From Crocinitomicaceae bacterium (GTDB lineage Bacteria > Bacteroidota > Bacteroidia > Flavobacteriales_D > Crocinitomicaceae), in NCBI GenBank assembly GCA_020436025.1, contig JAGQYP010000009.1, positions 1 through 64,000 on the forward strand: a stretch of 64,000 bases of DNA, read 5' to 3'. Shown one piece after another: positions 1 through 64,000 of the stretch. Each line of letters opens with the position of its first letter. The stretch's first letter is position 1. The position numbers and the translations under genes were made by a program. The notes under the pieces were generated by a model that saw only the letters and a list, made by a program, of their open reading frames with translations, was not told the DNA's origin and did no database searches.

Positions 1-1
1 C

Positions 2-496
2 TATTCTTCCTGGTCTTGTTGGAGATATACCACAACCAATGGATTTGAATTAATCTGGACCAACAGCTCAAATGTATTCTCCTATACAGATACTCCTCCA
101 TCAACACAAGGATTGGATTATGTAATCGGATTCCCATTAGGAACAACCTGTTCATCAAGCTTATTGAAAGCACAGGATTACAATGGAACACGATCAAACA
201 GATCAGCCGGGATATTTGATGGAAGTGGATTGGGTCTTCAAGAAAATGAAGCAACAGACTTTGATGTCGTAGTCTTCCCGAATCCAAGTGCAGGGAACTT
301 CCAAGTAAGATTAACAGGAACTGCCAATGGAGCATTTGACTATCAGATTATTGACATCACAGGAAAGGTGATTCAAACAGGAAGTGAATCTCAAAGAAAC
401 TTTGACATGGATTTAACAAATCTTGAAAGTGGGATTTACTACCTGAACATGATCAATAATGGTGTGGTGAAAACGAATAAATTAATTATTCAGTAA
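2..496 (+). CDS. C-terminal part of a T9SS-secreted protein (type A sorting domain)
   Basis: The reading frame is open from the first base of the window, so this is the 3' end of a longer gene of about 165 visible codons; an internal TTG at 113 is not a real start. The last ~75 residues look like a type A sorting domain of the type IX secretion system: VVFPNPSAGNFQVRL, then a beta-rich stretch (DITGKVIQTG, NLESGIYYLNM) ending with the short basic tail KTNKLIIQ. Such domains direct export across the outer membrane and are removed at the cell surface. The part before it (Cys and Trp near the left edge, Thr/Ser rich) does not show the cargo type. A strong terminator follows. Confidence 0.85.
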   Translation, partial: YSSWSCWRYTTTNGFELIWTNSSNVFSYTDTPPSTQGLDYVIGFPLGTTCSSSLLKAQDYNGTRSNRSAGIFDGSGLGLQENEATDFDVVVFPNPSAGNFQVRLTGTANGAFDYQIIDITGKVIQTGSESQRNFDMDLTNLESGIYYLNMINNGVVKTNKLIIQ

Positions 497-509
497 GCTG
501 AATTTATTA

Positions 510-517
510 TAACTTTG
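510..517 (+). promoter_or_regulatory. Possible -7 box for galE
   Basis: TAACTTTG matches the Bacteroidota -7 consensus TAnnTTTG exactly. No convincing TTG -33 box is seen 19-21 nt upstream. It lies just before the terminator hairpin, so a transcript from it would begin within the hairpin and could escape termination. Confidence 0.35.
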
Positions 518-518
518 A

Positions 519-546
519 AGCCGTCCACTTAGGGCGGCTTTTTTTA
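519..546 (+). terminator. Rho-independent terminator of the T9SS protein gene
   Basis: Eight-base-pair stem AGCCGTCC / GGGCGGCT (one G-T pair) with loop ACTTA, followed directly by seven T. The galE ATG begins 2 nt after the T-run region. Confidence 0.9.
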
Positions 547-547
547 T

Positions 548-1561
548 ATGAGGCAGATTTTAGTAACAGGAGGTGCAGGATATATTGGTTCGCATACTAT
601 AGTTGAACTTGTAAAATCTGGTTTTGAACCTATCATTATCGATGATTTTAGAAATTCAGAACGATTTGTATTGGATCGTTTAAATAAATTAACCCAATCC
701 AACATTAAATGCTACGATCTAGATTGCAACAATAGCCAAAATCTAGATCAAGTATTTTCTGAAAATAGGATTGACGGGGTAATTCATTTTGCGGCTTACA
801 AGGCGGTAGGTGAATCGGTTGAAAAACCTATTTTGTACTATGAGAATAATGTCGGGAGTTTGCTTAAACTAATTCAAGCCATGGAAAAACATCAGGTGAA
901 TAATCTGGTCTTTTCTTCATCTTGTACAGTATATGGTGAGCCAGATTCTGGAGTGGTATCTGAATCATCTCCCATTTCACAGCCCATGTCTCCTTATGGG
1001 CATACTAAACTTATCTGTGAAGATATTCTCAAAAATATTATCGCTCTTGGAGAATCTAGCTTAAAAGTGATTCTGCTAAGGTATTTTAACCCAATAGGCG
1101 CTCATGAATCTGCATTAATTGGAGAATTGCCTTTAGGAAAACCAAATAATTTAGTCCCATTTATTACGCAGTCAGCAGTGGGTAAAAGAGGACAACTTCA
1201 AGTTTTTGGGAAAGATTATGATACGCCTGACGGTACTTGTATTCGGGACTTTATTCATGTGTCTGACCTAGCCAACGCTCATGTGAAATCTTTGGATCAA
1301 CTTTTAGAGAAAAGAGATCTAAGATTTGAGGTTTACAACGTCGGGACAGGAAATGGCGTATCTGTATTGGAACTTATCCAAAAGTTTGAGGAAGTAAACA
1401 ATATCAAACTAAATTGGGAGTTTACTGAAAGAAGGCCTGGAGATGTTGAAAAAATATATGCTGACGATTCGAAAATAAAAAATTCACTAAATTGGTCTTG
1501 TAAATTCTCTATTGAGGATGCCTTGAAACACGCATGGAATTGGGAAAAGTCTTTAAATTAA
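548..1561 (+). CDS. galE: UDP-glucose 4-epimerase
   Basis: Extended short-chain dehydrogenase of 337 residues, the usual GalE size, interconverting UDP-glucose and UDP-galactose for glycan synthesis in the cytoplasm. The N-terminal Rossmann motif TGGAGYIGSH (about 7-16) binds NAD; FAAYKAVGES follows near 81, the catalytic SSSCTVYG region near 123, and the active-site pair YGHTK near 149. The RYFNPIGAH and RDFIHVSDLA motifs are typical of GalE rather than dTDP-glucose dehydratase. The ATG lies right behind the terminator of the previous gene, with no Shine-Dalgarno sequence, which is normal in this phylum. The 3' end overlaps the next gene by 28 nt, suggesting cotranscription. Confidence 0.95.
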   Translation: MRQILVTGGAGYIGSHTIVELVKSGFEPIIIDDFRNSERFVLDRLNKLTQSNIKCYDLDCNNSQNLDQVFSENRIDGVIHFAAYKAVGESVEKPILYYENNVGSLLKLIQAMEKHQVNNLVFSSSCTVYGEPDSGVVSESSPISQPMSPYGHTKLICEDILKNIIALGESSLKVILLRYFNPIGAHESALIGELPLGKPNNLVPFITQSAVGKRGQLQVFGKDYDTPDGTCIRDFIHVSDLANAHVKSLDQLLEKRDLRFEVYNVGTGNGVSVLELIQKFEEVNNIKLNWEFTERRPGDVEKIYADDSKIKNSLNWSCKFSIEDALKHAWNWEKSLN

Positions 1562-2298
1562 TTTTAATCCTTTTATTGATCAATATGGTCAGTAATCACG
1601 GCTATTCTCAAAAAAAAGATGAATATCCTAAAATGCCAAGCCGGTACAAACCTGGAATCTTATGGCATTTTACTGGACTTCATGCCCCTAAAGACACTTT
1701 CATCCATAAATATGACAGAATTCATGCTTCTGTGTTTTATAATGATTTTATTGGAGATAAAAATGGTGTGAAGTCAAAGTGGTATTCCATTGGATTTAAC
1801 ATTGGTGCACTTTGGGATCAACCTTTTGGAAAAAGTATTGTGGGAATTGCGATTGGAATTGGATTCAGCCACTTTCAATGGCATCACAATGGACAATTTG
1901 GTTTTCAGACAGATTCTTTGTCAGGAGAGGAATTCACCACTATTGGACCTTATAGTGGCCCTGATGTTGTTAAGAAAAATCAGTTTACCTCTAATTACAT
2001 TGAAGTTCCTTTTGAATTTAGAATTCGAACCAAAGGAAATGTAATGTTCAAGTTCTACCCAGGATTCAAATTTGGTGTACGAACTAATTCCTATGCGAAA
2101 TGGAAGCTGGATAATGGTGACAAGTTCAAAGAATACAATTTCCCTGATTTAAATAGATTAAGATATGGTCCGACACTCCGAATAGGAGTGAATTGGTTTC
2201 AGTTGTGGATGGGATATTATTTCAACAAAACATTCAAAAACCCGAATAGTCCACAATTTCAGCAGTTCGAAGCAGGTTTTACTATCAGTATTTTATAG
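1534..2298 (+). CDS. Exported protein, probably outer-membrane beta-barrel-like
   Basis: 254 residues with a clear signal peptide: Lys near the start, then KLILILLLINMVSN and a cleavage region near GYSQ. The remainder is rich in alternating aromatic and polar residues and glycines (GFNIGALW, GIAIGIGFSHF, WFQLWMGYYF) and ends in FEAGFTISIL, a pattern of outer-membrane beta-strands. The ATG lies inside galE; the next ATG (1585) would cut the signal peptide in half, so the overlapping start is preferred. I do not recognise the family; a small porin or PorT-like barrel is possible. It is probably cotranscribed with galE. Confidence 0.65.
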   Translation: MELGKVFKLILILLLINMVSNHGYSQKKDEYPKMPSRYKPGILWHFTGLHAPKDTFIHKYDRIHASVFYNDFIGDKNGVKSKWYSIGFNIGALWDQPFGKSIVGIAIGIGFSHFQWHHNGQFGFQTDSLSGEEFTTIGPYSGPDVVKKNQFTSNYIEVPFEFRIRTKGNVMFKFYPGFKFGVRTNSYAKWKLDNGDKFKEYNFPDLNRLRYGPTLRIGVNWFQLWMGYYFNKTFKNPNSPQFQQFEAGFTISIL

Positions 2299-2375
2299 GA
2301 AAAATATTTTTTCGTAACTTATTCGTTTCATAAACGTTTAAGCACTCATTAACAACAACAAAAAATATTTTGAAT

Positions 2376-2729
2376 ATGGGAAAGTCATGTTTAAATTGTG
2401 GAAGCGAATTTGATGGTAGACTCAACCAGAAATTCTGTGATGCGAAATGCAAAAATCAATTTCATAACCTAAGAAACAGAGAGAAAGAATCCGTTTTGAT
2501 TCAACTCAATAAAGTACTTCATAAAAACTGGTCTGTACTAAATAATATGTACCAAGTTTATAGATCAAAACCAATTAATATGAATATTTTAGAGGCCAAC
2601 GGGTTTAATTCGAAATATCATACGCATACTTTTAATTCCCCAATTGGCGAAAAGTATACTATGATCTACGACCTTGGTTATAAATCACATTTCGATAATC
2701 AAATTCAAATTGTCCAGGCGGATGTATAA
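2376..2729 (+). CDS. Small zinc-finger protein of unknown function
   Basis: 117 residues starting at the ATG; an in-frame TTG two codons earlier is less likely. The N-terminus holds a four-Cys motif, CLNCGSEF and FCDAKCKNQFHN, like zinc-ribbon or MYM-type fingers seen in many short Bacteroidota proteins. The rest has no recognised domain: a helical stretch (LIQLNKVLHKNW) and a C-terminal beta-rich part. No signal peptide, so cytoplasmic, possibly nucleic-acid binding. The S9 peptidase gene starts 6 nt after its stop, so both may share a transcript without sharing a function. Confidence 0.75.
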   Translation: MGKSCLNCGSEFDGRLNQKFCDAKCKNQFHNLRNREKESVLIQLNKVLHKNWSVLNNMYQVYRSKPINMNILEANGFNSKYHTHTFNSPIGEKYTMIYDLGYKSHFDNQIQIVQADV

Positions 2730-2735
2730 AAATTT

Positions 2736-5531
2736 ATGAGAAAATATTTACTACTTTTTACAGCCCTCATTTCGGGGGCTTTGGTTTTTGGTCAAAAAAA
2801 AACAATTCAACCAGAAGATTATTTTAAATGGAATACCATTGATTCCTATCAGATAGGTCATACGGGAAAAATTATCGTATATGAGCTTTCCAAACTTCGA
2901 AATGATGGTATGCTCGTAATTTACAACAAGGAAACGGGAACGAAAGACACCATCCACAGAGCTACCAAAGCAAAAATCAATTCGGAAGAAAATTTCGTTG
3001 TTTTCAAAATCGTTCCTGAATACGATACCATAAGAAAACTAAAGATTAAGAAAGTTAAGAAATCAAAATATCCTAAAGATACCTTGGGAATCTATCTCGT
3101 GAAGGAAGATAGCCTAATTAAAGTACCAAAATTAAAGTCATTTTATTTGCCTGAATTTGGAGAGTGGATGGCTTATATTTTAGATGACAATAAAGAAATT
3201 ATTCCAGACGGTCTTTCTAAAAAGCAATGGGATAAGATTAAAGCAAAGAAGGAGAAAATCCGAAAGAAAAATAAAGAACCAGAGGTAAAAAGTAAAGGAA
3301 ATAGACTTTGTTTTTTCAATCCAATACAATCTCTCAAAAAAGAATTTAACGATGTAAAAATGGTCTACGATGGGAAATATGATTCATTTTTTGCATTCCG
3401 TGTCCATCAACAATATGATACCCTGGACAGCAATTTCGTCCATCTTTTTAATACCAAAACCCTCGAAGCCTCAAAATTGTTTTCTGGAGTGGAAGCAGGT
3501 TCAATCACCTTTGATGAAAGCATGACTCAAATTGCTTTTCACGGAACTCAAGACACTTCTAAAGTAAAAGTTTTTGACCTTTTTTATTGGAATGAGAATT
3601 CGGGATTAAAAAAATTGGTAGACACGAATCATGTTGCCTTACCAGAGGATTATTCAGTGAGCGATGATGCTTACCTTTCATTTAGTAAAGATGGAAAAAA
3701 ATTATACTTCGGCATATGGGAAATAAAAAGAGAAGAACCAGAAGATACCATTCCTTCTGATGAAAAGTTTAAGGTAGATATTTGGCATTATCAAGATGGT
3801 AGAGTTCAACCTGATCAGTTGCTTTCAGCTAAAAAGGATCGAAAAGAATACTTTAAATCAGTTTATCATTTAGAAACAGACAAAATTGTGCAACTGGAGA
3901 ATGAGAAAATCAATGATGGCTATTCTCTCGATAAAGGGGATTCAAAGTGGTTTTTTGCCGTTTCAAAAGATAATTATGAAACTTCATACAGCTGGGATTT
4001 CCCATGGAAAAGAGATCTGTATTTAGTGGATATCGAAACCGGAGACCCTACATTGGTCGCTGAAGGTGTAGGATTTCAATATTCCACTTCGCCCTCAGGA
4101 CAATATTTAGTGTATTGGGATTATGACAGTTCTAAGATGCATTTTTACGATGCAAATTCCTCAAAAACACGTTTAATCAACACAGAGAATTTACCAATTG
4201 TAAATAAAGGGAACGGGACTCCTGCGGCAGATGGATGTTATGGTTTTGCCGGATGGACCAAAGAGGAAGACCTTCTATTTTATAGTGAAAAAGACATTTT
4301 GATCTACCGTCCTAAAGAGAATAAAGTAAATCGCATTACACGATACAGAGAATTCAATTTCTTCAATCCCGATGAGGAGTTAAGACTAGTGAAATTGGAT
4401 AAGGACTCGAATTTCTATGATTTAGATCGTTGCTTAATCAAAGCCTTTAATAAAAAGAACAAAAACACCGCCTTTTACAGTATCCAAAATGGTGAATACA
4501 AAAAATTGATCGAGTCGGCACATGCCTATTCGAATCCTGTAAAAGCAAAAAAGTCGGATGACCTTCTGTTTAGAAAATCTAATTTTTATGAATGCAGAGA
4601 TTTGTATCATACCAAAGATTTCAAAGACATCGAGAAAATCACAGATATCAATCCACAACAAAAAGAATACAATTGGGGAAAGGTAGAATTGGTTGAATGG
4701 GTAAATGGAAATAAGGATACATTGGAAGGATTGTTCTATACCCCAGAAGATTTGGATCCGTCAAAAAAGTATCCGATGATCGTTTATTTTTATGAAGAAT
4801 ACTCGGATGATATTCATGTTTATTACAGACCAAAACCAACAGCTTCTATTGTTTATCCAACAGAATATGTAAGTAATGGCTATGTAGTATTTATTCCAAA
4901 CATCAAGTATGAAGAGGGACACCCTGCACAATCTGCATATGATTGTATCGTAAGCGGCACAGATTCCATGATCGCAAGATATTCTTTTATTGATTCTACA
5001 AAATTAGGATTACAAGGACAGTCTTGGGGAGGATACCAAACAGCGCAATTGGTTACAATGACCGATAAATATGAAGCTGCCATGGCTGGGGCTCCAGTAT
5101 CTAACATGTTCTCTGCTTATGGTGGAATTAGATGGGGATCTGGATTAAGTAGACAATTTCAATATGAAAAAACACAATCTCGTATTGGTGCAACTATTTG
5201 GGAAAAACCGGAGTTGTATATAGAGAACTCACCAATTTTCAACTTACCTAAGGTGAAAACTCCTTTGTTAATCATGCATAATGATGATGATGGAGCTGTA
5301 CCTTGGTATCAGGGAATTGAGATGTTCATGGGATTGAGAAGATTGGGAAAACCTGTATGGATGTTGAATTATAATGGGGATGAACACAACTTGATGAAAA
5401 CATCCAATAGAATTGATCTTTCCATTAGAATGAAGCAGTTTTTTGACCATTTTTTAATGGAAAAACCGATTCCAGAATGGCTTGATAAAGGAATACCTGC
5501 TACTATGAAAGGTGAAATTACAGGGTATTGA
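2736..5531 (+). CDS. S9 family prolyl oligopeptidase-like serine peptidase, exported
   Basis: 931 residues. Signal peptide LLLFTALISGALVFGQ at 4-20 predicts periplasmic location. The middle region (about 40-640) is a long beta-propeller that gates access in S9 enzymes, with a Lys-rich insert near 160-190. The C-terminal alpha/beta hydrolase domain carries the triad: Ser763 in GQSWGGYQ, Asp852 in HNDDDGAVPW, His884 in GDEHNL. The family cleaves short peptides after proline or acts as a dipeptidyl peptidase; substrate cannot be told from sequence. It is larger than DPP-IV-type enzymes of this group (~700-850), largely through the N-terminal extension. No terminator follows within the 57 nt to the next gene. 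Confidence 0.9.
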   Translation: MRKYLLLFTALISGALVFGQKKTIQPEDYFKWNTIDSYQIGHTGKIIVYELSKLRNDGMLVIYNKETGTKDTIHRATKAKINSEENFVVFKIVPEYDTIRKLKIKKVKKSKYPKDTLGIYLVKEDSLIKVPKLKSFYLPEFGEWMAYILDDNKEIIPDGLSKKQWDKIKAKKEKIRKKNKEPEVKSKGNRLCFFNPIQSLKKEFNDVKMVYDGKYDSFFAFRVHQQYDTLDSNFVHLFNTKTLEASKLFSGVEAGSITFDESMTQIAFHGTQDTSKVKVFDLFYWNENSGLKKLVDTNHVALPEDYSVSDDAYLSFSKDGKKLYFGIWEIKREEPEDTIPSDEKFKVDIWHYQDGRVQPDQLLSAKKDRKEYFKSVYHLETDKIVQLENEKINDGYSLDKGDSKWFFAVSKDNYETSYSWDFPWKRDLYLVDIETGDPTLVAEGVGFQYSTSPSGQYLVYWDYDSSKMHFYDANSSKTRLINTENLPIVNKGNGTPAADGCYGFAGWTKEEDLLFYSEKDILIYRPKENKVNRITRYREFNFFNPDEELRLVKLDKDSNFYDLDRCLIKAFNKKNKNTAFYSIQNGEYKKLIESAHAYSNPVKAKKSDDLLFRKSNFYECRDLYHTKDFKDIEKITDINPQQKEYNWGKVELVEWVNGNKDTLEGLFYTPEDLDPSKKYPMIVYFYEEYSDDIHVYYRPKPTASIVYPTEYVSNGYVVFIPNIKYEEGHPAQSAYDCIVSGTDSMIARYSFIDSTKLGLQGQSWGGYQTAQLVTMTDKYEAAMAGAPVSNMFSAYGGIRWGSGLSRQFQYEKTQSRIGATIWEKPELYIENSPIFNLPKVKTPLLIMHNDDDGAVPWYQGIEMFMGLRRLGKPVWMLNYNGDEHNLMKTSNRIDLSIRMKQFFDHFLMEKPIPEWLDKGIPATMKGEITGY

Positions 5532-5588
5532 GACGAGGAATTTTGAAAATTTTGATTTATATTTAACAAAAGCACCGATATTTGTAAA

Positions 5589-5936
5589 GTGAAAAAATTA
5601 TTTGAAATAGCTGTTTTACTCGGGTTTCTGTTTATCGGAAATCAAGCGTATTCGCAAACAGTGGAGATTCCAAATGTGATTACACCAAATAATGATGGAA
5701 TCAATGATTTTTTCTACATCACTTCAACTGGCTACGTTCAAATGGAAGGAATCATTCTAAACCGAAGAGGAGAACCCATTATTAATTTCTATGGGATTAA
5801 TGCCCGTTGGGATGGAAGAAACTCGGCTGGAGAGCGTGTCATGGATGGAGTGTATTTCTACAAAATTACGCTGACCAGAGAAGATGGTGAGCAGGATAGT
5901 TTCATGGGAAATATTCAGGTGGTTGGCCGAAATTAA
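5589..5936 (+). CDS. Minimal protein with type B T9SS sorting domain (CHU_C / gliding-associated C-terminal domain)
   Basis: 115 residues starting with GTG (start chosen because the signal peptide, ending about YSQ, begins there). Immediately after the signal peptide comes VITPNNDGINDFF, the hallmark opening of the gliding-motility-associated C-terminal domain, followed by NRRGEPI, WDGRNSAGERVMDGVYFYKI and a final beta strand. The domain normally sits at the end of very large secreted adhesins; here it is almost the whole protein. It may be exported by T9SS on its own or be a leftover of a larger gene. GATATTTG, one mismatch from the -7 consensus, lies 4 nt before the GTG. Confidence 0.85.
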   Translation: MKKLFEIAVLLGFLFIGNQAYSQTVEIPNVITPNNDGINDFFYITSTGYVQMEGIILNRRGEPIINFYGINARWDGRNSAGERVMDGVYFYKITLTREDGEQDSFMGNIQVVGRN

Positions 5937-5963
5937 TTTCTCGAAGTCATTCAATTATTTTAC

Positions 5964-5971
5964 TAAATTTG
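5964..5971 (+). promoter_or_regulatory. Possible -7 box upstream of ricT
   Basis: TAAATTTG, exact match to TAnnTTTG, 18 nt before the ricT ATG. No clear -33 box. Confidence 0.45.
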
Positions 5972-5989
5972 TTCCAATAAACTTATTAT

Positions 5990-7288
5990 ATGGGATGCGC
6001 GACTTGCAGTAATGGAGAAAAGCCGCGTGGTTGTAAGAGTAACGGGGCATGTACCTCTACTGGGTGTAATAAATTAGAGGTTTTTGATTGGTTAGCAAAT
6101 GTAGAGCTGCCAGGAGATCAAAAACCTTTCGATATAGTTGAAGTTCGTTTTAAAAATAGTCGAAAAGTTTTCTATAGAAATATTAAAAACTTCAGACTAA
6201 ACCAGGGCGATATAGTCGTGGTTGAAGGGAGTCCGGGATTCGATATTGGTGTCGTTTCTGTCGTTGGAGAACTTGCAAGAATTCAATTAAAGAAGAAAAC
6301 CCAGAATTTTAAACCACACGAAGCGAGAAAAATCTTTAGAATAGCCACTCAAGAAGATGTTGATAAATGGGCTGAATCTAGAGAAAAGGAGAAGGAATCT
6401 ATGTTCAAATCAAGGGTGATTGCAGATCGTCTAAAATTGAACATGAAAATTTCTGATGTGGAATTTCAAGGGGATGGAACCAAAGCTACATTTTATTATA
6501 CGGCTGAAGAAAGAGTGGATTTCAGACAACTGATCAAGGATTTAGCCGATACTTTTAAGGTTCGAATTGAAATGAGACAGATTGGTGCTCGACAAGAGTC
6601 TGGTCGATTAGGTGGTATAGGCTCTTGTGGAAGAGAATTGTGTTGCTCTACCTGGCTTACTGATTTTAGATCTGTTTCTACTGCCGCAGCAAGATACCAG
6701 CAATTAGCATTGAATCCTCAAAAATTAGCGGGACAATGTGGAAAGCTGAAATGCTGTTTAAATTATGAGCTAGACATGTACATCGAAGGAATCAAATCTT
6801 TTCCTTCAACAGATATCAAGTTGGAAACTCAAAAAGGGCGTGCTTATCACGTTAAAACTGATGTTTTCAAAAAAACATTGTGGTACGCTTACGAACCTGG
6901 TCCGGAAGCTCCTCACGGCCTTATTCCTTTAATTCCTGAAAGGGTAAGAGAAATTATTGAAATCAATAAGAAAGGGAAAAAACCGGAGGATTTAAATGAT
7001 TTCATCGAGGAAGTTCTTATTGAGGAACCTGATTATACTAATGTAGTTGGACAGGATAGTTTAAATCGATTTGAACATATCTTTAAAAAGAAGAAGAAAA
7101 AGAAAAATCGAAAACCTAATTCTGGACAGGGAGGAAATAATAATAATCAAAACAATCCTCAAAAACAGGCTCAAAATCAAAATAAGGGACCACAAAACAA
7201 GGGTGGAGGTAACAAACCTAAAGGGAAGCGTTTTAATAAGAACAAAAACCAGCAAAAGAAGAATAATAATCAACCTAAGAATAATTAG
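5990..7288 (+). CDS. ricT: PSP1 domain protein, RicT/YaaT family
   Basis: 432 residues. The N-terminus is Cys-rich (GCATCSNG, RGCKSNG, STGCNKLEVFDWL), followed by the PSP1 domain with RQIGARQESGRLGGIGSCGRE region and the paired-Cys motifs CGRELCCSTWL and CGKLKCCLNYE. In Bacillus the homologue forms the iron-sulfur Ric complex that affects RNase Y; in Bacteroidota the role is not established. The last ~75 residues are a low-complexity tail of Lys, Asn and Gln, probably disordered and possibly RNA-binding; frames out of register there are also open only because of that composition. gldH starts directly after the stop codon, the conserved flavobacterial arrangement. Confidence 0.9.
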   Translation: MGCATCSNGEKPRGCKSNGACTSTGCNKLEVFDWLANVELPGDQKPFDIVEVRFKNSRKVFYRNIKNFRLNQGDIVVVEGSPGFDIGVVSVVGELARIQLKKKTQNFKPHEARKIFRIATQEDVDKWAESREKEKESMFKSRVIADRLKLNMKISDVEFQGDGTKATFYYTAEERVDFRQLIKDLADTFKVRIEMRQIGARQESGRLGGIGSCGRELCCSTWLTDFRSVSTAAARYQQLALNPQKLAGQCGKLKCCLNYELDMYIEGIKSFPSTDIKLETQKGRAYHVKTDVFKKTLWYAYEPGPEAPHGLIPLIPERVREIIEINKKGKKPEDLNDFIEEVLIEEPDYTNVVGQDSLNRFEHIFKKKKKKKNRKPNSGQGGNNNNQNNPQKQAQNQNKGPQNKGGGNKPKGKRFNKNKNQQKKNNNQPKNN

Positions 7289-7738
7289 ATGAGAAAGGTA
7301 TTTGCGATTCTGTTGTTTTCTTTTGTCCTATTGAGTTGTTCAGACAATAGTTTGTATACAAAAAGCTATGAAATGGAGAACAGAGAATGGCATGTAGACA
7401 ATAAACTTGAGTTTGAATTTGATATAGAGGACAATTCGCGCAATAATATTATTTCATTGACTATGCGCTTGAATGAAGATTACCCTTACGCAAACATGTA
7501 TATCTTCTTGGAAACTTTAGGAGCAAATCAAAAGAGTAGAGTGGATACTTTAAAACTTTTACTCGCTGAGTCTGATGGAAACTGGAAAGGAGATAAAAAA
7601 GGTTCTCTGGTTGAATTTGTCATTCCAATATTTAATGGCCAATTTCCGGAGACTGGGACTTATCATCTAACCATGCAGCATGGTATGCGTGATGAATATC
7701 TTCCAGGAATTCTAGATGTTGGAATAAAGGTAGACTAA
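7289..7738 (+). CDS. gldH: Gliding motility lipoprotein GldH
   Basis: 149 residues. Signal peptide with lipobox LLSC, lipidated at Cys17, so anchored in a membrane. The body matches the GldH pattern known from Flavobacterium: EWHVDNKLEFEFDIED near the middle, NEDYPYANMYIFLET, and the end region FPETGTYHLTMQHGMR followed by a short beta strand GILDVGIKVD. GldH is required for gliding and for stability of the gliding and T9SS machinery in Flavobacterium johnsoniae. It abuts ricT (no gap) and its stop codon touches that of holB on the opposite strand with no terminator between them. Confidence 0.9.
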   Translation: MRKVFAILLFSFVLLSCSDNSLYTKSYEMENREWHVDNKLEFEFDIEDNSRNNIISLTMRLNEDYPYANMYIFLETLGANQKSRVDTLKLLLAESDGNWKGDKKGSLVEFVIPIFNGQFPETGTYHLTMQHGMRDEYLPGILDVGIKVD

Positions 7739-8860
7739 TCAAGCCTTATGCAGCTCTCTCATAATTTGAAATGTGAGACCTGTTAACATAATCTTTGGGT
7801 TGCAGTTCCTTTGAATGAAATAAGAGGTTTGATTAATTTCTTCATAAATTTTCTGAACATTATTCCCATTTATGAAACGGGCAAATTTGTTCAAGAAAGC
7901 GGCCTCTGCTGATGAATGATTCGTTAATTCTGACTGATAGTTGCTCATTAAACTTTGCCTGGTCATGTACAAAGAGTAGGATAAAAAGTCAACCAAACCA
8001 TCTCTCCCTAATTTACTGGCGCCTTCAGACCAATCCAGCATTTTAGAGACGTCTTTCGTATAACATGAGCGCATTAGATGCATGAATTGATCCAGAAACA
8101 GTTCTTTTTTCTCACTCCCTTTTATGACTTCCCAGGCTTCTAACAAATTCCCATTAGCTCTACGAACAACCTCCTCTGCAGTGATCCCGACTAATTGCCT
8201 TCCTTCTATACCTTGCAGAATTGCCTGATCTGATAATTTTGGAATAGTAATGATTTGGGTTCTGGAAACGATGGTGGGTAAAGAATTTTCAGTGTTCTCG
8301 CTGATCAGAATGAATAACGTCTTGGCAGGCGGTTCTTCTAAGATCTTAAGCAAGTTATTTGCACAAGTTTGATTCATTAATTCCTGAAGCCATATGATCA
8401 TGATTTTGTATCCTCCTGAAAATGACTTCAAGCTTAATTTCTTGGAAATGGAATCTCCTTCAAATCGACCTAAGCTTAGGAGTTTTCCTCCTGCACCTAT
8501 TACATCAGACCAATGTTCATAATCAAAAAGAGGGTTTTCTTTTAAATTTTCGAGCCATTTTCTCTCTCTTTCTCCATTCAATGGTCCGCGCTCCTTTTCT
8601 GAACCAAATGCCGGAAAAGCAAAATGTAGATCTGGGTGTGAGTAATTTTGAACCTGTTTGCAAGATTCACATTGTCCACAAGAATCACTTTCCTGTGGGT
8701 TTTGACACAACAATAACTGGCTAAAAGCAATCGCTAAAGGAAGTTTATTTGCTCCTCTTGGACCAAGAAACATTTGGGCATGACTAACCCGGTTCGACTT
8801 GTATTCTTGAATTAAATGGGATTTAACAGATTCCTGTCCTACAACATCCTTGAATTGCAT
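7739..8860 (-). CDS. holB: DNA polymerase III delta' subunit (clamp loader)
   Basis: 373 residues from the ATG; a TTG two codons upstream is unlikely because the promoter box sits there. AAA+ clamp-loader fold: QESVKSHLIQ at the start, the P-loop region is degenerate (GPRGANKLPLA instead of GxxGxGKT), typical of delta' which does not hydrolyse ATP. A four-Cys zinc module (C-x8-C-x2-C-x2-C, near 55-70) follows, then LLKILEEPP and SRTQIITIP, the SRC-like finger region. Acts with gamma/tau and delta to load the beta clamp. In many Flavobacteria holB, ricT and gldH are neighbours; here holB faces the pair. Confidence 0.88.
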   Translation of the reverse strand: MQFKDVVGQESVKSHLIQEYKSNRVSHAQMFLGPRGANKLPLAIAFSQLLLCQNPQESDSCGQCESCKQVQNYSHPDLHFAFPAFGSEKERGPLNGERERKWLENLKENPLFDYEHWSDVIGAGGKLLSLGRFEGDSISKKLSLKSFSGGYKIMIIWLQELMNQTCANNLLKILEEPPAKTLFILISENTENSLPTIVSRTQIITIPKLSDQAILQGIEGRQLVGITAEEVVRRANGNLLEAWEVIKGSEKKELFLDQFMHLMRSCYTKDVSKMLDWSEGASKLGRDGLVDFLSYSLYMTRQSLMSNYQSELTNHSSAEAAFLNKFARFINGNNVQKIYEEINQTSYFIQRNCNPKIMLTGLTFQIMRELHKA

Positions 8861-8863
8861 ATT

Positions 8864-8871
8864 CAAATTTA
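8864..8871 (-). promoter_or_regulatory. -7 box of holB placed 3 nt from the ATG
   Basis: Reading the minus strand: TAAATTTG, then AAT, then ATG. Exact TAnnTTTG. With the usual spacing transcription would start at or next to the A of the start codon, so a leaderless mRNA is predicted. No good -33 TTG is seen. Confidence 0.5.
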
Positions 8872-8884
8872 GGAATAATTATTG

Positions 8885-8915
8885 TTGATATTCAGTTTGA
8901 TTAGAATTATATTTA
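8885..8915 (+). promoter_or_regulatory. Promoter of the coiled-coil protein gene
   Basis: TTG at 8885-8887, a 20-nt spacer, and TATATTTA (one mismatch from TAnnTTTG) at 8908-8915; start codon 30 nt further on. Divergent from the holB promoter. Confidence 0.5.
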
Positions 8916-8945
8916 CGTGGAATGCATTAAAAACAAAAGAAAATC

Positions 8946-9800
8946 ATGAAGAATATTATCACACTTTTTACCCTATTTATAACTATTTCAATTTTCGCTC
9001 AGGATCCCATTAAAATTGAAGAAAGAAAGGAGAATTTTTCTGTTGGGATGCAAAATTCACTTGTTGCCAATGTTCCTTTGGGGAATGAAGAACTTACAAT
9101 GAATGTCGTTAAAGATGTTGTGAAAAAGTACAAAGGAAAAGTAAACGGAAAGGAAGAAATTTTTGTGGAGCAAGCTACTAAATCAAACATCACGGATAAG
9201 GCTGTAGATGTTTATATAAAAGTAATCACTGTGGCGGGAGGAAAGATTGAATTAGCTGTGGCAGTCAACTTAGGAGGTAGCTATTTAAATAAAGCAGATC
9301 ATCCGGATATGTACAGAAATGCCGAGAAGCAACTCTATGAAATTGTAAAGCGAATTGCTACGGAAGCAGTAGATATGGAAGTCAAAGAAGAGGAAAAGAA
9401 ACTGAAGGACTTGGAAAAGGATTTGGATAATTTGGTTAAGGATAAAGAGAAATTGGAAAAAGACATTGAAAAAAATAAAGAAGATATCGCCAATAACAAA
9501 AACGAGATCAAATTGAATGAAGCATCTCAGGAAGGAACCAAAAAAGAAATTGAAACCCTGCATGGACATGAAAATACAGATGCAGATGCATTGAAAGAAA
9601 AAAACAGAGAATTAGAAAAATTAGTGAAGGATAAGGAAAAGCTTGAAAAGAAAATCGAAAAGGCTGAAGAAGATATCCAAAAGGCTAAGGATGACATAAA
9701 AGTGAATGAAGGAGCTCAAGAAGAGAAGAAGAAAGAAATAGAAACTCAAAAAAAGCATATTGAAGAAAATGTTAAATCAAAATATGCTAATATTAAATAA
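8946..9800 (+). CDS. Exported coiled-coil protein of unknown function
   Basis: 284 residues. Signal peptide up to about IFAQ (residue 19). Residues ~20-150 form a small alpha/beta domain (NVPLGNEELTMNVVKDVVKKYKG; VDVYIKVITVAGGKIELAVAVNLGG). From ~150 to the end comes a charged coiled coil with two related blocks: DKEKLEKDIEKNKEDI and DKEKLEKKIEKAEEDI, each followed by K-x-NE and a QE(GT/EK)KKEIET segment, so an internal duplication is visible. Probably periplasmic, perhaps oligomeric. No known enzyme motif. A strong terminator follows 28 nt after the stop. Confidence 0.75.
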   Translation: MKNIITLFTLFITISIFAQDPIKIEERKENFSVGMQNSLVANVPLGNEELTMNVVKDVVKKYKGKVNGKEEIFVEQATKSNITDKAVDVYIKVITVAGGKIELAVAVNLGGSYLNKADHPDMYRNAEKQLYEIVKRIATEAVDMEVKEEEKKLKDLEKDLDNLVKDKEKLEKDIEKNKEDIANNKNEIKLNEASQEGTKKEIETLHGHENTDADALKEKNRELEKLVKDKEKLEKKIEKAEEDIQKAKDDIKVNEGAQEEKKKEIETQKKHIEENVKSKYANIK

Positions 9801-9827
9801 ACAAATTTCGCAAATAAGAAATACTTT

Positions 9828-9854
9828 AGCCTCGGTTTTTGCCGGGGCTTTTTT
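9828..9854 (+). terminator. Rho-independent terminator after the coiled-coil protein
   Basis: Stem AGCCTCGG / CCGGGGCT (one T-G pair), loop TTTTTG, then T-run. The ATG of the transporter gene begins at the first base after the T-run. Confidence 0.9.
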
Positions 9855-10763
9855 ATGCTACAAAACTTTAAATATCAGATCCTACTCCATTTTATTGTTT
9901 TTATTTGGGGATTCACTGCCATTTTAGGGGAATACATCAAGCTGGACTCCTTCGAACTGGTATGGTATCGAATGGCTATCGCTTTTGCATCACTTTTTTT
10001 ATTCGCACTCATCGCAGGTAAGAATCCATTTTTTCCGGACAAACGAAATTTTATAAAAGTTTTTAGTGTCGGTGCAATTGTTGGTCTTCACTGGATTACT
10101 TTTTTTGCAGCGATCAAAGTGTCTTCTGTTTCTGTTGCAGTTATTGCAATGAGCTCAAGTACATTTTTTATGGCACTTCTTGAACCTTTGGTCTTTAAAA
10201 GAAAGATTAGAGCCTACGAAATAATGCTATCCTTAGCTATTCTTTTTGGGATCTTTATGATTCAGTATTTTATGGAGACTGATGAACAAAGAACAACAGG
10301 CGGAAATGTGGCATTGGGAATTACTTTAGCTTTGACTTCTTCCTTTTTAGCAACTGTATTTACAGTGATCAATGGTACTTTCATCAAGAAGATGGACTCC
10401 CTGCGAATTACCATTTGGGAAATGATGGGCGGACTACTAGTAACTAGTTTAGCAATTATGGGTACAACTGGCTTTAAAGAAGAGAGATTTCTGATGTCCT
10501 CCAATGAATGGATTGCAATTTTAATTTTAGCACTTGTCTGTACCTCCTTTGCTTTTTTAGCTTCTACCTGGGTGATGAAATTTGTTACTCCTTTTACAGT
10601 GTCCATTTCAGTTAATATGGAACCGATCTATGCCATGATTTTGGCAATCCTTATTTTTCCCGAATCGGAGACAATGACTGCAGAATTTTACATTGGCGCT
10701 TTGATCATTATTCTTGCTGTATTTCTGAATGCATTTTTTAAATCGAAATTTTCATCTAAGTAA
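9855..10763 (+). CDS. EamA family (drug/metabolite) transporter
   Basis: 302 residues, almost wholly hydrophobic, with about ten membrane segments in two halves, the standard EamA layout: FIVFIWGFTAILGEYI opens the first half with the conserved Trp-Gly, VSVAVIAMSSSTFFMALLEP gives the family TM4 pattern, and the second half ends with ICTSFAFLASTW-like and NMEPIYAMILAILIFPE. Inner-membrane exporter or importer of small metabolites; substrate unknown. The start codon abuts the U-tract of the preceding terminator and no separate leader exists, so expression needs readthrough or a start inside the hairpin. Confidence 0.9.
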   Translation: MLQNFKYQILLHFIVFIWGFTAILGEYIKLDSFELVWYRMAIAFASLFLFALIAGKNPFFPDKRNFIKVFSVGAIVGLHWITFFAAIKVSSVSVAVIAMSSSTFFMALLEPLVFKRKIRAYEIMLSLAILFGIFMIQYFMETDEQRTTGGNVALGITLALTSSFLATVFTVINGTFIKKMDSLRITIWEMMGGLLVTSLAIMGTTGFKEERFLMSSNEWIAILILALVCTSFAFLASTWVMKFVTPFTVSISVNMEPIYAMILAILIFPESETMTAEFYIGALIIILAVFLNAFFKSKFSSK

Positions 10764-10790
10764 AAATTTACTTACTTTGTAGCGAGAATT

Positions 10791-10818
10791 AAGCAGTGGT
10801 GTGACGCTGCTTATTTTT
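10791..10818 (+). terminator. Terminator after the EamA transporter
   Basis: Stem AAGCAGTG / CGCTGCTT (one T-G pair), loop GTGTGA, then ATTTTT. Confidence 0.8.
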
Positions 10819-10854
10819 AATGGAAAGCTAAATAAAACCAAAAGAAACCAGAGT

Positions 10855-11676
10855 ATGAACAAGAAAAGATTCGTTGTTCCCCACGATTTTACTCCTGTTG
10901 CAGACATAGCATTAAGTCATGCAATAGCCACTGCTAAAAGAGTGAGCGCGGAAATAGAATTATTGCATGTAGTTGCAAAAGATAAGCAGATTGCCGATGC
11001 GGATAAGAAATTGGCACAAATCATCTCCAATAAGAAGGATAACGATATTGTGATCAATCCAAATGTTAGAATAGGAAGTATTTTCGATGACATAGGAAAT
11101 TTCGCCGCTGAAAAGAAGGCGGACATTATTTTTATGGGTACTCATGGTGCTAGTGGATGGCAGCATATTGTTGGTTCAAAGGCATTGAAAGTAATAACTT
11201 CTTCTGAAGTACCTTTTATAGTTGTTCAAGAAAAAGATATCAATGAAAATGGGTACGATAGTATTGTTGTTCCTTTAGACCTTCATAAAGAAACAAAACA
11301 AAAGTTGTCTTTAGTAGCAAATATGGCCACTTATTTTAAGTCAGCTGTTCATGTTGTAATTCCAGATGAATCAGATGAATTTCTTAAAAACAAAGCACAG
11401 GCAAACATCAAATTTGCTAAAACTTTCTTCGGTGAAAGAGGAATCGATTTAACTGTGGATCTTGTTCCAAGTTCTGGATTCGATAAAGAGATTGTGAAAC
11501 TTGGTGTTAAATATGATGCAGATCTTATTGCAATTATGAACAACCAGAAAAATGCTCTTTTTGGAGTTCTTGGGGCGAATTATGAGCAATACATGATTAC
11601 AAATGATGCAAAGATTCCTGTTATGATGGTGAATCCGGTTACTACGAGTAATGCACGATCTGTTTTGTTTACTTAA
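10855..11676 (+). CDS. Universal stress protein, tandem UspA domains
   Basis: 273 residues from the ATG (an upstream in-frame GTG at 10801 lies inside the terminator and is rejected). First UspA domain 1-~145: RFVVPHDFTPVADIALSHA, then IIFMGTHGASGWQHIVGSKALKV with the glycine-rich nucleotide-loop region and PFIVVQE. Second, more diverged domain from ~150: DSIVVPLDLHKET to KIPVMMVNPV, where the loop is weak (NNQKNALFGVLGANYEQYM). Cytoplasmic stress or dormancy protein, possibly ATP- or AMP-binding. It is a single-gene unit between two terminators. Confidence 0.9.
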   Translation: MNKKRFVVPHDFTPVADIALSHAIATAKRVSAEIELLHVVAKDKQIADADKKLAQIISNKKDNDIVINPNVRIGSIFDDIGNFAAEKKADIIFMGTHGASGWQHIVGSKALKVITSSEVPFIVVQEKDINENGYDSIVVPLDLHKETKQKLSLVANMATYFKSAVHVVIPDESDEFLKNKAQANIKFAKTFFGERGIDLTVDLVPSSGFDKEIVKLGVKYDADLIAIMNNQKNALFGVLGANYEQYMITNDAKIPVMMVNPVTTSNARSVLFT

Positions 11677-11696
11677 GACAGTTCTTAAAATATTCG

Positions 11697-11724
11697 AAAA
11701 GGCGGTCTCTGATCGCCTTTTTTG
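11697..11724 (+). terminator. Terminator after the universal stress protein gene
   Basis: Stem AAAAGGCG / CGCCTTTT with inner loop GTCTCTGAT and a T-run. Confidence 0.85.
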
Positions 11725-11768
11725 TTTTTTGATTATTAGCTATCTTTAACTCATCTTATTAATTTTCT

Positions 11769-12377
11769 ATGTTAACCATATTCATATCATTTTTTTTAAT
11801 CTTTGGAGGGACACCTCAAGACGAGGATGTGCTAGGGTTTAATTCCCTTTATGAAAAAGATGTTGAGTACCTAGGTCTAAACTTTTCTAAAGCCAAATTT
11901 ATTGGGACAAGTCATTTTACTTCCGGAAAAATTCTGCAAGAAGGTTACATGAATTTCTGGAACGATTTTGTGACAAATCATTACCACAAAAATAACATCA
12001 ACAATGCCCTGAATATTGATGAAATGATTAATCACAATTCGATCTGTGGGGAATCCTACAAAAAAATTGATCCTTATTCTTTGATTACAGATGATCCATA
12101 TAAACTTAGAACGGATCAAATTCAGGAATGCATGGATGAATTGGAATACAATAGTTGCAATAAAATTGGAATTTGCTTTGTGGTGGAATCATTCAATTTT
12201 AATGCGCAAACATTGACAATGTGGTTCACTTTAGTTGACATGAATAAAAATCAAGTGTTTTTTCAAAAGAAATTGATCACTGCAGTTGGAAAAGGTAAAG
12301 ATCGCGATCTATGGGCAAATGGTATCACCAAATATATTTCCAAAACTTTGGCCAATTCTTCTAAATCTTGGAAATAG
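11769..12377 (+). CDS. Exported protein of unknown function
   Basis: 202 residues. The N-terminus (TIFISFFLIFGG) is a short signal peptide or anchor without a basic residue. The mature part has several Cys (SICGESY, IQECMDE, NSCNKIGICFVVES) and a beta-rich second half (LTMWFTLVDMNKNQVFFQKKL) ending in a helix. No family recognised. A near-consensus -7 box, TATCTTTA, lies about 30 nt upstream. The following gene starts at the base right after its stop codon, so the two form a bicistron. Confidence 0.7.
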   Translation: MLTIFISFFLIFGGTPQDEDVLGFNSLYEKDVEYLGLNFSKAKFIGTSHFTSGKILQEGYMNFWNDFVTNHYHKNNINNALNIDEMINHNSICGESYKKIDPYSLITDDPYKLRTDQIQECMDELEYNSCNKIGICFVVESFNFNAQTLTMWFTLVDMNKNQVFFQKKLITAVGKGKDRDLWANGITKYISKTLANSSKSWK

Positions 12378-12782
12378 GTGAAGATCTATTATTCTAAATT
12401 TTATCCCGCGCTTCATTTCATTTTTGCAATTGTATTGATTGTCTTAATCATGATTGCTAAGAAAGTAGCCAGCAGAGTTCCTGAGTACTATGAAATTGCT
12501 TTTATTTTGGTTTTAATCGTACGAGGATTTTTATTTATTCTCATTCCATATTTTGAAATTAACAAAGACGAAATTGTTTTGCTCAACAGGTTTGGGGGTG
12601 TTCAAAAGCGCTATTTATTTCAGGATTTTTCAGACTTCCATTTTGAAGGAAATCAACTTTACTTAAAAACGGGTGACAAGTCAAAAAAAGTTCGCATTTC
12701 TAAAATGTTTGTTCCACAAAATAAATGGGATCAGTGGGTCTCTTTTATGAAACAAAATGATCTAACTAAAGAATTACATTAG
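12378..12782 (+). CDS. Small membrane protein, PH-like C-terminal part
   Basis: 134 residues with a GTG start that directly follows the stop codon of the previous gene, which indicates translational coupling. Two membrane helices (FIFAIVLIVLIMIA and IAFILVLIVRGFLFILI, within 13-60) are followed by a soluble part: PYFEINKDEIVLLNRFG, FSDFHFEGNQLYLKTGDK, VPQNKWDQWVSFM. This two-helix plus beta layout resembles bacterial PH-domain membrane proteins; the assignment is by shape only. Its last 4 nt overlap the O-antigen ligase-like gene on the other strand, tail to tail. Confidence 0.65.
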   Translation: MKIYYSKFYPALHFIFAIVLIVLIMIAKKVASRVPEYYEIAFILVLIVRGFLFILIPYFEINKDEIVLLNRFGGVQKRYLFQDFSDFHFEGNQLYLKTGDKSKKVRISKMFVPQNKWDQWVSFMKQNDLTKELH

Positions 12783-14344
12783 GCACTTCTTTTTCGGTAT
12801 AAAAAGAGGCTGTAAAATAAGGCGAAAAAGCTAATTCCACTCTGCGTTTCTAGAGTGTCTTCAGGAATAAAAGAAAGACACATCAGAATAATGAAAATAA
12901 AATGTAAATATTCCATTGGATGGGGACTCAAATAAATCGGATAAAAGAAAAAGATTAAAAAGACCGCTAAACCAAGGATTCCAAAACTTACGGCAATGCT
13001 CAGGTATTGATTATGACTTCTCAATCTGTTTTCTGGATGTAGTTTACTATTGGTCTTTTCATAATAATCATTAAATGAGTTCTGAATATCTCCAGTGCCA
13101 ACTCCGATTATCACATGAGAAGTGAAAATATTCCAACCAGCTTCCCAATAGGACAATCTTTGAAAGATGGTTTTATTGTTGGGATCTGCTTCTAGCTTCC
13201 ATTCTTCAACATCTTGAAGTAATTGAATTACTCGAGCTTTTATTCCTCCTTTTGCCTGAACAGGACTTGTATATCCATGGATGATATTCTGAATATCTTC
13301 ATCTGATAATTTACTTATCCCTAATGAATCCTTTTTATAGCCTAATCCTGTCATATACCGAATCAATGTAAATCGCAGAGGTAACACCATTCCAGGAAGA
13401 ACGGAATCAATTTGGATTTCAGATCTTTTATGCCATTCTTTTTCAAGCTCTTCATCGCAAATATGTAAATAGATCAAATTCCCATTTTCTCTTACATCAA
13501 TCTCTATATTATGGGTGTAAGGATTTCCATTTACGGTGAAGTCTTCTGGATTCGTTACTTGTTCCTGAGGTATGGACTGAAACTCCTTTACTATTGATGA
13601 TATCCAGATTCCCACACCAATCGCAAGACCAATGGAAATGAAAGAAACTCCAATTTTCAGATATATTTTCTTACTTCGAAAAGCGAAAAATACGCCACTT
13701 AAAAAAGTTAAAATCAATAAGTAGATAAATCCTGAAATTATCTGAGAGAAATAAGAATAGTAGAGTAGCCAAAGTATCAAGGGAGAGTAAACTAGGAATT
13801 TCTTAAAATCAACAAATGAAAAATAGACCAAAATAAAAATGGCAAAATCAATCATCAATGAAAATCGGATGTGCGATATAAAATAAGAGTAGTCTCTAAA
13901 ATTGTGGATTTCATGACTAGTAGATAAATACCCTTTCGAAATTAAAATATTAAAAATAGAAGTGATTATTACCGAGCTGATGAATGAGAAAAGCACCAGT
14001 CTAAACTCCATTTTGCCTATTGAAGGGATACTCCCCAAAACAAACGGGATAACTAAAACTGGCAATTTTGCTCTGAGATCATGAAAAGCATATTCAAAAT
14101 CTGAGGTCCAGAGTAGTCCAACAATATGTAAAAGAAAAAAAGAGATTCCAATCCAAAACAGTTTGGAACTTTTAATTCGTTGCCATTTTATTGCAAATTC
14201 TCCTTCCAGTACCCAACTTGAAATTAACATGATGGTACCAACCGACATGACGACCTTATTCAGACATACGCCAATAGCCACAAGCACTAAAGCCGTGATA
14301 TAGAAAAAACGGTGAAGGGGTAAACCGGATAATCTGTCAAGCAT
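12779..14344 (-). CDS. O-antigen ligase / Wzy-like polymerase
   Basis: 521 residues with about ten membrane segments and a large periplasmic loop (~255-400) between the last groups of helices. Near 450 the Wzy_C signature RSHNQYLSIAVSFGILGL is present, preceded by IIGVGTGDIQNSF, typical of O-antigen ligases and polymerases that join lipid-linked glycans in the inner membrane. Polymerase and ligase cannot be told apart by sequence. It starts 6 nt after the ctpA-like gene on the same strand. No other glycan-assembly gene is nearby, though galE and a NodB deacetylase are elsewhere in the window. Confidence 0.8.
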   Translation of the reverse strand: MLDRLSGLPLHRFFYITALVLVAIGVCLNKVVMSVGTIMLISSWVLEGEFAIKWQRIKSSKLFWIGISFFLLHIVGLLWTSDFEYAFHDLRAKLPVLVIPFVLGSIPSIGKMEFRLVLFSFISSVIITSIFNILISKGYLSTSHEIHNFRDYSYFISHIRFSLMIDFAIFILVYFSFVDFKKFLVYSPLILWLLYYSYFSQIISGFIYLLILTFLSGVFFAFRSKKIYLKIGVSFISIGLAIGVGIWISSIVKEFQSIPQEQVTNPEDFTVNGNPYTHNIEIDVRENGNLIYLHICDEELEKEWHKRSEIQIDSVLPGMVLPLRFTLIRYMTGLGYKKDSLGISKLSDEDIQNIIHGYTSPVQAKGGIKARVIQLLQDVEEWKLEADPNNKTIFQRLSYWEAGWNIFTSHVIIGVGTGDIQNSFNDYYEKTNSKLHPENRLRSHNQYLSIAVSFGILGLAVFLIFFFYPIYLSPHPMEYLHFIFIILMCLSFIPEDTLETQSGISFFALFYSLFLYRKRSA

Positions 14345-14350
14345 AGAGTT

Positions 14351-15988
14351 CTATTTCCCTGAAAGAATCTTTTGATATCTCTCAGTATCCTTTAGAACGG
14401 AAATAGCTTCTTTTATTGTGCGGTCATTAAATAAATTTTCTTCCAGCCTACCAACTTCATAATAATATCTCGAAACGATTTCATTTCCGAGAATCCGAAT
14501 GATCTGCTCTTTGAATTTCATTAGATCTTTCTCCTTGGAAGGTTGAAGTTTTTTCAATAGGGCTTCGTACTCAGCTTGAGCCTCTTCATAATATTTTTCG
14601 TTTTCAGCTACTTTTTTCAGGTCAGCAAGCATCTTTTCACTTTGAGTGGTATACTCGTATTCTTTATCCGATAAGTACTGTACAAAATCCTGATACATTT
14701 CATCTGTTACCTTGAATTCTTTAGCCGATGGAATGGACTCATGTTCGTAAAAGTACTTTGAAGCGTATTTAAAAATGAAAAAGTTTTGAATCAAAGTAGC
14801 GGTAATTCCTGCAAATTCCTCCAAATCAACATGGACATCTGGTTCAATCCCTCTTCCATCTATCACTTCTCGGCCATTGTTAGTCTTGAATTTATTAATC
14901 AGGGAGTCCGGGACTTCATCTACAGAACCGTAATCATCTCTATGAGCATAATCCAATTTTTGAATACACCGGCCACTCGGAGTGTAGTATTTTGCAATCG
15001 TCAGCTTTAGCTTGGCATTGTATTTCAAGTCTTTCGTTTGCTGTACCAAACCTTTCCCATAGGATTGAGTCCCTACGATTACCGCTCGGTCTAAATCCTG
15101 TAGTGAACCCGAAACAATTTCAGAGGCACTTGCAGAGTTCCCATCTATCAAAACCACTAATGGCATGTCTTTATCAATGGTTTCAAATTGTGTTGTGTAC
15201 ACTCTGTTTTGTTGCTCGATCCGCCCTTTAGTTCTTACGACTTCAATACCATTATCAATGAAAAAGTTCACAATTTTTACAGATTCAACTAGAAGTCCAC
15301 CTCCATTTCCTCTCAGGTCAAAGATGAGTTTCTTCATGCCTTGTTTTCTAAGATCTTTAATTGCTTTTCCAACTTCTCCTGAAGCTGTTTGGGTAAAGGA
15401 ATTCAATTTAACATAGCCAATTTCATCATCCAACATGCCCGTATATGGAACATCTGGTATTTTAATTTCATCTCGGGTAATATTAGTAGACATTTTCTCT
15501 CCATTACGCTCAAATTCAACTTTAATGGACGTTCCTTTTTGTCCCTTCAACATGGTACTCACATCAGAAGTTGAAAGCCCCTCTAAAGATTTTCCCTCAA
15601 TTTTTAAAAGCTTATCTCCGGCTCTTAATCCGGCTTTTTGAGCTGGATTGTTTTCATAAGGTTCGGATATATATACTCCATCATCCATTTTTTGAATGAT
15701 CGCACCAATTCCACCATATTCTCCTGTAGTCATGAATCTGAAATCCTCAATTCTTGATTCTGGAATATATACTGTGTAGGGATCCAAAGACTCTAACATC
15801 GCATCTATTCCATCCTTGATTAATTTTCCAGAGGCGGGGGCATCCACATAATAGAGATCCAAATTTTTATAGATCAATTCAAAAATTTCAAGGTTTTTTA
15901 AGACTTCAAAATTGTTTTCCTGTGCCCGGACATTTGTAAATCCAATCCAGAAAATCGTCAACAGAACAATAAGGTTTTTCATCTGCAT
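14351..15988 (-). CDS. S41 C-terminal processing protease (CtpA type)
   Basis: 545 residues. Signal peptide LIVLLTIFWIGFTNVRAQ. An N-terminal helical part with the SLDPYTVYIP motif precedes a PDZ domain (GGIGAIIQ, AGLRAGDKLLKIEG, about 90-180). The S41 catalytic domain follows: FDLRGNGGGLL, DGNSASASEIVSGSLQDLDR with the Ser nucleophile, and GTQSYGKGLVQQ with the general-base Lys. A C-terminal helical region of ~150 residues is longer than in CtpA. Periplasmic endopeptidase that trims or degrades envelope proteins. Two Met codons at the start (MQM) make the exact start uncertain by two residues. Directly downstream of rnpA, a common order in Bacteroidota. Confidence 0.92.
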   Translation of the reverse strand: MQMKNLIVLLTIFWIGFTNVRAQENNFEVLKNLEIFELIYKNLDLYYVDAPASGKLIKDGIDAMLESLDPYTVYIPESRIEDFRFMTTGEYGGIGAIIQKMDDGVYISEPYENNPAQKAGLRAGDKLLKIEGKSLEGLSTSDVSTMLKGQKGTSIKVEFERNGEKMSTNITRDEIKIPDVPYTGMLDDEIGYVKLNSFTQTASGEVGKAIKDLRKQGMKKLIFDLRGNGGGLLVESVKIVNFFIDNGIEVVRTKGRIEQQNRVYTTQFETIDKDMPLVVLIDGNSASASEIVSGSLQDLDRAVIVGTQSYGKGLVQQTKDLKYNAKLKLTIAKYYTPSGRCIQKLDYAHRDDYGSVDEVPDSLINKFKTNNGREVIDGRGIEPDVHVDLEEFAGITATLIQNFFIFKYASKYFYEHESIPSAKEFKVTDEMYQDFVQYLSDKEYEYTTQSEKMLADLKKVAENEKYYEEAQAEYEALLKKLQPSKEKDLMKFKEQIIRILGNEIVSRYYYEVGRLEENLFNDRTIKEAISVLKDTERYQKILSGK

Positions 15989-15989
15989 T

Positions 15990-16343
15990 TTATTTTAATT
16001 CATTCAAAAGTAAGATAAATTTGGATTCAAGTTTTTGATACTCGATCTCTTCTTTTCCCGTGTAAATAATAAATAGATCAAAATGTTGCTGATCAGAATT
16101 CACTAATTCAGCTTTGTACCTTCTCCAAATCTCTCTTAATTGTCTTTTAATCCGATTTCGGTCCACGGCCTTTTTAAAATTCCTCTTTGGTACTGATACA
16201 ACGATCCGATGAATGGGTTCAGTATTTTGACCATAATAAATAAGCAAAGGGTACTTCTTGATGAAGTTTTTTTCTTCAAACAACTTGTTAATTACTTCCT
16301 TTTCTGAAATAATCTCTTTTTTAGAAAGCCCTTGCTTTTTCAC
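15990..16343 (-). CDS. rnpA: Ribonuclease P protein component
   Basis: 117 residues, the usual size. Begins with GTG; LSKKEIISEKEVINKLFEEK corresponds to the N-terminal helix/strand region, VSVPKRNFKKAVDRNRIKRQLRE is the RNR signature that contacts RNase P RNA and the tRNA 5' leader. With RnpB RNA it removes 5' leaders from tRNA precursors. The usual partner rpmH is not upstream; a 205-residue exported protein is instead. The S41 protease gene follows within a couple of bases. Confidence 0.92.
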   Translation of the reverse strand: MKKQGLSKKEIISEKEVINKLFEEKNFIKKYPLLIYYGQNTEPIHRIVVSVPKRNFKKAVDRNRIKRQLREIWRRYKAELVNSDQQHFDLFIIYTGKEEIEYQKLESKFILLLNELK

Positions 16344-16381
16344 AAGGTCAAAAATAGGGATTCTAGAAACGGGTTGAACAC

Positions 16382-16999
16382 TTAAAGTTTATTTATAATG
16401 TACTCTTCATTGTTAATTTCCAGAATATAGGTTCCTTTTTCCAAAAAAGAGAGGTCTAATATCCGAGAGCGACTCTTCACATGTTCAAAGTGTTGACGGT
16501 CTTCCGAATACAAAACAACTTCTTTTACACTTCCATAATCCAGATCTACAATCAGGTGCTTTGAAAAATTAGGTTGAAAGACTTTAACCTGCTTATCTTC
16601 CTCTTTTAAAAGAGTATAATTAAAGTAAATTTTAGCTTCAGACGAGTCGCTTTTAATGTGAATTTCAATACTATCTGCTAATCCTTCACCCGAAACATTT
16701 TTGAAAAATAACCTGACTAATCTTCGCTCTTTCTCACAAAAATTTCTTTTGACGATAAGAGAATCATAAGCCTCATTTTCAATTCCCCATTTTAAAATTG
16801 TATTTTCTTTGATTGCTTTTGCTTCAAGGTTGAATTTCTGATCCTTTGAAGAATTAGAAAGGTAGAATTCAAACCAATAATACTGATCTGAACTCCAAAT
16901 AGTAAGATTTTCTTTGCTGATGGAATCTATCTCTATTTGCCCCTTTAAATCAAAATTTAGGAGTGCAAATGAAATCAATATGAATCCTCTTAAAAACAT
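16382..16999 (-). CDS. Exported protein with T9SS-like C-terminus
   Basis: 205 residues from the ATG at 16999, where the signal peptide FLRGFILISFALLNFDLKG begins; an earlier in-frame ATG at 17047 would put 16 charged residues before it. The mature part is beta-rich (WFEFYLSNSSKDQKFNLEAK, VRLFFKNVSGEGLADSIEI). The end, LDLSFLEKGTYILEINNEEY, followed by a short tail, has the form of a type A T9SS sorting domain, although the opening PNP-type motif is replaced by VFQPNFSKHLIVDLD. Cargo function unknown. It lies 38 nt upstream of rnpA. Confidence 0.65.
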   Translation of the reverse strand: MFLRGFILISFALLNFDLKGQIEIDSISKENLTIWSSDQYYWFEFYLSNSSKDQKFNLEAKAIKENTILKWGIENEAYDSLIVKRNFCEKERRLVRLFFKNVSGEGLADSIEIHIKSDSSEAKIYFNYTLLKEEDKQVKVFQPNFSKHLIVDLDYGSVKEVVLYSEDRQHFEHVKSRSRILDLSFLEKGTYILEINNEEYIINKL

Positions 17000-17023
17000 A
17001 TTTTTATAATACTTCCCCCTCCC

Positions 17024-17055
17024 TTTGTTACAATCGAATATTCCCATTAAATTTG
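17024..17055 (+). promoter_or_regulatory. Promoter of the YceI lipoprotein gene
   Basis: TTTG at 17024-17027, 20-nt spacer, TAAATTTG at 17048-17055: full match to the Bacteroidota consensus, 31 nt before the ATG. Confidence 0.75.
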
Positions 17056-17086
17056 TTCCTCATTTAAATGCAAATACATTTCGATT

Positions 17087-17743
17087 ATGAAAAAGTTAAT
17101 ATTCGCTTTCATCGCTACTTCATTTTTAATTACTTCATGTAGCTCGGAAGAGAAAAAAGAGGATAAATCCAAAGAGAAAAAAGAAGAGAACAAAGAGTCA
17201 GCAGAAAGCTGCACGTATTCCATTAGTCCAGATAATATTGTTGTCAACTTCACAGCCTATAAGTTTGCTGAACCAAACAAAACTGGAGTAAATGGAAAAT
17301 TCGAAGAAATTACTATATCTGGAAACAACCAGAATGTAGATCCAATGATGGCCGCTACTGGTGTTCAATTTGAGATTCCTGTGGCTTCAGTCTATACTGG
17401 TGATCCGGCAAGAGATAAAAAAATTAGAGAGAGTTTCTTTGGAACCATGATGGCAACTGAAAAAATGACGGGATCAGTGAGAGCCATAGAAGGAGATCAA
17501 GTGACGATCGAACTTAAAATGAATGAAATCACTTTTGATGTGGTTGCGACTCAAGTTATTGATGGAGAAAACATCACATTAAACGCTGAAATCAATACGG
17601 ATAACTGGAATGGTCAAGACGCAATTAGCGCTTTGAATAAAGTATGCGAAGCCAACCACAAATCGCCAGAAGGTGGAGCATCTGTACTTTGGCCGGATGT
17701 TACTTTAAAGATTGAAGGAAAATTGATCAAAGAGTGTAAATAA
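17087..17743 (+). CDS. YceI-like domain lipoprotein
   Basis: 218 residues. Lipobox LITSC, with lipidation at Cys18, then a Lys/Glu-rich linker of about 25 residues. The rest has the YceI lipocalin-like arrangement: SISPDNIVVNFTAYKFAEP, VGV-like strand VNGKFEEITIS, VYTGDPARDKKIRESFFGTM, and LNAEINTDNWNGQDAISAL. YceI proteins bind isoprenoid-type hydrophobic ligands in the periplasm; here the protein is membrane anchored. It has its own promoter and terminator, so it is monocistronic. Confidence 0.85.
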   Translation: MKKLIFAFIATSFLITSCSSEEKKEDKSKEKKEENKESAESCTYSISPDNIVVNFTAYKFAEPNKTGVNGKFEEITISGNNQNVDPMMAATGVQFEIPVASVYTGDPARDKKIRESFFGTMMATEKMTGSVRAIEGDQVTIELKMNEITFDVVATQVIDGENITLNAEINTDNWNGQDAISALNKVCEANHKSPEGGASVLWPDVTLKIEGKLIKECK

Positions 17744-17754
17744 AATTCAATGCG

Positions 17755-17790
17755 AAAAGTGGGTTGGATGTACAATAAAACCTACTTTTT
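17755..17790 (+). terminator. Terminator after the YceI gene
   Basis: Eleven-base-pair stem AAAAGTGGGTT / AACCTACTTTT with one G-T pair, loop of 13 nt, T-run. The T-run plus the next G (TTTTTG, 17786-17791) can also serve as -33 box for sprE. Confidence 0.75.
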
Positions 17791-17820
17791 GTAGTTATTC
17801 CCTCTACAGATTTACATTTT
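17786..17820 (+). promoter_or_regulatory. Candidate sprE promoter
   Basis: TTTTTG at 17786-17791, 21-nt spacer, TACATTTT (one mismatch) at 17813-17820. Its predicted start coincides with the TTG start codon at 17823. Confidence 0.4.
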
Positions 17821-17822
17821 AG

Positions 17823-20525
17823 TTGAAAAAAGGATTTCAAATACTTGCGGCTTTTACCTTTCTACTTGGGTTGATTTGGGCTTGTTCTACCGAGAAGAAT
17901 ACCTTCATGAACAGAACATTCCACAATTTAAATTCAAAGTATAACGGACTTTTTAATGCGAATGAGATTTATAATGAATCCATGAACATGTTCGCGGAGA
18001 GGTACAAGGATAATTATGAGGAAATCCTTCCCCTTGAAATTTATCCAAATTTAGAAGAATCCAAGGGCTTTAAATCCGATATGGATACAGTAATTGGAAA
18101 GTGCGAAAATGTCATCGCCAAACATTCCATGCCGAATCCTTATTTAGCTGCCAAATCCAAAGAAGATGAATATTGTGTTTGGATTGATGAAACCTGGCTT
18201 CAAATTTCCAAATCCCATTTTGTTTTAAGAGAATATGGCGAAGCAATGGATAAATTCGAATTCGTTGCAAATTTCTACAAAGGAGATAAATCCTCTTATG
18301 AAGCGAAAATTTGGATGACCAAACTCCATGTGATAAACAGAGAATTCCCTCAAGCAAAAATCATTTTGAAGGAATTGGAAGACATGATCGAAAGACAGGA
18401 GGAAGCGAAAAAAGAGAAAAAGGATAATTCAAGTAAGAAAAAACCAAGCAGTAAAAGAGGTCGTGCCGCAGCAAAGAAAAAAGCAAAAGAGGAAAAGAAA
18501 AACGAGCCGGATCCATTTCCTACAAAATTGATGGATGATTTTTATCTCGCTAAAGCCAATTACGATTTGGCAAAAGAAGATCTAGAAGGCGCTGCTGAAA
18601 ACATTGAAAAAGCTTTAGAATTCAAGGTAAATAGTAAAAGAAAGGCAAGATACTATTATATCCTAGGACAGATTCACCAACGTTTGGGGAACTCAGATAA
18701 GGCAGTGGATAGCTATACAAAATGTCTGAAAAAGAACGCTAATTATACCATGCAGTTCTACGCGAAGATTAATCGAGCATTGGCTTCTGGTTCTGCTTCA
18801 GGAGAAAAATTGAAGAAAGGACTGAAAAAAATGCTCAAGGATGAGAAAAACAATGAGTTTCAGGACCAAATTTACTTCGCTCTTGCAAATATTGCCTTTA
18901 AGGAATACAATGACTCCTTAGGAATCGATTATTTGGAACAGTCGATCGAATCATCTATCAACAACAATCGACAATTGGCTAAAAGTCATATCAAATTGGG
19001 GGATGTGTATTTTACAAAGAAAGAGTTTGTAAAAGCTCAGGAAAATTACGCTTCAGCTGCAGATGTTATGCCGGAAGATTATCCAAATTATGAAGGAATT
19101 AAAAACAAAGCAGAGGGATTATCTGAATTGGTTACCAATATCAAAATGGTTCAATTGGAAGACAGCCTTCAGATGATTGCAGGTTTGGATGAAAACCAAA
19201 GAATCAAGTTTCTTGAAAAAGTGATTAAAGACATCGAAGAACAAGAAAGAATTAAAAAAGAAGAGGAAAAACAGAAGCTCTTAGAAATGCAACAAAAAAA
19301 TTCTTTTGTGCAATCCAATAATAATTCTGGAAAATTCTGGGTGTACAATGCTAAACTTAGAGCGGATGGATTGCAAGATTTTAGAAAGAACTGGGGAAAT
19401 CGTGACCTGGAAGACAACTGGAGGCGTTCCAATAAATCTACTATTAAAACAGATCTTGGAAACGAAGATATTGTTGAGGATACGGATACAACGGTTCAAA
19501 AAAAGGATTCCTTAACGGTGGATCAACTTTTAGCAGATGTACCCTTGACAAAAGCAGCTATAGATTCTTCCAACAATCGGATTATCAATGCACTCTATAA
19601 CCTTGGAAATATCTATAAAAATGATCTGTTTGAAGAAAAACTGGCCATTAATAGTTTCAAAGATATCATGGATCGAAAGATTCCACATGAATTAGTTCTG
19701 CCCGCTGCGTATCAATTATATCGTATCTATGATGCAAAGGGGAATCCGGCCAAAGAAGAATACAAGAATTATATATTAAACAACTATCCAAATTCCGATT
19801 ATGCGAATGTCATTCGAGATCCAAATTATTTCAAGGATAAAGAGTTGAAAGCCAATGAAGATGAAAAGGAGTATTCAGATTTAGTTGAAAGATATCGCAA
19901 TAGCATGTATGGTTTGGTCATTGCTAAATGCAACAAAGTAATCGCTACAGACACAACCAATATCTATTTACCTAAATATTACCTTCTGAAAGCCTTTGCC
20001 ATTGGTAAGACAAGTCAAAACACGGAATCTTCCTTACGTTCACCATTGGAGGAATTGATTGCAAAATTCCCGGGTACTCCTGAAGCCAAACAAGCCCAAA
20101 CGCTCATCGATAGAATGTCGAAGAGAAAAGAGATTGAAGAAAAGAATGCTGCCATTAAATCTACCATGGTTTACGATGAAGAAATGGATCAAATCCAGTA
20201 TTTCATGATCGTTAGTTTTGATGAAATTGACGATAACGAAATGAAGATTAAACTTTCTAACTTCAATAAAGAGTTTTTTAGAGGCCTTGAATTGAAGGTA
20301 ACCTCTTCCATTCTAACGGGTAGTAAACAAATCTATCTGGTATCAAGTTTTGAGACGGTTGCAAAGGCCATGGATTTCTATGAAACTTTTGTTTTGGATA
20401 AAAAGTACTTCCCTTTTAAAACTGAGTTTGATTTCTTTGTTATCTCTAAATCCAACTTTACAAAACTATATGTAGACAAGGATGTAAAACACTACTTGGA
20501 GTTTTTCAATAAAATGTACAAGTAA
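17823..20525 (+). CDS. sprE: T9SS lipoprotein SprE/PorW, TPR protein
   Basis: 900 residues, typical of SprE/PorW. The start is a TTG: the codon before it is a stop (TAG), and the next Met is 28 residues in, past the lipobox IWACS (Cys21). The N-terminal NRTFHNLNSKYNGLFNANE and YNESM motifs are hallmarks of this family. TPR repeats fill ~130-480, interrupted by a Lys-rich segment (~185-225); a second set lies at ~580-760, and a C-terminal alpha/beta domain ends near EFFNKMYK. The protein is part of the periplasmic side of the type IX secretion machinery and is needed for gliding in Flavobacterium. The downstream bactofilin and ATP synthase neighbourhood is common in Flavobacteriales. Confidence 0.9.
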   Translation: MKKGFQILAAFTFLLGLIWACSTEKNTFMNRTFHNLNSKYNGLFNANEIYNESMNMFAERYKDNYEEILPLEIYPNLEESKGFKSDMDTVIGKCENVIAKHSMPNPYLAAKSKEDEYCVWIDETWLQISKSHFVLREYGEAMDKFEFVANFYKGDKSSYEAKIWMTKLHVINREFPQAKIILKELEDMIERQEEAKKEKKDNSSKKKPSSKRGRAAAKKKAKEEKKNEPDPFPTKLMDDFYLAKANYDLAKEDLEGAAENIEKALEFKVNSKRKARYYYILGQIHQRLGNSDKAVDSYTKCLKKNANYTMQFYAKINRALASGSASGEKLKKGLKKMLKDEKNNEFQDQIYFALANIAFKEYNDSLGIDYLEQSIESSINNNRQLAKSHIKLGDVYFTKKEFVKAQENYASAADVMPEDYPNYEGIKNKAEGLSELVTNIKMVQLEDSLQMIAGLDENQRIKFLEKVIKDIEEQERIKKEEEKQKLLEMQQKNSFVQSNNNSGKFWVYNAKLRADGLQDFRKNWGNRDLEDNWRRSNKSTIKTDLGNEDIVEDTDTTVQKKDSLTVDQLLADVPLTKAAIDSSNNRIINALYNLGNIYKNDLFEEKLAINSFKDIMDRKIPHELVLPAAYQLYRIYDAKGNPAKEEYKNYILNNYPNSDYANVIRDPNYFKDKELKANEDEKEYSDLVERYRNSMYGLVIAKCNKVIATDTTNIYLPKYYLLKAFAIGKTSQNTESSLRSPLEELIAKFPGTPEAKQAQTLIDRMSKRKEIEEKNAAIKSTMVYDEEMDQIQYFMIVSFDEIDDNEMKIKLSNFNKEFFRGLELKVTSSILTGSKQIYLVSSFETVAKAMDFYETFVLDKKYFPFKTEFDFFVISKSNFTKLYVDKDVKHYLEFFNKMYK

Positions 20526-20630
20526 GTAAAAACACCTAATTCGTCGAGTTTTAAGCTTTGTTTAGATAATAAATTTTTCTTTCCATTAAAAATGCCCTAC
20601 TTTTACTTAACTAATTAAAAGTGAGAGGAA

Positions 20631-21065
20631 ATGTTTAAAGGAGGAAATCAAGTAAAACCCTCAGATAACAATTCTCCCGACCGACTAAACAGAATCGTTG
20701 AGGGGACTGAGGTGACTGGAAATATCAAAACGGAAAGCAATATCCGTATTGATGGTATTCTGAATGGAAACTTGCACACTAGTGGAAGATTAGTTATTGG
20801 ACCTTCCGGTTTTATCAAAGGAGAAATCACATGTGGTAACGCCGATGTGGAAGGAACAATTGAAGGGAATATCCATGTTTCAAATATTTTAACGCTTCGA
20901 TCATCAGCTAAAGTTCAAGGAAACATAGTTACTGGAAAGATTGTCATCGAAAACGGTGCTGATTTTGACGGAAACTGCAGAATGGCCAATGGCAAGGATG
21001 TTTCGGAACTGGCTAAGGATCTTCCAGAATTAGAAACAGAGGAAGAACCATCCGTAGTGTATTAA
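20631..21065 (+). CDS. Bactofilin (polymer-forming cytoskeletal protein)
   Basis: 144 residues. The central region (~20-115) is a right-handed beta-helix of short hydrophobic turns: GTEVTGNIKTESNIRIDG, LHTSGRLVIGPSGFIKG, ADVEGTIEGNIHVS, SAKVQGNIVTGKIVIENGA. The flanks are polar and probably disordered, as in other bactofilins. These proteins self-assemble into nucleotide-free filaments at the inner membrane and affect cell shape or envelope growth. It ends 20 nt before atpZ, so it may be cotranscribed with the start of the ATP synthase cluster. Confidence 0.93.
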   Translation: MFKGGNQVKPSDNNSPDRLNRIVEGTEVTGNIKTESNIRIDGILNGNLHTSGRLVIGPSGFIKGEITCGNADVEGTIEGNIHVSNILTLRSSAKVQGNIVTGKIVIENGADFDGNCRMANGKDVSELAKDLPELETEEEPSVVY

Positions 21066-21085
21066 ATCAGAGAAAAGTTTTTCAA

Positions 21086-21304
21086 ATGAATAAATGGGTC
21101 CGATTTTCTGGAATGGGATTCCAAATGGGATTGGTTATCTTTCTTGGGGTCTGGGGTGGCTCCAAGTTAGATGAAAAATTCCCCAACGAACACAAACTCT
21201 GGACGATTATTCTATCTTTGCTGTCCGTTTTTATTGCCCTTTATTTGGTCATAAAAGAAGTAAAGAATTTATCCGATAACGATGACAGCGATTCCAAATC
21301 TTAA
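21086..21304 (+). CDS. atpZ: AtpZ/AtpI family protein
   Basis: 72 residues with two membrane helices: FSGMGFQMGLVIFLGVWGG and LWTIILSLLSVFIALYLVI, separated by the short loop SKLDEKFPN with the conserved G-x-x-LD. AtpZ proteins are encoded at the head of atp operons and are linked to magnesium transport or assembly of the ATP synthase. Its end overlaps the next gene by 23 nt. Confidence 0.88.
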   Translation: MNKWVRFSGMGFQMGLVIFLGVWGGSKLDEKFPNEHKLWTIILSLLSVFIALYLVIKEVKNLSDNDDSDSKS

Positions 21305-21662
21305 GAGTTTTTTTTCCATATTTTTAGTGTTGATAGGTATGAATATGGCAGTATTCGATAGTTTGCCATTAAAATATCAGCAATATGAAATCATATACGC
21401 TCATATAGGTCTTTTTCTTGCTGCATTGCTTCTAGATTTTTTGTTGAATCGAGTAAAAAAGATCGATAATACACAATTAGGTAAAACTTTCCTCGCATTT
21501 TCTACATTTAAAATTATTGGAGGTTTTTTATTTCTTTCGCCATGGTTTCTTCATAAAAGCGATTTGACGATGCCATTTATTGTTGAATTTTTTGTAGTTT
21601 ATTTCCTTTATTTGACTGCGGAAGTACTAATTTTTATTCGATTTTATTTGTCGAAACTTTAG
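21282..21662 (+). CDS. Four-helix membrane protein, AtpI-like
   Basis: 126 residues with four hydrophobic stretches (SFFSIFLVLIGMNMAVF, IIYAHIGLFLAALLLDFLL, FLAFSTFKIIGGFLFLSPW, PFIVEFFVVYFLYLTAEVLIF). Size, topology and position between atpZ and atpB fit an ATP synthase I-like assembly protein, which in other bacteria helps c-ring formation, but no sequence signature proves it. The start lies inside atpZ (23-nt overlap), suggesting translational coupling. Confidence 0.7.
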   Translation: MTAIPNLKSFFSIFLVLIGMNMAVFDSLPLKYQQYEIIYAHIGLFLAALLLDFLLNRVKKIDNTQLGKTFLAFSTFKIIGGFLFLSPWFLHKSDLTMPFIVEFFVVYFLYLTAEVLIFIRFYLSKL

Positions 21663-21767
21663 ACCTGTTAATCTATGATTTTCATCGAGTTATCGTAGGG
21701 TTAATTTTTCTTTCACATTTTCTTCATTTTCTTCAGTTTTTTCTCAGGTTAATATCCATTAATTATA

Positions 21768-21775
21768 TACCTTTG
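21768..21775 (+). promoter_or_regulatory. Candidate -7 box for atpB
   Basis: TACCTTTG, exact TAnnTTTG, 40 nt before the atpB ATG in a 153-nt gap; suggests a separate promoter for atpBEFHAG. No clear -33 TTG. Confidence 0.45.
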
Positions 21776-21815
21776 CCCGAAATTTTTGAGAGGACATTAA
21801 TACAAATATTTAAAA

Positions 21816-22919
21816 ATGACCTTAAATACATTAATAAACAGACTATTACTTTCATTTGTTGCCTTCGGTTTTTCATTGGGTCTTTTTGCCTCTGAAGAAG
21901 GGCATGGAGAGAAAAAGGAGAAAGAAGAGTTTAATCTTACTGAATATGCTCTTCACCACGTTAAAGATTCGTATGGATATCATCTTTTAGGAGATGGGGA
22001 GGATGCAGTAACATTGCCTCTACCGGTAATTTTGTGGACAGATAATGGATTAGTTGTTTTTTCTTCTTCTGAATTTCACCATGATCATCATGGTCATCAT
22101 GTCGTAGAAAAGAACGGGATGAAGTTCGTGAATTATCACGAAAAAGTTTATCAATTAAAGGATGGTGAGTCTCACTTGAAGACTAAAATGAATAAAGAAT
22201 CTGGACAAATGGAGGTTTCCAACGCCGTTAGACCTCTAGATTTTTCAATCACAAAAAATGTCTTCACCTTGTTTGTTTTGGCAATATTAATTTTACTGAT
22301 CTTTACAAGTGTTGCTAAATCTTACAAGAAGAATCCAAATGCACCAAAAGGTTTGGCAGGATGGATGGAGCCTTTGATTGTTTTTGTTAGAGATGATATT
22401 GCAATTCCAAATATTGGGCATAAATACGCGAAGTTTATGCCTTATCTGTTGACGGTATTCTTCTTTATTTGGATTGGAAACATTCTTGGTTTACTTCCAT
22501 TTATTTCAAATCCAAATTTAACCGGATCATTTACGGTAGCCTTAACTTTAGCTTTGTTTACATTAATTATTCTATTGATCAATGCAAACAAAGGATATTG
22601 GAGCCACATTTTCATGCCTCCAGGGATGCCTAAAATTTTATGGTTGATTTTGGTGCCAATTGAATTTGCTGGTGTTTTTATTAAAGCAGGTGCCTTAACG
22701 ATTCGTTTGTTTGCGAATATTACAGCAGGACATATTATTGTGATTTCTTTGGTAGGAATCATTTTTATAAAAGGAAATATAGCTTGGGCGGGTCTTTCAG
22801 TTCCGATGACATTGTTTATCTCTGTGTTGGAGTTGTTAGTTGCAGCATTACAGGCATATATTTTTACGATGTTATCCGCTCTGTTTATTGGTCAGGCAGT
22901 GGAAGATGCGCATCACTAG
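21816..22919 (+). CDS. atpB: ATP synthase subunit a
   Basis: 367 residues, longer than the ~270 of E. coli because of an N-terminal extension typical of Bacteroidota: a signal-like segment (LLLSFVAFGFSLGLFA), then ~120 soluble residues with a His-rich patch (HHDHHGHH near 89-96). Membrane helices start near 145. The proton-path Arg is Arg297 in TIRLFANITAGH; the last helices carry ELLVAALQAYIFTMLSALFIG. Subunit a forms the half-channels against the c-ring. The first gene of the operon atpBEFHAG. Confidence 0.95.
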   Translation: MTLNTLINRLLLSFVAFGFSLGLFASEEGHGEKKEKEEFNLTEYALHHVKDSYGYHLLGDGEDAVTLPLPVILWTDNGLVVFSSSEFHHDHHGHHVVEKNGMKFVNYHEKVYQLKDGESHLKTKMNKESGQMEVSNAVRPLDFSITKNVFTLFVLAILILLIFTSVAKSYKKNPNAPKGLAGWMEPLIVFVRDDIAIPNIGHKYAKFMPYLLTVFFFIWIGNILGLLPFISNPNLTGSFTVALTLALFTLIILLINANKGYWSHIFMPPGMPKILWLILVPIEFAGVFIKAGALTIRLFANITAGHIIVISLVGIIFIKGNIAWAGLSVPMTLFISVLELLVAALQAYIFTMLSALFIGQAVEDAHH

Positions 22920-22957
22920 TTAAGTAAATTAATTAATAATCTATAATAAGTTAAATT

Positions 22958-23152
22958 ATGGGAGGAATAGGAGCTGGACTAGCTGTAATTGGAGCAGGTC
23001 TTGGAATCGGAAGAATTGGTGGATCTGCGATGGATGCTATCGCAAGACAACCAGAAGCTCATGGTAAAATTCAATCAACAATGATTATCGCTGCGGCACT
23101 TGTAGAAGGTGTTGCACTTTTCGGTGTGGTTGTTGCCATGATCTCAAAATAA
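22958..23152 (+). CDS. atpE: ATP synthase subunit c
   Basis: 64 residues forming a two-helix hairpin: glycine-rich helix 1 (GAGLAVIGAGLGIGRIGG), polar loop RQPEAHGK, helix 2 with the ion-carrying Glu50 in AALVEGVALFG. The residues after Glu50 are hydrophobic, without the Ser/Thr ligands of sodium-type rings, so proton coupling is expected. The protein is short because the region before the first glycine-rich helix is minimal. A strong hairpin with a T-run follows the gene. Confidence 0.95.
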   Translation: MGGIGAGLAVIGAGLGIGRIGGSAMDAIARQPEAHGKIQSTMIIAAALVEGVALFGVVVAMISK

Positions 23153-23164
23153 TTCGAAGAAAGT

Positions 23165-23197
23165 GTTGCAGGGATTGCCTGCAACCTTCTTTTTTAA
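23165..23197 (+). terminator. Terminator-like hairpin between atpE and atpF
   Basis: Perfect 8-bp stem GTTGCAGG / CCTGCAAC with loop GATTG, followed by CTTCTTTTTT. It lies inside the operon, so it probably acts as a partial terminator or as an mRNA 3'-end protector favouring atpE. Confidence 0.75.
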
Positions 23198-23230
23198 TTT
23201 GATTAATAGATTTATAATAAATAAAGAAAA

Positions 23231-23725
23231 ATGGATTTAGTATTACCTTCAGTAGGATTGATGTTTTGGACAACCCTTGTGTTTGCAATCTTATTGTTTC
23301 TATTAGCTAAATATGCTTGGAAACCAATTCTAGGTGCAGTTAAAGCAAGAGAAGAAAAGATCAATAATGCATTGGAAGCTGCTGAAAAAGCACAAAAAGA
23401 AATGCAGGAATTGCAGTCTAAGAATGAAGATCTTTTGAAAGAAGCTAGAGCAGAAAGAGATACAATGATGAAAGAAGCGAAAGAAACTTCCATCAGACTT
23501 GTCGAAGAAGCTAAAGCAAAATCTAAAGAAGAGGCTGGTAAAATTATCGAGGATGCTCGTAAGTCAATTGAAATGGAAAAGACAGCTGCGATTGCTGAGT
23601 TGAAAGCTCAAGTTGCTTCTATCTCATTGGAGATTGCTGAAAGAATTCTTGAAGGAGAATTAGCTTCAGATTCAAAGCAAAAAGCATTGGCTGATAAATT
23701 GGCTGAGGACATCAATTTAAATTAA
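23231..23725 (+). CDS. atpF: ATP synthase subunit b
   Basis: 164 residues. A single N-terminal membrane helix (LMFWTTLVFAILLFLLAKYAW, ~10-30) followed by the W-KPIL motif and a long charged coiled coil (AREEKINNALEAAEKA to the end). Forms the peripheral stalk linking the membrane part to F1. The gene is 7 nt before atpH. Confidence 0.95.
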   Translation: MDLVLPSVGLMFWTTLVFAILLFLLAKYAWKPILGAVKAREEKINNALEAAEKAQKEMQELQSKNEDLLKEARAERDTMMKEAKETSIRLVEEAKAKSKEEAGKIIEDARKSIEMEKTAAIAELKAQVASISLEIAERILEGELASDSKQKALADKLAEDINLN

Positions 23726-23732
23726 TCAAGAG

Positions 23733-24269
23733 ATGAAAGGAACAAAAGTAGCTTCACGTTTTGCCAAATCTCTTTTGGAACTTGCTATCGAACAAAAATC
23801 GGAAGACAAGGTGCTAAAAGACATGGAGTTGGTAGACGAGTTATGCGAAGAATCTAAGGATTTCAATAACCTTTTGAAAAATCCTATCATCAATGCTTCT
23901 AAGAAGATCGCAATTACAGATACGATCTTCAAAGGTAAAATTGAAAAGATCTCGGATAATTTCATCAATTTGATCATCAAACACAACAGAGAGCTGTATT
24001 TGGAAGAGATTGCAGAATCTTACATTCTTCAATACAAAGAATACAAAGGAATTATCGATGTTGAGGTGATTTCGGCGATCAAATTAGATAAGAAAACAAT
24101 GGACTCCGTAATGGAGAAAGTAAAGGCAAAATACTCGGGTACTTTTAATATAAAAGAAACGGTCAATAAAGACGTGATTGGTGGATTTATTTTAAGAGTG
24201 GGTCACGAACAGATCGACATGAGTATTGCGAGAAAGATTAATGATTATAAACATATATTATTACAGTAG
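23733..24269 (+). CDS. atpH: ATP synthase subunit delta
   Basis: 178 residues, the normal length. N-terminal helical bundle (VASRFAKSLLELAIEQ, NLLKNPIINASKK) and a C-terminal beta part with VNKDVIGGFILRVGHEQID, the conserved delta signature. It joins the peripheral stalk to the top of the alpha/beta ring. Confidence 0.95.
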   Translation: MKGTKVASRFAKSLLELAIEQKSEDKVLKDMELVDELCEESKDFNNLLKNPIINASKKIAITDTIFKGKIEKISDNFINLIIKHNRELYLEEIAESYILQYKEYKGIIDVEVISAIKLDKKTMDSVMEKVKAKYSGTFNIKETVNKDVIGGFILRVGHEQIDMSIARKINDYKHILLQ

Positions 24270-24304
24270 TCTGGTTAGCAGACTCAAATTTTAAAACTTA
24301 AGTT

Positions 24305-25885
24305 ATGGCTGATATCAAACCAGCAGAAGTTTCTGCAATTTTAAGAGAACAGCTTTCAGGATTCAAATCTGAATCAGAATTAGAAGAAGTAGGTACTGTA
24401 CTTCAAGTAGGGGATGGTGTTGCCAGAATCTATGGTCTTAATGGCGTAGGTTATGGTGAGTTGATTGAATTCGATGGAGGTATCGAAGGAATCGCACTTA
24501 ACCTTGAAGAAGATAATGTAGGTGCGGTACTTCTTGGTTCGTCTGAAGTCGTGAAGGAAGGTTCTACTGTTAAAAGAACAAAAAGAATTGCATCGATCAA
24601 TGTTGGAGAAGGTGTAGTTGGTAGAGTAGTAAATACTTTGGGTGAACCAATCGATGGTAAAGGTCCAATTCAAGGTGAAACTTACGAAATGCCTATCGAA
24701 AGAAAAGCTCCTTCTGTAATCTACAGACAACCGGTAAACGAACCTCTTCAAACAGGTATCAAGGCGGTTGACTCAATGATTCCAATTGGTAGAGGTCAGC
24801 GTGAGTTGGTAATTGGTGATAGACAAACTGGTAAAACAACGGTTTGTATCGATACTATTATCAATCAGAAAGAATTTTATGATGCAGGTGAGCCTGTATA
24901 TTGTATCTATGTGGCTATAGGACAAAAAGCTTCTACAGTTGCGGGAATTACTAAGAAATTAGAAGAAGCTGGTGCAATGGCTTATACAACTGTTGTTGCT
25001 GCAAATGCTTCTGACCCTGCTCCAATGCAGTTCTACGCTCCTTTCTCAGGTGCTGCGATCGGTGAGTATTTTAGAGATACTGGTAGACCAGCTTTGATCA
25101 TTTATGATGATTTATCTAAGCAAGCGGTTGCGTATAGAGAGGTTTCACTTCTTTTAAGAAGACCTCCAGGACGTGAGGCTTACCCTGGTGATGTATTCTA
25201 CTTACACTCAAGATTGTTAGAAAGAGCTGCGAAAGTGATCAACTCTGATGATATCGCTGGTCAAATGAACGACCTTCCTGAGTCTTTGAAAGGAAAAGTA
25301 AAAGGTGGAGGATCTTTAACTGCACTTCCAATCATTGAAACTCAAGCGGGAGACGTTTCAGCTTATATTCCAACAAACGTAATTTCGATTACAGATGGTC
25401 AGATTTTCTTGGAGTCTAACTTGTTTAACGCAGGTGTGAGACCAGCGATTAACGTAGGTATCTCGGTATCTCGTGTTGGTGGATCTGCTCAGATTAAGTC
25501 GATGAAGAAGGTTGCTGGTACTTTGAAATTAGATCAAGCACAGTATAGAGAGCTTGAAGCTTTCGCTAAGTTTGGTTCTGATTTGGATGCAGCTACTAAG
25601 TCGATCTTGGATAAAGGTGCTAAAAACGTGGAAATCCTTAAGCAAAAAGAAGGAGATCCATATACAGTAGAAAATCAGATTGCGATCATTTACGCTGGTA
25701 CTAAAGGTCTTTTAGGAAAAGTTCCAGTAGCGAAAGTAAAAGAATTTGAAGCTGAATTCTTACACTTCTTGAACGCAAAACACAGAGATACTTTGGATCA
25801 GTTGAAAGCTGGTAAATATACTGATGAGCAAACTTCAGTATTGGAAAAAGTAGCTCTTGAAATTGCTGATAAATACGGAAATTAA
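24305..25885 (+). CDS. atpA: ATP synthase subunit alpha
   Basis: 526 residues. Walker A GDRQTGKT at 171-178 (Lys177), the family signature [17 protein letters not shown], and [25 protein letters not shown] with the structural Walker B region. Non-catalytic nucleotide-binding subunit of F1. Codon use is more biased (AGA for Arg, many GGT and GCT) than in neighbours, consistent with high expression. A short hairpin follows before atpG. Confidence 0.97.
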
Positions 25886-25896
25886 TAAGATTAAAT

Positions 25897-25918
25897 GAGC
25901 GTTTTCGGACGCTCTTTT
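25897..25918 (+). terminator. Terminator-like hairpin between atpA and atpG
   Basis: Stem GAGCGT / ACGCTC, loop TTTCGG, then TTTT. Weak as a terminator; likely partial or for mRNA processing within the operon. Confidence 0.55.
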
Positions 25919-25938
25919 AAAACAACTTATAAAGAAAG

Positions 25939-26808
25939 ATGGCAAATCTTAAAGAAATAAGAAGCAGAATTACCTCAGTAGCTTCAACTATGCAGATCAC
26001 TTCAGCAATGAAGATGGTATCTGCTGCTAAGTTGAAAAAAGCACAGGATGGGATCACGCAAATGCGTCCTTATTCTGAAAAATTGCAGGAAATTCTGTCT
26101 AATTTGACTTCTTCTCTGGATATGTCTGAGAACCAATACGCTCAGGATCGTGAGGTAAAAAATGTATTGATTGTGGCCGTAACTTCTAACAGAGGTTTGT
26201 GTGGTGGTTTTAACAACAACATCATCAAAGGAACCAATCAGTACATCAAAAACAATCCAAACGAAAATATTCAGGTATTAGGATTAGGAAAGAAGGCTCA
26301 GGATGCTTTCAAAAGAGCAGATTTTTACCATACTGCCTACGGTGAAGATTTGACTAAGGTATACGATGATATCAAATTTGAAAACATTGAACACCTTGGA
26401 GAATACCTAATGGAACAATACAAAGAAGGAAAATTTGATAAGATCTATTTGTTCTACAACAGTTTTAAAAATGCGGCTACACAAGAGGTAAAGAATGAAC
26501 AATTCTTGCCTGTAGAGCAAACTGCAAGTGAAACAAAAACGACATCAATCGACTACATTTTCGAGCCTTCCAAGGAGGAGATTGTGGATGAATTGATTCC
26601 AAAATCATTAAAAACGCAGTTGTACAAGGCAGTGTTGGATTCTTGGGCTTCAGAACACGGAGCAAGGATGACAGCTATGCACAAAGCAACAGATAATGCA
26701 GACGCTTTAAGAAAAGAGTTGACTTTGTCTTACAACAAAGCAAGACAAGCAGCTATTACCAACGAGATCTTGGAGATTGTTGGTGGTGCAGAAGCGCTGA
26801 ACAACTAA
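25939..26808 (+). CDS. atpG: ATP synthase subunit gamma
   Basis: 289 residues. N-terminal coiled coil with LKEIRSRITSVASTMQITSAMKMVSAAKLKKA, central Rossmann-like part with TSNRGLCGGFN, and the C-terminal helix signature SEHGARMTAMHKATDNAD. The rotating central shaft of F1. The operon ends here: the genes for beta (atpD) and epsilon (atpC) are absent, as in most Bacteroidota, where they sit at another locus. Confidence 0.96.
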   Translation: MANLKEIRSRITSVASTMQITSAMKMVSAAKLKKAQDGITQMRPYSEKLQEILSNLTSSLDMSENQYAQDREVKNVLIVAVTSNRGLCGGFNNNIIKGTNQYIKNNPNENIQVLGLGKKAQDAFKRADFYHTAYGEDLTKVYDDIKFENIEHLGEYLMEQYKEGKFDKIYLFYNSFKNAATQEVKNEQFLPVEQTASETKTTSIDYIFEPSKEEIVDELIPKSLKTQLYKAVLDSWASEHGARMTAMHKATDNADALRKELTLSYNKARQAAITNEILEIVGGAEALNN

Positions 26809-26826
26809 TAATATTTGTTTATATTC

Positions 26827-26856
26827 AAACCCAGGCTTTCGAGTCTGGGTTTTTTT
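26827..26856 (+). terminator. Terminator of the atp operon
   Basis: Ten-base-pair stem AAACCCAGGC / GTCTGGGTTT (one G-T pair), loop TTTCGA, then T-run. The next gene's ATG follows 6 nt after the T-run. Confidence 0.9.
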
Positions 26857-26862
26857 GTACCC

Positions 26863-27429
26863 ATGCTTTTAGAATTAGACGATAAAATATTAAGTGTTGA
26901 TCTGCTCAACGAAAAGTTTACCTGCAATTTGGATAAGTGCAAAGGAGCTTGTTGTGTGGAAGGAACTGATGGTGCACCTCTTGAAGATAAGGAAGTAGAA
27001 ACAATCAAAGATTTGCTTCCAAAGATTCAACCTTACATGCGCCCCGAAGCCATTGAGTATGTGAATGAAATGGGGATTTCGTACCTGGACTGGGAAAATG
27101 AACCTGTTACCCAAATCATCAACGGAAAAGAATGCGTCTTTGTCTATTTCGATGAAAAAGGAATTGCCAAATGTGCCATCGAAAAGGGATTCGAAAACGG
27201 AGATTACTCATTTAAAAAACCAATCTCTTGTTATTTGTACCCGATTAGAATCAAGAAGTATGAAAAGTTCACTGCTTTGAATTATCATCAATGGGATATT
27301 TGTGAGGATGCAAGGGAATTTGGAAAGGAAACCCAGTTAAATGTATTTGAGTTCCTTAAACAACCTATTATCGATCGATTTGGGGAAGAATTTTATCTTG
27401 AATTGGTTCAGGTCAAGAAAGATCTATGA
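26863..27429 (+). CDS. DUF3109 family Cys-rich protein
   Basis: 188 residues from the ATG after the terminator; an in-frame TTG at 26815 lies before the hairpin and is rejected. The Cys pattern FTCNLDKCKGACCVEG near the start, ECVFVYF and KCAIEKGF in the middle, SCYLYPIRI and WDICEDAREFG near the end, matches DUF3109, a family with conserved cysteines that may bind zinc or an iron-sulfur cluster. The function is unknown. It ends 2 nt before the end of the Kelch gene on the other strand. Confidence 0.85.
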   Translation: MLLELDDKILSVDLLNEKFTCNLDKCKGACCVEGTDGAPLEDKEVETIKDLLPKIQPYMRPEAIEYVNEMGISYLDWENEPVTQIINGKECVFVYFDEKGIAKCAIEKGFENGDYSFKKPISCYLYPIRIKKYEKFTALNYHQWDICEDAREFGKETQLNVFEFLKQPIIDRFGEEFYLELVQVKKDL

Positions 27430-27431
27430 TT

Positions 27432-28610
27432 CTATTCTTTAACAAATCTTTCTTGGATAATCCTGTTTTCCATTTCAAGCACTAAAAAATATACCCCAGA
27501 GTTTAGATGTTGAACCCTAATACTACCATTTGTTTTTTCATCTAATAATAATTCACCTTTTAACGAATAAATTTTTGTAGGAATATCGATTTTACCGCCA
27601 GTTTTATAGTAAAGTAATTCTCTTGTTGGATTCGGTGTACAGCAATCTGACCAGCAACTTGATTCTTCTGGTATACTCAAAACTGGATTGTATTTCCAAG
27701 TTTCATTGGTTCTGTTTTGAGTGCTATCTAATCCGCAAGAATAAAAAATTGACTGATTGGATCGAAAAATTAGCCCGCCTCTTCTAGGAATACTTGGTAA
27801 GGGATCTAAACTTGTCCAGTTAGTGGTTAAGGTATCAAATTGCCAAAGATCATTGTAAAAGTTTCCAATACTATCTGTTCCAAATAATAAATAAACTTTA
27901 CTATCGAGTATAGTGATTTTACTATAAGCTCTACCAACACTTGAGAAGGAAGTTAATGGGTTCCAGGAAGGAGTTCCGGGATTGAATTCATGTAAAATAT
28001 TAGAGTAATTCCCTGCATCATCCACTCCACCAAACAAGTATCCTTTTTGATCATTTGAACAAGCCGTTCCCCTCCAGTTTTCAATGGGCAAATCTCCTTC
28101 TTGTGTCCATGAATTGGACATAGGATCGTAGGACCAAACTTCTTTAATCGCATTTTGATTGTTTGTTTTTCCACCTAATATATAAGCGATACCATTCAGT
28201 ATGAAACAACTTGCTCCAGATCTTCCAATACCTGGTAATGTATCTTTTGGAGTCCATTGATCTACTATTGGATCATATTCCCAAAGATCATTTAAAAACT
28301 GCCCACCTCGAATTCCACCAAAAGCGTATCCTTTGCCATTGATCGAAAACCCACATGCATATTGTCTTTCTTGTCCGATAGGCAATGAAGCAATAGGGAA
28401 CCAACTTTCACTAATATGATTGAATGCGTAAAATTCTCTTGTTTCACTCCACCAAGGACTAAGCCCTGTTCCCAAAAAAGTAGTATCACCTATCGTGAAC
28501 GAAATTCCGTCATCAACTGCTGTTCCGGGGTAATCATCTGTGCTCTGCCAGTTCTGAGATAGAGATAGATTAAATATTAAAAGGCTGAAAATGAAAATGA
28601 TATAATGCAT
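27432..28610 (-). CDS. Secreted Kelch-repeat protein with T9SS sorting domain
   Basis: 392 residues from the Met that opens the signal peptide (HYIIFIFSLLIFNLSLSQ); a Met six codons earlier (28628) is also possible. At least five Kelch-type repeats (~40-320) with the W-x-x-x-x-LP and GG motifs: YAFGGIRGGQFLNDLWEYDP, AYILGGKTNNQNAIKEVW, GYLFGGVDDAGNYSN, form a beta-propeller. The last ~75 residues look like a diverged type A sorting domain (CCTPNPTRELLYYKTG, LKGELLLDEKTNG, LNSGVYFLVLEM, then a short tail). Predicted to be exported to the cell surface by T9SS; its ligand is unknown. Confidence 0.85.
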   Translation of the reverse strand: MHYIIFIFSLLIFNLSLSQNWQSTDDYPGTAVDDGISFTIGDTTFLGTGLSPWWSETREFYAFNHISESWFPIASLPIGQERQYACGFSINGKGYAFGGIRGGQFLNDLWEYDPIVDQWTPKDTLPGIGRSGASCFILNGIAYILGGKTNNQNAIKEVWSYDPMSNSWTQEGDLPIENWRGTACSNDQKGYLFGGVDDAGNYSNILHEFNPGTPSWNPLTSFSSVGRAYSKITILDSKVYLLFGTDSIGNFYNDLWQFDTLTTNWTSLDPLPSIPRRGGLIFRSNQSIFYSCGLDSTQNRTNETWKYNPVLSIPEESSCWSDCCTPNPTRELLYYKTGGKIDIPTKIYSLKGELLLDEKTNGSIRVQHLNSGVYFLVLEMENRIIQERFVKE

Positions 28611-28712
28611 AAACAAATATGTTAGCATTGAAACGAAAATTTTTTTGAACTATTGTTTCTAATTGTTGTACAGAATGATGATATTCAATCAACTAAACGT
28701 AAAAAAGAAAAT

Positions 28713-29108
28713 ATGAAAAACACATTGCTAGTTTTGTTCATAATCATCGGTGTATCATTAAGTGCTCAAAAAGAAGAGAAATTTAAAGCTACTAAGGATA
28801 TGAAATCTATAGATGCTTTAAGAGGCGAAATAGAGGTAAAATTAGGTACGAAAATATATTATTCTGGCAGTGTTCATGGATCGGTAGGTGAAACTTTTTC
28901 CATTTCAGCGGACAAAGAATTAAAGTTTTTAAAAAGATACCATGAATTTGATCACCCTGAAAAAGCTGATATGTCAGGTGGGGATGCCGCAACGGTAACT
29001 TATGTTTATGAAACAACTGAAGTAGGAGAATTTACGGTTCAAATTGTAAAAGAATTTAGAGGTAAAGTCCTAAATACCCATAATGTTAAGGTCAAAGTAG
29101 TAGAATAA
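28713..29108 (+). CDS. Small exported protein, beta-sandwich-like
   Basis: 131 residues from the ATG; an upstream in-frame TTG (28653) would precede the signal peptide LLVLFIIIGVSLSAQ by 20 residues and is rejected. The mature part has Ig-like beta strands: IEVKLGTKIYYSGSVHGSVGETFSIS, DAATVTYVYETTEVGEFTVQI, NTHNVKVKVVE. The layout recalls chagasin-type inhibitors, but the key NPTTGY motif is missing, so that remains a guess. Its last 12 nt form one arm of a hairpin shared with the next gene. Confidence 0.65.
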   Translation: MKNTLLVLFIIIGVSLSAQKEEKFKATKDMKSIDALRGEIEVKLGTKIYYSGSVHGSVGETFSISADKELKFLKRYHEFDHPEKADMSGGDAATVTYVYETTEVGEFTVQIVKEFRGKVLNTHNVKVKVVE

Positions 29109-29124
29109 CTTATTATTCTGCTAC
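29097..29124. terminator. Bidirectional hairpin between convergent genes
   Basis: GTAGTAGAATAA / TTATTCTGCTAC, 12 bp with one T-G pair and loop CTTA. It covers the stop codon of the plus-strand gene and abuts the stop codon of the DUF1456 gene. T-runs are weak on both sides. Confidence 0.6.
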
Positions 29125-29589
29125 TTAATTGTTAGGCTTGAATTTGATCTGACATCCCTGTAAAAAGGAACGAAGAAATTGATCCAAACACTTTCGGTAA
29201 TGTTTGTGATCGGGTCTTCTGAAAAAAGCATTTAATTCGGGTTTACTGATTCTCATATCGGCCAGATCCATGATCTCAATAATATCAACATCTTTCAAAT
29301 CCAAGGCAATCTTTAATTTTCTTAAGATGATGTTATTGTTGAGCGTTTTTTCAGGTTTTGGAAGTTCTCCTTCTCTTTGTCCACGTTTTGCGGAAATAAA
29401 TCCATTAAGAAATATAGCAAGATCCTTATCAAACAAACTGACTTGATCTGGATGGTCATCTTTCAACAACCATTTATCGATCTGTGACCGACTAATTTCT
29501 TTATCATAGGCACCAAAATACTCAACGATCTCCGTGTCTCTTATATCAAAAATATAGCGGACTCGCCGCATGACATCATTATTATTCAT
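29125..29589 (-). CDS. DUF1456 family protein (YehS-like)
   Basis: 154 residues with two homologous halves of about 65: MRRVRYIFDIRDTEIVEYFG ... SRSQIDKWLLKDDH and LRKLKIALDLKDVDIIEIMD ... SKPELNAFFRRPDH, each followed by FLNGFI- or FLRSFLQG-type ends. This duplication is the defining feature of DUF1456. Cytoplasmic, function not known. An exact TAnnTTTG box lies 4 nt before the ATG. Confidence 0.9.
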   Translation of the reverse strand: MNNNDVMRRVRYIFDIRDTEIVEYFGAYDKEISRSQIDKWLLKDDHPDQVSLFDKDLAIFLNGFISAKRGQREGELPKPEKTLNNNIILRKLKIALDLKDVDIIEIMDLADMRISKPELNAFFRRPDHKHYRKCLDQFLRSFLQGCQIKFKPNN

Positions 29590-29593
29590 TCCT

Positions 29594-29601
29594 CAAAGAT
29601 A
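29594..29601 (-). promoter_or_regulatory. -7 box of the DUF1456 gene, 4 nt from the ATG
   Basis: On the minus strand TATCTTTG, AGGA, ATG. Predicts a leaderless transcript. No clear -33 box. Confidence 0.5.
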
Positions 29602-29814
29602 GCTTTAGAATTGGACTTTTTATGGATAATTTTTGACACTAATAAAGAGTGAAGGATCAATATCAACCCGTGTCGGCTAACTGGGGCAAGAAGATGTATG
29701 ATTGATACCAATTCAACCTAAGTCAAATTCTCATAATTTTTAATAATGAAATCAATACAAATTCGAGACTGGAAATGAATTTAATCAGACCTCAGAAAAA
29801 AGAAGTATATTAAA

Positions 29815-30687
29815 ATGCTGAAGTCTATGAAAACCATAATACACACAGAGATTGAATTCAAGGATTATTCAAGATCTTTAGAAGAACTTACAATACAATT
29901 GTATTCTTCATATATCCATAGGAATAGAAAACCAGTTCAACAATACACTTATACATTACCTGAGTTAGCTTCTGGGTACGAGGCAAGTGTTGAAGGGAAA
30001 TTTAATTCAGAGCTCCAAACCCCAATTGTTCATAAAAGGTGTTATCGTGAGTTTGGATCTAGAGGTGGGTATTCTTTTAATTTGAATGTATTTAAAGTTG
30101 AGGAAGCAAATTTTGAAGTAAAAGTTAGACATCCAGATTTCACAATAACGATCGAATGCCCTAGCGCAGATTTTGATTATATCAATGAGTTTATTCGAGA
30201 TTTGAATCAGGAAAATATAAATGTAAGTTCACAGTTTAAAATTGATCATAAACCTATAAAGAATGGTCTAACATATCAGTATTTTAACCAAACCTTAGAC
30301 AACATAAAATTCTTAAGTGAATCATTCGAATTTCCTAATGATTTTAAGCCTCCTGTTTTAGATGTTAATAGCGAGGATCGAAAAGAAGTGCTCTTTACCA
30401 GTACAGACAATACCACTCAAATAAAAGTAATTTTTTGGAGAGATTTTCAGCCAAATAATAATAGAAATTATTCGGGTCTAGTAGTTGAAATAAATCAGAC
30501 GAAAAATCCAGAGATACCTAGAATATTTCAATTCTTTTTTCATCATCATGATTCACATGCTATCGGGCAAATCGACCTTACAGTTGATCGTTGCACACTA
30601 GTAGTCGAGGAATTTTTAAATAAATCAAAAATGAAAAACATTGAGATCGCTCTACAAACTTATCTTATTGGTATCGGAGCTCTATAA
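29815..30687 (+). CDS. Orphan protein of unknown function
   Basis: 290 residues, no signal peptide, no membrane helix. I recognise no family. Two similar-sized halves, both beta-rich: an N-terminal part (HTEIEFKDYSRSLEELTIQL) and a C-terminal part from ~175, with HHHDSHAIGQIDLT near 245. AT content and rare-codon use (ATA, AGA) are higher than in the neighbours. It stands alone in 1.6 kb between the DUF1456 gene and the tRNA-Gln region and has no visible terminator. A second Met at 29827 is an equally good start. Possibly acquired next to the tRNA. Confidence 0.65.
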   Translation: MLKSMKTIIHTEIEFKDYSRSLEELTIQLYSSYIHRNRKPVQQYTYTLPELASGYEASVEGKFNSELQTPIVHKRCYREFGSRGGYSFNLNVFKVEEANFEVKVRHPDFTITIECPSADFDYINEFIRDLNQENINVSSQFKIDHKPIKNGLTYQYFNQTLDNIKFLSESFEFPNDFKPPVLDVNSEDRKEVLFTSTDNTTQIKVIFWRDFQPNNNRNYSGLVVEINQTKNPEIPRIFQFFFHHHDSHAIGQIDLTVDRCTLVVEEFLNKSKMKNIEIALQTYLIGIGAL

Positions 30688-30743
30688 TGAAATGATAGAA
30701 TATACTTGGCTTAGTTTAGCCTTATAACCTCAAAACCAAATAT

Positions 30744-30805
30744 AAAATTAGGCACAAAAAAAGAGCGAAGACTCATTATCCGCTCTCATTCTGTAGTTGA
30801 TCCAT
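30744..30805. repeat. Direct repeat, copy 1 (partial duplicate of tRNA-Gln 3' end and terminator)
   Basis: About 49 nt (30744-30792) match copy 2 at 30874-30922 with one base difference, and the similarity continues with GTTGATCCA-TAC against GTTGACCCACTA, the 3' end of tRNA-Gln. The minus-strand terminator hairpin in this copy has lost part of its inner stem. Confidence 0.8.
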
Positions 30806-30873
30806 ACTGATGCGTTTCAACTAAACCTACATTACATTCCGATAAGTTTCAATCTATCAGCACAAGCTAGAAA

Positions 30874-30940
30874 AAAATTAGGCACAAAAAAAGAGCGAAG
30901 ACTCATTCTCCGCTCTCATTCTCATTCTGTGTTGACCCAC
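30874..30940. repeat. Direct repeat, copy 2 (functional tRNA-Gln terminator and 3' end)
   Basis: Second copy of the repeat at 30744; contains the intact terminator and runs 9 nt into the tRNA gene. Confidence 0.8.
30885..30916 (-). terminator. Terminator of tRNA-Gln
   Basis: Read on the minus strand: stem AGAGCGGAGA / TCTTCGCTCT, loop ATGAG, followed by seven T. Confidence 0.85.
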
Positions 30941-31004
30941 TAGGGCTCGAACCTAGACTCTTCTGAACCAAAATCAGACGTGTTGCCAGTTACACCATGG
31001 GTCA
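30932..31004 (-). tRNA. tRNA-Gln (TTG anticodon)
   Basis: 73 nt without encoded CCA. Acceptor stem TGACCCA / TGGGTCA, anticodon stem TCTGA / TCAGA with loop TTTTGGT and anticodon TTG (bases 30969-30971), T arm CTAGG-TTCGAGC-CCTAG, and discriminator A. Preceded on the minus strand by the palindrome ATTGCGCAAT. Confidence 0.95.
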
Positions 31005-31021
31005 ATTGCGCAATGCGGACG

Positions 31022-31029
31022 CAAAAATA
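31022..31029 (-). promoter_or_regulatory. -7 box of tRNA-Gln
   Basis: Minus strand TATTTTTG, exact TAnnTTTG, 17 nt upstream of the tRNA 5' end. No clear -33 box. Confidence 0.45.
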
Positions 31030-31190
31030 AACCTTTTTTTGTAAAACGAAAACTAGCAACTAAAAAAAATGATTCCCTGTTCTTGTTTTTTATCTACTGA
31101 ATTCAGCCTCTTTGATTTAGAAATTTTAAGATATTGAAATTAGAAACCTAATCAAAATAGCTTTATATTCGCAACTCAAACTAAAGAATA

Positions 31191-34100
31191 ATGGATTATA
31201 AAAAGCTGAATAACTACACAGGATGGGGTGTTTTTGTGATTGCTACACTCGTCTATCTTTTAACTCTTGAACCAACTGTGAGTTTATGGGACTGTGGGGA
31301 ATATATTACCACTGCTTATAAGTTGGAAGTAGGTCACCCTCCGGGAGCACCTCTTTTCATGATGCTTGGACGTTTGTTCTCCTTCTTTGTTAGTACAGAA
31401 TCCGCAGCTTTCATGATCAATTTCATGTCGGCACTCTCGAGTTCAGCTTCGATATTATTCTTGTTCTGGACAATCACCATGGTTGGAAAGAAGATGTATA
31501 CCAATGATGGTATATTTGAATTCAATAAAGGTCAAACTTTTGCTATTCTAGGATCTGGAGCGGTTGGAGCATTAGCTTATACATTTTCTGATTCTTTCTG
31601 GTTTTCAGCTGTAGAAGGGGAGGTTTATGCGATGTCTTCTTTCTTTACAGCAGTCGTTTTTTGGGCGGCTTTGAAATGGGATGAAGAAGTTACGCTTCGT
31701 AAGAATAATTTAATGGATCATTCGCATTCTGACTTAAGATGGATGGTCTTTATCATGTTTATGTTTGGATTGTCGATCGGGGTCCACTTACTTTCCTTGC
31801 TTGTTATTCCTTCTTTTGCCTTCATCATTTATTTTCAGAAATATGTTAAAGTTACTCCAATTGGGTTCGTAATTACAGGAATTGCAGGACTTTTCACTTT
31901 GGTGATGATTCAAGACATGATTATCCCAAAAACAATCGAATGGGCTTCATTATTTGAAATCTCATTTGTGAACTCCATGGGTATGCCATTCTATTCTGGA
32001 GCCATGTTCTTCTTTTTATTGTTGATAGGACTCTTAGTTGCTGGAATTGTTATTTCAAGAAGAAAAAATTGGCCAATGGTCAATGCTGGATTCTTAGGTT
32101 TGGCAACGCTATTTATTGGTTACGGATGTTTTGCCATGATCATTATTCGTTCCAATGCCAATACGCCTTTAAATGAAAACGCACCAAAAAATCTTGTAGC
32201 GCTTACTTCTTATTTGAAAAGGGAACAGTATGGGGATTGGCCATTATTGAGAGGTCCTTACTGGAACTCAGAAAGAGACCCGTCTACCGGAAAAGATATT
32301 TCTCCAGTTTACCTAAGAAAATGGGTAGTTCAAAGTGGAGATAACGATCTTAAAGGATTTGAAGAGAAAGAATCTGCTGAAAAGTGGAAAGCTGAAAATG
32401 AATCACAATATTCAAGTTTAAGTATTACGGAAAAGTACTACATGACTTTTGATGGTCTGAAGGCTCGTCCGGAATATAAAGAAGAACATAAAACTTTTTT
32501 CCCTAGAATGTGGTCACCTGAACCAAGACACGTATCCAGGTACAAAACTTGGTCTAATTATAAAGGAAATAAAAAGATTCCTGTGACTTTTAGAGGACAG
32601 CAAGAATACCTTCCTACCATGGCAGAAAACTTAAGATTTGCCTTCAGATACCAGTTCAATTGGATGTACTTCAGATATTTTTTCTGGAATTTTGCAGGAA
32701 GACAAAATGATGAACAAGGACACGGAAACGTTTACGATGGGAACTGGCAGTCTGGATTGAATTTTATTGATAAGCATAGACTTGGAGACCAAAATTTGAT
32801 GCCAGATTACCAAAAACAAAATCCTTCAAATAATAAATTTTTCTTCCTTCCTCTGATCTTAGGATTAATTGGATTAGCCTTCCATTTCTTAAAAGACAAG
32901 AAAACAGCTTGGGTAGTCATGCTGCTGTTTATCATGACTGGACCAGCAATTATTGTCTTCCTGAATCAAAAACCATTAGAACCAAGAGAAAGAGATTATG
33001 CTTATGCGGCTTCTTTCTATGCCTTTGCGGTCTGGATAGGAATTAGTGTCATGGCCCTTTACGAGTCCTATGTGAAAATGACCAAAAAGGATTTTGTGAC
33101 TATTGCAGGAACTTTGGCAGGTGTCTCGGTAGTGAGCTTCTTAGGTGGAATGGCTCTCGGACTTTCCATGCTTTACATGTCTGTTATTGCACTAGTAATG
33201 TTAGCGGTCATGTTCTTGCTTAAAGGCAAAGTCAAACAGGAAATGCAGGCTGCTGTGGTGGCAATTTTAATCGCTGTGCCGGCTCCAGCTGTGATGATGA
33301 TTTATGGATGGGATGATCACGACAGATCGAACAGATACTCAGCTAAGGCATTGGCAGAGAATTACCTGAAGCCTCTTCCAGATCAAGCCATCATCTTTAC
33401 CAACGGGGATAATGATACTTTCCCATTGTGGTATTTACAAGAAGTTGAAGGTCAAAAGACTTCGGTAAGGGTTTGTAACCTTTCTCTCTTGAATACGGAT
33501 TGGTACACAAAACAAATGGCTGAAAAGCAAAATGATTCGGAAGCCCTTCCTATTAAATTTACTTTGGACCAATATTTACAACAAAAAGGTTACTTAGATG
33601 CGATTGTTGTAAAAGTGGGCGGTGATCAAATGACGGATCAAGAAGTGAGCAGTAATCCTCAATATGCGAAACAAATTCTTACAAGCTATATGAGTTGGGA
33701 TGAAGCTCAGTACAAAGAGTACGTGCGAATGCTTCTTCGAAATAACAGAGATAGTTTTGATCCGGTTTACCGTCAGGCGATGGATCAGCTAGCGGGATAT
33801 CTTGCGGCGAAGTTCTACGGTGGAGACACTACAAAAACTGCAGAAATGAGAGCGCTTGCTAGACCAGAGAATATTTCGGACGACAGTTTCTTCCAATTCG
33901 AGGATATTATCATCAAGCAAATTTTGGAGAAAGTAGGAACTAAAATGACTGATCAGGAAAAACAAAGTGTTGTGAGATTGTATGGTCAGGTATGGCAATC
34001 CATGAACTTTATTCCTTTAGATTGGTTCATGAATTCTTTCTTGAAAGATGAGAAGAATTTAGCTACTGGAGCAAATGGAACACAACAATTCTTCGTATCT

Positions 34101-35141
34101 CCAGGTGTAAACTTCTTGATCAATGTTGACAAAGAAGCTGTTCTGAAAAACAATTATGTGCATGAATCCAACAAGGATAAGATTGTAGATAAAATGAGAT
34201 TTACTATCAACGCTCCAGGTGGTCAATTAATGAAAGCAGGAATTATTCAGCTTGAAATAATTGCCAATAACAATTGGGAAAGAGAAATTCATTTTGCCAA
34301 TTCAGGAGGATCTGATTCTTACGTTGGTTTAGACAACTATTTGATTCTAGAAGGATTGTCTTATAAGCTTTCTCCTGTACAAGTAGAAAGAGTTAGAAAT
34401 CCATATGTAAGAGGTGGGGTGAACAAAGAAGTAATGTACAACAACCTTATGGAGGTTTGGACTTTTGGAAACTTGGAGAAACCAGGAGTTCTTGTTGACT
34501 ATTACAACAGAAGACACATCAACAATTACAGACTTCAATACTGGATTCTGGGAGAAGTTTTAGCGGATGAATACACCAAGGCGAAGGCTGCTGGAGACCA
34601 GAAAGCAATGGAGGACAACAAAGCGAAAGTGGTAGCTTTAATGGATCGTTGTTTTGAAATGATGCCTCTTGAGAAAATTGCTCCTGAATCTTATATGATC
34701 AATATGGTGGGTATTTTGTACCAAGTAGATGAAAACGAAAAAGCTGCGGAATTAGGGCTGCAATTATTAGAGTTTGCAGATCAAAGATTGAATTATTTCA
34801 CCAATATTGAGGATGAGTTCTACCACGGTGAATTGTTACAGTATTTCTTCGATGCATACGGTCAGATCTATCAAGGTCTGTCTTTTGCTCAATCGTTTGG
34901 ATTAACTGAAACAGATGCTTTTGCAGCCAAACTGAGAGAACTTAGAACTACTTATAATGGAAATGTGAAAACGAAATTGGCTTCTTTACAAGGTTCGAAA
35001 GACATTCAGTTAGCTACAAATATTCTACAACGATTCATGGATCTTCTAAACGCTGAAGACCAAATGTTGAATCCTCAGCCTGTACTTCAGCCAGGAAATG
35101 CCGGACAACCGGTTCCTGCGAATCCAGGTAACGGAGAATAA
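31191..35141 (+). CDS. DUF2723 membrane protein (glycosyltransferase 117-like)
   Basis: 1316 residues. The N-terminus has the DUF2723 signature: TLEPTVSLWDCGEYITTAYKLEVGHPPGAPLF, with Asp/Glu pairs in the first periplasmic loop as in protein O-mannosyltransferases. About 12 membrane helices lie in 10-330 and 540-700, around a soluble insertion (~340-530). A long C-terminal soluble half with NGDNDTFPLWYLQE and helical repeats (~1150-1280) follows; the end is Pro/Asn-rich. The family is assigned to GT117 and thought to glycosylate secreted proteins, relevant for T9SS cargo modification. The gene is 9 nt upstream of a polysaccharide deacetylase. Confidence 0.9.
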   Translation: MDYKKLNNYTGWGVFVIATLVYLLTLEPTVSLWDCGEYITTAYKLEVGHPPGAPLFMMLGRLFSFFVSTESAAFMINFMSALSSSASILFLFWTITMVGKKMYTNDGIFEFNKGQTFAILGSGAVGALAYTFSDSFWFSAVEGEVYAMSSFFTAVVFWAALKWDEEVTLRKNNLMDHSHSDLRWMVFIMFMFGLSIGVHLLSLLVIPSFAFIIYFQKYVKVTPIGFVITGIAGLFTLVMIQDMIIPKTIEWASLFEISFVNSMGMPFYSGAMFFFLLLIGLLVAGIVISRRKNWPMVNAGFLGLATLFIGYGCFAMIIIRSNANTPLNENAPKNLVALTSYLKREQYGDWPLLRGPYWNSERDPSTGKDISPVYLRKWVVQSGDNDLKGFEEKESAEKWKAENESQYSSLSITEKYYMTFDGLKARPEYKEEHKTFFPRMWSPEPRHVSRYKTWSNYKGNKKIPVTFRGQQEYLPTMAENLRFAFRYQFNWMYFRYFFWNFAGRQNDEQGHGNVYDGNWQSGLNFIDKHRLGDQNLMPDYQKQNPSNNKFFFLPLILGLIGLAFHFLKDKKTAWVVMLLFIMTGPAIIVFLNQKPLEPRERDYAYAASFYAFAVWIGISVMALYESYVKMTKKDFVTIAGTLAGVSVVSFLGGMALGLSMLYMSVIALVMLAVMFLLKGKVKQEMQAAVVAILIAVPAPAVMMIYGWDDHDRSNRYSAKALAENYLKPLPDQAIIFTNGDNDTFPLWYLQEVEGQKTSVRVCNLSLLNTDWYTKQMAEKQNDSEALPIKFTLDQYLQQKGYLDAIVVKVGGDQMTDQEVSSNPQYAKQILTSYMSWDEAQYKEYVRMLLRNNRDSFDPVYRQAMDQLAGYLAAKFYGGDTTKTAEMRALARPENISDDSFFQFEDIIIKQILEKVGTKMTDQEKQSVVRLYGQVWQSMNFIPLDWFMNSFLKDEKNLATGANGTQQFFVSPGVNFLINVDKEAVLKNNYVHESNKDKIVDKMRFTINAPGGQLMKAGIIQLEIIANNNWEREIHFANSGGSDSYVGLDNYLILEGLSYKLSPVQVERVRNPYVRGGVNKEVMYNNLMEVWTFGNLEKPGVLVDYYNRRHINNYRLQYWILGEVLADEYTKAKAAGDQKAMEDNKAKVVALMDRCFEMMPLEKIAPESYMINMVGILYQVDENEKAAELGLQLLEFADQRLNYFTNIEDEFYHGELLQYFFDAYGQIYQGLSFAQSFGLTETDAFAAKLRELRTTYNGNVKTKLASLQGSKDIQLATNILQRFMDLLNAEDQMLNPQPVLQPGNAGQPVPANPGNGE

Positions 35142-35150
35142 GCTATCCAA

Positions 35151-35771
35151 ATGAAATTAACGAAAGTCCCAAATTGGATCAGAAAATTGAAATCTGGTCG
35201 GATTTGGGACTTTTCTGTTTTAAACAATGAGGTTTTTCTAACCTTTGATGATGGACCCCAACCTGAAGTAACTGATTGGGTCCTGGATCTTTTGCTCAAG
35301 CATGAAATTAAAGCAACATTTTTTTGTGTTGGAGCCAATGTTCGAAAACATCCAGATATTTATGCAAGAATATTAAATGAAGGACATGCGATCGGAAACC
35401 ACACTTTTTCTCATCAAAATGCCTGGAAAACCAGTAAAAAGGATTATCTCGAAGACATTGACAAGGCTTCTGAATTGATAGACTCCAAGCTTTTTCGTCC
35501 GCCCTATGGAAAGATCTCCAATGCCTTGGTAAAGGATATTAAAGAAATGGGTAATGAGGTGATCATGTGGTCTATATTATCCTATGATTTTAAAACCAAT
35601 TTGAATACCGAATCGCAATTAAAAATCTTGAAGCGGAAAACTTCTCCTGGCTCTATTTTGGTATTTCATGATTCGATGAAATCCTTTCACAATCTAAAAA
35701 AAATGTTACCTTCATTTATTGAGTACGGTAAGACTCAAGGTTGGGATTTTAAAAGAATTGAATTACAATGA
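35151..35771 (+). CDS. NodB-type polysaccharide deacetylase
   Basis: 206 residues, cytoplasmic by sequence (no signal peptide). NodB motifs in order: TFDDGP (31-36, base Asp33 and metal Asp34), GNHTFSH (metal His84 and His88), RPPYG near 115, MWSILSYDF and the final VFHDS with the catalytic His. Zinc-dependent N- or O-deacetylation of glycan residues. It overlaps the cyclase gene by 4 nt (ATGA), so the two are translationally coupled. Confidence 0.9.
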   Translation: MKLTKVPNWIRKLKSGRIWDFSVLNNEVFLTFDDGPQPEVTDWVLDLLLKHEIKATFFCVGANVRKHPDIYARILNEGHAIGNHTFSHQNAWKTSKKDYLEDIDKASELIDSKLFRPPYGKISNALVKDIKEMGNEVIMWSILSYDFKTNLNTESQLKILKRKTSPGSILVFHDSMKSFHNLKKMLPSFIEYGKTQGWDFKRIELQ

Positions 35772-36514
35772 AACTGAAATTAGAATCAGGAAAATTCATC
35801 GATACTACAAAAGGAATTGATATAAGCATTCCATTAAGAGCAGGGATACCAAATGTAAATGCATGGTATGTTGATCCAGTAACCATTGAACCCGTGAGAA
35901 CAGAGCATTTTACTGGATCTGTTGCTGAAGGAGGATCGGTTAATTTTAGAAATATTGCTTTTAATCCGCATGGAAATGGAACGCATACAGAATGCGTAGG
36001 ACATATCTCTAAAAAGGTGGAAAGCATTAATCAACATCTTAAAGAGTTTCATTTCATGGCGCAACTCATTTCTTTAAAACCGGAAGTTAATGGAGAAGAT
36101 AAAGTAATAACAGTAAATCAAGTAAAGTCTGCAACAAAGAATTTTAATTCGCGGGCACTTATTCTTCGGACGCTTCCTAACGCTATTTCAAAGCGAGATT
36201 TTCAGTATTCCAATACCAATCCACCCTATTTGGAAAAAGGTGTTTTAGCGTATTTAAATTCAATTGGAGTGGATCATTTTTTGATAGATTTACCCAGTGT
36301 GGATAAAGAATTTGATGATGGAGAATTACAAGAGCACCATGCGTTTTGGAATTATCCTTCGGATCAGATTCATTTTCATAAAACGATCACCGAGCTAGTT
36401 TATATTCCAGATGAGGTAGAAGATGGAGTTTATTTTATGAATCTTCAAATTGCTCCTTTTGAAAACGATGCTTCACCAAGTAAACCTGTTCTTTATCAGC
36501 TCTTTGATGCATAA
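35768..36514 (+). CDS. Cyclase-family hydrolase (kynurenine formamidase-like)
   Basis: 248 residues. The motif HGNGTHTECVGH at 68-79 corresponds to the metal-binding HGGTHxDxPxH of the family; it carries one extra residue between the first His and the Thr-His pair, and Glu replaces Asp, so the metal geometry may differ. SLPSVD-like DLPSVDKEFDDG and HAFW follow in the second half. The family hydrolyses N-formyl or cyclic amides; the substrate is unknown and no tryptophan-degradation genes are near. Coupled to the NodB deacetylase by a 4-nt overlap. Confidence 0.8.
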   Translation: MKLKLESGKFIDTTKGIDISIPLRAGIPNVNAWYVDPVTIEPVRTEHFTGSVAEGGSVNFRNIAFNPHGNGTHTECVGHISKKVESINQHLKEFHFMAQLISLKPEVNGEDKVITVNQVKSATKNFNSRALILRTLPNAISKRDFQYSNTNPPYLEKGVLAYLNSIGVDHFLIDLPSVDKEFDDGELQEHHAFWNYPSDQIHFHKTITELVYIPDEVEDGVYFMNLQIAPFENDASPSKPVLYQLFDA

Positions 36515-36515
36515 G

Positions 36516-36547
36516 TTTTGCAGATCAGAAAAAATGTAGTACATTTG
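36516..36547 (+). promoter_or_regulatory. Promoter of rimP-nusA-infB
   Basis: TTTTG at 36516-36520, 19-nt spacer, TACATTTG at 36540-36547: full consensus. It begins 2 nt after the cyclase stop codon. The predicted start is near 36552. Confidence 0.8.
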
Positions 36548-36567
36548 CAGTGAAAATATTTAATAGT

Positions 36568-36592
36568 GAGGGGACGCGAGTCCCCTCTTTTT
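36568..36592 (+). terminator. Leader hairpin before rimP (terminator or attenuator)
   Basis: Perfect 8-bp stem GAGGGGAC / GTCCCCTC closed by a GCGA (GNRA) tetraloop, then five T. It lies between the promoter and the rimP ATG, about 15 nt after the predicted transcription start. Confidence 0.8.
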
Positions 36593-36602
36593 ATAGCCTA
36601 AA

Positions 36603-37079
36603 ATGATTGCAAAAGAGAAAGTAAGAGAGCTTGCTGAACAAAGGATTCAAGAATTGGAAAAGCCTTTGTATATCGTAGATATTACGATTTCTAGTGCAAA
36701 TCATATTTTGGTTGAATTGGACAATGAAGTGGAGCCTGTTTCGATTGAAGATTGTGTGTCGGTTTCACGTAACATTGAACACAATTTAGACAGAGAAGTG
36801 GAAGACTTTCAGTTGGAAGTTTCCTCTGCCGGATTAGATAAACCTTTGAGAAACTACAGACAATTTAAAAAAAATGTGGGTAGAGAGTTAAAGGTAAAGC
36901 TTGCTGATCAAGGAAAAATTGAAGGAAAATTGATTGAAGCTGACGAAAGCCAGATCACGTTAGAAACTGAAAAGAGAGAACGTGTTGAAGGTAAAAAGAA
37001 GAAATTAAAAGTTTTAGAAAATATTGTTTTGCCGTACGATAAAATCGGTGAAGCGAAAGTGGTAATATCATTTAAATAA
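36603..37079 (+). CDS. rimP: Ribosome maturation factor RimP
   Basis: 158 residues. N-terminal domain with VSIEDCVSVSRNIEHNLDREVEDFQLEVSSAGLDKPL, where the E-V-SS-G-x-xxPL signature is diagnostic, and a C-terminal SH3-like domain (VGRELKVKLADQG, EGKLIEADESQITLE). Assists assembly of the 30S subunit. First gene of the conserved rimP-nusA-infB operon, 6 nt before nusA. Confidence 0.95.
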   Translation: MIAKEKVRELAEQRIQELEKPLYIVDITISSANHILVELDNEVEPVSIEDCVSVSRNIEHNLDREVEDFQLEVSSAGLDKPLRNYRQFKKNVGRELKVKLADQGKIEGKLIEADESQITLETEKRERVEGKKKKLKVLENIVLPYDKIGEAKVVISFK

Positions 37080-37085
37080 ACAAAA

Positions 37086-38321
37086 ATGAACAGTTTAGAT
37101 CTTATTGAATCGTTTTCGGAATTCAAAGAGTTTAAGAACATCGACAGAGAAACGATGATGAACATTATTGAGGATGTTTTCAGATCGATGTTAAAGAAAA
37201 GATATGGAACAGATGATCATATTGATATCGTAATCAATATTGATAAAGGAGATTTGGAGATTTGGGTTAACAGAGAAATCGTTCCTGACGGAGAGGTTGA
37301 GGATCCAAATATTGAAATTTCTTATTCTGATGCTATTAAAATTGAACCAGATTTTGAAATCGGTGAAGAAGTGTCGGAGCAAATCTATTTCGAGGATTTC
37401 GGAAGAAGAAATATTTTATCACTAAGACAAAACTTGATCTCAAGAATTCTTGAGTTAGAGAAAGATCATATTTATAAGAAATATAGAGAAAGAATCGGAG
37501 AGATTGTTGCTGGTGAAGTATATCAAGTTTGGAAAAAAGAAATCATGGTTTTGGATGATGAAGGAAATGAATTGATTCTTCCAAAATCAGAGCAAATTCC
37601 TTCAGACTACTTCAAAAAAGGAGAAACTGTAAGAGCAGTTGTTTCTAAAGTAGACATGAGAAACTCCAATCCAGTGATTATTCTTTCTAGAACGGCTCCT
37701 GAATTCCTAGAAAGATTGTTCGAATTGGAAGTTCCTGAAGTATTTGACGGATTGATTACAATTAAGAAGATTGTTAGAGAGCCAGGTGAAAGAGCAAAAG
37801 TTGCTGTAGAATCCTATGACGATAGAATTGATCCAGTTGGAGCTTGTGTCGGAATGAAAGGAGCTAGAATTCACGGAATTGTTCGTGAGTTAAGAAACGA
37901 AAACATTGATGTAATCAACTACACTGCCAATCCACAATTATTCATCCAAAGGGCCTTGTCACCAGCTAAAATTTCTTCTATAGAAATTCACGAAGACGAA
38001 AGCAGAGCGGATGTATTCCTAAAACCGGATCAGGTATCTCTTGCCATTGGTAAAGGAGGTCACAATATCAAACTTGCAGGAAAACTTACAGGTTACGAAT
38101 TAGATGTCTACAGAGAAGGAGCAGAGGATATTGATGATGTAGATTTAGAAGAATTTGCAGATGAAATCGATGGATGGATTCTTGACGAATTAAAAGCTAT
38201 CGGTTGTGATACAGCAAAATCAGTTTTAGAGTTGAATATTGAGGATCTAGAAAAAAGAACAGACCTCGAGAGAGAGACGATTGAAGAAGTGATGAAGATC
38301 TTTAAAGCTGAATTTGAATAA
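37086..38321 (+). CDS. nusA: Transcription elongation/termination factor NusA
   Basis: 411 residues. N-terminal RNA polymerase-binding domain (1-~130), S1 domain (VAGEVYQVWKKEIMVLDDEGNELILPK), then two KH domains: the first around REPGERAKVAVESYDDRIDPVGACVGMKG, the second with LAIGKGGHNIKLAGKLTGYELD, and one short C-terminal helical repeat (ILDELKAIGCDTAKSVLEL). Modulates pausing, termination and antitermination. In Escherichia coli NusA feeds back on its own operon. Confidence 0.96.
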   Translation: MNSLDLIESFSEFKEFKNIDRETMMNIIEDVFRSMLKKRYGTDDHIDIVINIDKGDLEIWVNREIVPDGEVEDPNIEISYSDAIKIEPDFEIGEEVSEQIYFEDFGRRNILSLRQNLISRILELEKDHIYKKYRERIGEIVAGEVYQVWKKEIMVLDDEGNELILPKSEQIPSDYFKKGETVRAVVSKVDMRNSNPVIILSRTAPEFLERLFELEVPEVFDGLITIKKIVREPGERAKVAVESYDDRIDPVGACVGMKGARIHGIVRELRNENIDVINYTANPQLFIQRALSPAKISSIEIHEDESRADVFLKPDQVSLAIGKGGHNIKLAGKLTGYELDVYREGAEDIDDVDLEEFADEIDGWILDELKAIGCDTAKSVLELNIEDLEKRTDLERETIEEVMKIFKAEFE

Positions 38322-38372
38322 AACTTTTTAACTTTAAAAACGTATAGAACTCAGGAAACAGGCGAAATTTTT

Positions 38373-41042
38373 ATGGCAGAAAAAGTAAAAAGACTAAGTA
38401 AAGTTGCACGAGAATTGAACGTGGGAATTTCTACAATTGTGGAGTTCCTATCAAGTAAAAATGTAAATATCGAATCGAGTCCGAATACCAAGATCGAACC
38501 TGATGTTTATGATTTACTCTTGAATGAATTTGGTGCAGACCTTTCAGTAAAAGAAAAGGCGAAAGCAACCGTTATCAAAAGGGAAAAGAGAGAAACGATT
38601 TCCTTAAAAGATAGCAAAGATGAAGAAGAGAGTGATGACGAGGACGTAGAAGAGGTAGAGGTTGAATCTGTAAAAGAAGAGCCCGCTAAAGTGACTCAAG
38701 TCGAGGAGGATGTTAAGCCTAAGGTTCAAGTTATTGGTAAGATTGATTTGGATTCAATCAACCAGAAAACTCGTCCTGAAAAGAAAAAAGAGGAGCCTGT
38801 CACTCCGAAAGAAGAGCCTGTAAAAGAGGAGCCAGTTAAAGAAGAAAAGCCTGTTGTTCAAGAAACAAAAACTGAAGAAACTCCAAAAAAAGAAGAGGAA
38901 GATGTTGAGACCATTAAAGTTCAAACTAAAAAACTTAGCGGTCCCACAGTTGTAGGAAAAATTGAATTACCTGCCGAAAGAGAAAGATCAAAGCCTTCTT
39001 CTTCTGATGATGATTCTGCTGATGGAAAACGCAAAAGAAAGCGCATCAAAAAGGTGAATGTTGAAAAACAAGCCAAATTCAATAAGCAGAATCCACCAAA
39101 ACAACAAGGAGGTAAGAAGAAAATAGAAAAAGCTGAGGTTTCGGAAGCCGATATTCAGAAGGAAGTAAAAGAAACTCTTGCAAGATTGAGTGGTCAGGGT
39201 GGAAAATCCAAGGCGGCAAAATTAAGAAGAGAAAAAAGAGAATCAATTGCTGCCAAGAAGGAAGAAGAATTAATGAAAGCGGAAGCTGAAAAGAATATTC
39301 TGAAACTTTCTGAATTTGTTACGGTTTCGGAATTAGCCTCCATGATGAGTGTTTCACCAACTGAGGTAATTTCAACTCTGATGTCCATTGGAATTTTTGC
39401 TTCGATCAACCAAAGATTGGATGCAGAAACCATCACAATGGTAGCGGAAGATTATGGTTATGCAACTGAATTTGTTTCGGCTGAAGTTCAGGAATCTATT
39501 CCAGTTGTGGAAGACCAAGAAGATGAATTGAAACCAAGACCGCCAATTGTAACGGTGATGGGGCACGTTGACCATGGTAAAACTTCCCTTTTGGATTATG
39601 TTCGAAACGCAGATGTAACTTCTGGAGAAGCAGGAGGGATTACTCAGCATATTGGGGCATATCAAGTGAAGTTGAAAGATGGAAATGTCATTACGTTCTT
39701 AGATACTCCAGGTCACGAAGCGTTTACAGCGATGAGAGCCCGTGGAGCTAATGTTACGGATGTTGCAATCATCATTATTGCAGCAGATGACAATGTCATG
39801 CCTCAAACCAAAGAAGCGATTTCTCACGCCCAAGCTGCAGGAGTACCAATGGTATTCGCGATTAATAAAATTGATGTGGCAGGAGCAAATCCTGATCGTA
39901 TTAGAGAAGAATTATCTACCATGAATATTTTGGTAGAAGATTGGGGAGGAAAATACCAATGTCAGGAGATTTCAGCTAAAAAAGGTACCGGAGTAGATGA
40001 GTTATTGGAAAAGGTCTTACTTGAAGCAGAAATGCTAGATCTTAAGGCAAATCCAGATAAGAATGCTCTTGGAACTGTAATCGAATCTTCCTTGGATAAG
40101 GGGCGTGGTTATGTGACCACTGTTTTGGTGGAAGCTGGAACATTGAGAGTTGGAGATATCATTCTTGCAGGTAGATTTTACGGAAAAGTAAAAGCCATGC
40201 AAGATGAGAGAGGAAAACGAATTAAAGAAGTGGGACCTTCAGGACCGGTTTCGATACTTGGTTTGAATGGATCACCTTCTGCTGGTGATAAGTTCCACAT
40301 TTTTGATGATGAGAAAGAAGCCAAAACAATTGCAAATAAACGTGAACAACTGTTTAGAGAGCAAGGTCTAAGAACTCAAAAGCACATTACGCTTGATGAA
40401 ATTGGTAGACGTCTGGCAATTGGTGACTTCCAGGAATTGAATGTTATCGTAAAAGGTGACGTGGATGGTTCTGTAGAAGCACTTTCTGATTCCTTATTGA
40501 AATTATCAACAGATCAAATCCAAGTGAATATAGTTCACAAAGGGGTAGGTCAGATTTCAGAATCAGATGTATTGCTTGCAACGGCTTCTGACGCGATTAT
40601 AATTGGATTCCAGGTAAGACCTTCGGCTTCGGCTAGAAAGTTGGCTGAGAACGAAGAAATCGATATCAGAATGTATTCTGTAATTTATAAAGCAATCGAA
40701 GAAATTAAATCGGCAATGGAAGGAATGTTGTCTCCGGATATTGAAGAAAAAATTACGGGATCTGCTGAAATTAGAGAAACATTTAAAATTTCTAAGGTTG
40801 GAACAATTGCCGGATGTTTTGTTACAGAAGGAAATATCAATAGAAACTCAAATGTCCGTATCATTCGAGATGGTATTGTAATCTACACTGGAGAACTTGG
40901 TTCATTGAAACGTTTCAAAGATGACGTGAAAGAGGTGAAACACGGGTATGAATGTGGATTGAACATTGATAAATTCAACGATATTAAAGTTGGTGACGTT
41001 GTAGAAGCCTTCGAAGAAGTAGAAGTTGAAAAGAAACTTTAG
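38373..41042 (+). CDS. infB: Translation initiation factor IF-2
   Basis: 889 residues. The N-terminal IF2N motif ([20 protein letters not shown]) is followed by a long Lys/Glu/Pro low-complexity region to ~300 and a second IF2N-like segment ([14 protein letters not shown]). The GTPase starts at 397 with GHVDHGKT (397-404), then DTPGHEAF and NKIDV. Beta-barrel domains II and IV and the fMet-tRNA-binding C-terminus complete the protein. Delivers fMet-tRNA to the 30S subunit. Ends the operon; a strong terminator follows. Confidence 0.97.
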
Positions 41043-41078
41043 AATGCAAAATTAAAAGTTCAAAATTCAAAATAATAG

Positions 41079-41103
41079 AGCCTCCTTTTCGGAGGCTTTT
41101 TTT
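41079..41103 (+). terminator. Terminator of rimP-nusA-infB
   Basis: Stem AGCCTCC / GGAGGCT, loop TTTTC, then T-run. Confidence 0.92.
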
Positions 41104-41118
41104 ATCCACAAACCCATC

Positions 41119-41186
41119 TGGCGTCTAGCGCTCGTTTCAAACGAGTGCTGAACTTCCAGGCGTTTCTAACGCCAAAAGATCAGCAC
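41119..41186. repeat. Cluster of nested palindromes (REP-like)
   Basis: Inverted repeat AGCGCTCGTTT / AAACGAGTGCT (41127-41149), GGCGTT / AACGCC with loop TCT (41159-41173), and GTGCTGA / TCAGCAC (41146-41152 with 41180-41186) enclosing the second hairpin. TGGCGT at 41119 can also pair with ACGCCA at 41169. It is not needed as terminator, because both flanking genes have their own. Confidence 0.65.
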
Positions 41187-41224
41187 AAAAAAAGCACTAC
41201 CCCAATATTTCAGGAAGTAGTGCT
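41186..41224 (-). terminator. Terminator of the Cys-rich lipoprotein gene
   Basis: Minus strand stem AGCACTAC / GTAGTGCT with a 16-nt loop, then seven T. Confidence 0.8.
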
Positions 41225-41247
41225 TACCTATTCTTTTTAAAAAGAAC

Positions 41248-41508
41248 CTATTTACAAGCGTCCATTCGCTTTTTCAATTCCGCATCAATTGCATCAAGAT
41301 CTGAACTGTCTTCCATGCCGGCTTTGATTTCTTTCATGACTTCAGCTCTGTACTTATGGCAATCTTCCGTACGATCTGCCATGGCAGCATTCAAACATTC
41401 GCATTTTTCAGCATCTGTCATTCCTTTTTTCTCATCTTTTTTTTCGTCTTCTCCACCACATGCAAAAAGTAGGGCAGATACTGACATCATCAGAATAATT
41501 TTCTTCAT
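41248..41508 (-). CDS. Small lipoprotein with C-x-C...C...C pattern
   Basis: 86 residues. Signal peptide MSVSALLFAC with lipidation at Cys17, a charged linker (DEKKDEKKG), then CEC, 11 residues, Cys, 34 residues, and a near-terminal Cys. The body is predicted helical. The same Cys layout occurs in the two lipoproteins at 61.7-62.2 kb. Two disulfides pinning a helical hairpin in the periplasm are likely. Function unknown. Confidence 0.8.
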   Translation of the reverse strand: MKKIILMMSVSALLFACGGEDEKKDEKKGMTDAEKCECLNAAMADRTEDCHKYRAEVMKEIKAGMEDSSDLDAIDAELKKRMDACK

Positions 41509-41682
41509 TACTAGTTTTTTGTACCAAATTATAAAAATTTAGATTGCCAATGGGCTGATAACAAATTTATTATCTAAAAATTGGAGACATAAAGTTGCTA
41601 ATAATATGGTTTTTATTCTGTGGCGATAGTTGCTCGTTTCCAAACTGTGACAAATGTCCCAAACCCCTTAATTCCAAACGTT

Positions 41683-41690
41683 TAAATTTG
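41683..41690 (+). promoter_or_regulatory. Candidate -7 box of the DUF302 gene
   Basis: TAAATTTG, exact consensus, 19 nt before the ATG. No clear -33 box. Confidence 0.4.
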
Positions 41691-41709
41691 TCTTACAAAA
41701 TGAATTTCA

Positions 41710-42099
41710 ATGGCATATTTTATAAATAAGGAAATTAAAAATTCAGGGTTCGATGAAGTAATCGATCAGGTAACGGAGGAACTTAAAAAAGAAGGATTCG
41801 GAGTGTTAACAGATATCGATATTCAGTCTACTTTTAAAAAGAAATTGGATGTTGATTTTAGAAAATATAGAATTCTAGGAGCGTGTAATCCTAATTTTGC
41901 TCATCAAGCTTTATCCAACGAAGATAAAATTGGGGTTTTTCTTCCCTGTAATGTGATTGTACAAGAGTTAGAAAATGGATCCATAGAAGTTGCCGCTGTT
42001 GACCCGATAGCTTCGATGATTTCAGTTGAAAATGATCAACTACCAATTTTAGCTCAAGAAGTGAAAGATAAATTAACGAGAGTTATTGAAAGCCTATAA
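41710..42099 (+). CDS. DUF302 domain protein
   Basis: 129 residues, no signal peptide. The family pattern is seen in order: FDEVIDQVTEELKKEGFGVLTDIDIQ, KYRILGACNPNFAHQAL, GVFLPCNVIVQEL and VAAVDPIASM. DUF302 forms dimers of a swapped alpha/beta fold; the conserved Cys-x-Pro and PC residues are retained here. Role unknown, sometimes linked to redox or sulfur metabolism. Its 3' end overlaps the amidase gene by 6 nt, tail to tail. Confidence 0.9.
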   Translation: MAYFINKEIKNSGFDEVIDQVTEELKKEGFGVLTDIDIQSTFKKKLDVDFRKYRILGACNPNFAHQALSNEDKIGVFLPCNVIVQELENGSIEVAAVDPIASMISVENDQLPILAQEVKDKLTRVIESL

Positions 42100-43017
42100 A
42101 GGAACAAGAAAAGCATCTTTATAGCCTCCATTTTGGGCATTTTTCATGGCATCTTCTGCTTCAGATTTACTTTTGAAAGGGCCTAAATAGTATTTGTACT
42201 TTACTTTTCCAGAAACTTCTACTTGATGCACCTTGTATTTCAGATGTGAAAATTTATCCCCATCGGTTGGGAAATTCGCAGATGAAGAACAGATTTGAAC
42301 CTTGAACTTTGCCTCGTTTTCTGCTATTTCAGGCCTAGGTTCTTCTGTTTTGGGTTCCGAATTCTGCGGAATTTGAAAACTTAAATTTGGATATTTTTTT
42401 TGAAGGTAGGTCCGAGTTGCTCTAAATAATGCTGAAGCAATCAAATCCTGCCCTTTAGAGCTATTCAAATAAACGGCTTCTGTCGGGTTAGATAAAAAGC
42501 CACATTCTACTAATATCGACGTTCCTTTCGTGTATTTCAGGACTTGCAATGTATTCCCACGGTCACTATTCGTTTTGATTCCACGTGAATGTCTTCCCGC
42601 TCTGGATTTAAATTCTTTTTCAATCAGTTTTGCCCATTTCATGGATTCTTTCGAACTTCTATCATAAATATGGGTTTCTGTTCCATAACTGTTTTCAGAT
42701 GGACTTCCATTGCAGTGAATACTAATGAAAAGGTCCACGCCTTTTTGGTTGGCAATTTCCACTCTTCTGTCCAAACTTGGATAAATATCTGTGGTTCGTG
42801 TATAAATCACCTTTACATTCTGAATATTATTTTCAAGATAATGCCCCAATTTCATGGCAATTTTCAGGTTGATTTCTTTTTCCTGCAAATGTTTACCATC
42901 ATGAGATAAATGTCCTGGATCACTTCCGCCATGACCAGGATCGATTACTACTATAATCGGATTTCCTGCAAATAGTGAAGCAGACAAGAATAATATGATC
43001 CCTAAAAACAATTTCAT
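42094..43017 (-). CDS. N-acetylmuramoyl-L-alanine amidase with SPOR domain
   Basis: 307 residues. Signal peptide LFLGIILFLSASLFAG (3-18). Amidase_3 domain ~20-215: VIDPGHGG (zinc His29), LQEKEINLKIA (zinc Glu46), SIHCNGSPS (zinc His) and VECGFLSNPTEA with the catalytic Glu. A linker rich in Pro and Glu (~220-235) is followed by a SPOR domain (FKVQICSSSANF ... KYKYYLGPFKSKSEAEDAM), which binds denuded glycan strands at the division site. Splits septal peptidoglycan during daughter-cell separation. TAnnTTTG lies 4 nt before the ATG. Confidence 0.94.
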   Translation of the reverse strand: MKLFLGIILFLSASLFAGNPIIVVIDPGHGGSDPGHLSHDGKHLQEKEINLKIAMKLGHYLENNIQNVKVIYTRTTDIYPSLDRRVEIANQKGVDLFISIHCNGSPSENSYGTETHIYDRSSKESMKWAKLIEKEFKSRAGRHSRGIKTNSDRGNTLQVLKYTKGTSILVECGFLSNPTEAVYLNSSKGQDLIASALFRATRTYLQKKYPNLSFQIPQNSEPKTEEPRPEIAENEAKFKVQICSSSANFPTDGDKFSHLKYKVHQVEVSGKVKYKYYLGPFKSKSEAEDAMKNAQNGGYKDAFLVPL

Positions 43018-43021
43018 TCTA

Positions 43022-43029
43022 CAAAGTTA
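43022..43029 (-). promoter_or_regulatory. -7 box of the amidase gene, 4 nt from the ATG
   Basis: Minus strand TAACTTTG, TAGA, ATG. Exact consensus; leaderless mRNA predicted. Confidence 0.5.
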
Positions 43030-43152
43030 TAATGTGAGAATAGTAGATCTGGTTACACCTCAAACAAAATATTCACATCAAACTATTAATTCCCTAAACA
43101 CAGTTTTCGCTCAATCATTCAATACCGAATTACACATTTCGAATTCCGAATT

Positions 43153-43180
43153 AAAAAAGCCCCGATTGCTCGAGGCCTTT
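43153..43180 (-). terminator. Terminator of the RND pump operon
   Basis: Minus strand stem AAGGCCTCGA / TCGGGGCTTT with G-T pairs, loop GCAA, then T-run; 45 nt after the pump stop codon. Confidence 0.8.
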
Positions 43181-43225
43181 AAACTAAAATCAAAAACTAT
43201 GAAAAATGTATGTGAATTCCAGACT

Positions 43226-46200
43226 CTAGTGAGCCCTTCTTCGTAATACCCAGATTTTAAATCTGTACAACATCAAATACATGGCTGGTACAATAACCAA
43301 TGTTAGGAAGGTGGCGAAAGTTAAACCATAAATGATGGTTTTGGACATCGGACCAAAAAACATGTTGTTATCTCCACCTATGTAAAAATTGGCTCCACCA
43401 CCGGCAAACAAGCTTTCAAAGTCGATGTTGATTCCTTCGGCTAATGGAATCAGACCCAGAATGGTGGTAATAGCTGTTAGTAATACAGGTCGCAGACGAG
43501 TTTTACCACCTTCTACAATTGAGGCAATCACTTCTTCTAGCTGCAAACGTTGATGTTCCGCCAAACCTTGTTCTGCCTTTTTCCTTTCAATGATCAAATT
43601 AGTATAATCGATCAATACAATGGCGTTGTTAACCACAACTCCCGCGAGTGAAATAATACCAATCATAGTCATAATGATCACAAATTCTTCACCAGTGATC
43701 AATAATCCGAGCAATACCCCAATCAAACTAAAAACAACGGAGAACATGATGATGGTCGGTGTCGAATAAGAGTTGAATTGAGTTACAATGATCAATAGGA
43801 TTAAAAAGACTGCAATCAACAATGCTTTACTTAGGAAGGCCATTTCTTTCTGCTGTTCTTCTTGTTGTCCAGTAAATTTAAAGCTAATGCCTTCCGACAA
43901 TCCGATTTCGGATTCATATTGCTGCATATAGCCTTTTAATTCTTTGATTACTTCATCTGGATTGGCATCAATAACATCAGATACAATGGTAACCATTGGA
44001 ACAAGGTCTTTTCTTACTACCGCGGAATAAGAGTTAATCTCCTTAGGAGGATGAACCACTGATCGAATTGGAATTCGCAATAATTGACCTTTGTTGTTTC
44101 TAAAAATTAACTTCTGATCCAATAAAGCGTCCAAATTATTTCTATTTTCCTCATCAAATCGAACTACGATATCATAGTTGTCATCACCCTTCTTATAGAC
44201 ACTTACATCTTGTCCAAAAAGAGCCTTTCTTATCGCCATTGATATCTGACCCGTAGAGGCGTTTAATTTTCGAGCCTCTTTTCGATCTACGTATATTGGA
44301 ATTTCAGGTTTTCCAGTTTCTACATCCAATTTCAATTTTTCTACCCCTTTTACTTTTTTTCGATCAAGGTAATTTTTGATCTTATCGGCTTCTTCAATCA
44401 GAGCTTCATAAGGAACAGAGCCAGAAACTTCGATGTTAATTGCAGGAGGAAGAGGAGGGCCTTCCTTATTTTTAATTGCAGAAATTTGAATATCTGCTGG
44501 GAAATCTTCCTTGATTTTGTTGATTTCAGAAAGAATGTCTGAAGTAGAAACTCCATTTCTATATTGAAACTCTGCAAACTGTACAATCACACGACCTTTG
44601 TGTGGAGTATTTCCCATTGAAACTCCTTGTCTTGGATCACTTGTTCCATCACCAACTTGGGCGATAATTGATTGAATCATTTTGTGATCTTCGTCCATAG
44701 CGGAAGAATCCTTCTCCAAATATGGCGCAAGAATTTCATTCAACTTGGCTTCGACTTCTAGTGTGGTTTTATTGGTTTCTTTGATATCCGTTCCAATTGG
44801 ATGTTGTATGAAAATATTCACATAGTTAGGCTCATTCTCTGGGAAGAACAAAACTTTCGGTGGAATAACAGCCATCAATATGAATGAAATAACCAGAAGC
44901 CCAAGAGTTCCTGCGAAGAATATTTGGGGATTAGGGCCTTTCAACGTGATTCTTAAAAATCTATCGTATGCATTTTCAAGTATCGGAAGAATTTTATTTT
45001 GAAAGTATTTAGCTGCCGGAGAAAGAGCAAATACTTCAAGCAGCCCAAACAAACCTCCAACAACTAAAATATTCCCTGCCGTTGGACCAACTGCGAAATG
45101 AGCTAAAATTCCTAAAACTGTAATGGTTCCAGAAACGATTATCACCCGTTTCTTGTTTACTTTTTTCTCACCACGTCTCATAAAAACAGCAGCGATTGCA
45201 GGATTAATGACAAGAGCAACGAAAAGCGATGACCCCAATACAATCATCAAGGTAATCGGAAGGTATTTCATAAATTCACCCATTAATCCTGGCCAAAGCG
45301 CTAGTGGAATGAATGCAGCCAAAGTAGTGGCAGTAGATGCAATAATCGGCCAGGCTACTTCACCCACTCCTTTTTTGGCGGCTTGAATCGGGTCATACCC
45401 TTCATCTAACAAGCGGTAAATATTTTCAATTACCACAATTCCGTTGTCTACTAGCATTCCCAAAGCCAATACTAGGGAGAAAAGTACCATAACATTTAGT
45501 GTAACCCCCATTGCAGAAAGAATGAGAAAGGACATAAACATGGACAAAGGAATAGCGATACCAACAAATATAGCGTTACGCAAACCTAAGAAGAAGAGTA
45601 AGACCATGACCACTAAAATGATTCCAAAAATGATGGAGTTCACCAAATCCGACACCATCGTTCTGGTTTTATTTGATCGGTCATTTGTTAAACTCACTTT
45701 GACATTTGCAGGAATGGTTCCATCAGCTTGTGCTTTCTTAACGAGCATTCGAATTTTATCCGCTGCATCCAAAAGGTTTTTGCCTGCCTGCTTCTTGATG
45801 TCAAGCATGATTACATCTTCACCCCATTCACGAGCATAGGAAGTGGTATCGGCGTTGCCAAAATAGACATCAGCAACATCTTTTAAATATACAGGATCAT
45901 AATCATCTTGTTTGACTATGATTTGCTTTAATTCCTCTGCATCAGCAAATTCTCCTTCGATTCGAATGGACTTTCGCATTCCATAGGCCAATAGTTCTCC
46001 TCCTGATACGGTCATGTGCTCAGCCGAAATAGCATTTTGAATGTCATCCAAAGAAACATTTACAGCTTCCGCTTTCAGTCGGTCTACATCAATACGCATT
46101 TCTTCTTCCTGAACACCTCTAATGTCGACTTCAGAAATCTCGGATAGATCTTCAATTCGATCTTGCAGTTCTTCTCCAACCTCTTTAAGAATTTTTGCAT

Positions 46201-46681
46201 CTGCTCCACGTAAATTGATATTCAATATTGGCATGTCTGAGGGATCCAATTCGAATACATTTGGTTCTACGGGTAATTCCGGAAATTCTGGTTCTGCGCG
46301 AGCTTTATCAATAGCATCCTTTACTTTTCGAAGGGCTTCGTCTACATTCACCGAGAAATCAAATTTGATTCGAATAGTGGCATACCCGTGTATTGAAGTA
46401 GAGGATATCTCATCTATGTTTTTGATAGTGTTGATCTCTTTTTCAATCGGTTTTGTTATTTCCTTTTCAATTACTTTTGGCGAGCTGCCTGGCTTTGCAA
46501 TTCCAACATAGATTTCTGGAATTTGAAGCTCAGGAAAATTCTCTTTTGGCATTCCAGTGTATGAAATGAACCCTCCGAGAACAATAATTGCAGCGATAAG
46601 GAATACGGTTTTGAGATTGGAAACCGACCAATTGGAGAGACCAAATTCCTTTTCCACTTTATGCGTATTTTCTTCTTTCAT
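43226..46681 (-). CDS. RND efflux pump, inner-membrane permease
   Basis: 1151 residues, twelve membrane helices and two large periplasmic loops. FPELQIPEIYVGIAKPGSSPKVIEKEITKPIE is the AcrB-like opening. SLVLALGMLVDNGIVVIENIYR in the first transmembrane bundle carries the proton-relay Asp. ITLMGIISLAGVVVNNAIVLIDY-type sequence lies in the second bundle. It is ~100 residues longer than AcrB, with an extra hydrophobic insert near 515-560. Proton-driven export of toxic compounds or lipids; substrate unknown. Overlaps the adaptor gene by 1 nt. Confidence 0.94.
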   Translation of the reverse strand: MKEENTHKVEKEFGLSNWSVSNLKTVFLIAAIIVLGGFISYTGMPKENFPELQIPEIYVGIAKPGSSPKVIEKEITKPIEKEINTIKNIDEISSTSIHGYATIRIKFDFSVNVDEALRKVKDAIDKARAEPEFPELPVEPNVFELDPSDMPILNINLRGADAKILKEVGEELQDRIEDLSEISEVDIRGVQEEEMRIDVDRLKAEAVNVSLDDIQNAISAEHMTVSGGELLAYGMRKSIRIEGEFADAEELKQIIVKQDDYDPVYLKDVADVYFGNADTTSYAREWGEDVIMLDIKKQAGKNLLDAADKIRMLVKKAQADGTIPANVKVSLTNDRSNKTRTMVSDLVNSIIFGIILVVMVLLFFLGLRNAIFVGIAIPLSMFMSFLILSAMGVTLNVMVLFSLVLALGMLVDNGIVVIENIYRLLDEGYDPIQAAKKGVGEVAWPIIASTATTLAAFIPLALWPGLMGEFMKYLPITLMIVLGSSLFVALVINPAIAAVFMRRGEKKVNKKRVIIVSGTITVLGILAHFAVGPTAGNILVVGGLFGLLEVFALSPAAKYFQNKILPILENAYDRFLRITLKGPNPQIFFAGTLGLLVISFILMAVIPPKVLFFPENEPNYVNIFIQHPIGTDIKETNKTTLEVEAKLNEILAPYLEKDSSAMDEDHKMIQSIIAQVGDGTSDPRQGVSMGNTPHKGRVIVQFAEFQYRNGVSTSDILSEINKIKEDFPADIQISAIKNKEGPPLPPAINIEVSGSVPYEALIEEADKIKNYLDRKKVKGVEKLKLDVETGKPEIPIYVDRKEARKLNASTGQISMAIRKALFGQDVSVYKKGDDNYDIVVRFDEENRNNLDALLDQKLIFRNNKGQLLRIPIRSVVHPPKEINSYSAVVRKDLVPMVTIVSDVIDANPDEVIKELKGYMQQYESEIGLSEGISFKFTGQQEEQQKEMAFLSKALLIAVFLILLIIVTQFNSYSTPTIIMFSVVFSLIGVLLGLLITGEEFVIIMTMIGIISLAGVVVNNAIVLIDYTNLIIERKKAEQGLAEHQRLQLEEVIASIVEGGKTRLRPVLLTAITTILGLIPLAEGINIDFESLFAGGGANFYIGGDNNMFFGPMSKTIIYGLTFATFLTLVIVPAMYLMLYRFKIWVLRRRAH

Positions 46682-47889
46682 TATTTCTCAGTTTGGGCAA
46701 TTTCTTTGTTTTGTTTGACAATGACACGATCATTTTCTGTGATCCCTTTCGCACCTTGATCGACAATCTTAGAGGATTCAGTTAGTAGAATATCATTGCG
46801 GTTTACTTTTATTGCACTTTGGTCTTTGTAAGTACTCAAAATCTCTACTTCCACTTTAGTAATGTTAGACTTACCTTCCGGAGCATTTTCATCGACTAGG
46901 TATATAAAGTAGTTGTTATTTCGATCCTGTACAATCACCCTTCTGTCCACGGTTAAAGCATTTTTCATTTGAAAATCAACTATTTTCATTATTGCTACCA
47001 TATTTGGAATAAGAAACTTATTTCCTTTGATTTCAGTTTGAACTTTAAGAGTTCGGTTGGTTGGATTGATGTAGTTTCCTATGTTTGTTAATTCGCTTAT
47101 CAATGTAGTATCATTGAATGACGGAATAACTAATTCAACTTCAGTACCTTGCTTAATATTTGCTAAATGGGTTGCCGATATTTCGGCAATTGCCTTTACA
47201 TTATCTGCATTCACAATTCTCGCAAATGGCTGCTGTGGAGAAGCCATTTCTCCTAGGTTGAGGAATATTTCATCTAAAACTCCTGTTATGGGGGCTTTAA
47301 TAACGGTTTTACCTTGTTGCGACTGAAGAGTAATCAATTTCTTCTCTAAGGATTCTTTTTGGTTTTTGGCAGATTCATAATCCAATTCTGATCCGATTCC
47401 TTTTTCATGCAATGCTTTTTGTTTTTGATATACAAAATCGGCCAATTCCATTGCTTTTTTAACTTCATTGATGTTGTCCTGAAGTATTTCAGAGTCTATA
47501 ATTGCAAGTGTTTGTCCCTTTTTTACTGCCTGACCTTCACTTGCTACAATCTTTCTGATAATACCTTGTGATTCTGCAACAACAAGTGCATTGAGGTCTG
47601 TTTCAATGTTGGCTTGTACTTCAATTTTATGAACAAAATCCTGAATTTTAGGCGATATAGCTGTCACATTAAGAGTAGCAACATGATCAATTGTATCCAA
47701 TTCATTCAGATCTTGATTTAAAATGGCAAGTTCTTCTTTTAGATCTTTCAACTTAGTATTTAGTTCTTCTATTTCAGAAAGAATCTCTTTTTTTCTGGAC
47801 TGCTTGGTCTCCAATTCCGATTGTTCACCGGAACAAGAAAACAAAAGTCCTGAGAATAAAGCGACGATTAAATTTCTTTTAGTTTTCAT
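46681..47889 (-). CDS. RND pump periplasmic adaptor (membrane fusion lipoprotein)
   Basis: 402 residues. Lipobox LLFSC (Cys19). An N-terminal coiled coil (KKEILSEIEELNTKLKDLKEELAIL, ~30-65) precedes the barrel-sandwich hybrid (VVAESQGIIRKIVASEGQAVKKGQ and VIKAPITGVLDEIFLNLGEMASP) around the usual alpha-hairpin (~135-190), followed by a beta-barrel domain with VELVIPSFNDTTL. Bridges the permease and the TolC-like channel. Lies between tolC-like and permease genes in one operon. Confidence 0.93.
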   Translation of the reverse strand: MKTKRNLIVALFSGLLFSCSGEQSELETKQSRKKEILSEIEELNTKLKDLKEELAILNQDLNELDTIDHVATLNVTAISPKIQDFVHKIEVQANIETDLNALVVAESQGIIRKIVASEGQAVKKGQTLAIIDSEILQDNINEVKKAMELADFVYQKQKALHEKGIGSELDYESAKNQKESLEKKLITLQSQQGKTVIKAPITGVLDEIFLNLGEMASPQQPFARIVNADNVKAIAEISATHLANIKQGTEVELVIPSFNDTTLISELTNIGNYINPTNRTLKVQTEIKGNKFLIPNMVAIMKIVDFQMKNALTVDRRVIVQDRNNNYFIYLVDENAPEGKSNITKVEVEILSTYKDQSAIKVNRNDILLTESSKIVDQGAKGITENDRVIVKQNKEIAQTEK

Positions 47890-47915
47890 TTTATAAGATT
47901 TGAATATTTTGGTTT

Positions 47916-49274
47916 TTATTTTTGCGTGTAATTATTGAACAGTTTGTCCAAATTAGTTTTGGCCTGGAGTACATCAAAAATGGCCTGAATATAGGTTCCT
48001 TGAGCAGAAATGTATTGGCTTTGGGTCTGACTTACTTCTAATGAATTTACCATTCCTTCACTTCTTTTTATAATGGTTCTCTCATAGATCTTTTTCGACA
48101 GATCTACATTATCCTTCTCTCTTAAAAGTTGATCAAAAGCATCGTTGTATTGTGTTTTAGCCTGTACTTCCTGGTATTTTAAACTTCGAACCAATAAGTC
48201 CATTTTATTACTTGTCTGTTGGACTACTATTTTCGCTCTCTGTTCTTTCGCCCATCTATTCCCAGAACTAGTGATGGGGATATTCAAACTTAGACCCCAC
48301 ATCGAGTTGGCGTACCATGGTTTGTTTTGAAAAAAGTCGAAATTATTTCTTCCAGCGGCTGTGTTCAATTGGAAAAAGGCTGCAATTGATGGCAGATTTT
48401 TAAATTTCTCATTTTTCACATTAAACTCATCTAATTTTTGCTTTCTTTTGAGAAGTATAAAGTCCAGATTATTTTCGACATCTAACAATTTTTGAGTTGG
48501 GTTATTTGCCCTCAAAGTTTCTAAAATTGAATACAAGTCATCGGTGAGCTCAATGTCTTGTTCCATATCATATGCCATAGACATCTTCAATAGATTTTTG
48601 GAATTTTCAAATTGTCTTTTTGCTAAAATTCTTTGAGTTTCTACCCTAGATAAAGCGAGTTCCAGTTGATCCACTTCCGTTTCGTCGATTAATCCAGATT
48701 TGAATAGTTCCTTTGTATCCTCTAATAATTTCTTTGTAATTTCTACTGTGGAATCGATTAGTTGAAGGTTTTCCTCGGCGATTAGCCCCAAATAATAGGC
48801 TTGGGATATATTGTACATAACATCCTGTTTTGCTAAATCAATTGAAGTGGAAGTAAATTCTTTATAGTACTTTGAGACTTGAATTCCGACAATATAGGAC
48901 CCCTCAAAAATGAGCTGATTAACCTGAAATCCAAAGTCCACGTTGTAGTTGGTCCCAAATTTTAATGCAACCAACTCATCAGCAGGTGCCGCGGGGTTAA
49001 ACGCGTTAGCTGGAACAATAGATTTCGGAATAATTATATTGTGTCTAAATTGTCCTGATGCACTTACTTGGGGTAATCCGTATGAGGTAGCCTCCCAAAC
49101 TTGTTTTTCTGCGGATTTATATTCCAACTCTTCATTCTTGATAGATTCATGGCGTTGCAAACCATAATCTAGAGCCTGTTGGAGACTGAATTTAGTGGAA
49201 TCCGCCTGTTCTTGTCCGAAAGCTGAAATGCCTGTAAACAAGAGAATACTTAATATTTTAAATGCCTTATTCAT
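47916..49274 (-). CDS. TolC family outer-membrane channel
   Basis: 452 residues. Signal peptide ILSILLFTGISAFGQ. Two repeated helical halves typical of TolC: FSLQQALDYGLQRHESIKNEELEYKSAEKQ near the N-terminus, YNISQAYYLGLIAEENLQLIDS, then MSLNIPI-like WGLSLNIPITSSGNRWAKEQRAK, and QSQYISAQGTYIQAIFDVLQAKTNLDKL. Forms the exit duct of the tripartite pump. Its start overlaps the end of the tetR gene by 8 nt. Confidence 0.94.
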   Translation of the reverse strand: MNKAFKILSILLFTGISAFGQEQADSTKFSLQQALDYGLQRHESIKNEELEYKSAEKQVWEATSYGLPQVSASGQFRHNIIIPKSIVPANAFNPAAPADELVALKFGTNYNVDFGFQVNQLIFEGSYIVGIQVSKYYKEFTSTSIDLAKQDVMYNISQAYYLGLIAEENLQLIDSTVEITKKLLEDTKELFKSGLIDETEVDQLELALSRVETQRILAKRQFENSKNLLKMSMAYDMEQDIELTDDLYSILETLRANNPTQKLLDVENNLDFILLKRKQKLDEFNVKNEKFKNLPSIAAFFQLNTAAGRNNFDFFQNKPWYANSMWGLSLNIPITSSGNRWAKEQRAKIVVQQTSNKMDLLVRSLKYQEVQAKTQYNDAFDQLLREKDNVDLSKKIYERTIIKRSEGMVNSLEVSQTQSQYISAQGTYIQAIFDVLQAKTNLDKLFNNYTQK

Positions 49275-49884
49275 ATAACTTTTCTAATTGTTTTTTGAAT
49301 TCTTTAATTCCTTTTTCTGTTGAAATTCCGTAAATATGATACTTGATCTTTTCAATAAGTATTGTCGGAAAGTCATAGGTCGACATGATTCGCACCATTT
49401 CATCCGAGAAGAGAACATCTACACTTTGTATATATAGCATGGCCGTTACATCTGGGTGGATATCTTCTCTATACAAACCTTCTTTCATTCCCGATAATAT
49501 ATTATCCTTGATCGTTTTAAAAACTTCTTCATGTTTATGGCATTGATACATGTTCCAAGCTTCGGGATAGTATTTCTTTAAGTCGTAGAATACTGCCGGC
49601 TGTACATTTTTCATTTGAGCAATAACACTTTTAGATATTGTAATGTGTTCCTCAATGGCATTTTTTGCAGATTCTGCACTCATCTTAATACGACACATTT
49701 CATTTTCAAGCTGATTTTCAATAGTCTTGTTGACCAAATCAGTTTTATCCGTGACATATTTATAGAGCGTTTTTTTTGAAATACCTAGATGTCGAGCCAT
49801 ATCATCCATAGTCACACTTTTTATTCCATATCTCATGTAAATTTCTTGTGCTCGATTAATTATGTCTGCATATTTTTCTTCCAT
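49267..49884 (-). CDS. TetR/AcrR family repressor
   Basis: 205 residues from the ATG; an upstream in-frame TTG would lie inside the promoter. N-terminal helix-turn-helix: RAQEIYMRYGIKSVTMDDMARHLGISKKTLYKYV (~10-45), a textbook TetR domain. The C-terminal ligand-binding part is helical and contains several Met and Tyr residues. First gene of the pump operon, and an inverted repeat overlaps its promoter, so it most likely represses itself and the pump until a ligand binds. Confidence 0.93.
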   Translation of the reverse strand: MEEKYADIINRAQEIYMRYGIKSVTMDDMARHLGISKKTLYKYVTDKTDLVNKTIENQLENEMCRIKMSAESAKNAIEEHITISKSVIAQMKNVQPAVFYDLKKYYPEAWNMYQCHKHEEVFKTIKDNILSGMKEGLYREDIHPDVTAMLYIQSVDVLFSDEMVRIMSTYDFPTILIEKIKYHIYGISTEKGIKEFKKQLEKLYE

Positions 49885-49888
49885 GGCG

Positions 49889-49921
49889 CAAATGTATAAC
49901 AATTTTCACATAGGAAACAAA
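49889..49921 (-). promoter_or_regulatory. Promoter of the tetR-pump operon
   Basis: Minus strand TTTG, 21-nt spacer, TACATTTG; the -7 box is 4 nt from the ATG (CGCC between), which predicts a leaderless transcript. Confidence 0.65.
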
Positions 49922-49940
49922 AAAAAAGTAAAATGTTTCC
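49913..49940. promoter_or_regulatory. Probable TetR operator
   Basis: Inverted repeat GGAAACA - 14 nt - TGTTTCC, perfect in both 7-bp arms. The left arm overlaps the -33 box of the tetR promoter. Confidence 0.6.
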
Positions 49941-49983
49941 AATGTTTATTTTGTTTCTTAGTTAAAGGAATACAATTAAAGTC

Positions 49984-49991
49984 TATCTTTG
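49984..49991 (+). promoter_or_regulatory. -7 box of rnhA, 3 nt from the ATG
   Basis: TATCTTTG, TTC, ATG. Exact consensus; leaderless mRNA predicted. No good -33 box. Confidence 0.5.
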
Positions 49992-49994
49992 TTC

Positions 49995-50453
49995 ATGCCA
50001 AGATTAGAAATTTACACGGATGGTTCTGCTCAGGGAAATCCTGGGAATGGGGGGTATGGAATTGTTTTAAAGTTTGGAGAAAACATCAAAAAATTGAATC
50101 AAGGTTATCGTAAAACGACCAATAATCGAATGGAACTTCTGGCCGTAATTGTGGCTTTAGAAAATCTAAAAACAGCAAAATTTCCTGTTCACATTTATAG
50201 TGACTCAAAATATGTTGTTGATGCAATTAGTAAAAAATGGCTGGACGGATGGGTCTTAAAAAATTTCAAAGGGAAGGCAAATGTTGATCTATGGAAAAGG
50301 TATATTGAAGCCTCCAAAGGATATAATTTACATTTCCATTGGGTGAAAGGACACGATGGACATTATTACAATGAAATGTGTGATCAACTTGCAGTCGCCG
50401 CAGCTGAATCAAAAGATTTATTAGTTGATGAAGGTTATGAAGCAGAGAACTAA
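49995..50453 (+). CDS. rnhA: Ribonuclease HI
   Basis: 152 residues from the ATG; an in-frame TTG two codons earlier is part of the -7 box. The four acidic catalytic residues are Asp9 (YTDGS), Glu47 (NNRMELLA), Asp70 (IYSDSKYVV) and Asp130 (MCDQLA), with the helper His120 in VKGHDGHYYNE. Degrades RNA in RNA-DNA hybrids. Transcribed away from the pump operon; its end overlaps the amidotransferase-like gene by 4 nt, tail to tail. Confidence 0.95.
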   Translation: MPRLEIYTDGSAQGNPGNGGYGIVLKFGENIKKLNQGYRKTTNNRMELLAVIVALENLKTAKFPVHIYSDSKYVVDAISKKWLDGWVLKNFKGKANVDLWKRYIEASKGYNLHFHWVKGHDGHYYNEMCDQLAVAAAESKDLLVDEGYEAEN

Positions 50454-51139
50454 ATGACTTTAGGAATCAATTTAAATTTTAGGATCTCTTCAATGAAAGT
50501 GGTGAAAATAGGATGAGGAAGCGCTTCAGATGATAGCACTTGGGGACAAAAAACGGAGAATTTCATATAAGGCTTCTCTTTATCCGAAAAAGCCAATAAA
50601 TTTCCATTTTCTTCTTTAGCCAAAACATCAATTGCGTTGTGCTCTAAGAATTTTTGAATTTCAGGATTTAATGAATAACGCACAGAGGAATATTCAACAA
50701 GGGGTCTGGATCCATACATTTTAAGAAGTTTCCCATTAGGATCCTGTAAATACAACTTCTCAAAATGATTGGATTTATTTTCATTATCCGAAATGATATC
50801 ATTTGCGCTTTCAGAATAAAACTTTGTTCCGAGATATTCCAAATACATTTTGAATGGCTCTCCTGTCCCAAGAACGGGAATTTCTTTATGTGCAATTTTC
50901 TTGATAACTAATTTCATGAAAAAATCGCTTTGATAGGGTCCAGGTGCTATGATGATTCCATCAAAATTATCTAGAATATTGTCTGACCCATCCGCAATTT
51001 CAGAGGTTCGAATCCAGTAATAATCGAGATTTGCTTCAAAAAGATTTTTAGAATGCTCCAAGGCGTGATTGGTTGCGTGATGCGCATTGTACATAAAGCT
51101 AAAATCACCGATAATGCCAACTTTTACAGAAGCGTTCAT
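50450..51139 (-). CDS. CTP synthase C-terminal-like protein without amidotransferase residues
   Basis: 229 residues resembling the glutaminase domain of CTP synthase: VGIIGDFSFMYNAHHATNHALEHS, then DGIIIAPGPYQSDFF. In active class I enzymes a Cys nucleophile stands in G-x-C-x-G; here it is LGTGEPF with Gly93. The triad His is kept (His209 in PHPIF), but the Glu two residues later is Ile211. It therefore cannot hydrolyse glutamine by the known mechanism. Some relatives are annotated as CTP synthase-related (seleno)proteins. Ligand binding or regulation is possible. No terminator separates it from rnhA. Confidence 0.8.
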   Translation of the reverse strand: MNASVKVGIIGDFSFMYNAHHATNHALEHSKNLFEANLDYYWIRTSEIADGSDNILDNFDGIIIAPGPYQSDFFMKLVIKKIAHKEIPVLGTGEPFKMYLEYLGTKFYSESANDIISDNENKSNHFEKLYLQDPNGKLLKMYGSRPLVEYSSVRYSLNPEIQKFLEHNAIDVLAKEENGNLLAFSDKEKPYMKFSVFCPQVLSSEALPHPIFTTFIEEILKFKLIPKVI

Positions 51140-51163
51140 CTAATTAGTTTTAAGCAATTTAAC

Positions 51164-51196
51164 AAAAAAAAAGACCGAATCAAAAAATTCGGTCTT
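51164..51196 (-). terminator. Terminator of the lipoprotein gene
   Basis: Minus strand stem AAGACCGAAT / ATTCGGTCTT, ten perfect pairs with loop TTTTTG, then nine T. Confidence 0.9.
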
Positions 51197-51237
51197 CTAT
51201 AAAGATATCTTAAACCTCAGTTAAGTCTATGATAACA

Positions 51238-51912
51238 TTACTGAGTTCTTCTTCTAAATGCTCCGTTAAAGATCCCATTCGAAATTACTACTGAATTTAC
51301 TCCAGCTGCATCCCAAAGTTCACATGTGAATAAAGCAGACCATTTCACGTATTCATTGTCGTTGTCAGCCTCATACATTACATTGTTTAACATAAAAAAT
51401 GAACCTGCATAAGTTGAGGTATCTCTTGAAAAGTAAGGAATTCCGTTTTGGTCAACCCAAGTCAACTGAACACCACTAGCTCCCGCATTACTATACGGCA
51501 AATTAACAGAGTCACCAAATTGAGCCATGAGGTTGGCTCCTGAGAAAAAGGTTTGAAATTCAGAAATAGAAGGGTTGTTTGATCCATCATCAATCCAAGT
51601 AAAACTACCTAAGTCCAAACGAATACCATGATTAATGGATGAAGATGTACTTCCCAAAGAATCAGTATAAATTGCACTTGAAGTTAATGGTGAAGGTTGG
51701 ATGTTTTTTGTAACCAACATATTGCAGGCGTAACTATTTGTTCCTTCTTGCAAAGTGTAATTTGAAGTATCCACTTGCCCTTGAAACATACAGTCTACTT
51801 CAACCTGATCAACTGGCGGCTCTGGTGGAGGTACAATCTGGTGTCTCTGACAAGAAATACCAAAAAACGTTAACCCCAAAACTGCAAATAGAGTATTCTT
51901 CGTAATGGTCAT
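51238..51912 (-). CDS. Lipoprotein of unknown function
   Basis: 224 residues. Signal peptide LFAVLGLTFFGISC with lipidation at Cys21, then a Pro-rich linker (VPPPEPPVDQ). The mature part is rich in Ser, Thr, Asn and aromatic residues (LDLGSFTWIDDG, QLTWVDQNGIPYFS), suggesting a beta fold; Cys pairs (DCMFQ, YACNM, FTCELW) may form a disulfide. Ends with the basic AFRRRTQ. No family recognised; ends at a strong terminator. Confidence 0.7.
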   Translation of the reverse strand: MTITKNTLFAVLGLTFFGISCQRHQIVPPPEPPVDQVEVDCMFQGQVDTSNYTLQEGTNSYACNMLVTKNIQPSPLTSSAIYTDSLGSTSSSINHGIRLDLGSFTWIDDGSNNPSISEFQTFFSGANLMAQFGDSVNLPYSNAGASGVQLTWVDQNGIPYFSRDTSTYAGSFFMLNNVMYEADNDNEYVKWSALFTCELWDAAGVNSVVISNGIFNGAFRRRTQ

Positions 51913-51971
51913 AGTAAAATAGTTTTAGTAAACAGTAAAAATAATACTTTTCTATGAAAACGAAAAATTCC

Positions 51972-52247
51972 TTAAAAGGTTGGCTTTATTTCAATATCAA
52001 AATTTTCAAATGGAAGGTATTTGTTAAGTGATATGGAATTTATTTTAGCCATTACTTTACTCCCCAAACCCCAAAATTGAAAATCAAAGGAATCAAGTGT
52101 CCCAATTTTATGGTTTTTATAAATGACCCAAGTCGTATTTGTGGATGGGTCAGTGTCCAATTCTATAGGTTCACCGATTTTCATCTTTTCATAGACATAA
52201 ATTAAATCATGTCTAGTTAGATTGTTGACTTTACTGATAATTTTCAT
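51972..52247 (-). CDS. Small cytoplasmic protein of unknown function
   Basis: 91 residues. Central motif TWVIYKNHKIGTLDSFDFQFWGLGSKV recalls, by shape only, HIRAN-type nucleic-acid-binding domains (a hydrophobic strand then a K-x-G-x-L turn). Starts 2 nt after the preceding gene on the same strand, forming a bicistron. No signal peptide. Confidence 0.6.
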   Translation of the reverse strand: MKIISKVNNLTRHDLIYVYEKMKIGEPIELDTDPSTNTTWVIYKNHKIGTLDSFDFQFWGLGSKVMAKINSISLNKYLPFENFDIEIKPTF

Positions 52248-52249
52248 GA

Positions 52250-52570
52250 TTATGCTACTATTTGTTTGATTTGGCTTGTCTTGAAGAATTGACTTAGATC
52301 GACTTTTGCAATTCCTGATTTTTTAACATCTATCTGATAAAAATTAGATTGCCCGTTAATGGTGTGACACTCCATATTTAAATCAGCAGAAATTATCTTT
52401 TTTAAAGAGGATATTAGCTTATTTAAATCCGACATTGAAATGATCAATTTGGATTCTCTTTCTTTTTTGTTTTCTTTGATCTTACAATCAATAAGTGCCT
52501 CGTTATCACCTGACTCAAATGTAATGTAGTTGATGATCACCGATTTGAAGTTTCTAGCTTTTTTATCCAT
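52250..52570 (-). CDS. Small protein of unknown function
   Basis: 106 residues from the ATG at 52570; a Met at 52627 would add 19 residues without clear support. Beta-rich N-terminus (SVIINYITFESGDNEALIDCKIKE), a helical middle (MSDLNKLISSLKKIISAD) and a strand-rich end. No recognised domain. It is the first gene of the bicistron and stands divergent from the aminopeptidase gene. Confidence 0.6.
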   Translation of the reverse strand: MDKKARNFKSVIINYITFESGDNEALIDCKIKENKKERESKLIISMSDLNKLISSLKKIISADLNMECHTINGQSNFYQIDVKKSGIAKVDLSQFFKTSQIKQIVA

Positions 52571-52680
52571 AATTGTTTCGTTTTGATACAATTTTACTAT
52601 GCTAGATCGTAAAGTATTTACGACCATAAATTATTTTGAATCTTTTTTGTTTTTCTTACTTTAGACCAAAAATTCAGGCT

Positions 52681-53973
52681 ATGAAATACGATCTTATCGA
52701 TAACGCGCTGTTTGTGAGAAATCGCGCAAATTTTGCCAAACATCTTAAACCAAAATCTCTAGCAGTTTTTAATTCGAATGATATTGTGACCACTTCAGCC
52801 GATAGCACAATGCCATTCCAGCAGCATCGTGATATATTTCATTTATCAGGAGTAGATCAAGAAGAGAGTATTTTAGTTCTTTTCCCTGATGCTACAAATT
52901 CGAAGCATCGTGAGGTTTTATTTCTAAAAGAGACTTCTGAATTAATTGCGATTTGGGAAGGGGAGAAGCTAACCAAAGAAAAAGCATTTGAAGTTTCTGG
53001 TATTCAAACCGTGTATTGGCTGGATCAGTTTGAAACAATTTTCAAAACCATGGTTACTGAAGCTGAAAATGTTTACCTGAATACCAACGAACATTTAAGA
53101 GCAAATACGGAAGGTCAGACTAGGGAAGATCGATTCATTGATTGGTGTAAAGAACACTATCCGCTTCAAAACTATAGAAGATCTGCACCCATAATGCATG
53201 AAATTAGATCTATTAAACATTCCATTGAGATAGATTTGATGCAAAAGGCCTGCAATATAACTGAGAGTGCAGTTCGTCGCATATTAGGATTTATAAAGCC
53301 TGATGTTTGGGAGTACGAGATAGAAGCTGAAATTATACATGAATTTATTAGGAATAGATCGAAAGGATTTGCTTACACTCCTATTATTGCTTCTGGTGGA
53401 AATGCTTGTGTACTTCACTATATTGAAAACAATCAGCAATGTAAGGATGGTGATGTAATTCTAATGGATTTTGGAGCTGAATATGCCAATTATGCTTCAG
53501 ATTTGACCCGTTGTGTTCCTGTTAATGGAAAATTCACTCCAAGACAAAAAGACGTATACAATGCCGTATTAAGAGTAAAGAAGGAGGCGGAAAAATTGCT
53601 CAGACCGGGTACTCTATTATCTGAATACCACCTAGAAGTTGGGAAGTTAATGGAATCAGAATTATTGGGTCTGAAACTGATTGATCAAACAGATATTAAA
53701 AACCAGGACCCTAACTGGCCGGCATATAAAAAATATTTCATGCATGGTACCTCCCACTATATTGGATTGGATACGCATGATGTGGGGTCATGGACAAAAC
53801 CCATTCAGGCTGGCATGGCTTTCACTTGTGAACCTGGAATCTATATTCCTGAAGAAAATCTGGGAATTCGAATTGAGGATGATTTGGTTGTGCAAGAAAA
53901 AGGCGAACCATTTAATTTAATGAGTTCAATTCCTATTGAAGCAGATGAAATTGAAGATTTGATGAATACCTAG
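52681..53973 (+). CDS. Xaa-Pro aminopeptidase (aminopeptidase P)
   Basis: 430 residues from the ATG; an in-frame upstream start at 52636 is rejected because it encodes a non-conserved hydrophobic lead. N-terminal creatinase domain (~1-175), then the pita-bread peptidase domain with metal ligands in order: DFGAEYANYASDLTR (two Asp), HGTSHYIGLDTHDVG (His), CEPGIYIPEE (Glu) and IRIEDDLVV (Glu). Removes N-terminal residues before proline. Cytoplasmic. Followed after 4 nt by an alpha/beta hydrolase gene. Confidence 0.92.
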   Translation: MKYDLIDNALFVRNRANFAKHLKPKSLAVFNSNDIVTTSADSTMPFQQHRDIFHLSGVDQEESILVLFPDATNSKHREVLFLKETSELIAIWEGEKLTKEKAFEVSGIQTVYWLDQFETIFKTMVTEAENVYLNTNEHLRANTEGQTREDRFIDWCKEHYPLQNYRRSAPIMHEIRSIKHSIEIDLMQKACNITESAVRRILGFIKPDVWEYEIEAEIIHEFIRNRSKGFAYTPIIASGGNACVLHYIENNQQCKDGDVILMDFGAEYANYASDLTRCVPVNGKFTPRQKDVYNAVLRVKKEAEKLLRPGTLLSEYHLEVGKLMESELLGLKLIDQTDIKNQDPNWPAYKKYFMHGTSHYIGLDTHDVGSWTKPIQAGMAFTCEPGIYIPEENLGIRIEDDLVVQEKGEPFNLMSSIPIEADEIEDLMNT

Positions 53974-53977
53974 CTCA

Positions 53978-54739
53978 TTGAATAATTCACTTTTACATTA
54001 TCAAATAATAGGGGAAGGCGCTCCAATTGTTTTTCTGCATGGTTTTTTAGAGGACTCGAGTATGTGGGAAGATGTAAAGACGGCTTTCCCAAAGCATCAA
54101 CTTCTACTCATAGATTTACCAGGACATGGAGAGAGTCCATCTTATAATTTAGAAGCCTATTCCATGAAATTCATGGCAGAAAAAGTGGATGAGATTATAA
54201 AGGATAGGAAAATCGAAAATCCAATTGTGATAGGCCATTCCATGGGGGGTTATGTTGGTTTAGAATTATTAAAGATTAGAAGCCTTCGGCGACTTATTTT
54301 ATTCAACTCAAATTTTTGGGAAGATTCGGAAGAGCGAATTCAGAACAGAAATAGAGTGATTGAAGTAGTCCAAAAAAACAAACTAGTCTTTTTAAATGAA
54401 GCTATTCGCAATTTGTTTTATGTTGAAAATGACTTTACCTCCCGAACAATTCAGGATTTAATTCAAAAAGCAAAAGAAATAAATGAGCTGGATATCATTA
54501 AATCCACTAAAGGACTAAGAGATCGATTAAATAACAAAGAAATTGTGAGTACGTATTCCGAAAAAATCTGTGTGGTTCAGGCAGAGAATGACCCAATTAT
54601 TCCATCTGAGTACATGGAAGATGCATTGAATCAACTCACAAAAAAGCCCAAGTTTTACATGATTGAAAACTCGGGCCACATGTCTGTTTGGGAAAATCTT
54701 AAAGCAACAAGAAGAATCTTAACAGAAATAGTTTCTTAG
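53978..54739 (+). CDS. Alpha/beta hydrolase
   Basis: 253 residues starting with TTG, the only start near the 5' end that keeps HYQIIGEGAPIVFLHGFLED intact. Oxyanion HGF, nucleophile Ser in GHSMGGYVG (~88-96), Asp in AENDPIIPSEYM and His in NSGHMSVWE complete the fold. The cap region (~120-190) is helical. Similar to MenH- or lipase-like hydrolases, but the substrate is not clear. Cotranscribed with the aminopeptidase gene. An AT-rich dyad follows at 54746-54773. Confidence 0.87.
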   Translation: MNNSLLHYQIIGEGAPIVFLHGFLEDSSMWEDVKTAFPKHQLLLIDLPGHGESPSYNLEAYSMKFMAEKVDEIIKDRKIENPIVIGHSMGGYVGLELLKIRSLRRLILFNSNFWEDSEERIQNRNRVIEVVQKNKLVFLNEAIRNLFYVENDFTSRTIQDLIQKAKEINELDIIKSTKGLRDRLNNKEIVSTYSEKICVVQAENDPIIPSEYMEDALNQLTKKPKFYMIENSGHMSVWENLKATRRILTEIVS

Positions 54740-54745
54740 ATTTTA

Positions 54746-54773
54746 ATTTTTATCCTCCACAATCGATAAAAAT
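54746..54773. repeat. AT-rich inverted repeat
   Basis: ATTTTTATC / GATAAAAAT, nine perfect pairs with a 10-nt spacer, between the hydrolase gene and the LytTR operon. No T-run after it; could be a weak terminator or a protein site. Confidence 0.4.
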
Positions 54774-54999
54774 CCAGATTTCATTTTTCGCAACTAAAGG
54801 TAAATTTCTATTCATAACAACATTATTTGATTGATTTCTTACTCTAATTTAAATATTCTATTTGGTTCAATCTGCTGTGAAAGAGTGTAGTGTAGTGAAG
54901 ATTTATTCTTGTGTAAGGTGTAATAATTATCTGTTTTGTATATTTACCTGAGAAGATAGATGCTTTGTCTTTCTTGTTAAACCTTACAAACTAGTTATT

Positions 55000-55776
55000 A
55001 TGAAATTGAGAACTCTAATTGTTGATGACGAAGAATTAGCCAGAAATAATCTGGAAATGTTAATAGGTGACTTCTGCCCAGATCTTGAAGTGTTTGCAAA
55101 AGCAGACTCAAAAGAAACGGCCATTGAAATCATCAACAATGAAAAGCCTGACGTGGTGTTTCTCGATATCAGAATGCCAAGTGGGGCTGAGGGATTTGAA
55201 ATTCTTGAAGAAGTTGAACACAGAAATTTCTTGGTCGTATTTGTAACGGCCTTTAAAGATTATGCTGTAAAAGCTTTCAATGCAAACGCAGTCTATTATA
55301 TTCTTAAACCGATAGATATTGATGATTTGAAGGCGGCTGGAGAGAAATTATCCGCTGCTTATGAAGCTTTTAAATCGTCACCCGACAACTACGATGTATA
55401 TTTTGAATCGCTCAGAAATTTGTCGGATAAACTAGTCAAAGGAAAAGCATCTGGCAAAGTAGTAATTTCACATTCCAAAGGGTTGAAGATTGTAGAGGAT
55501 GATGATATCACCTATTTAGAAGCGAATGGAAATTGTACTATGTTGTATTTTCAAGATGGAAGCCGATATTTAGATACCCGAACTTTGAAAATCTATGAGA
55601 ATTTGTTAGATCAAAGAAAGTTCTATCGGGTACATAAATCCTATATCATTAATCTAAATCAACTTAAGGAGTATTTGAATGAAGACGGGCATTATGCAGT
55701 GCTTAAAAATGGCAAACAAATTCCAATTGCCAGAAACAGAATCACGAGTTTTACTCAAATGTTGAAGAGTCTGTGA
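55000..55776 (+). CDS. LytTR family response regulator
   Basis: 258 residues. Receiver domain 1-~125: LIVDDEELA, phospho-acceptor Asp56 in VVFLDIRMP, Thr in VTAFKDYA and Lys in YYILKPIDI. LytTR DNA-binding domain in the second half: VVISHSKGLKIVEDDDITYLEANGNC, RKFYRVHKSYIINL and GKQIPIARNR. Acts on promoters with short direct repeats. Overlaps the sensor kinase gene by 4 nt (GTGA), regulator first. Confidence 0.95.
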   Translation: MKLRTLIVDDEELARNNLEMLIGDFCPDLEVFAKADSKETAIEIINNEKPDVVFLDIRMPSGAEGFEILEEVEHRNFLVVFVTAFKDYAVKAFNANAVYYILKPIDIDDLKAAGEKLSAAYEAFKSSPDNYDVYFESLRNLSDKLVKGKASGKVVISHSKGLKIVEDDDITYLEANGNCTMLYFQDGSRYLDTRTLKIYENLLDQRKFYRVHKSYIINLNQLKEYLNEDGHYAVLKNGKQIPIARNRITSFTQMLKSL

Positions 55777-58712
55777 TCCGATCAGTACTTTTACTTGTTT
55801 TCGGGATTCTCTTCTTCTCGATCAATGCCCAACAGTATAGTTTTGATTCTTATTCTACGAATTCTGGATTAAGTCAATCTCAGGTTTACGACATTCAGCA
55901 GGATGAAAAAGGGTTTTTATGGATTGCGACTGAGGGGGGCTTAAATAAATTTGACGGAAAGGAATTTACAATTTTTACAATTGAAGATGGTCTGATCCGT
56001 GACGCGATTCGATCCTTGTACGCCAAAAACAACAAACTATACATTGGCTCCAAAGGCGGGATTTGCATATATTCAAATAAGAAATTTCAACAAATATTAT
56101 TTCCAGAAGATTTTGAAACCTTCCGTGTGGATTGCATCATGGAATACAACGACACAATTTTTGTTGGAACAAATGGGGCTTCGATATTTTATCAATCCGA
56201 TCAAAAGCTGATTCCTTACCCGAATTTCCCAAAAGATCAGAAAATTAGGGATATGTATGCGGATGAACATCAGTTTTTGGTTTCCACAAAAGAAGGGCTA
56301 CTTGTGAAAGAAAAAAATCAGAATTTCGAAATTGTAGAAAATTCTGTTTCTTTTGGCCGAATCAAATCCTATGAAGGAAATGTTTATGTTGGAGCCTATA
56401 AGCCAACCGGAGTTTTTAGGTATCAGAATAAAAAACTAAAGAAGCTTCCTTATTTGAAGGAAGAGGAGACCATTCGTGATTTTCAGCTGAATGGGGATAA
56501 TATTTGTGTAGCGACAAAATCCAATTTAATTTGTTACAATCGAATTACCCAAGAGAAAGAATATTCCATTTCAAATGAAAATGGTCTTCCCAATGCCCAA
56601 CTTTTAAGAATTTTCATGGATCGCGAGGCCAATTTATGGATCGGAACCGATGGGAAGGGCTTTACTCGATTTATTGGAGAAACATTTGTTAGTTATTCCA
56701 CTAAAGAAGGCTTAGGGAGTAATCAGATAATGTACATTACCAAAAAGGAATCCACCTACTTTTTAGGTTCATACAATAATGGAATTACAATATGGGACAA
56801 AGACGGTCGAACCCAAATTCTAAACGAATCTAATGGTTTGCCAAGCAACACGGTTTGGACCATGTTTGTGGAAGATGAAAACAACTACTTTGTAGGAACA
56901 CAACAGGGTCTGACCATTGTTAAGAATGGGATCCTTAAAAACTATTTTAAGAAAGATGGATTACTTTCTGATAAGATCACCGCAATTGCAAAAGTTAAGG
57001 GAAACCAGTTTTTAATTGGTGGCCCAGAAGGAATCAATTTTTATGATGGAAATAGCTTCTCAAAAGGATTCTATGGGCAGGAATTGAACGTTTGGATTCG
57101 AAGTATTCAGGTAGGGGAAGATGGAAAAATCTGGTTTGCCACGCTTAATGGAGTTTATGTTTTTAATGGAAAAGAATTGCTTCAAATTCCGAACGATCAA
57201 GGATTTCTTGAAGTAAATGCATTGGATATCATTGATTCTGATAGGGTAGTAATTGGTACAGAAAGGGGAGTTTATTTCATTAAGAATCAAACTCTTCAGC
57301 CACCTTCAGTCAAATTATCGAAAACTTCAAAAGAAGTGAATATGGTGAAATACTTTGATGGTAAGCTTTGTTTCGGAACGAATTCGGGGTTTTACATAGG
57401 AGAATTTGACAAGGAGAATTTGTACTTAGAAAATTTAAAAAGATTTTCGGCCATAGATGGATTGCCAGGATCTGAAGTTAATTTGAATTCAGTTTTCGTT
57501 GAAGAAAAGGTGGTGTGGTTTGGTATGGAAGAATCATTGGTGAAATTTCAATACGATGATATTCAGAATATAGAGGATGTAATAGAGCCAATAATATCGA
57601 TTTCTGATTTAAAGATTTTTCTTGAAGATAAAGATCTAAGTGCCTATTCCAATTCCTTCGATAAAGATGGATTGCCAGTAAATCTTAAATTACCTTTTAA
57701 GTTCAACTATGTTACAATTGAGTTTTCGGGATTGAGTTTCAAGAATAATAATGACTTGAAATACCAATATAAACTTGAAGGTTACCGCGAAGAATGGTCG
57801 CCTTACGTTGAAAATGATTTTGCCACTTTCACCTCCTTATCACCGGGTATCTATACGTTTAAGGTTAGAGCTATCAATAAAAGCGGACTCATTTCTGAAA
57901 CGGCTGAATTTACTTTCGAAATTCTACCTCCATTTTGGTTAACCTGGTGGTTTATTTCCTCTTCCATTTTACTAATTGTGGGGATCGTATTCTTCATAGT
58001 GAATTATAGAACAAAGATCATCAAGCAGAAGAAAGACAATGAAAATCTAGTTTATAAGTCCAAATTGCTTCAGCTTGAGCAACAAAGTTTGAATGCGAGT
58101 ATGAACCGTCACTTTATTTTTAATTCTTTGAATTCCATTCAGTATTTCATAAATGTTTCAGATAAAATTTCTGCAAATAAGTATCTAACCAATTTTGCGA
58201 AGCTTATCCGTAAGAATTTGGATAGTACCACCAACGAAAATAATATGGTCGTTTTGAGCGATGAAATCAATCGATTAGAATTGTATCTCTCACTTGAAAG
58301 TATGCGTTTTTCAGGTAAGTTTGAATATGAAATAAAAATCGATCCTGAGGTAGACGTGGAAATGCTCGAGATTCCATCCATGATGTTACAACCTTTTGTA
58401 GAAAACAGTATCATCCATGGGATTTTACCGAAAAAAGAAAAGGGAAGAATTACCATTCACATCAAAATTGAAGATCATTCCGTAGTCTTTGAGATAAAAG
58501 ATGATGGAATTGGAATTAATCAGAGTCAAAAGCTGAAGGAAAACTACGACAGCGATCATGATTCAAAGGGAATGGAGATTACGGCTAATCGAATAGACAT
58601 CTTGAAAAGGATTCTTCGAAAGGATCTCAAAATAGAAGGGCCGAATGAAATTTATGATGAAAATGGGAACACCGCAGGAACAGAAGTAAAAATTTATTTA
58701 AAAATTGATTAG
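55773..58712 (+). CDS. Sensor histidine kinase with two-component propeller
   Basis: 979 residues starting with GTG. Signal peptide SVLLLVFGILFFSINAQ. Propeller repeats (~25-640), each with LWIATEGGLNKFDG-like elements, form two beta-propellers in the periplasm. A Y_Y_Y domain (~655-735) ends near FEILPPFW; one transmembrane helix (WWFISSSILLIVGIVFFIV) follows, then a LytS-type HisKA domain with phosphorylated His780 in MNRHFIFNSLNSIQYF, and an ATPase domain with PFVENSIIHGI and DDGIGIN. Paired with the LytTR regulator. Family members often sense polysaccharides; ligand here unknown. Confidence 0.94.
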   Translation: MIRSVLLLVFGILFFSINAQQYSFDSYSTNSGLSQSQVYDIQQDEKGFLWIATEGGLNKFDGKEFTIFTIEDGLIRDAIRSLYAKNNKLYIGSKGGICIYSNKKFQQILFPEDFETFRVDCIMEYNDTIFVGTNGASIFYQSDQKLIPYPNFPKDQKIRDMYADEHQFLVSTKEGLLVKEKNQNFEIVENSVSFGRIKSYEGNVYVGAYKPTGVFRYQNKKLKKLPYLKEEETIRDFQLNGDNICVATKSNLICYNRITQEKEYSISNENGLPNAQLLRIFMDREANLWIGTDGKGFTRFIGETFVSYSTKEGLGSNQIMYITKKESTYFLGSYNNGITIWDKDGRTQILNESNGLPSNTVWTMFVEDENNYFVGTQQGLTIVKNGILKNYFKKDGLLSDKITAIAKVKGNQFLIGGPEGINFYDGNSFSKGFYGQELNVWIRSIQVGEDGKIWFATLNGVYVFNGKELLQIPNDQGFLEVNALDIIDSDRVVIGTERGVYFIKNQTLQPPSVKLSKTSKEVNMVKYFDGKLCFGTNSGFYIGEFDKENLYLENLKRFSAIDGLPGSEVNLNSVFVEEKVVWFGMEESLVKFQYDDIQNIEDVIEPIISISDLKIFLEDKDLSAYSNSFDKDGLPVNLKLPFKFNYVTIEFSGLSFKNNNDLKYQYKLEGYREEWSPYVENDFATFTSLSPGIYTFKVRAINKSGLISETAEFTFEILPPFWLTWWFISSSILLIVGIVFFIVNYRTKIIKQKKDNENLVYKSKLLQLEQQSLNASMNRHFIFNSLNSIQYFINVSDKISANKYLTNFAKLIRKNLDSTTNENNMVVLSDEINRLELYLSLESMRFSGKFEYEIKIDPEVDVEMLEIPSMMLQPFVENSIIHGILPKKEKGRITIHIKIEDHSVVFEIKDDGIGINQSQKLKENYDSDHDSKGMEITANRIDILKRILRKDLKIEGPNEIYDENGNTAGTEVKIYLKID

Positions 58713-58717
58713 AATTT

Positions 58718-58749
58718 TTTGGATAATTCGGCCTTATTGCCTATATTTG
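58718..58749 (+). promoter_or_regulatory. Promoter of the acidic lipoprotein gene
   Basis: TTTG at 58718-58721, 20-nt spacer, TATATTTG at 58742-58749, full consensus; the ATG is 8 nt further on, so the leader is at most a few bases. Confidence 0.75.
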
Positions 58750-58757
58750 ATGTTACG

Positions 58758-58994
58758 ATGAAGTTTTTCAGAAACATATTAGCAGTCGTTTTTGCACTTT
58801 TGATGGTGGCAAGTTGTACCAAGGAGGTTATTGTGCCTGCTGGAAATGCTGGCAATCCTAGTAAGAAGAGTGGAGAGGCAGGGACAAGTGTTTCAGTGGA
58901 TGTTGATAGTCATGGAAATGGTAACGGAGACGTTAAAGATGGACATAGTGACGGAGACATAACAGACCCGGAAAACGATTTAGACTTCGATTAA
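58758..58994 (+). CDS. Small acidic lipoprotein
   Basis: 78 residues from the ATG; the upstream TTG (58719) is inside the -33 box. Signal peptide FRNILAVVFALLMVASC with lipidation at Cys21 and KEV after it. The rest is low complexity, rich in Gly, Asp, Asn and Ser: AGNAGNPSKKSGEAG, DVDSHGNGNGDVKDGHSDG, DITDPENDLDFD. Asp-rich spacing resembles calcium-binding loops but no EF-hand or dockerin motif is complete. Just after the LytTR/propeller kinase operon, with its own promoter and terminator. Confidence 0.75.
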   Translation: MKFFRNILAVVFALLMVASCTKEVIVPAGNAGNPSKKSGEAGTSVSVDVDSHGNGNGDVKDGHSDGDITDPENDLDFD

Positions 58995-59012
58995 TATTTC
59001 AAATTATATAGG

Positions 59013-59041
59013 AAAAAGGTGCTTTTAGAGCGCCTTTTTTT
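59013..59041 (+). terminator. Terminator of the acidic lipoprotein gene
   Basis: Stem AAAAAGGTGC / GCGCCTTTTT (one T-G pair), loop TTTTAGA, then T-run. Confidence 0.85.
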
Positions 59042-59168
59042 GTGCCCTAAATTTTTCTCGAAAAAAGCTGATGATCAATCTATTCAATGGTAGAATTTAG
59101 GTATTCTATGGAGCCTAAGTTTAGGATGTCCTTTCGTAAATTTACTGAAACCCAAAACCTTAGTAAAT

Positions 59169-60689
59169 ATGTCGAACAAAGCATCTTCTTCTCTTTTTGA
59201 ATTAGTTAAATCATTGACAAAGTCAGAAAAAAGGTATTTCAAAGTTTTATCCAGCAAACATGTTATTGGAAACGAGAACAAATACATTCAATTGTTCGAT
59301 TTCATTGATTCCATGGAAGAGTATGACGAGGAAATCATCATGGATCATTTCAAAGGAGAGCCTTTTTTAAATAAATTTTCCATTACTAAAGCGAGACTTT
59401 ACGATCACATACTTAATAGTTTAGAACAGTTTCACGCGACTAATAGTGTTGATGCGCAATTGTATAAATTATTGAATAGTTCTGAAATACTTCAAAACAA
59501 GTCTTTGTACGGTCAAACATCCAAAATTCTGAGATCTGCTGAAAAATTGGCACTTAAGCACAATAGATATGCCTTATTAATGGATATCAGTTTGAGGAAG
59601 AAAAAATTATTGGAGTCTCTTAATTATTCAGGAACAGACAATAAGGAATTGGAGAAGTTATTACAGGAAGATGGCCGTCATCTTGCGAAGTTGAAGAATT
59701 ACGTAATGATGTGGAATTTAAAAAGCAATTTGTTTTTTCAAATTAATCGCAAAAATCGCATCGATGCGAGTAGTGATCTTAAGGAAATTAAAACGCAAAT
59801 TGATTACCTGAATGAAATAGGGAAGGAACACTTATTTTTTGACTCTATCTATTTAAAGAATCACATTAATTCAGCATATAATTTTTATATAGGTGAATTT
59901 CAGACTTCCTTGGACTATCTCATGGAAAATAGATCTCTTTTTAGATCAAATACTTCGAAAATTTCACAAGACCCAAATTTGTACATATCTATATTGGTAA
60001 ATGCGGCTTTTATTGCCCATAAATTAAAGGCTAAAATCATTTTTCAGGAGTTACTCAGAGAATTAAAATCCTTTTCAGAAATCTACAAAATCAATGTAAC
60101 GGAAGACAACGAAATAAAAATGTTTACTTCTATAACTTCATTGGAATTGTCGCTTTTAATCAGTTCGGGGGATTTTGAAAAAGCTCAAATTAAGCTTCCT
60201 GAAATTGAAGACAAACTCCAGCTTTTTGATGAAAAGATTAATACTGTTCGCAAGAGCTTCATGTATTTTCAGCTGGCTTATGCGCATTTTGGAAATGGAA
60301 ATTTTAAAAGGAGCTTGTACTGGGTAAACCAAATTCTGAATATGAATGGATCAGAATCAGAAGAATTGATGGGCTATACTAATCTATTCAATTTAATTCT
60401 CCACTATGAATTGCAAAATGATAGATTATTGCCATACACGTTGAAGGCAGTTGAAAGATTTTACGACCGTAAGAAAGAGGATCGCTCATTTGAAAAATTG
60501 TTTCTGGATTACTTCAAGCAAATCATTAAAAAAGATAAGGAGATCAACCGCAAGGAATTATTTTATGATTTGTATGAAGACATGCAAAAATCAAAATCCG
60601 AAAATGACATTCCTCTCGAGTATTTTCGGTTTGACTATTGGGTTGAAGCCAAAGCGAAGAACAAAAACTTTGCTTCTTTTTTCAGATAA
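59169..60689 (+). CDS. Helical-repeat protein, conserved in Bacteroidota
   Basis: 506 residues, no signal peptide. The start SLFELVKSLTKSEKRYFKVLSS is a lead sequence seen in many uncharacterised Bacteroidota proteins. The rest is helical, with TPR-like pairs (AQLYKLLNSSEILQNKSLY, SFMYFQLAYAHFGNGNFKRSLYWVNQIL). No enzymatic motif. Probably a cytoplasmic scaffold. Its stop is 3 nt from that of thiL on the other strand. Confidence 0.7.
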   Translation: MSNKASSSLFELVKSLTKSEKRYFKVLSSKHVIGNENKYIQLFDFIDSMEEYDEEIIMDHFKGEPFLNKFSITKARLYDHILNSLEQFHATNSVDAQLYKLLNSSEILQNKSLYGQTSKILRSAEKLALKHNRYALLMDISLRKKKLLESLNYSGTDNKELEKLLQEDGRHLAKLKNYVMMWNLKSNLFFQINRKNRIDASSDLKEIKTQIDYLNEIGKEHLFFDSIYLKNHINSAYNFYIGEFQTSLDYLMENRSLFRSNTSKISQDPNLYISILVNAAFIAHKLKAKIIFQELLRELKSFSEIYKINVTEDNEIKMFTSITSLELSLLISSGDFEKAQIKLPEIEDKLQLFDEKINTVRKSFMYFQLAYAHFGNGNFKRSLYWVNQILNMNGSESEELMGYTNLFNLILHYELQNDRLLPYTLKAVERFYDRKKEDRSFEKLFLDYFKQIIKKDKEINRKELFYDLYEDMQKSKSENDIPLEYFRFDYWVEAKAKNKNFASFFR

Positions 60690-60692
60690 AAT

Positions 60693-61733
60693 CTATTCCT
60701 CTTCTCTAAAGTGATTCCAGCCTTGTGCTTCAATCGGAACGGCTTGACCTTCTTTTGTCATCATATAAACTCCATTATTTGCGTCAGTGATGTGGCCAAT
60801 TACAGATAAATGAGGATTTCCTTTCACTTTGTCATAATCCTCTTGCTTGATGGTAAACAAAAGTTCGTAATCTTCCCCGCCATTTAATGCCGAAGTATAA
60901 GGATCTAAATTGAAATCTACTGCGGTATGATAAGTATCTGGGTCAATTGGAATTTTCTCATCATAAATTGCTGCGCCTACATTCGAGGCTTGACATATAT
61001 GCAATAACTCAGAAGCTAAACCATCAGATATATCAATCATTGAAGTAGGAATCAATTCCATCTTTTCCAATAATTCAACGATATCTTTTCTAGCTTCTGG
61101 TTTTAATTGACGCTCCAGTAAATAATCTTTGCCTTCAAATTCGGGTTGCGCTTGTGGATTCGACTTGAAAACTTCTTTTTCCCTTTCCAAAAGTTGCAGT
61201 CCCATGTAAGCCCCACCAAGATCCCCTGAAACAACGATAAGGTCATTTTCCTTTGCTCCAGATCTGTAGACAATTTTTTTCTTGTCTACTTCTCCAATGG
61301 CTGTTATACTGATTCCCAAACCGGCATAGGATGAGGTGATATCTCCTCCAACAATATCTACTCCATATTTTTCGGCCGCCAGCTTCATTCCATCATAAAT
61401 TTCTTTAATCGCTTCCACAGAAAAACGATTGCCTATGGCTAAATTAATCAACACTTGTTTAGCTTGACCATTCATGGCATAGATGTCAGATAAATTAACC
61501 GCGATGGATTTGTAGCCTAAATGCTTTAAAGGCTGGTACATCAAGTCAAAATGAATCCCCTGCATGAGCGTGTCTGAAGAGGTGATGGTAAAAGTAGTTT
61601 TGTTGCGCTCTAAAACAGCACAATCATCCCCGACACCCACTATGGTGCTTGAATTTTTGATTTGAATATCATCAGTAAGTTCTTTAATTAATCCGAACTC
61701 ACCTAACTCGGATAGAGGCGTCGTTTTTTCCAT
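60693..61733 (-). CDS. thiL: Thiamine-monophosphate kinase
   Basis: 346 residues. N-terminal LSELGEFGLIKEL, then VGVGDDCAVL (~33-42) with the metal-binding Asp pair, TSDTLMQGIHFDLMY, the AVNLSDIYAMNGQ helix, VGGDITSS and the family signature DISDGLASELLHI (~240). GGEDYELLFT near the end confirms ThiL over other AIR-synthase relatives. Last step in thiamine diphosphate synthesis: ThMP + ATP to ThDP. Its 5' end overlaps the preceding lipoprotein gene by 35 nt. Confidence 0.95.
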   Translation of the reverse strand: MEKTTPLSELGEFGLIKELTDDIQIKNSSTIVGVGDDCAVLERNKTTFTITSSDTLMQGIHFDLMYQPLKHLGYKSIAVNLSDIYAMNGQAKQVLINLAIGNRFSVEAIKEIYDGMKLAAEKYGVDIVGGDITSSYAGLGISITAIGEVDKKKIVYRSGAKENDLIVVSGDLGGAYMGLQLLEREKEVFKSNPQAQPEFEGKDYLLERQLKPEARKDIVELLEKMELIPTSMIDISDGLASELLHICQASNVGAAIYDEKIPIDPDTYHTAVDFNLDPYTSALNGGEDYELLFTIKQEDYDKVKGNPHLSVIGHITDANNGVYMMTKEGQAVPIEAQGWNHFREEE

Positions 61734-61980
61734 CTTTCATCATTTGTTCTCCACACTTAATACTCTCTTCTCGGATTAAATCCCTTGCTCCTTCTTCATC
61801 CTGGTATTTCAATGCAATGGAATGCATGATCTCCTGACATTCGGAATCTTCAAATCCTTTTTCAGAAATGCATTCACAATGCTCTTTCATGTCCTCAGCA
61901 ATTCTATCTTCCAGAGAACCGCAGGAAAAAAGTAGACCTAAACCAACTAATAAGGCGATTTTATTCTTCATTATTGACAA
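61699..61980 (-). CDS. Small lipoprotein with C-x-C...C...C pattern (B)
   Basis: 93 residues. Signal peptide ALLVGLGLLFSC, lipidated at Cys20. Then CEC, 10 residues, Cys, 27 residues, Cys, and a polar tail KNDASIRVR. The tail's coding end overlaps thiL by 35 nt. Same layout as the proteins at 61971-62195 and 41248-41508. Helical hairpin with disulfides is likely. Function unknown. Confidence 0.8.
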   Translation of the reverse strand: MSIMKNKIALLVGLGLLFSCGSLEDRIAEDMKEHCECISEKGFEDSECQEIMHSIALKYQDEEGARDLIREESIKCGEQMMKDGKNDASIRVR

Positions 61981-62195
61981 TTTTCTAATTCATCCATGAA
62001 GTTCTTATACACTCTAGGTTGTTTTTCAATAGCTTTAATTTCATCTTTAAAATCCTCTTCACATTCCCCAATTAGGAGAACGTCTCCTTTAGCAGAAGAA
62101 ATACATTTGCAGTATTCTCGGGCCAATTCTTTCCCGTCATCAGTGGAACATCCGCTCAAGAAAAGTATTATAGAAAAAATCTGTAAAAACTTCAT
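61971..62195 (-). CDS. Small lipoprotein with C-x-C...C...C pattern (C)
   Basis: 74 residues. Signal peptide FLQIFSIILFLSGC with lipidation at Cys16, then CKC, 13 residues, Cys, 27 residues, and a penultimate Cys (ELENCQ). First gene of the minus-strand unit C-B-thiL; it overlaps gene B by 10 nt. TAACTTTG lies 7 nt before the ATG. Confidence 0.8.
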   Translation of the reverse strand: MKFLQIFSIILFLSGCSTDDGKELAREYCKCISSAKGDVLLIGECEEDFKDEIKAIEKQPRVYKNFMDELENCQ

Positions 62196-62202
62196 TCTGC
62201 TG

Positions 62203-62210
62203 CAAAGTTA
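62203..62210 (-). promoter_or_regulatory. -7 box of the lipoprotein-thiL unit
   Basis: Minus strand TAACTTTG, exact consensus, 7 nt before the ATG; near-leaderless transcript predicted. Confidence 0.5.
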
Positions 62211-62284
62211 GACGGATTTACTGATAAGTGAACCTTCAAATAAGATTTCTTCTCTGATTTCTTAAGGAATAAAAGGGATTTTTC

Positions 62285-62316
62285 TTTGTGTCAATACCAC
62301 ATTTTTGGTAAATTTG
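62285..62316 (+). promoter_or_regulatory. Promoter of the suf operon
   Basis: TTTG at 62285-62288, 20-nt spacer, TAAATTTG at 62309-62316: full consensus, 46 nt before the ATG. Confidence 0.8.
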
Positions 62317-62330
62317 CTGAACAATTTTGG

Positions 62331-62355
62331 CTTATTTAAATTTAATCTAAATAAG
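62331..62355. promoter_or_regulatory. Inverted repeat in the suf leader
   Basis: CTTATTTA / TAAATAAG, 8 perfect pairs with a 9-nt spacer, directly before the iscA-like gene; operator for an iron or redox regulator, or a leader hairpin. Confidence 0.45.
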
Positions 62356-62362
62356 ATTTAGA

Positions 62363-62686
62363 ATGATAAAAGTAACAGAAAGCGCTAAAAATAAGGCCTT
62401 GCAGTTGATGTCGGAGGACCACAAAGATGGATATTTTATTCGTGTTGGGGTAAAAGGAGGAGGATGTTCAGGACTCATGTACGACCTCGAATTTGACAAT
62501 CAAGAGTCAGAGAGTGATAAGGTGTTTGAAGATAACGGAATGAAGGTAGTTGTTGACAAAAAGAGCTATTTGTATTTAGTTGGAACCACTTTGGACTATT
62601 CAGGTGGTTTGAACGGGAAAGGTTTCATATTTGTCAATCCAAATGCCAACAGAACTTGTGGATGCGGGGAAAGCTTCTCACTTTAA
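62363..62686 (+). CDS. A-type iron-sulfur carrier (IscA/SufA/HesB family)
   Basis: 107 residues. The three cluster-binding cysteines are present: Cys35 in KGGGCSGLMYDLEF, and Cys99 and Cys101 in NRTCGCGESF. The whole protein is one HesB domain. It carries or transfers Fe-S clusters to target proteins. sufB follows after 9 nt, so this is a suf-type operon; which A-type subgroup cannot be told without a tree. Confidence 0.94.
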   Translation: MIKVTESAKNKALQLMSEDHKDGYFIRVGVKGGGCSGLMYDLEFDNQESESDKVFEDNGMKVVVDKKSYLYLVGTTLDYSGGLNGKGFIFVNPNANRTCGCGESFSL

Positions 62687-62695
62687 AAAGAATTT

Positions 62696-64000
62696 ATGGC
62701 GGATTATACAGAAAACGAGTTAGCTAAAGATCTCGAAAATAAGGAATACGAATACGGTTTTACGACCAATATCGAATCTGAGAAAATTCCAAATGGATTG
62801 AATGAGGACATTATCAGACTCATTTCTTCTAAAAAAAATGAACCAGATTGGTTGTTGGAATTCAGATTGAAGTCTTTCAAAATGTGGGAACAAATGGAAG
62901 AACCAGATTGGGCGCATGTAAAATATCAAAAGCCAGATTTTCAAGGGATTTCTTATTACGCAGCTCCGAAGAAACAGAAATACGAGTCTTGGGATGATGT
63001 TGATCCAGAAATGAAAGAAACCATGAGTAAATTGGGGATTTCACTGGAAGAACAGAAAAGATTAACGGGTGTAGCAGTTGATTTTGTGATGGATTCTGTT
63101 TCCGTAGCAACTTCCTTCAAAGAAAAATTATCCGAGCTTGGAATTATCTTTTGTTCTTTTTCAGAAGCCGTTCAGGAACATCCGGATTTGGTAAAGAAAT
63201 ATTTGGGAACTGTTGTTCCACAGTCGGATAACTTTTACGCAGCATTGAATTCAGCGGTATTTTCAGACGGTTCGTTTTGCTACATCCCAAAAGGAGTGAA
63301 GTGTCCGATGGAATTATCCACTTATTTTAGAATAAATGAAGCAGGTACTGGTCAGTTTGAAAGAACTTTATTGATAGCTGATGAAAATGCCTATGTAAGT
63401 TATCTGGAAGGTTGTACTGCACCGCAAAGAGATGAAAATCAATTGCATGCTGCTGTTGTGGAGTTGATTTCTTTAGATGGAGCTGAGATCAAATATTCTA
63501 CAGTTCAAAACTGGTTCCCTGGAGACAAAGAGGGGAAAGGTGGAGTATTCAATTTTGTTACTAAAAGAGGAATTTGCCACAAGAGGGCAAAAATTTCTTG
63601 GACACAAGTTGAGACAGGTTCAGCGGTTACTTGGAAATATCCTTCTTGCATTTTGAAAGGGGATGATTCGGTTGGAGAATTTTATTCAGTTGCCGTGACC
63701 AATAACCACCAAATGGCGGATACTGGAACGAAAATGATCCATTTGGGAAAAAACACGAAAAGCACGATCATCTCTAAAGGAATTTCAGCTGGAAAATCGC
63801 AGAATTCTTATCGAGGATTGGTGAAGATTGATCGTAAAGCAGACAATGCAAGAAACTTTACTCAATGTGATAGTTTGTTGATGACGGATAGATGTGGAGC
63901 ACATACTTTCCCTTATATCGAATGTGAGAATCCAACAGCTCAATTAGAGCATGAGGCCACTACGTCGAAAATTGGAGAAGATCAGATCTTTTACTGTTTA
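62696..64000 (+). CDS. sufB: Fe-S cluster assembly protein SufB (3' end outside the window)
   Basis: Open from the ATG to the window's right edge, 435 codons visible of an expected ~480. [25 protein letters not shown] is the conserved SufB N-terminus, and [57 protein letters not shown] and [12 protein letters not shown]-like [14 protein letters not shown] follow; [19 protein letters not shown] is in the C-terminal beta-helix. Scaffold of the SufBCD complex, where the cluster is built. Confidence 0.96.

Follow-up and report, generated by a model that had tools for sequence, protein, structure and literature searches.

The most ubiquitous of the predicted transcription attenuators is the rimP-leader, for which NusA has been put forward as the best regulator candidate (Naville and Gautheret 2010, PMC2965389). 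In B. subtilis, leader termination stimulated by NusA autoregulates NusA (Mondal et al. 2016, as cited in a 2025 review, PMC12288461), and in E. coli the operon's transcripts go up when mutation reduces NusA-dependent termination (PMC6511841). Closer to the genome considered here, a 2021 study of F. psychrophilum describes a structured element 5' of rimP that is conserved in other Flavobacteriaceae genera and has no Rfam match (PMC9723704). A rimP-leader attenuator and a structured rimP 5' element in Flavobacteriaceae are already known (PMC2965389, PMC9723704); what we add is the anatomy of the element in a member of the Crocinitomicaceae, its linkage to a promoter, a control comparison with operon-end terminators and a phylum-wide survey.

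Within the 64,000 nucleotide stretch of DNA that was analyzed, which we call the window, Pfam matches and sequence place a hairpin in the leader of a rimP-nusA-infB operon (Table 1). Direct reading agrees with the original prediction: there is a promoter of Bacteroidota type, TTTTG-N19-TACATTTG, ending at 36547 with a spacer of 19 nt, and a hairpin, GAGGGGAC-GCGA-GTCCCCTC, that has a perfect 8-bp stem and a GCGA loop and is followed by TTTTT (36588-36592) and then by rimP, whose start codon lies 15 nt beyond the hairpin. The same prediction had emphasized the GNRA class of the loop, which proves incidental: loop sequence varies across the family, only 26 of 59 family loops are GNRA, and we reject the tetraloop as a functional motif. 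Because the F. psychrophilum promoter box covers -12 to -5 (PMC9723704), transcription of the operon is predicted to start near 36552, which would give a leader of ~51 nt.

Table 1. Features of the rimP-nusA-infB locus, with positions in the window
Feature	Position	Strand	Basis
-33 element TTTTG of rimP promoter	36516..36520	+	read directly from sequence
-7 element TACATTTG of rimP promoter	36540..36547	+	read directly; TAnnTTTG conserved in family
Predicted terminator hairpin GAGGGGAC-GCGA-GUCCCCUC	36568..36587	+	sequence, terminator scan, fold, 59/59 family conservation, covariation
U tract UUUUUAU, broken after five U	36588..36594	+	sequence; UUUUUnU family pattern
rimP	36603..37079	+	Pfam RimP_N and RimP C-terminal domain; ATG at 36603
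nusA (N-terminal, S1 and KH domains)	37086..38321	+	Pfam
infB (IF2)	38373..41042	+	Pfam
Operon-end terminator (control)	41077..41099	+	terminator scan, comparison with relatives

A terminator scan of 14 kb ranked the leader site first of 15, with 8.3 +/- 3.0 sites expected. Folding gave -15.7 kcal/mol for the stem of the leader hairpin alone and, for an 86-nt leader segment, z = -4.1 relative to dinucleotide shuffles. The minimum-energy fold of 36545-36630 also contains a long outer pairing, which we do not regard as real because it pairs bases lying 5' of the probable start of transcription. In the 3.6-Mb genome the hairpin has no second copy, even with up to 3 mismatches permitted. A covariance model built from relatives scored the leader site of this genome at 47.6 bits and the next genomic site at 26.7, and its top match was the rimP leader site in every genome with rimP. 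The strong secondary model matches that we examined, in relatives and in this genome, lie no more than ~65 nt beyond ORF stops and resemble ordinary terminators; control of other genes by the same element was rejected on these grounds. An Rfam scan of the leader, at the gathering threshold and at E up to 10, matched no relevant family, and by that scan no Rfam family covers the element.

The leader shares with the published rimP-leader (PMC2965389) a G-rich 5' arm, a C-rich 3' arm and a U tract immediately ahead of rimP in the rimP-nusA-infB operon, as well as a sequence-conserved stem, the lack of a visible antiterminator and NusA as the proposed regulator. Its 15-nt distance to the gene falls within the 4-130 nt described for the hairpin and U stretch of the rimP-leader. 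Set against the consensus stem GGGc(...)gCCC published for Firmicutes and Gammaproteobacteria, the stem GAGGGGAC(...)GUCCCCUC retains the GGG(...)CCC core and lacks the adjacent c-g pair (GGGGAC), and other families of the phylum have other stems, in some cases with a C-rich 5' arm; the main text of that paper does not mention Bacteroidetes. The nusA-operon leader of B. subtilis likewise carries an intrinsic terminator whose read-through controls the operon (PMC12288461), but at about 180 nt (PMC2965389) it is much longer than the leader of about 51 nt here, and its NusA dependence is reported from depletion (PMC12288461), whereas that of the Crocinitomicaceae leader is inferred. In E. coli the metY-rimP leader carries a GGGC-UUUAG-GCCC-like hairpin and U7 a short way ahead of rimP, and differs in having tandem terminators 3' of a tRNA gene and several promoters (PMC6511841; NC_000913). 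The F. psychrophilum element shares its place before rimP, its structure and its lack of an Rfam match with the one described here and is very probably the same element, the main text of that report giving neither its sequence nor a mechanism (PMC9723704).

Lack of the leader hairpin in close relatives had been named beforehand as a result that would refute the original prediction; the outcome supports it, for the hairpin was present 5' of rimP in all 59 genomes in which RimP was found among a family sample of 60 (the 60th, with no rimP match, is possibly an incomplete assembly). The family alignment gives close to 2 bits at each stem column, with the loop-closing pair lower, whereas the flanks mostly carry 0.1-0.9 bits. 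Stem bases remain paired in 99.2% of cells, two pairs show compensatory changes, and the covariation score of the stem was reached by 0 of 500 shuffles, evidence that must be tempered by the invariance of most stem pairs. The U tract is present in every genome and its form UUUUUnU is kept across the family. A TAnnTTTG box stands 16-30 nt 5' of the hairpin in 58 of the 59 genomes, compared with 2.2% of background 60-nt tiles, and TTG occurs in the -33 region of 51 of the 58 leaders having this -7 box. The promoter, the hairpin, its U tract and rimP thus form a unit that is conserved in the family.

The terminators that follow infB in these genomes provide the contrast, for their stems are unrelated even between two genomes of one genus. 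Over the final 8 nt of the 3' arm, leaders share a mean pairwise identity of 97%, compared with 34% for operon-end terminators. Leaders also have a shorter first U run (mean 5.1 versus 6.4; Mann-Whitney p about 1e-6, a value rendered optimistic by relatedness among the 59 leader and 16 operon-end sequences compared).

Beyond the family, we surveyed the regions 5' of rimP at 70 loci from 31 further families. A scan of the contig collection with a single RimP protein yielded only 3 loci. The automatic scan of the 70 loci placed a hairpin and U tract before rimP at 66 of them and in 30 of the 31 families; of 210 dinucleotide shuffles, 35 gave such a site. A hairpin is visible by eye at the four loci it missed (L101, L102, L079, L127), as is the leader hairpin at a few loci (e.g. 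L103, L129) where the automatic pick was not the leader hairpin itself. Stems differ between families (GAGGGGAC, GAAGGGAACG, AAGUGGGG, UCGCCC, AUAGCCCG); a structure that stays in place while its stem sequence is replaced is what a functional terminator would show. Several families outside the class of the window (loci L064-L133) have stems that open with the C-rich arm (UCGCCC...GGGCGA, AUAGCCCG...CGGGCUAU), opposite to the published G-first order of the rimP-leader. At two loci of other families (L126, L130) two tandem hairpin-plus-U sites precede rimP, comparable to the tandem terminators of Gammaproteobacteria.

We consider it very likely that the leader feature is a promoter-proximal transcription attenuator, and likely, with somewhat less assurance, that NusA is its regulator. 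The original prediction had proposed attenuation with autoregulation by NusA; the conserved unit supports it, and attenuation with NusA feedback agrees with what has been published on the rimP-leader and on B. subtilis NusA (PMC2965389, PMC12288461), NusA being the probable regulator here. From the observed anatomy and conservation we infer partial termination and, with it, control by NusA. RNA polymerase would start near 36552 and transcribe about 16 nt of unstructured A/U-rich leader, followed by the strong hairpin and the interrupted U tract, where a fraction of polymerases would stop, releasing a roughly 40-nt RNA, and the others would continue into rimP-nusA-infB. The choice between stopping and continuing would be set by a factor, most likely NusA, which would stabilize the hairpin and raise termination such that high NusA lowers transcription of its own operon. 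We found no antiterminator helix competing with the leader hairpin (its 5' arm and the leader form no more than 2 GC pairs), and because no helix competes with the terminator, regulation, if any, would be by a factor. The NusA-dependent terminators described in B. subtilis are typically marked by a weak hairpin or an interrupted U tract. Of the traits considered here, a U tract broken after five U and a strong hairpin, only the former fits: the conserved early interruption is in keeping with a NusA-sensitive terminator, and hairpin strength adds nothing to the fit.

The near-invariant stem of the family exceeds what a terminator alone needs, and NusA acting on hairpins generally does not explain it. 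The attenuator might instead be set by another operon product or by the state of the ribosome, for example through RimP or IF2 binding the GAGGGGA/UCCCCUC stem, and we judge this distinctly unlikely. We know of no RimP or IF2 binding to such a stem. The near-identity of leader 3' arms, set beside the divergence of operon-end arms, does suggest sequence recognition, and RimP was itself raised as an alternative to NusA by Naville and Gautheret (PMC2965389); on the other hand, stems are replaced wholesale in other families of the phylum, and any fixed recognition sequence would need to change along with them. Such concerted change is the substance of a further proposal, which we consider unlikely: that a sequence-specific reader, the KH domains of NusA or another operon protein, recognizes the nearly invariant GAGGGGA/UCCCCUC stem of this family, reader and stem having co-evolved to other sequences elsewhere in the phylum. 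Were it true, the leader would be a clade-specific protein-RNA switch and not a generic NusA-sensitive terminator.

Attenuation by a leader terminator is also to be weighed against a hairpin that serves as a 5' mRNA stabilizer or translational element with an incidental U tract. The hairpin ends 10-16 nt before the start of the rimP match in 55 of the 59 family genomes, near the place of an initiating ribosome, but a few genomes have a wider gap between it and the start codon (about 40 nt in L055 and L017), the U tract is retained in every family genome, and a stabilizer has no need of U5; we hold this account to be very improbable. Marginally less probable still is the idea that the hairpin terminates the upstream gene, here a cyclase, or acts as a roadblock to upstream read-through. 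The cyclase does run in the direction of rimP and ends 53 nt 5' of the hairpin, but the promoter sits between the two, and at 24 of 62 loci (an approximate count, from mechanical ORF calls) the longest ORF 5' of the hairpin occupies the other strand and the hairpin is kept. A hairpin that stays in place beside an ORF facing away is not the terminator of that upstream gene; these divergent neighbors largely refute that alternative, which the original prediction had already thought the poorer fit. Chance, by which about 8 terminator-like sites are expected in 14 kb, is refuted by conservation of the hairpin in the family and across the phylum, and the probability of a hairpin without a role is practically nil.

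If the attenuation reading with NusA is correct, NusA feedback through a leader terminator extends across the whole phylum of this genome, in which the sigma factor, the promoter and the signals for starting translation are unlike their E. coli and B. subtilis counterparts, and the 51-nt leader offers a compact test case. The unusual conservation of stem sequence within the family raises the question of what reads the stem and why it is frozen.

Two observations concern the neighborhood. The putative cyclase gene (PF04199, 35768-36514) overlaps a polysaccharide deacetylase gene by 4 nt, and several relatives carry a same-strand ORF of similar length at its position. Elsewhere in the window, within 30891-31004, a minus-strand tRNA gene (Rfam tRNA, 62.5 bits) is directly followed on the same strand by a strong hairpin resembling an intrinsic terminator.
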